A stretch of DNA of 12,905 bases from the NCBI GenBank assembly GCA_022425465.1, contig JAKMFK010000115.1:1-12905 (forward strand). The letters are read 5' to 3'. Position numbers and translations under genes: made by a program. The stretch is from Bacteroidia bacterium (GTDB lineage Bacteria > Bacteroidota > Bacteroidia > NS11-12g > UBA9320). Under the pieces are notes generated by a model. The model worked only from the letters and a program-made list of their open reading frames with translations, searched no databases and was not told the DNA's origin. Each line of letters opens with the position of its first letter. Position 1 is the stretch's first letter. Shown here in pieces: positions 1-12,905 of this stretch.

Positions 1-1153
1 AGATAAAGTTCCTGAATACTGGATTAGAAAGCAGACTTTAGTAAATGCAGAGCGTTATATAACACCTGAATTAAAAGAACTTGAAGAGAAAATTTTACTA
101 GCTGATAGTAAAATTAGTGAAATTGAGAATCTTCTATTTGGTGAATTTGTTAATCGTTTAATCGTTTATGTTACGTCTATTCAGTCTGATGCTCGTCTTG
201 TAGCTGAGATGGATTGTTTGAATAGTTTAGCTTACGTTGCTAAAAAGAATAATTATTCAAAACCAACAATAACAAATGATTTCCATATTACAATAAAAGG
301 TGGAAGACATCCAGTAATTGAAAAACAGTTGCCTTTAGGAGAAGATTACATTCCCAATGATATATACTTAAATCATGACGATCAACAAATTATAATTTTA
401 ACTGGTCCTAATATGAGTGGTAAATCAGCATTGTTAAGGCAAACGGCTTTAATAGTTGTTCTATCTCAAATTGGCTCATATGTGCCAGCGAGACATGCAG
501 AGATTGGATTGGTAGACAAAGTGTATACTCGTGTAGGTGCATCTGATAACATATCGCAAGGTGAGTCAACATTTATGGTTGAAATGGTCGAGACGGCTTC
601 AATCTTAAACAACCTATCTAGTAGAAGTTTAGTTATTCTTGATGAAATTGGAAGAGGAACAAGTACTTATGATGGCGTTAGTTTAGCATGGAGTATTGCC
701 GAATACATGAATAATAGTCCATATAAACCCAAGACATTATTTGCAACACACTATCATGAATTAAACCAGCTTGAAGGAGTAAATAAAGGGATTGTCAATT
801 ATCACATAATTACTGAGGAACAGAAGAATAAAGTTATATTTCTGAGAAAAATAAAAAAAGGAGGAAGTGAAAATAGCTTTGGAATCCATGTTGCAAGAAT
901 GGCTGGCATACCAAAACCAGTTGTAAAAAGAGCAAATCAAATATTAAATCAGTTAGAAAAAGATCGAGTTAACGTAAACACTAAAGATTCAAGCAAAAAA
1001 ACTTCACCCAATGTTCAGATGAACTTATTTCAAATTAATGACCCTAAAACGACAGAAATTATAAATCTATTAAACAATATAGACGTTAATACGCTAACAC
1101 CTGTAGAATCATTAATGAAATTAAATGAGATTAAACAATTACTTGAGAATTAA
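1..1153 (+). CDS. mutS: DNA mismatch repair protein MutS, C-terminal part (5' end outside window)
   Basis: Mismatch-recognition ATPase of methyl-independent or MutL-dependent repair; acts in the cytoplasm as a dimer on mispaired DNA. The reading frame is open from the first complete codon at position 2, so the gene starts before the window; 383 codons plus the stop are visible. Order seen: the end of the core/lever and clamp region (YWIRKQTL and [12 protein letters not shown] near the start), then the ABC-type ATPase domain. Walker A GPNMSGKS is at 404-427, the ABC signature region ([11 protein letters not shown]) at about 545-577, Walker [13 protein letters not shown] around 629-664 with the catalytic DE at 641-646, and the H-loop THYHEL at about 746-763. 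The tail [17 protein letters not shown] matches the conserved end of bacterial MutS. All catalytic motifs are intact. The last 29 bp overlap the next gene. Family assignment is very secure; only the N-terminal mismatch-binding domain cannot be checked. Confidence 0.97.
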
Positions 1154-2630
1154 CTTACTAATACTACTATGCTTAGTCTTTGGTATTTCAAAATCTCAGA
1201 ATAGCTGGGTTTATTTTAATAGTAAATGCTCTGAAGCAGAAGACTTTTTTAAGGCCAGTGTGTGTCAAGACTTTATAGGTCAAATGAAAAATGATGGTAT
1301 TCCTATAATTGGTCAAAGTAAATGGCTTAATGCTGTTTGCATTTCTGATCAATTTATAAACCGAGCTAAGTCTTATTCATTTGTATCACAAATTACTTCC
1401 ATGGGTCAATATGCCCATCAAAATAATTCCATTCATGAAGATTATAATTATGGACAGAGTGATTGGCAGTTGGATATGATTAAACTCACAAATTATCATA
1501 AGCAAGGGAATACTGGAAAAGACATTACAATTGCACTTTTTGATGGTGGGTTCTGGAAGGTGGATAGTTTACCTATTTTCGATTCTCTATGGTATAATAA
1601 TCAAATTCTTGCTACTAAAGATTTTGTAAATAATGGCCCTATGAAATTCAATCAAAGCACCCATGGTATGCAGGTTTTGGCTTTGACTGGAATAAATTAT
1701 CCAGATAGTATGATGGGTGCTGCACCAAAAGCAAATTTTATACTTGCTCGAACTGAAAATACTTCTAGTGAGACTCATCTTGAGGAATTAAATTGGATCA
1801 ATGCATTAGAATGGGCCGATTCAATAGGTGTTGATATTATTCACTCAAGTTTGGGATATTCACTTTTTGATACACTTCAAGGAGACTATACCTATGAAGA
1901 CATGGATGGAAAAAGTACCATTATAACTATTGCAGCTCAATTGGCTGTTGAACGCGGTATATTTGTAACAAATAGTGCTGGAAATTCAGGAAATAAGCCT
2001 TGGTATTATATTACTGCACCATGTGATGGTAAAGATGTATTATGTGTTGGTGCTGTTGATAGCTTTCGTCAAATAACTTCTTTCTCAAGTAGAGGCCCAT
2101 CATCAGATGGAAGAATAAAACCAGAGGTTTGTGCTATGGGACGAAGAAACACAATTCCTAATTCTAAAGGTGTTTTAAAAACAGGCAGTGGTACTTCATT
2201 CTCTGGACCTTTAATTGCAGGGATGGTTGCTTGTCTAAAATCAAAACATTCTGATAAAACAAATCGTCAAATATTCAATGCGGTCATTCAGAGTTGTCAC
2301 ATGTATGAAAACCCAGATTTTGAGTATGGTTATGGTATTCCTGATGTTTTAATTGCCGACAGTATTTTAAACATACCCATTGCACATATTAAGACCTCTA
2401 AAGAATTAAATGTAACTATGAGTCCTAATCCAGCTAAAAATAGGTTACAAATTCGATCAGAACCTGGATCAACATATCATTTAACTAATAATTTAGGTAA
2501 GATCGTTCAAAAAGGCTTCTTATCCAATTGGATTAACTTTATAAATATTGACGATCTAAATAATGGATTTTATACTTTAAAAGTAATAAAAGGTAAAACT
2601 AGCATTACAAAGAAATTAATCATTAATTAA
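1125..2630 (+). CDS. Secreted subtilisin-like (S8) serine protease with T9SS type A sorting domain
   Basis: Extracellular or cell-surface endopeptidase. Residues 1-25 form a signal peptide (basic start, hydrophobic stretch [10 protein letters not shown], likely cleavage near SKSQ). The peptidase S8 domain covers about 130-410. The triad is visible: Asp140 in ALFDGGF (the Bacteroidota variant of the usual D-T/S-G), His180 in STHGM, and Ser358 in GTSFSGP, with oxyanion Asn287 in SAGNSG. Residues about 431-501 are a type IX secretion C-terminal domain: [12 protein letters not shown], then [10 protein letters not shown], ending KKLIIN. So the protein should cross the inner membrane by Sec and the outer membrane by T9SS, with the tail removed. 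Residues 26-130 are probably a prodomain. The ATG at 1125 lies inside the end of mutS (29-bp overlap, different frame). It is preferred because it alone supplies the whole signal peptide. The substrate is unknown. Confidence 0.93.
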
Positions 2631-2688
2631 CAAAGTCATTGACATGTGTTTATCCGAAATTAAATCACTTCATTTGTAATAACTATAC

Positions 2689-3336
2689 ATGAAGAAATAT
2701 TTTGCAGAATTTGCTGGCACCTTTTTACTTGTATTTTTGGGTGTATGGAGTATTGAGTATAGTAATCAAAATTTAGCTGATAATTTTCAAGCTTCTTTAT
2801 GCTTAATAACAATTATTTTTGGGATAGCCGTAACATCTGCTATCATTCTATTTGGGGAAATCTCGGGTGCACACATTAATCCTGCCGTTTCTATTGCGTT
2901 TTTTCTCAATAAATCCCTAAATGGTGTTGAGCTATTGTTTTATATTATTTTTCAATGCTTAGGGGCTATCTTGGGAGCTTATTTTTTTAACTTAATCTAT
3001 CCGAGTGAATATGTTGGCACTACATTACCTAATGTGAATACTACTTTCGCTTTTTCGTTTGAGATGGTTTTGAGTTTTATACTAATGATGGTCATTTTTT
3101 GGATAGCTAATCCGAATAATAAGCATACCAAACTTGCTCCTTATGTTATTGGACTACAAGTAGCCATCCATACGTATATTGTTGGGTTGGCAACATCCGT
3201 TAGTATGAATCCAGCAAGAAGTATTGGCCCTGCTATGGTTTCTGGTCATTGGGAACATTATTGGATATATTTAATTGCACCAATTGTTGGAATGGTTCTT
3301 TCATTTTTTGTTTGGAAAAATTTTAAAAAGATATGA
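2689..3336 (+). CDS. Aquaporin-family (MIP) channel, probable arsenite/neutral solute channel
   Basis: A 215-residue membrane channel, close to the usual length of bacterial aquaporins, with about six membrane helices. Both pore half-helix motifs are intact: GAHINPAVS (Asn64-Pro65-Ala66) and SMNPARS (Asn174-Pro175-Ala176, with filter Arg177). My hand alignment to E. coli AqpZ puts Phe44 at the Phe43 position, but Thr162 at the filter-His174 position (a His lies one residue earlier, at 161) and Val171 at the Thr183 position. This would make a filter less water-selective than AqpZ. The gene overlaps arsC by 4 bp (ATGA), implying translational coupling. In Sinorhizobium a related arrangement (AqpS with ArsC) removes arsenite through the channel after arsenate is reduced. 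A similar role is inferred here; a plain water or glycerol channel is the alternative. No arsR regulator or ArsB/Acr3 pump is in the window. Confidence 0.92.
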   Translation: MKKYFAEFAGTFLLVFLGVWSIEYSNQNLADNFQASLCLITIIFGIAVTSAIILFGEISGAHINPAVSIAFFLNKSLNGVELLFYIIFQCLGAILGAYFFNLIYPSEYVGTTLPNVNTTFAFSFEMVLSFILMMVIFWIANPNNKHTKLAPYVIGLQVAIHTYIVGLATSVSMNPARSIGPAMVSGHWEHYWIYLIAPIVGMVLSFFVWKNFKKI

Positions 3337-3749
3337 AAAAGAAAAATATACTCGTATTATGTACTGGCAATAGCTGCAGAAGTCAAATGGCTGAAGCATA
3401 TCTTAAACTCTATCATGGTAAAGAATGTAATATTTATAGTGCTGGGGTAGAAAAGCATGGTATAAACCCTTTTGCAATTGGAATTTTAATGGAAGACTCC
3501 CTAGATATATCTAATCACTACTCAAAAACAATAGAAGAATTGGATGACATTTCATTTGATTTACTTATAACAGTTTGTGACCATGCTAATGAAGTTTGTC
3601 CAGTATTACCAGGCAATCAAAGCAAAATTCATCACAACTTTAAAGACCCAAGTAAAATGAATGGCAGTTCTAGTGAAATTATAAAGGCATTCCGAGAAAC
3701 TAGAGATGAAATAAAAGAGTTCTGTCGAAACATCAACATATTAAGTTAA
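3333..3749 (+). CDS. arsC: Arsenate reductase, thioredoxin-coupled LMW-phosphatase type
   Basis: Reduces arsenate to arsenite in the cytosol using a cascade of cysteines regenerated by thioredoxin. The P-loop CTGNSCR gives the CX5R signature, Cys10 to Arg16. The numbering of every key residue matches Staphylococcus pI258 ArsC: Cys10 (nucleophile), Cys15, the redox pair Cys82 and Cys89 in VCDHANEVCP, and Asp105 in KDPSK (general acid). This separates it from ordinary low-molecular-weight tyrosine phosphatases, which lack Cys82/Cys89. Its 138 residues compare with about 131 in the reference protein. The start overlaps the aquaporin stop by 4 bp, so the two are co-translated. The expected product, arsenite, would need an exit route, which the upstream channel could provide. 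Function is well supported by motifs. Confidence 0.93.
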   Translation: MKKKNILVLCTGNSCRSQMAEAYLKLYHGKECNIYSAGVEKHGINPFAIGILMEDSLDISNHYSKTIEELDDISFDLLITVCDHANEVCPVLPGNQSKIHHNFKDPSKMNGSSSEIIKAFRETRDEIKEFCRNINILS

Positions 3750-3770
3750 GATTCCTTTTCTTTGTTATCA

Positions 3771-4724
3771 ATGAACACAGATAGAAAACATCTATTAGAA
3801 CAACTTGAGGAAAAATTTAATGCATCTGGACAAGATTTGGATACGCATCTCAATGGATTGCTTCATGCAAATCACATAACTTACTGGGATTATATTCAAA
3901 CTGACGCCTTATTGAACCTTCAAATTCAAAGGACTCGATATCCTGACGAGATGGTTTTTATCATGTACCATCAGGTGAATGAAATCATTTTTAAAATGAT
4001 GTTGTGGGAAATAGAACAGGTATCAACTAATAAAGCCCTAACTGTTGATTTTTTTGCAGAAAAACTATATAGAATTAGTAGATATGTAGATATGTTATCA
4101 TCATCGTTTTCTGTGATGGGTGATGGAATGAGTTCAGAGCAATATCAAAAATTTAGAACTACCCTCACTCCTGCTAGTGGATTTCAGAGTGCTCAATATC
4201 GTAAAATTGAGTTTGCCAGTACAGAACTTATTAATTTGATTGACAATCGTTACAGATCAAATATTGATAGAGAAACACCTTACAGCCATGCATTTGAGCA
4301 TCTTTATTGGCAAGCAGCAGGAAAAGATCATTCGACAGGTAAAAAGAATGCATTACTTACCAATTTTGAAAAAAAATACCGTAATGAATTTATCCAGTTC
4401 ATGAAGGATTACAATACAACTAATTTGTGGACATGTTTTAAATCCTTGCCGAATGAAAAGAAAAATGACATAAAACTTTTAAATGCCATGAGGCATTATG
4501 ACCATACATTAAATGTAAAATGGGTAATGGCACATTATAATGCCGCAAGTAAATACCTGACTCAAGATGACGGAACCATTGAAGATGCAACCGGCGGATC
4601 TGATTGGAGAAAGTACATGTTACCTAAATATCAAAAGCGTATCTTTTTCCCTGAATTATGGTCAGAATCAGAGCTACAAAATTGGGGAATAGACAACCTT
4701 GAAGACTACAAAAAATTAGATTAG
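3771..4724 (+). CDS. Tryptophan 2,3-dioxygenase (Bacteroidota form)
   Basis: Haem enzyme that opens the indole ring of L-tryptophan with O2 to give N-formylkynurenine, the first step of the kynurenine pathway; works as a cytosolic tetramer in the family. Visible hallmarks (317 residues, counted from the ATG at 3771): YWDYIQTDALLNLQ at 38-51, DEMVFIMYHQVNEI at 59-72 with active-site His67, KFRTTLTPASGFQSAQYR at 127-144 with substrate-carboxylate Arg129, and WVMAH at 251-255. In WVMAH, His255 aligns with the proximal haem ligand of the WRFRH motif in other bacteria. The ATGGS loop at 273-277 follows, then RIFFPELW. A TTG nine bases upstream (3762) could also open the frame, but the ATG is preferred. 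The gene follows arsC after 21 bp, yet no other kynurenine-pathway gene is nearby, so operon membership is uncertain. Confidence 0.9.
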   Translation: MNTDRKHLLEQLEEKFNASGQDLDTHLNGLLHANHITYWDYIQTDALLNLQIQRTRYPDEMVFIMYHQVNEIIFKMMLWEIEQVSTNKALTVDFFAEKLYRISRYVDMLSSSFSVMGDGMSSEQYQKFRTTLTPASGFQSAQYRKIEFASTELINLIDNRYRSNIDRETPYSHAFEHLYWQAAGKDHSTGKKNALLTNFEKKYRNEFIQFMKDYNTTNLWTCFKSLPNEKKNDIKLLNAMRHYDHTLNVKWVMAHYNAASKYLTQDDGTIEDATGGSDWRKYMLPKYQKRIFFPELWSESELQNWGIDNLEDYKKLD

Positions 4725-4831
4725 TTATTAATCCATTTTAATAGTTCCATCTTATATGGAGATTTTAATCGTATAAAATAAATACCATTTGAATATTGAG
4801 CAACAAGAACAATTAAGAGTAGACTTTTCAT
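4721..4831 (-). pseudogene. Short ORF resembling the end of a T9SS sorting domain, probable gene remnant
   Basis: A 36-codon open frame (ATG at 4831-4829, TAA at 4723-4721) sits on the strand opposite the dioxygenase, its stop overlapping the last codons of that gene. Its middle reads YSNGIYFIRLKS and it ends KWINN. This is very like the last two strands of T9SS type A C-terminal domains (…l.nGiYfirl…k..kwi.n), as in the protease earlier in this window. A TGA stop lies two codons before the ATG, and nothing upstream in any frame continues the domain. I therefore read it as the degraded tail of a lost secreted protein rather than a working gene. The resemblance is by eye. A chance match, or a real small membrane peptide (MKSLLLIVLV start), remains possible. 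Confidence 0.4.
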
Positions 4832-4840
4832 AAGTCAAAT

Positions 4841-4877
4841 AAACAAAATACCCAGATAACAAATGTCATCTGGGTAT
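4841..4877 (-). terminator. Rho-independent terminator of the Na+/phosphate transporter gene
   Basis: A perfect 10-bp inverted repeat, ATACCCAGAT (4848-4857) and ATCTGGGTAT (4868-4877), encloses a 10-nt loop. Read on the minus strand the stem is followed directly by TTTTGTTTATTT, a U-rich tail, 20 bp after the stop codon of the transporter gene. Read on the plus strand the stem is followed by mixed A/T without a clean U run, so it serves the minus-strand gene better than the dioxygenase. Confidence 0.8.
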
Positions 4878-4897
4878 AATATCTAATATATATAATG

Positions 4898-7048
4898 TTA
4901 GTTTAAATACTGACCACTAGCTGCCTCAGAGACATTAATAATATGATCCCCAACTCGTTCAATGGATGAAAATATATTACTGTAGATTAAACCACTTTGA
5001 GCATTATAGTCTCCCTTTTCCATACTCTTAAGGTGTTTCTTTCGTAAATCATTTCTCAACTCATTAATAGCAACTTCGAGAGATACCGATTTATCAAGGT
5101 TTATCTCACTGTAATTACCACTTAAATTACTAATCATTAATTCATAAGCTTCTAAAACTTTATTGAAAAGCTCGTTTAAGTTATCTCGCTGATTTTGATC
5201 GAACCATAGTTTAGCATCAGTCTTTTTGTCGACTGTTTTAGAAATTTGCATATAAATATCACCTATTCGCTCCAAATCACTGGTAATACTCAACATAGAT
5301 CTTAGGCGTAATGAAGATTTCTCAGTTAATTTAGAAGTAGAAACTTTTCCTAGATAGTTCGCTATTTCAGATTCTAGACTATCCGTTATTTCCTCATATT
5401 TAATTATCTTCTTCATTAATTTACCTCTCTTCTTAACATCCAATTCATTAATTAACTCTTGTGATTTTTTATGCATTTTGAATGTTAATTCAGCAAACTT
5501 CACAACTTCTTTTTTAGCTTCAAGAATAGATAATTCAGGGGTTTGTGTTATTCCACTCGATATAAACTCAAGCTTAAAAATTTCATCGTCTTCTCCCTTT
5601 GACTTAACGGTTGACTCAGCAATTTTCACTAATTGAGGTACAAACCAAATCAATAATAAAACATTGGTTAGATTAAAGATGGTATGGAAAGCTGATAGGC
5701 CAATTGTAGCCCCCTCTCCGCTTATTGTTACACCTAATTCATCAACAAATGGAGCCATTCCTAAAATACTAGTTGTAAACCACGTAACAATATTTAAGAA
5801 AACAGGCATTAAGAATATCATCCAAGTTACACCAACAATGTTGAACATGGAATGAATACGTGCAGACCGTTTCGCATGAACATTACCTACCAAAGATGCA
5901 AGTTCAGCAGTAATTGTTGTTCCAATATTCTCACCTAGTATCATCGCTGCACCAACTTCAAAAGGAATGATTCCTTTTAAAACCATTGTGAGTGTTAATG
6001 CCATTGCTGCACTTGAAGATTGAACAACTATTGTAACTAGTGTACCTAATAGAACAAATGCAATTCTACCTAAAAATGGAGAATCACTGAATTGAGTAAA
6101 AAATTGGACTATACCAGAGTTAGCATCTAAATCAGGAACTGCATCTTTTAAGAAACCAAGCCCCATAAACAATATAGCAAAACCAATAATTGCATTTGCC
6201 CATCCTTTAACCTTGTTCTTAGCCATAAACATTAAAGGTGCACCAAAAGCAATAAATATCAATGAGTAACTAGATAAGCTGATTTTGAAACCAAATAATG
6301 AAACTAACCAACCAGTAATTGTTGTACCAATGTTAGCACCCATCATCACTCCAGATGATTCTAATAGGGTTAGAAGACCTGCATTAACAAAACTTACAGT
6401 CATCACTGTAGTTGCACTAGACGACTGCACAAGAGCAGTAACTAAAAATCCACTAAGCACTCCTAAATATCGATTTCTAGTCATGCTACTAAGAATTTTG
6501 CGAAGACCACCAGCTGCAGATTGCTGAAGCCCCTCACTCATAAGCTTCATTCCAAATATAAATAATCCTAAAGAGCCTAATAACACGAGAAATTTATATA
6601 ACCCCCAATCACGCAGGGTCTTGTATTTCCCTTTACCAGACCACACTAAATTGTCGCTTTCAGGAATTCCATTTTTAAGTATATTATTGATGTCACTTCC
6701 GTCTTTTAGACACCCAATCTGCCATACATACTTTTCACCAGAACTCATCCCTTCTAACTTGAATGAAGTACTTTTAGCATCAATTACAGGAGAATATTTC
6801 CATGGTTTACCTTTTTCAACTTTCTTTTGATACTTTATGATAATATTTTCGACATTGTTTATTTGATCGTAATCAATCAACCAGGAAAATTTTGCACCGG
6901 ATATGATTCCTTTTGCATTAATATTTTTGAAGATATCTCCAGACAAATTACTATTTGTTGTTGAATCAGAGGCAAAGCTAGTATAGACTATAATGGTAAA
7001 TAGAGTAACTAAGACCAATTTTAAACCAATTTTAATTTTGTTAAACAT
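4898..7048 (-). CDS. Na+/phosphate cotransporter (NptA/PNaS family) with PhoU-like tail and extra periplasmic N-terminal domain
   Basis: Inner-membrane sodium-driven phosphate importer, 716 residues from the ATG at 7048. Order: signal peptide or signal anchor 1-26 (LKLVLVTLFTIIVYTSFA); an extracytoplasmic domain of about 120 residues (27-150), rich in beta strands and fibronectin-III-like by eye (KPWKYSP, YVWQIG); then the membrane core. The core has the duplicated Na/Pi signature, VQSSSATT (QSSS at 208-211) and VQSSSAAM (QSSS at 343-346), each followed by a GANIGTTIT or GENIGTTIT motif. Residues about 506-711 form a cytoplasmic helical PhoU-like domain with the two metal-binding type motifs ERIGD (593-597) and ERVGD (697-701). 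The frame is open to a TTG at 7090, but that codon lies in the promoter and would put 14 residues before the signal peptide, so ATG 7048 is chosen. The phosphate porin gene lies 87 bp upstream on the same strand. A Pho-box-like repeat precedes this gene. Confidence 0.92.
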   Translation of the reverse strand: MFNKIKIGLKLVLVTLFTIIVYTSFASDSTTNSNLSGDIFKNINAKGIISGAKFSWLIDYDQINNVENIIIKYQKKVEKGKPWKYSPVIDAKSTSFKLEGMSSGEKYVWQIGCLKDGSDINNILKNGIPESDNLVWSGKGKYKTLRDWGLYKFLVLLGSLGLFIFGMKLMSEGLQQSAAGGLRKILSSMTRNRYLGVLSGFLVTALVQSSSATTVMTVSFVNAGLLTLLESSGVMMGANIGTTITGWLVSLFGFKISLSSYSLIFIAFGAPLMFMAKNKVKGWANAIIGFAILFMGLGFLKDAVPDLDANSGIVQFFTQFSDSPFLGRIAFVLLGTLVTIVVQSSSAAMALTLTMVLKGIIPFEVGAAMILGENIGTTITAELASLVGNVHAKRSARIHSMFNIVGVTWMIFLMPVFLNIVTWFTTSILGMAPFVDELGVTISGEGATIGLSAFHTIFNLTNVLLLIWFVPQLVKIAESTVKSKGEDDEIFKLEFISSGITQTPELSILEAKKEVVKFAELTFKMHKKSQELINELDVKKRGKLMKKIIKYEEITDSLESEIANYLGKVSTSKLTEKSSLRLRSMLSITSDLERIGDIYMQISKTVDKKTDAKLWFDQNQRDNLNELFNKVLEAYELMISNLSGNYSEINLDKSVSLEVAINELRNDLRKKHLKSMEKGDYNAQSGLIYSNIFSSIERVGDHIINVSEAASGQYLN

Positions 7049-7087
7049 GGTGTGTAATCGTTTATTTATTTTCAATATAATGAAGTT

Positions 7088-7132
7088 CAAAGGAGATGCT
7101 AGAATGTTATCTTAACGTTAATTCATTGTTAA
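7088..7132 (-). promoter_or_regulatory. Pho-box-like triple direct repeat and TTTG promoter core upstream of the Na+/phosphate transporter
   Basis: On the minus strand three hexamers lie exactly 11 bp apart: TTAACA (7132-7127), TTAACG (7121-7116) and ATAACA (7110-7105). A TTTG (7091-7088), possible core of a Bacteroidota -7 element, begins 13 nt after the last hexamer. The 11-bp period is that of binding sites for PhoB/OmpR-type response regulators, and the hexamer is close to the Bacillus PhoP half-site TTAACA. The repeats lie entirely within the gap between the porin stop and this gene, so the transporter probably has its own promoter. The upstream half of the -7 consensus (TA) is absent (CTCC), which would fit an activator-dependent promoter. 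Confidence 0.6.
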
Positions 7133-7135
7133 TTT

Positions 7136-8311
7136 TTAAATTCCAAACTCTACTTGAAAACGTATTCTGTAGTTTGAATCGGCTACATTTTCCTTGGTTA
7201 TATAGGAAATATCTGACTGAACCTTAAGTTTATGACCTACTATGTATTTAGACAGACCCAACGTGTATTCAGTTGTATTTAACTCAGCTCCCAAACCTTT
7301 TGCTAAATCAACTGAAGTATATCTTGCAGCAACCTCATAATTATTATCAAATAAATAACCAATCTGACCAACATATCCAGATCCTGAAGTAAATCCACTG
7401 ATATCTTTAGATAATGTTTTATTAGCATACTCTCCCATTAAACTCCATCCATTGTATTTATATATAGCATCAATAAATAGCGTTGAAATATCATTATATT
7501 GTGAGTTAAAGTTACCTAAAGTATCTTCTAGCTGTACAAAATTTCCAAGTTGCCCTCCACTTCTATTGGTGTTTTCATTATAGCATGATGTAATACCAAT
7601 TGCTAATTTAGGTTTAGTCTCTCTTTTTAAATCTGCACTAAAGTAATCTCCTTTTGATGTAAAACTTCCAAAAGGGTAAAATTCAAATCTACCGGTATAT
7701 GATAACCCATTTTCTTCGTTAGATGCAGTAATATTTCTTCCTTCTCCAGTTGTAATTGCAGCTGCAAGTGTTAATGGCATACTTGCTAACTTTTGTTTAA
7801 ATCGATATTGCACTCCAAAATCTCGATCAATATTAAACTTACTGTTCACATTACTTCTATCTACAAACTGAAGTGCCATAGAAGATATAACCCTTTCTCT
7901 ATTCCCTGGCAGTTTAGTTTGTCCAAACCAGATTTGATGCTTTTTGTTTATGTTATATTTCATGACAGCATCCAAAACAATTTTTGATCCATCACTTACA
8001 CGACTTGCATCTTTAGTTATTCCTTGATCTCGATTACTTAAGGCTAGCTCCAACTTATATTCAAACTTTGGACTATATATAAATCCTTTAGATTTGAGAC
8101 GCATTCGCCTAACCATTGCTTTCATTTCTTGGTTATTCCCAGACTCATCACTTTCAAATGATGCTAAACTTTGTACTCGAAAACTAAGTTTCATTTTAAC
8201 TCTGTCATCATTAGATTTAAATGATAGACCCTTATCAACCGTTTCATAATTAAATTGAGCTTTCACGTTTAATGTAATAACCAATAAGATTATTGATGAT
8301 AAATATTTCAT
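7136..8311 (-). CDS. Outer-membrane porin of the OprO/OprP (phosphate-selective) type
   Basis: Outer-membrane beta-barrel of 391 residues, within the range of OprP-like porins. Residues 1-18 are a signal peptide (MKYLSSIILLVITLNVKA, cut before QF). The N-terminal part shows the family pattern: LSFRVQSLASFES, then VRRMRLKSKGFIYSPKFEYKLELALSNRD (first 20 residues from about 67), then HQIWFGQTKLPGNRERVIS. Alternating polar and hydrophobic strands follow to the end (RIRFQVEFGI). The product would let phosphate through the outer membrane to the Na+/phosphate transporter encoded next on the same strand, an arrangement that supports the substrate. True phosphate selectivity depends on an arginine/lysine ladder that I cannot place by eye. 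A general or pyrophosphate/polyphosphate-preferring porin is possible. A Pho-box-like repeat lies directly upstream. Confidence 0.87.
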   Translation of the reverse strand: MKYLSSIILLVITLNVKAQFNYETVDKGLSFKSNDDRVKMKLSFRVQSLASFESDESGNNQEMKAMVRRMRLKSKGFIYSPKFEYKLELALSNRDQGITKDASRVSDGSKIVLDAVMKYNINKKHQIWFGQTKLPGNRERVISSMALQFVDRSNVNSKFNIDRDFGVQYRFKQKLASMPLTLAAAITTGEGRNITASNEENGLSYTGRFEFYPFGSFTSKGDYFSADLKRETKPKLAIGITSCYNENTNRSGGQLGNFVQLEDTLGNFNSQYNDISTLFIDAIYKYNGWSLMGEYANKTLSKDISGFTSGSGYVGQIGYLFDNNYEVAARYTSVDLAKGLGAELNTTEYTLGLSKYIVGHKLKVQSDISYITKENVADSNYRIRFQVEFGI

Positions 8312-8315
8312 ATTG

Positions 8316-8370
8316 CAAATATTTCGATGCGTTTGTTATCAAATAGTTAAGCAAATGTTAATATTGTTAA
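8316..8370 (-). promoter_or_regulatory. Pho-box-like repeats and promoter upstream of the phosphate porin
   Basis: On the minus strand the hexamers TTAACA (8361-8356), TTAACT (8350-8345) and ATAACA (8339-8334) are exactly 11 bp apart, with a further TTAACA at 8370-8365 nine bp upstream. A promoter core AATATTTG (8323-8316) starts 10 nt after the last hexamer; its TTTG (8319-8316) starts 14 nt after it. A second TTTG at 8343-8340 lies 16 nt before that core, a possible -33 element. The sequence TTTGC is followed by three bases and then the ATG at 8311. Order, period and spacing copy the site upstream of the Na+/phosphate transporter. The stretch 8357-8371 also forms an imperfect dyad (GTTAA, 5 nt, TTAAC). 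Confidence 0.62.
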
Positions 8371-8445
8371 CATAAGTTTTCTTTAATCTTAAATTGAGTA
8401 ACAATTAATTAACAAATGTTCCATTAAAATTATTTATCCATAAAC

Positions 8446-8453
8446 TAAATTTG
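8446..8453 (+). promoter_or_regulatory. Bacteroidota -7 promoter element of the GNAT gene
   Basis: TAAATTTG is a full match to the Bacteroidota -7 consensus TAnnTTTG. It ends only four bases before the ATG at 8458 (TTTGC, GGA, ATG). Transcription would therefore begin at or next to the start codon, giving a leaderless or nearly leaderless message. No clear TTG -33 element was found at the expected distance. Confidence 0.6.
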
Positions 8454-8457
8454 CGGA

Positions 8458-8898
8458 ATGATTCGAAAAGCCAATCCATCTGACATACCTATTATGATGA
8501 AATTAATTGTTGAATTGGCAATTTATGAACGTGCACCTAATGAAGTTACCAATACAGAGCAATCAATGCTTTCAGACGGATTTGGTGATGATGCGTTATA
8601 TCACGCTTTCGTGGCAGAAATAGATAGCAAAATTATTGGTTTTGCAATAACGTATTATAGATATAGTACATGGAAAGGTAAGTGTTTATACCTTGAAGAT
8701 TTGATTGTCACAGAAGAATTTAGAAAAAACGGAATTGGACAGAAACTTTTTGATTATTGCATTGACTTTGGCAAAGAAAATAATTGTAAAAAAATGATTT
8801 GGCAAGTGCTTGATTGGAATCAACCAGCTATTAATTTCTATAATAAAAATAATGCTCAACTAGATAATGGGTGGATTAATGGTGCATTAGATTTATGA
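8458..8898 (+). CDS. GNAT acetyltransferase, spermidine/spermine (or thialysine) N-acetyltransferase-like
   Basis: Transfers acetyl from acetyl-CoA to an amine; cytosolic. The 146-residue protein is a single GNAT domain that follows the order of human SSAT1 closely by eye: LIVELAIYERAPNEV (residues 16-30), DGFGDDALYHAFVAE (40-54), IIGFAITYY, then LYLEDLIV (78-84). The acetyl-CoA loop EEFRKNGIG (Arg89 to Gly94) follows, then LDWNQPAINFYNKNNA. Tyr128 in NFY corresponds to the general-acid Tyr140 of SSAT, and GWI near the end matches the family's GWR. Polyamines or a lysine-like amine are the best substrate guess, but this cannot be settled from sequence. The stop overlaps the ATG of the membrane-protein gene by 4 bp, suggesting co-translation. 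A -7 element lies almost against the start. Confidence 0.88.
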   Translation: MIRKANPSDIPIMMKLIVELAIYERAPNEVTNTEQSMLSDGFGDDALYHAFVAEIDSKIIGFAITYYRYSTWKGKCLYLEDLIVTEEFRKNGIGQKLFDYCIDFGKENNCKKMIWQVLDWNQPAINFYNKNNAQLDNGWINGALDL

Positions 8899-10265
8899 AA
8901 AAAGACGCATTAGTATGGCTTTTCATAGTTTTAATTGACTTCATATTAATCTTAAATGTTGACAGTACTTTTGATAATGGAGATAGTATTTTACATTATT
9001 TACAAGCACATCAAGCTTTAAAAACACCCCATTACTATATGGACATGTGGGCAAAACCTCTTTTTATTCTACTGGCATTCCCACTCGCAAGCTATGGATG
9101 GATAGGAATGAAAATCTTTAATTCAGCTTGTATATTGTTTAGTGCATACGGATGTAAAAAGATATTTGACTTCTATCAATTAAACGGCTGGTATGGTGTT
9201 TTTCTATGCTTTTTTTCATACTCATTTTTTTTCGTTCAGTCTTCAGGTCTAACAGAACCATTATTTATGGTTTTTTTAACTTGGATTGTCTTTTTTGAAC
9301 TAAAAAATAAGTCTTATTTATCCTATTCTCTATTATCATTTCTACCTTTCATTCGATCTGAGGGGTACATAATAATTATCCTATTTTTTGCTTATTCATT
9401 ATTTTTTAAAAAAAAGCGTTTCGTTCCTTTTCTAATTATTGGGACATTTGTATACGGAATATTTGGCCTATTTTACTATAATGATTTCCTATGGATGTTC
9501 AATCAAAACCCATATTCTGGTATTGAAACCAAATACGGTCATGGTAGTAGCTTTCATTTTATAGAGCAACTCCCCTATGTGATCGGTTTACCTATTTTTA
9601 TTTTATTCCTTGTTGGTATTTTCCATTTTGTATTTAAAATCAAGAATAACTTATATCATAAAGATCACTTTTTAATTTATGGAATTACCATTGGGTATAT
9701 CACTGCACATAGTATTTTTTGGTCTTTTGGTTTATTTCATAGTTTTGGATTAACACGAGTTTTAATTGTCATCATTCCATTAATTACACTAATTGCTTTT
9801 AGAGGATTAAAATGGTTAGAAAATTTAGTAAAAAGTTCATTCAGCAAAATGATACGTTTTCTGCTAATAGCCCTAATCATTATTTTTCCATTCACAAATA
9901 GCCCTATGGCAGTATCTTGGGAAAAAGATATTGAAATTAATAATCAACAGAAACTTATATTAAAGACCAATAATTGGTTGATTAATGAAAAGTTAGATTC
10001 AAACCCAATGATAACAAATGCCTATTACTTACCATTCATATTAAATAAAATCATTGATAATAAAAATGAAATAATCGAAATGAAATTATTAAATGATTCT
10101 AGTTTTCAAGTTAGAAAAGGTTCATTAATTATTTGGGATTCATATTTTGCTACAACAGATTCACAAGTAAGTCAGGAATTGATTGAAAGAAAGTTTAAAG
10201 TAAAAAGACTTAAAGAGTTTAAAAATGAAGAGAATTACAAAGTTGTTGTTTATCAAATTATTTAG
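8895..10265 (+). CDS. Multi-pass membrane protein, GT-C glycosyltransferase-like
   Basis: A 456-residue integral membrane protein with roughly ten to twelve hydrophobic helices (first at about 5-22, last at about 319-335) and a hydrophilic C-terminal tail of about 120 residues, probably periplasmic. The first outside loop holds FDNGDSILHYLQAHQAL (26-42, acidic residues Asp27 and Asp30), followed by MWAKPLF (51-57). This is the layout of lipid-linked sugar transferases of the GT-C fold (acidic pair in loop 1, then a W-x-K-P motif). Further features are SSGLTEPLF (116-124), FIRSEGY (152-158) and SFGLTRVL (283-290). I do not recognise a specific family and no sugar or acceptor can be named. It overlaps the GNAT gene by 4 bp. 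Its stop (10263-10265) overlaps the tail of the opposing GT39 gene by 8 bp, with no terminator hairpin evident between them. Confidence 0.8.
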   Translation: MKKDALVWLFIVLIDFILILNVDSTFDNGDSILHYLQAHQALKTPHYYMDMWAKPLFILLAFPLASYGWIGMKIFNSACILFSAYGCKKIFDFYQLNGWYGVFLCFFSYSFFFVQSSGLTEPLFMVFLTWIVFFELKNKSYLSYSLLSFLPFIRSEGYIIIILFFAYSLFFKKKRFVPFLIIGTFVYGIFGLFYYNDFLWMFNQNPYSGIETKYGHGSSFHFIEQLPYVIGLPIFILFLVGIFHFVFKIKNNLYHKDHFLIYGITIGYITAHSIFWSFGLFHSFGLTRVLIVIIPLITLIAFRGLKWLENLVKSSFSKMIRFLLIALIIIFPFTNSPMAVSWEKDIEINNQQKLILKTNNWLINEKLDSNPMITNAYYLPFILNKIIDNKNEIIEMKLLNDSSFQVRKGSLIIWDSYFATTDSQVSQELIERKFKVKRLKEFKNEENYKVVVYQII

Positions 10266-11955
10266 CTCTCTCCCATACCCCAAAACCATTCCCATCAAAA
10301 ACATTAACTAAATTAGGATACTCGTCCTCAATAGTCTCAAACTTTGTTTTTTTAGCTGATACTGTTACGTGATAATTAGTATGATTTATTATGTAATCTC
10401 GAACCAGATTTGAAAACTCTTTTTTATCATTTTGATCCAAATCATAAAGTGATTCATATCCATTCTTTTCTAAAAAGATTTGTTTAATATTAATAATCTC
10501 CTTAGAATCAATTTGATTAGTGTAAAAATAATGAGCATAGCTTTTGAAGCCATATGTGAAATGGACATATGGTTTGTCTTTATAGGTTTTTAAATGACTA
10601 ATCCAATCACCCTGAATCATTTTCTCAATTGATGGAACAACAGTTGATATAAAAGTGGATATAACCAAGGTATTCAAAATAAGATAAATAACTAGTATTT
10701 GTTTTGAATTTTTAAGGACAACAGTAATCGTCAAAAAAACAAATACCATAACAGTTACTATTGTGACAAGACTCCAAGAAACAGGAGTTTTTAAAATAGC
10801 AACGACATTGACATTTTTTATTTGAATACTTGAAACAAGATTCTGAAAAAAACGATCATCAATTGCAGGAATAGCTAAAATTAAATAAGCAATTATCCAT
10901 ATGATACTGATGCTAACAAATAACCAACGAATTTTATAACTCAATTTGTTGTTTTTTGATAGCCATAGACCTCCAATAATTGATAGAGGGATATAACACA
11001 TGCTGCTGTAATGAACAATTTTTGTTGTTACCAAAGAAAAAATAATTAGCACTACCCAAAATAGAATTAACATAAATCGAATGAAATTTTGATCACCACT
11101 TACGTTAATCTTTGAAAATAAACTTGAAAAACAAAAAACAAAGACAGGAAAACACCCAAACAATAAAACTAAAAAATGATAATAGAATGGTTGACCATGT
11201 GACGCAATTGGATATCTAAATAAATCAATTTGATAAATTAAAAATTCATTTAAAAACCACCACCCATGATTTGTCAACTGTATACCAAAATATAACACCG
11301 GTAGTATCAATAAGCCAACAAGAATTGTCAATAATTCTTTTAAAGAATAAAAGTTGTTTTTGTATACAACCTGATAAACTAATCCTGTAAGTCCAACCAG
11401 TAAAATAGATACAGGGCCTTTAGTTAATACTGCAAATCCAAGTGATAATCCAGCCCAGAAATATGAGGTTAACCTTTTTGTTTCTATTCCTGATACCAAA
11501 TTAATCACACTTATAAATATAAATAGATTAAATAGAGGATCGATGATGCCTGTCTTGAAGTAAAAATGTGGTGTAAAGGAACCTACATATAATAAAATTG
11601 AATAAATGGATGCATTCTCTCCATATCTACGTCTGACACTGAAATAAATAGTTAATAATGTTGCTAGACCGATAAAAACGTTAGGTATTCTTGCTGCAAA
11701 TTCATTGATTCCAAAAATGGTCATGGAAATAGCCTGAATCCATATAAAAAATGGAGGTTTTTCCCAAAATGGCTCAAAGTTAATTTGGACATTTAACCAG
11801 TCGCCAGTTATGACCATTTCTCTTGCAGCCTCGGCAAAGTTAATTTCATCCCAATCGAATAGGTGTACGTTTCCCAGGAATGGTATAAATACCAATAGAT
11901 AAGCTATTGAAAATAATAATACCCTCCGATGCTTATTTAGATGTAATTTTATCAT
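10258..11955 (-). CDS. ArnT-like glycosyltransferase, GT39 family (polyprenyl-phosphate sugar transferase)
   Basis: Inner-membrane GT-C enzyme, 565 residues from ATG 11955, that in this family moves a sugar from a polyprenyl-phosphate carrier onto a periplasmic acceptor such as lipid A or protein. Loop 1 carries DWDEINFAEAAREM with the catalytic-type Asp36-Glu37, then FWEKPPFFIWIQA with Lys66-Pro67-Pro68. Both are textbook positions for ArnT/PMT relatives (E. coli ArnT is about 550 residues with its DE at about 31-32). About eleven to thirteen helices follow, with a C-terminal soluble part of roughly 120 residues. The frame is open back to 12042, but that extension lies wholly inside the upstream phosphatase gene and would give an unusually long N-terminus. 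The chosen start still overlaps that gene by 23 bp. Acceptor and sugar are unknown. Coupling to a PAP2 phosphatase suggests envelope or lipid-carrier work. Confidence 0.88.
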   Translation of the reverse strand: MIKLHLNKHRRVLLFSIAYLLVFIPFLGNVHLFDWDEINFAEAAREMVITGDWLNVQINFEPFWEKPPFFIWIQAISMTIFGINEFAARIPNVFIGLATLLTIYFSVRRRYGENASIYSILLYVGSFTPHFYFKTGIIDPLFNLFIFISVINLVSGIETKRLTSYFWAGLSLGFAVLTKGPVSILLVGLTGLVYQVVYKNNFYSLKELLTILVGLLILPVLYFGIQLTNHGWWFLNEFLIYQIDLFRYPIASHGQPFYYHFLVLLFGCFPVFVFCFSSLFSKINVSGDQNFIRFMLILFWVVLIIFSLVTTKIVHYSSMCYIPLSIIGGLWLSKNNKLSYKIRWLFVSISIIWIIAYLILAIPAIDDRFFQNLVSSIQIKNVNVVAILKTPVSWSLVTIVTVMVFVFLTITVVLKNSKQILVIYLILNTLVISTFISTVVPSIEKMIQGDWISHLKTYKDKPYVHFTYGFKSYAHYFYTNQIDSKEIINIKQIFLEKNGYESLYDLDQNDKKEFSNLVRDYIINHTNYHVTVSAKKTKFETIEDEYPNLVNVFDGNGFGVWERAK

Positions 11956-12583
11956 TGCTTCTATTAGACCAAAACTTATCAAAGAAATAGAAAGATATGG
12001 TTGCAGTAAAAATTCCGATAATAGCTCCAACAACAACATCAATCAAAAAATGTTGACCTAAATATATTCGTGATACACCAACAAATGCTGCTAAAATTGG
12101 AAGGAATACATGCATCCATTTTTTGTTTATAGCAAAAGCCAAAATCGTAACAAAAGTAAATGCAGCTGAAGTGTGACCGCTTGGGAATGAGTTATTTTTA
12201 TGATGATCTACTCCATCTACTGATTTTAGTTCATTATAATAATATGAAGGTCTATGTTCTGAACTAAATAAAACGTGCTTACAAGATTGAGAAATGACAA
12301 GTGATAAAAGTGCACTTATTGCTAGCGTAAAAATGTATTTCTTTCTATCTTTTATAGACACAGATAATAGCACCACGAATGATATAAAAAAGCCAATAAA
12401 TTCACCATAGACGGTAGTGATTTTGAAGAAAATATCTAGAAATGAATTATGATAACGATCTAAGAATAAAACAGCAGCTCCCCTACCAAGTAGAATCAGG
12501 GAAACAAGCCCCATAATTACCATGAAAAATGAGACTAAAAAATAAGTTTTATGCGTTTTTAATAACTGTAACAATTGCCTCAA
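11933..12583 (-). CDS. PAP2-family membrane lipid phosphatase
   Basis: Integral membrane phosphatase of about 216 residues with five to six helices. The three-part PAP2 signature is complete: Lys102 to Arg111-Pro112 (KHVLFSSEHRP), Pro134-Ser-Gly-His137 (FPSGHT), and Ser171-Arg172, His178 and Asp182 (SRIYLGQHFLID). Substrates in this family are lipid phosphates: undecaprenyl pyrophosphate, phosphatidylglycerol phosphate, or lipid A phosphates (LpxE/LpxF type); the sequence alone does not decide. Its end overlaps the ArnT-like gene by 23 bp, so the two are likely co-translated. Recycling of the polyprenyl carrier or dephosphorylation of lipid A before glycosylation would fit. The start is uncertain: no ATG precedes the first helix. 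TTG at 12583 is given; the frame stays open upstream to about 12622, including an ATA at 12607. Confidence 0.9.
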   Translation of the reverse strand: MRQLLQLLKTHKTYFLVSFFMVIMGLVSLILLGRGAAVLFLDRYHNSFLDIFFKITTVYGEFIGFFISFVVLLSVSIKDRKKYIFTLAISALLSLVISQSCKHVLFSSEHRPSYYYNELKSVDGVDHHKNNSFPSGHTSAAFTFVTILAFAINKKWMHVFLPILAAFVGVSRIYLGQHFLIDVVVGAIIGIFTATISFYFFDKFWSNRSNDKITSK

Positions 12584-12651
12584 AAATAAAAGTCTTAGCT
12601 TGTTTATTTTGCAAAAAATCGTTTATTTGAAACAACAAACAAATATTTATC

Positions 12652-12905
12652 GTGGAAAGAGTAAAAATAGAGTTAGAATTTGTAATTAAATCTTCTCCCA
12701 CAATATTATATCAATACCTCTCTACTCCATCCGGTTTGGTGGAATGGTTTTGTGATGATGTAAATATAAAAGGTAGCAAACTATACAGTTTTTTTTGGGA
12801 TGGCTCAGAAAATAAAGCAGAACTAGTAAAAAAAGTGAATGGCAAACTGATCAAGTTTAAACTTTTGGATAACCCCTCTGATGAATACTTCCAATTTGAA
12901 GTCAC
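12652..12905 (+). CDS. START-like domain protein (SRPBCC fold), 3' end outside window
   Basis: The frame runs open from a GTG at 12652 to the end of the window (84 complete codons). It resembles the Bacteroidota START-like domain family: ERVKIELEFVIKSSP at residues 2-16, LYQYLSTPSGLVEWFCDDV (19-37), and FFWDGSENKAELV (47-59). These proteins adopt the helix-grip fold of the SRPBCC superfamily, related to AHSA1 and START proteins, with an internal hydrophobic cavity. No biological role is established to my knowledge. The GTG is the only usable start, as a TGA stands in frame at 12628-12630 with no ATG between. The gene is divergent from the PAP2 gene across a 68-bp gap. Naming is by recognition of the family pattern; the missing C-terminus limits certainty. 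Confidence 0.78.
   Translation, partial: MERVKIELEFVIKSSPTILYQYLSTPSGLVEWFCDDVNIKGSKLYSFFWDGSENKAELVKKVNGKLIKFKLLDNPSDEYFQFEV

Follow-up and report, generated by a model that had tools for sequence, protein, structure and literature searches.

Candidate Pho boxes built from three 11-bp repeats upstream of two phosphate-uptake genes in a Bacteroidia bacterium

Does the triple repeat that precedes both phosphate-uptake genes of this locus serve as the phosphate-starvation operator of its lineage? The window (the whole stretch of 12,905 nucleotides analyzed here) carries two open reading frames of interest on the minus strand, namely a 391-aa porin gene of the Porin_O_P family (7136..8311; PF07396, E 1.3e-14) and a Na+/phosphate (Na/Pi) symporter gene with a C-terminal PhoU domain (4898..7048; PF02690, E 1.8e-55; PF01895, E 4.6e-17). 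Bacteroidota play a major part in the degradation of algal and plant material, and what they can do is limited by the supply of phosphate. A usable Pho box would make the phosphate regulon predictable in any sequenced member of the phylum, uncultured metagenome-derived ones such as the present bacterium included. Judging from sequence comparison, we consider it highly probable that both arrays are Pho boxes, i.e., operators of the lineage's PhoB-type response regulator, the candidate gene for which is found on another contig (C251) of the same assembly. A Pho box on the two promoters is very likely, and PhoB probably activates both. That PHO boxes are 11-nt direct repeats is already established (PMC4415409, accessible text); what is added here is detail on the promoter geometry.

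The two arrays and their promoters

The array of the porin gene (8334..8361, minus strand) consists of TTAACA (8361-8356), TTAACT (8350-8345), and ATAACA (8339-8334), and that of the symporter gene (7105..7132, minus strand) of TTAACA (7132-7127), TTAACG (7121-7116), and ATAACA (7110-7105). Both are tandem direct repeats with an exact 11-nt period and the same order of hexamers, and a second reading of the minus strand returned every letter and coordinate of the first-pass annotation. Its description of the third half-site as degenerate does not hold, as this hexamer is ATAACA in both arrays and shows no visibly greater degeneracy than the other two. An in-register fourth half-site was found at neither array. 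An extra TTAACA (8365..8370, minus strand) precedes the porin array by 9 bp, outside the 11-bp register, and may or may not belong to it. In the relative G003, the porin array is identical (L006) and the symporter array has one mismatch (L019). The annotation had also argued from unrelated spacers that the pair is not a simple duplication, and rightly so: we reject a copied promoter piece on the differing spacers and flanks and on the presence of the same array before unrelated genes elsewhere.

As claimed earlier, a TTTG core starts 14 nt past the third hexamer of the porin array (at 8319; 8316..8319, minus strand) and 13 nt past that of the symporter array (at 7091; 7088..7091, minus strand). 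From general knowledge plus inference, we take both cores to be candidate -7 elements. The sequence CTCCTTTGAA at the symporter core is common to the window and G003 (L006). For the symporter, a start at ATG 7048 is more plausible than the TTG at 7090 given in the table of open reading frames, and this leaves 56 nt between the end of the array and the start codon. Since the array begins just behind the porin gene (3 nt past its stop codon), separate transcription of both genes is possible. The porin array is only 22 nt away from the porin ATG (8334-8311), and the TTTG is found 4 nt before this ATG, which may leave the porin mRNA with almost no leader, provided that TTTG is indeed the -7 element. 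Elsewhere in the window, near the phosphate-uptake genes, a gene for a MIP-family channel is directly followed by one of the low-molecular-weight phosphatase family (2689-3749), a pair reminiscent of an aquaporin plus an arsenate reductase.

In the own assembly, which comprises 1.78 Mb in 309 contigs and is 88% complete, the exact pattern TTAACA-N5-TTAAC-N6-ATAACA occurs only at the two window sites, and a first-order model based on the composition of the window predicts about 0.003 occurrences genome-wide; this expectation is post hoc because the pattern was derived from these very sites, and the case therefore rests on comparisons across genomes. Scanning only the window, and loosely (up to 2 mismatches), gives weak evidence, as the two matches obtained (both with zero mismatches) compare with 0.93 expected and 45 of 200 shuffles also reach two.

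Placement of the arrays across Bacteroidia

We surveyed 395 Bacteroidia genomes with the pattern and with a period-12 version as control, allowing at most one mismatch each. Matches were found in 74 genomes at period 11 and in 57 at period 12, leaving 124 (9 exact) and 70 (1 exact) places, respectively, after removal of duplicates. A random spread, which would have spoken against the first-pass annotation, was not seen: 3 of the 124 period-11 places are inside open reading frames versus 47 of the 70 controls, and 93 of 124 versus 15 of 70 are promoter-placed. The enrichment before phosphate genes that it led us to look for is present as well, with a porin, Na/Pi, PhoB, PiT, PhoU-like, PstC, or PlcP gene at most 2 kb downstream in 26/124 versus 0/70 cases (at one control place, a PlcP-like gene is found on the divergent side). 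The query proteins for this search partly came from array matches, hence the count was repeated without the loci that supplied them, giving 15/113 versus 0/70; the seed-free set gave 18/121. Adding the genomes of 97 relatives brings the number to 32 of 135 places in 10 families, a set that includes relatives' matches unmatched by a period-12 control, so that only the 395 genomes compare like for like. Many matches stem from related genomes and are hence not independent.

The downstream proteins of the 93 promoter-placed arrays point in the same direction. Their Pfam families comprise Porin_O_P (9), BPD_transp_1 (PstC; 6), PhoU_div (4), response regulator (3), Metallophos (3), PHO4 (1), Na_Pi (1), and TonB plug (10), none of which was found among the 15 period-12 control proteins. 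In one genus (g64), arrays are also positioned a few nucleotides from the start of PHA_synth_III_E-type genes (L112, L113, L171). Raw numbers, on the other hand, are uninformative. The scan of the relatives returned 17 places versus 19 for the reversed pattern, so the number of arrays is not raised, and the own genome scanned with 3 mismatches gave 13 versus 15. As these counts are about equal, we use placement and not the numbers as evidence. Furthermore, for 98 of the 124 period-11 places, the 2 kb downstream contain no recognized phosphate gene. The proposal of a phosphate-starvation operator thus stands as far as placement, period, and association with phosphate genes are concerned, but TTAACA triple repeats are not exclusive to such genes.

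The reverse approach starts from the genes. Here, 250 bp upstream were scored at periods 8-14, and an array passed at a score of at least 15 out of 18. At period 11, arrays were found before 9/17 porin genes (one of 18 loci was dropped for having <100 bp upstream), 10/30 phoB genes, and 4/30 pstC genes, and at periods 8, 9, 10, 12, 13, and 14 before none of these; the other 8/17, 20/30, and 26/30 promoters remain below the cut-off. Among the other upstream regions of the same loci, 12/164 pass at period 11 and none at any other period. By our reading, seven of them precede PstS-like proteins (one confirmed by Pfam) and four precede Na/Pi proteins, the twelfth being L344. We also scanned 20 distant pst loci over 3.1 kb upstream (2.3 kb in one case) on the same strand. 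An array passes in seven at period 11, versus three at period 12, one each at periods 10 and 13, and none at 8, 9, and 14. Five of the seven are located before PBP_like_2 (PstS-type) genes, one before a Porin_O_P gene, and one before a gene whose protein is without Pfam match. With the gene-first loci included, our count of families with an array before phosphate genes rises from 10 to 16.

The Na/Pi promoter itself gives a similar picture, with 12 of 28 loci (L020-L047) passing at period 11, one at period 10, and none at period 12. Conservation in orthologous promoters, whose absence would have spoken against the first-pass annotation, is present, if partial. Both arrays are retained in a 92%-identical relative (L020) and the Na/Pi array in two others (L022, L023), but an 87%-identical relative (L021) has no array of score 15.

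The TTTG register and a second group of arrays

Behind the 124 non-overlapping arrays outside open reading frames (8 shifted overlapping matches were dropped beforehand), 57 of 110 TTTG cores fall on 8 of 60 positions, namely 13, 14, 24, 25, 35, 36, 46, and 47 nt after the array. When the flanks were shuffled 1000 times by mononucleotides, a mean of 5.9 and at most 15 cores did so; these positions and the grouping of arrays in two were chosen after inspecting the data. The distance to TTTG thus mostly runs in 11-bp steps (13, 24, 35, and 46 nt), and the same steps are kept by TAnnTTTG, which serves as -7 element in Bacteroidota promoters. Given the promoter spacing we assume, an array with its TTTG at 24 would have its third half-site on top of the -33 element, much as the E. 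coli PHO box covers -35. Such stepped spacing offers a direct and cheap test of regulator action at the phylum's unusual -33/-7 promoters.

Phosphate genes are not evenly distributed over the registers. One is near in 21/37 arrays with TTTG at 13/24/35/46, in 3/18 at 14/25/36/47, and in 10/69 without an in-register TTTG. The split is not clean because two of the three phosphate-linked arrays in the shifted group are the window's porin array and its ortholog in G003. Positions 24 and 35 hold the TTTG of 15 phosphate-linked and 9 other arrays, and positions 25 and 36 that of one phosphate-linked and 16 other arrays (Fisher p 0.0003, post hoc). Of the remaining 15 arrays in the shifted group, 12 contain AAGTC in or beside the array by our reading, often together with a fourth half-site. 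Where called, their downstream genes encode a small lipoprotein, a Cys-rich protein, or another non-phosphate protein. L103 is an exception in that it has AAGTC and yet the TTTG register of the first group. The TTAACAAGTC-type arrays (L100, L101, L102, L103, L110, L158, L163, L166, L190, L191, L205, L207, and L233) precede small lipoprotein, Cys-rich, and cytochrome-like genes, with one weak match to Dihaem cytochrome c.

From these sequence features, the AAGTC arrays look like a second regulon under an OmpR-family regulator. This raises the question of how near-identical operators stay separate. Tentatively, and with somewhat more doubt than belief, we propose a Bacteroidota-wide design in which OmpR-family regulators act on TTAACA arrays at a distance from the -7 TTTG that is quantized in 11-bp steps (about 13, 24, 35, and 46). 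At least two regulons with nearly the same half-site would then be told apart by the letters of the spacers, the length of the array, and a register shifted by 1 bp, the Pho arrays being mostly at 24/35 and the AAGTC group mostly at 25/36.

The existence of this second group also suggests that the window arrays could be operators of another OmpR-family regulator with similar TTAACA repeats rather than of PhoB. This is the strongest of the competing explanations, albeit an unlikely one. It is favored by the AAGTC-spacer group preceding non-phosphate genes with a TTTG mostly 1 bp further away, by the TTTG at 14 of the window's porin array, which is the register of that group, and by the scores of the own PhoB, which are under the curated cut-offs. 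Against these points, the window arrays are without AAGTC spacers and both of their targets are phosphate-uptake genes, the relatives' arrays precede phoB, pstS/pstC, and PiT genes, and the own genome holds a single full-length match to the PhoB model.

The regulator and its predicted action

That match, the only full-length gene for a PhoB-like (OmpR-type) regulator found in the own genome, is located on contig C251 and not on the window contig. Its best two NCBIfam matches are PhoB models, both below the cut-off (227.4 of 296.2 and 218.1 of 270), and its partner kinase, truncated by the contig end, is far below the cut-offs of the PhoR models. A related array with 2 mismatches is found 38 nt before the ATG of this phoB. 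In the set of relatives, 89 of 97 genomes contain a PhoB-like regulator. Aligned with the E. coli protein, the own recognition helix reads RTIDVHIRKIREK versus RTVDVHIRRLRKA, with Lys replacing Arg201, a residue that contacts a base in E. coli PhoB. The helix RTIDVHIRKIREK is unchanged in 25/25 PhoB loci that could be read by text pattern (out of 30 loci, 5 being missed).

Under the Pho-box reading, the partner kinase would phosphorylate PhoB when phosphate is scarce. Bound head to tail to the tandem half-sites, on a single face of the helix and overlapping or adjoining the -33 element, PhoB would then bring RNA polymerase to the -7 core. In this way, the porin of the outer membrane and the Na/Pi symporter of the inner membrane would switch on together, each from its own promoter. 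A PstC gene gave no match in the own (incomplete) genome with one query at E 1e-40; the porin and Na/Pi pair may therefore be the main inducible phosphate route of this genome.

Binding of PhoB does not necessarily imply activation, and PhoB could mainly repress or tune the two promoters. We regard this as even less likely than a different regulator. The phoB promoter arrays of the genus contain TAACTTTG, which by our reading resembles a -7 element, so PhoB binding could block that start, and both window arrays end within 14 nt of the TTTG. However, the 13/24/35/46 steps keep the array upstream of the TTTG and on the same face of the helix, as would be expected for an activator. In Bacteroides fragilis, which belongs to the same phylum, PhoB binds the pstC promoter in a gel shift, and low-phosphate expression of pstC requires PhoB (PMC3547664, accessible text). 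By far the least credible option is that the arrays arose by chance, the genome being AT-rich, or as a copied piece of promoter, and despite the loose window scan and match numbers equal to those of the reversed pattern we reject it on the period control (placement and phosphate-gene association at period 11 versus 12) and on the differences between the two sites.

How does the activator reading fit with known systems? The B. subtilis PhoP box is made up of TT(A/T/C)ACA hexamers, usually in four or more repeats. The window hexamer fits this consensus and the spacers are likewise 5 bp long, whereas only three repeats are present here and the regulator is closest to PhoB models. Class-wide, a fourth half-site is found at -11 in 16/132 and at +33 in 19/131 places. 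The E. coli PHO box has two units and a -10 box, as opposed to three units and TTTG here. It too is a tandem array of direct repeats, 11 nt each, that is found in the promoters of phosphate genes, but its half-site is CTGTCAT instead of TTAACA (PMC4415409). In Flavobacterium johnsoniae, the phosphate regulon is strong and includes PlcP and a phoBR cluster (PMC8115612, in part). For marine bacteria, Pho boxes have been predicted at plcP gene clusters (PMC4796936), and PlcP-like genes also follow arrays in our survey (L017, L217). We found no binding consensus for B. fragilis PhoB in the accessible text of PMC3547664, nor one for Bacteroidota in that of PMC4796936. Our literature search, judged mostly by titles and the openings of abstracts and with subscription papers mostly outside its scope, recognized no Bacteroidota Pho box consensus.

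Critically speaking, several points weigh against the Pho-box reading: counts that do not exceed the reversed pattern, the many promoters below the cut-off, L021 without an array, and a regulator and kinase below their model cut-offs. In addition, OprP is not induced in F. johnsoniae (PMC8115612), and B. fragilis has, besides a porin O gene under PhoB control, a second one that responds in the opposite direction (PMC3547664), as far as the accessible parts of both papers go.

Two further observations concern the surroundings of such arrays. In close relatives, the palindrome-like sequences TACAATTATTGTA and TACAATCATTGTA are found between the array and the phoB ATG (L277, L281). Besides the window pair and phoB, a single place in the own genome looked plausible to us, namely a weaker array with 3 mismatches (L355; G000:C20:4995-5022) 39 nt before the gene of a TonB-dependent receptor (Plug domain), which is a possible further member of the regulon.
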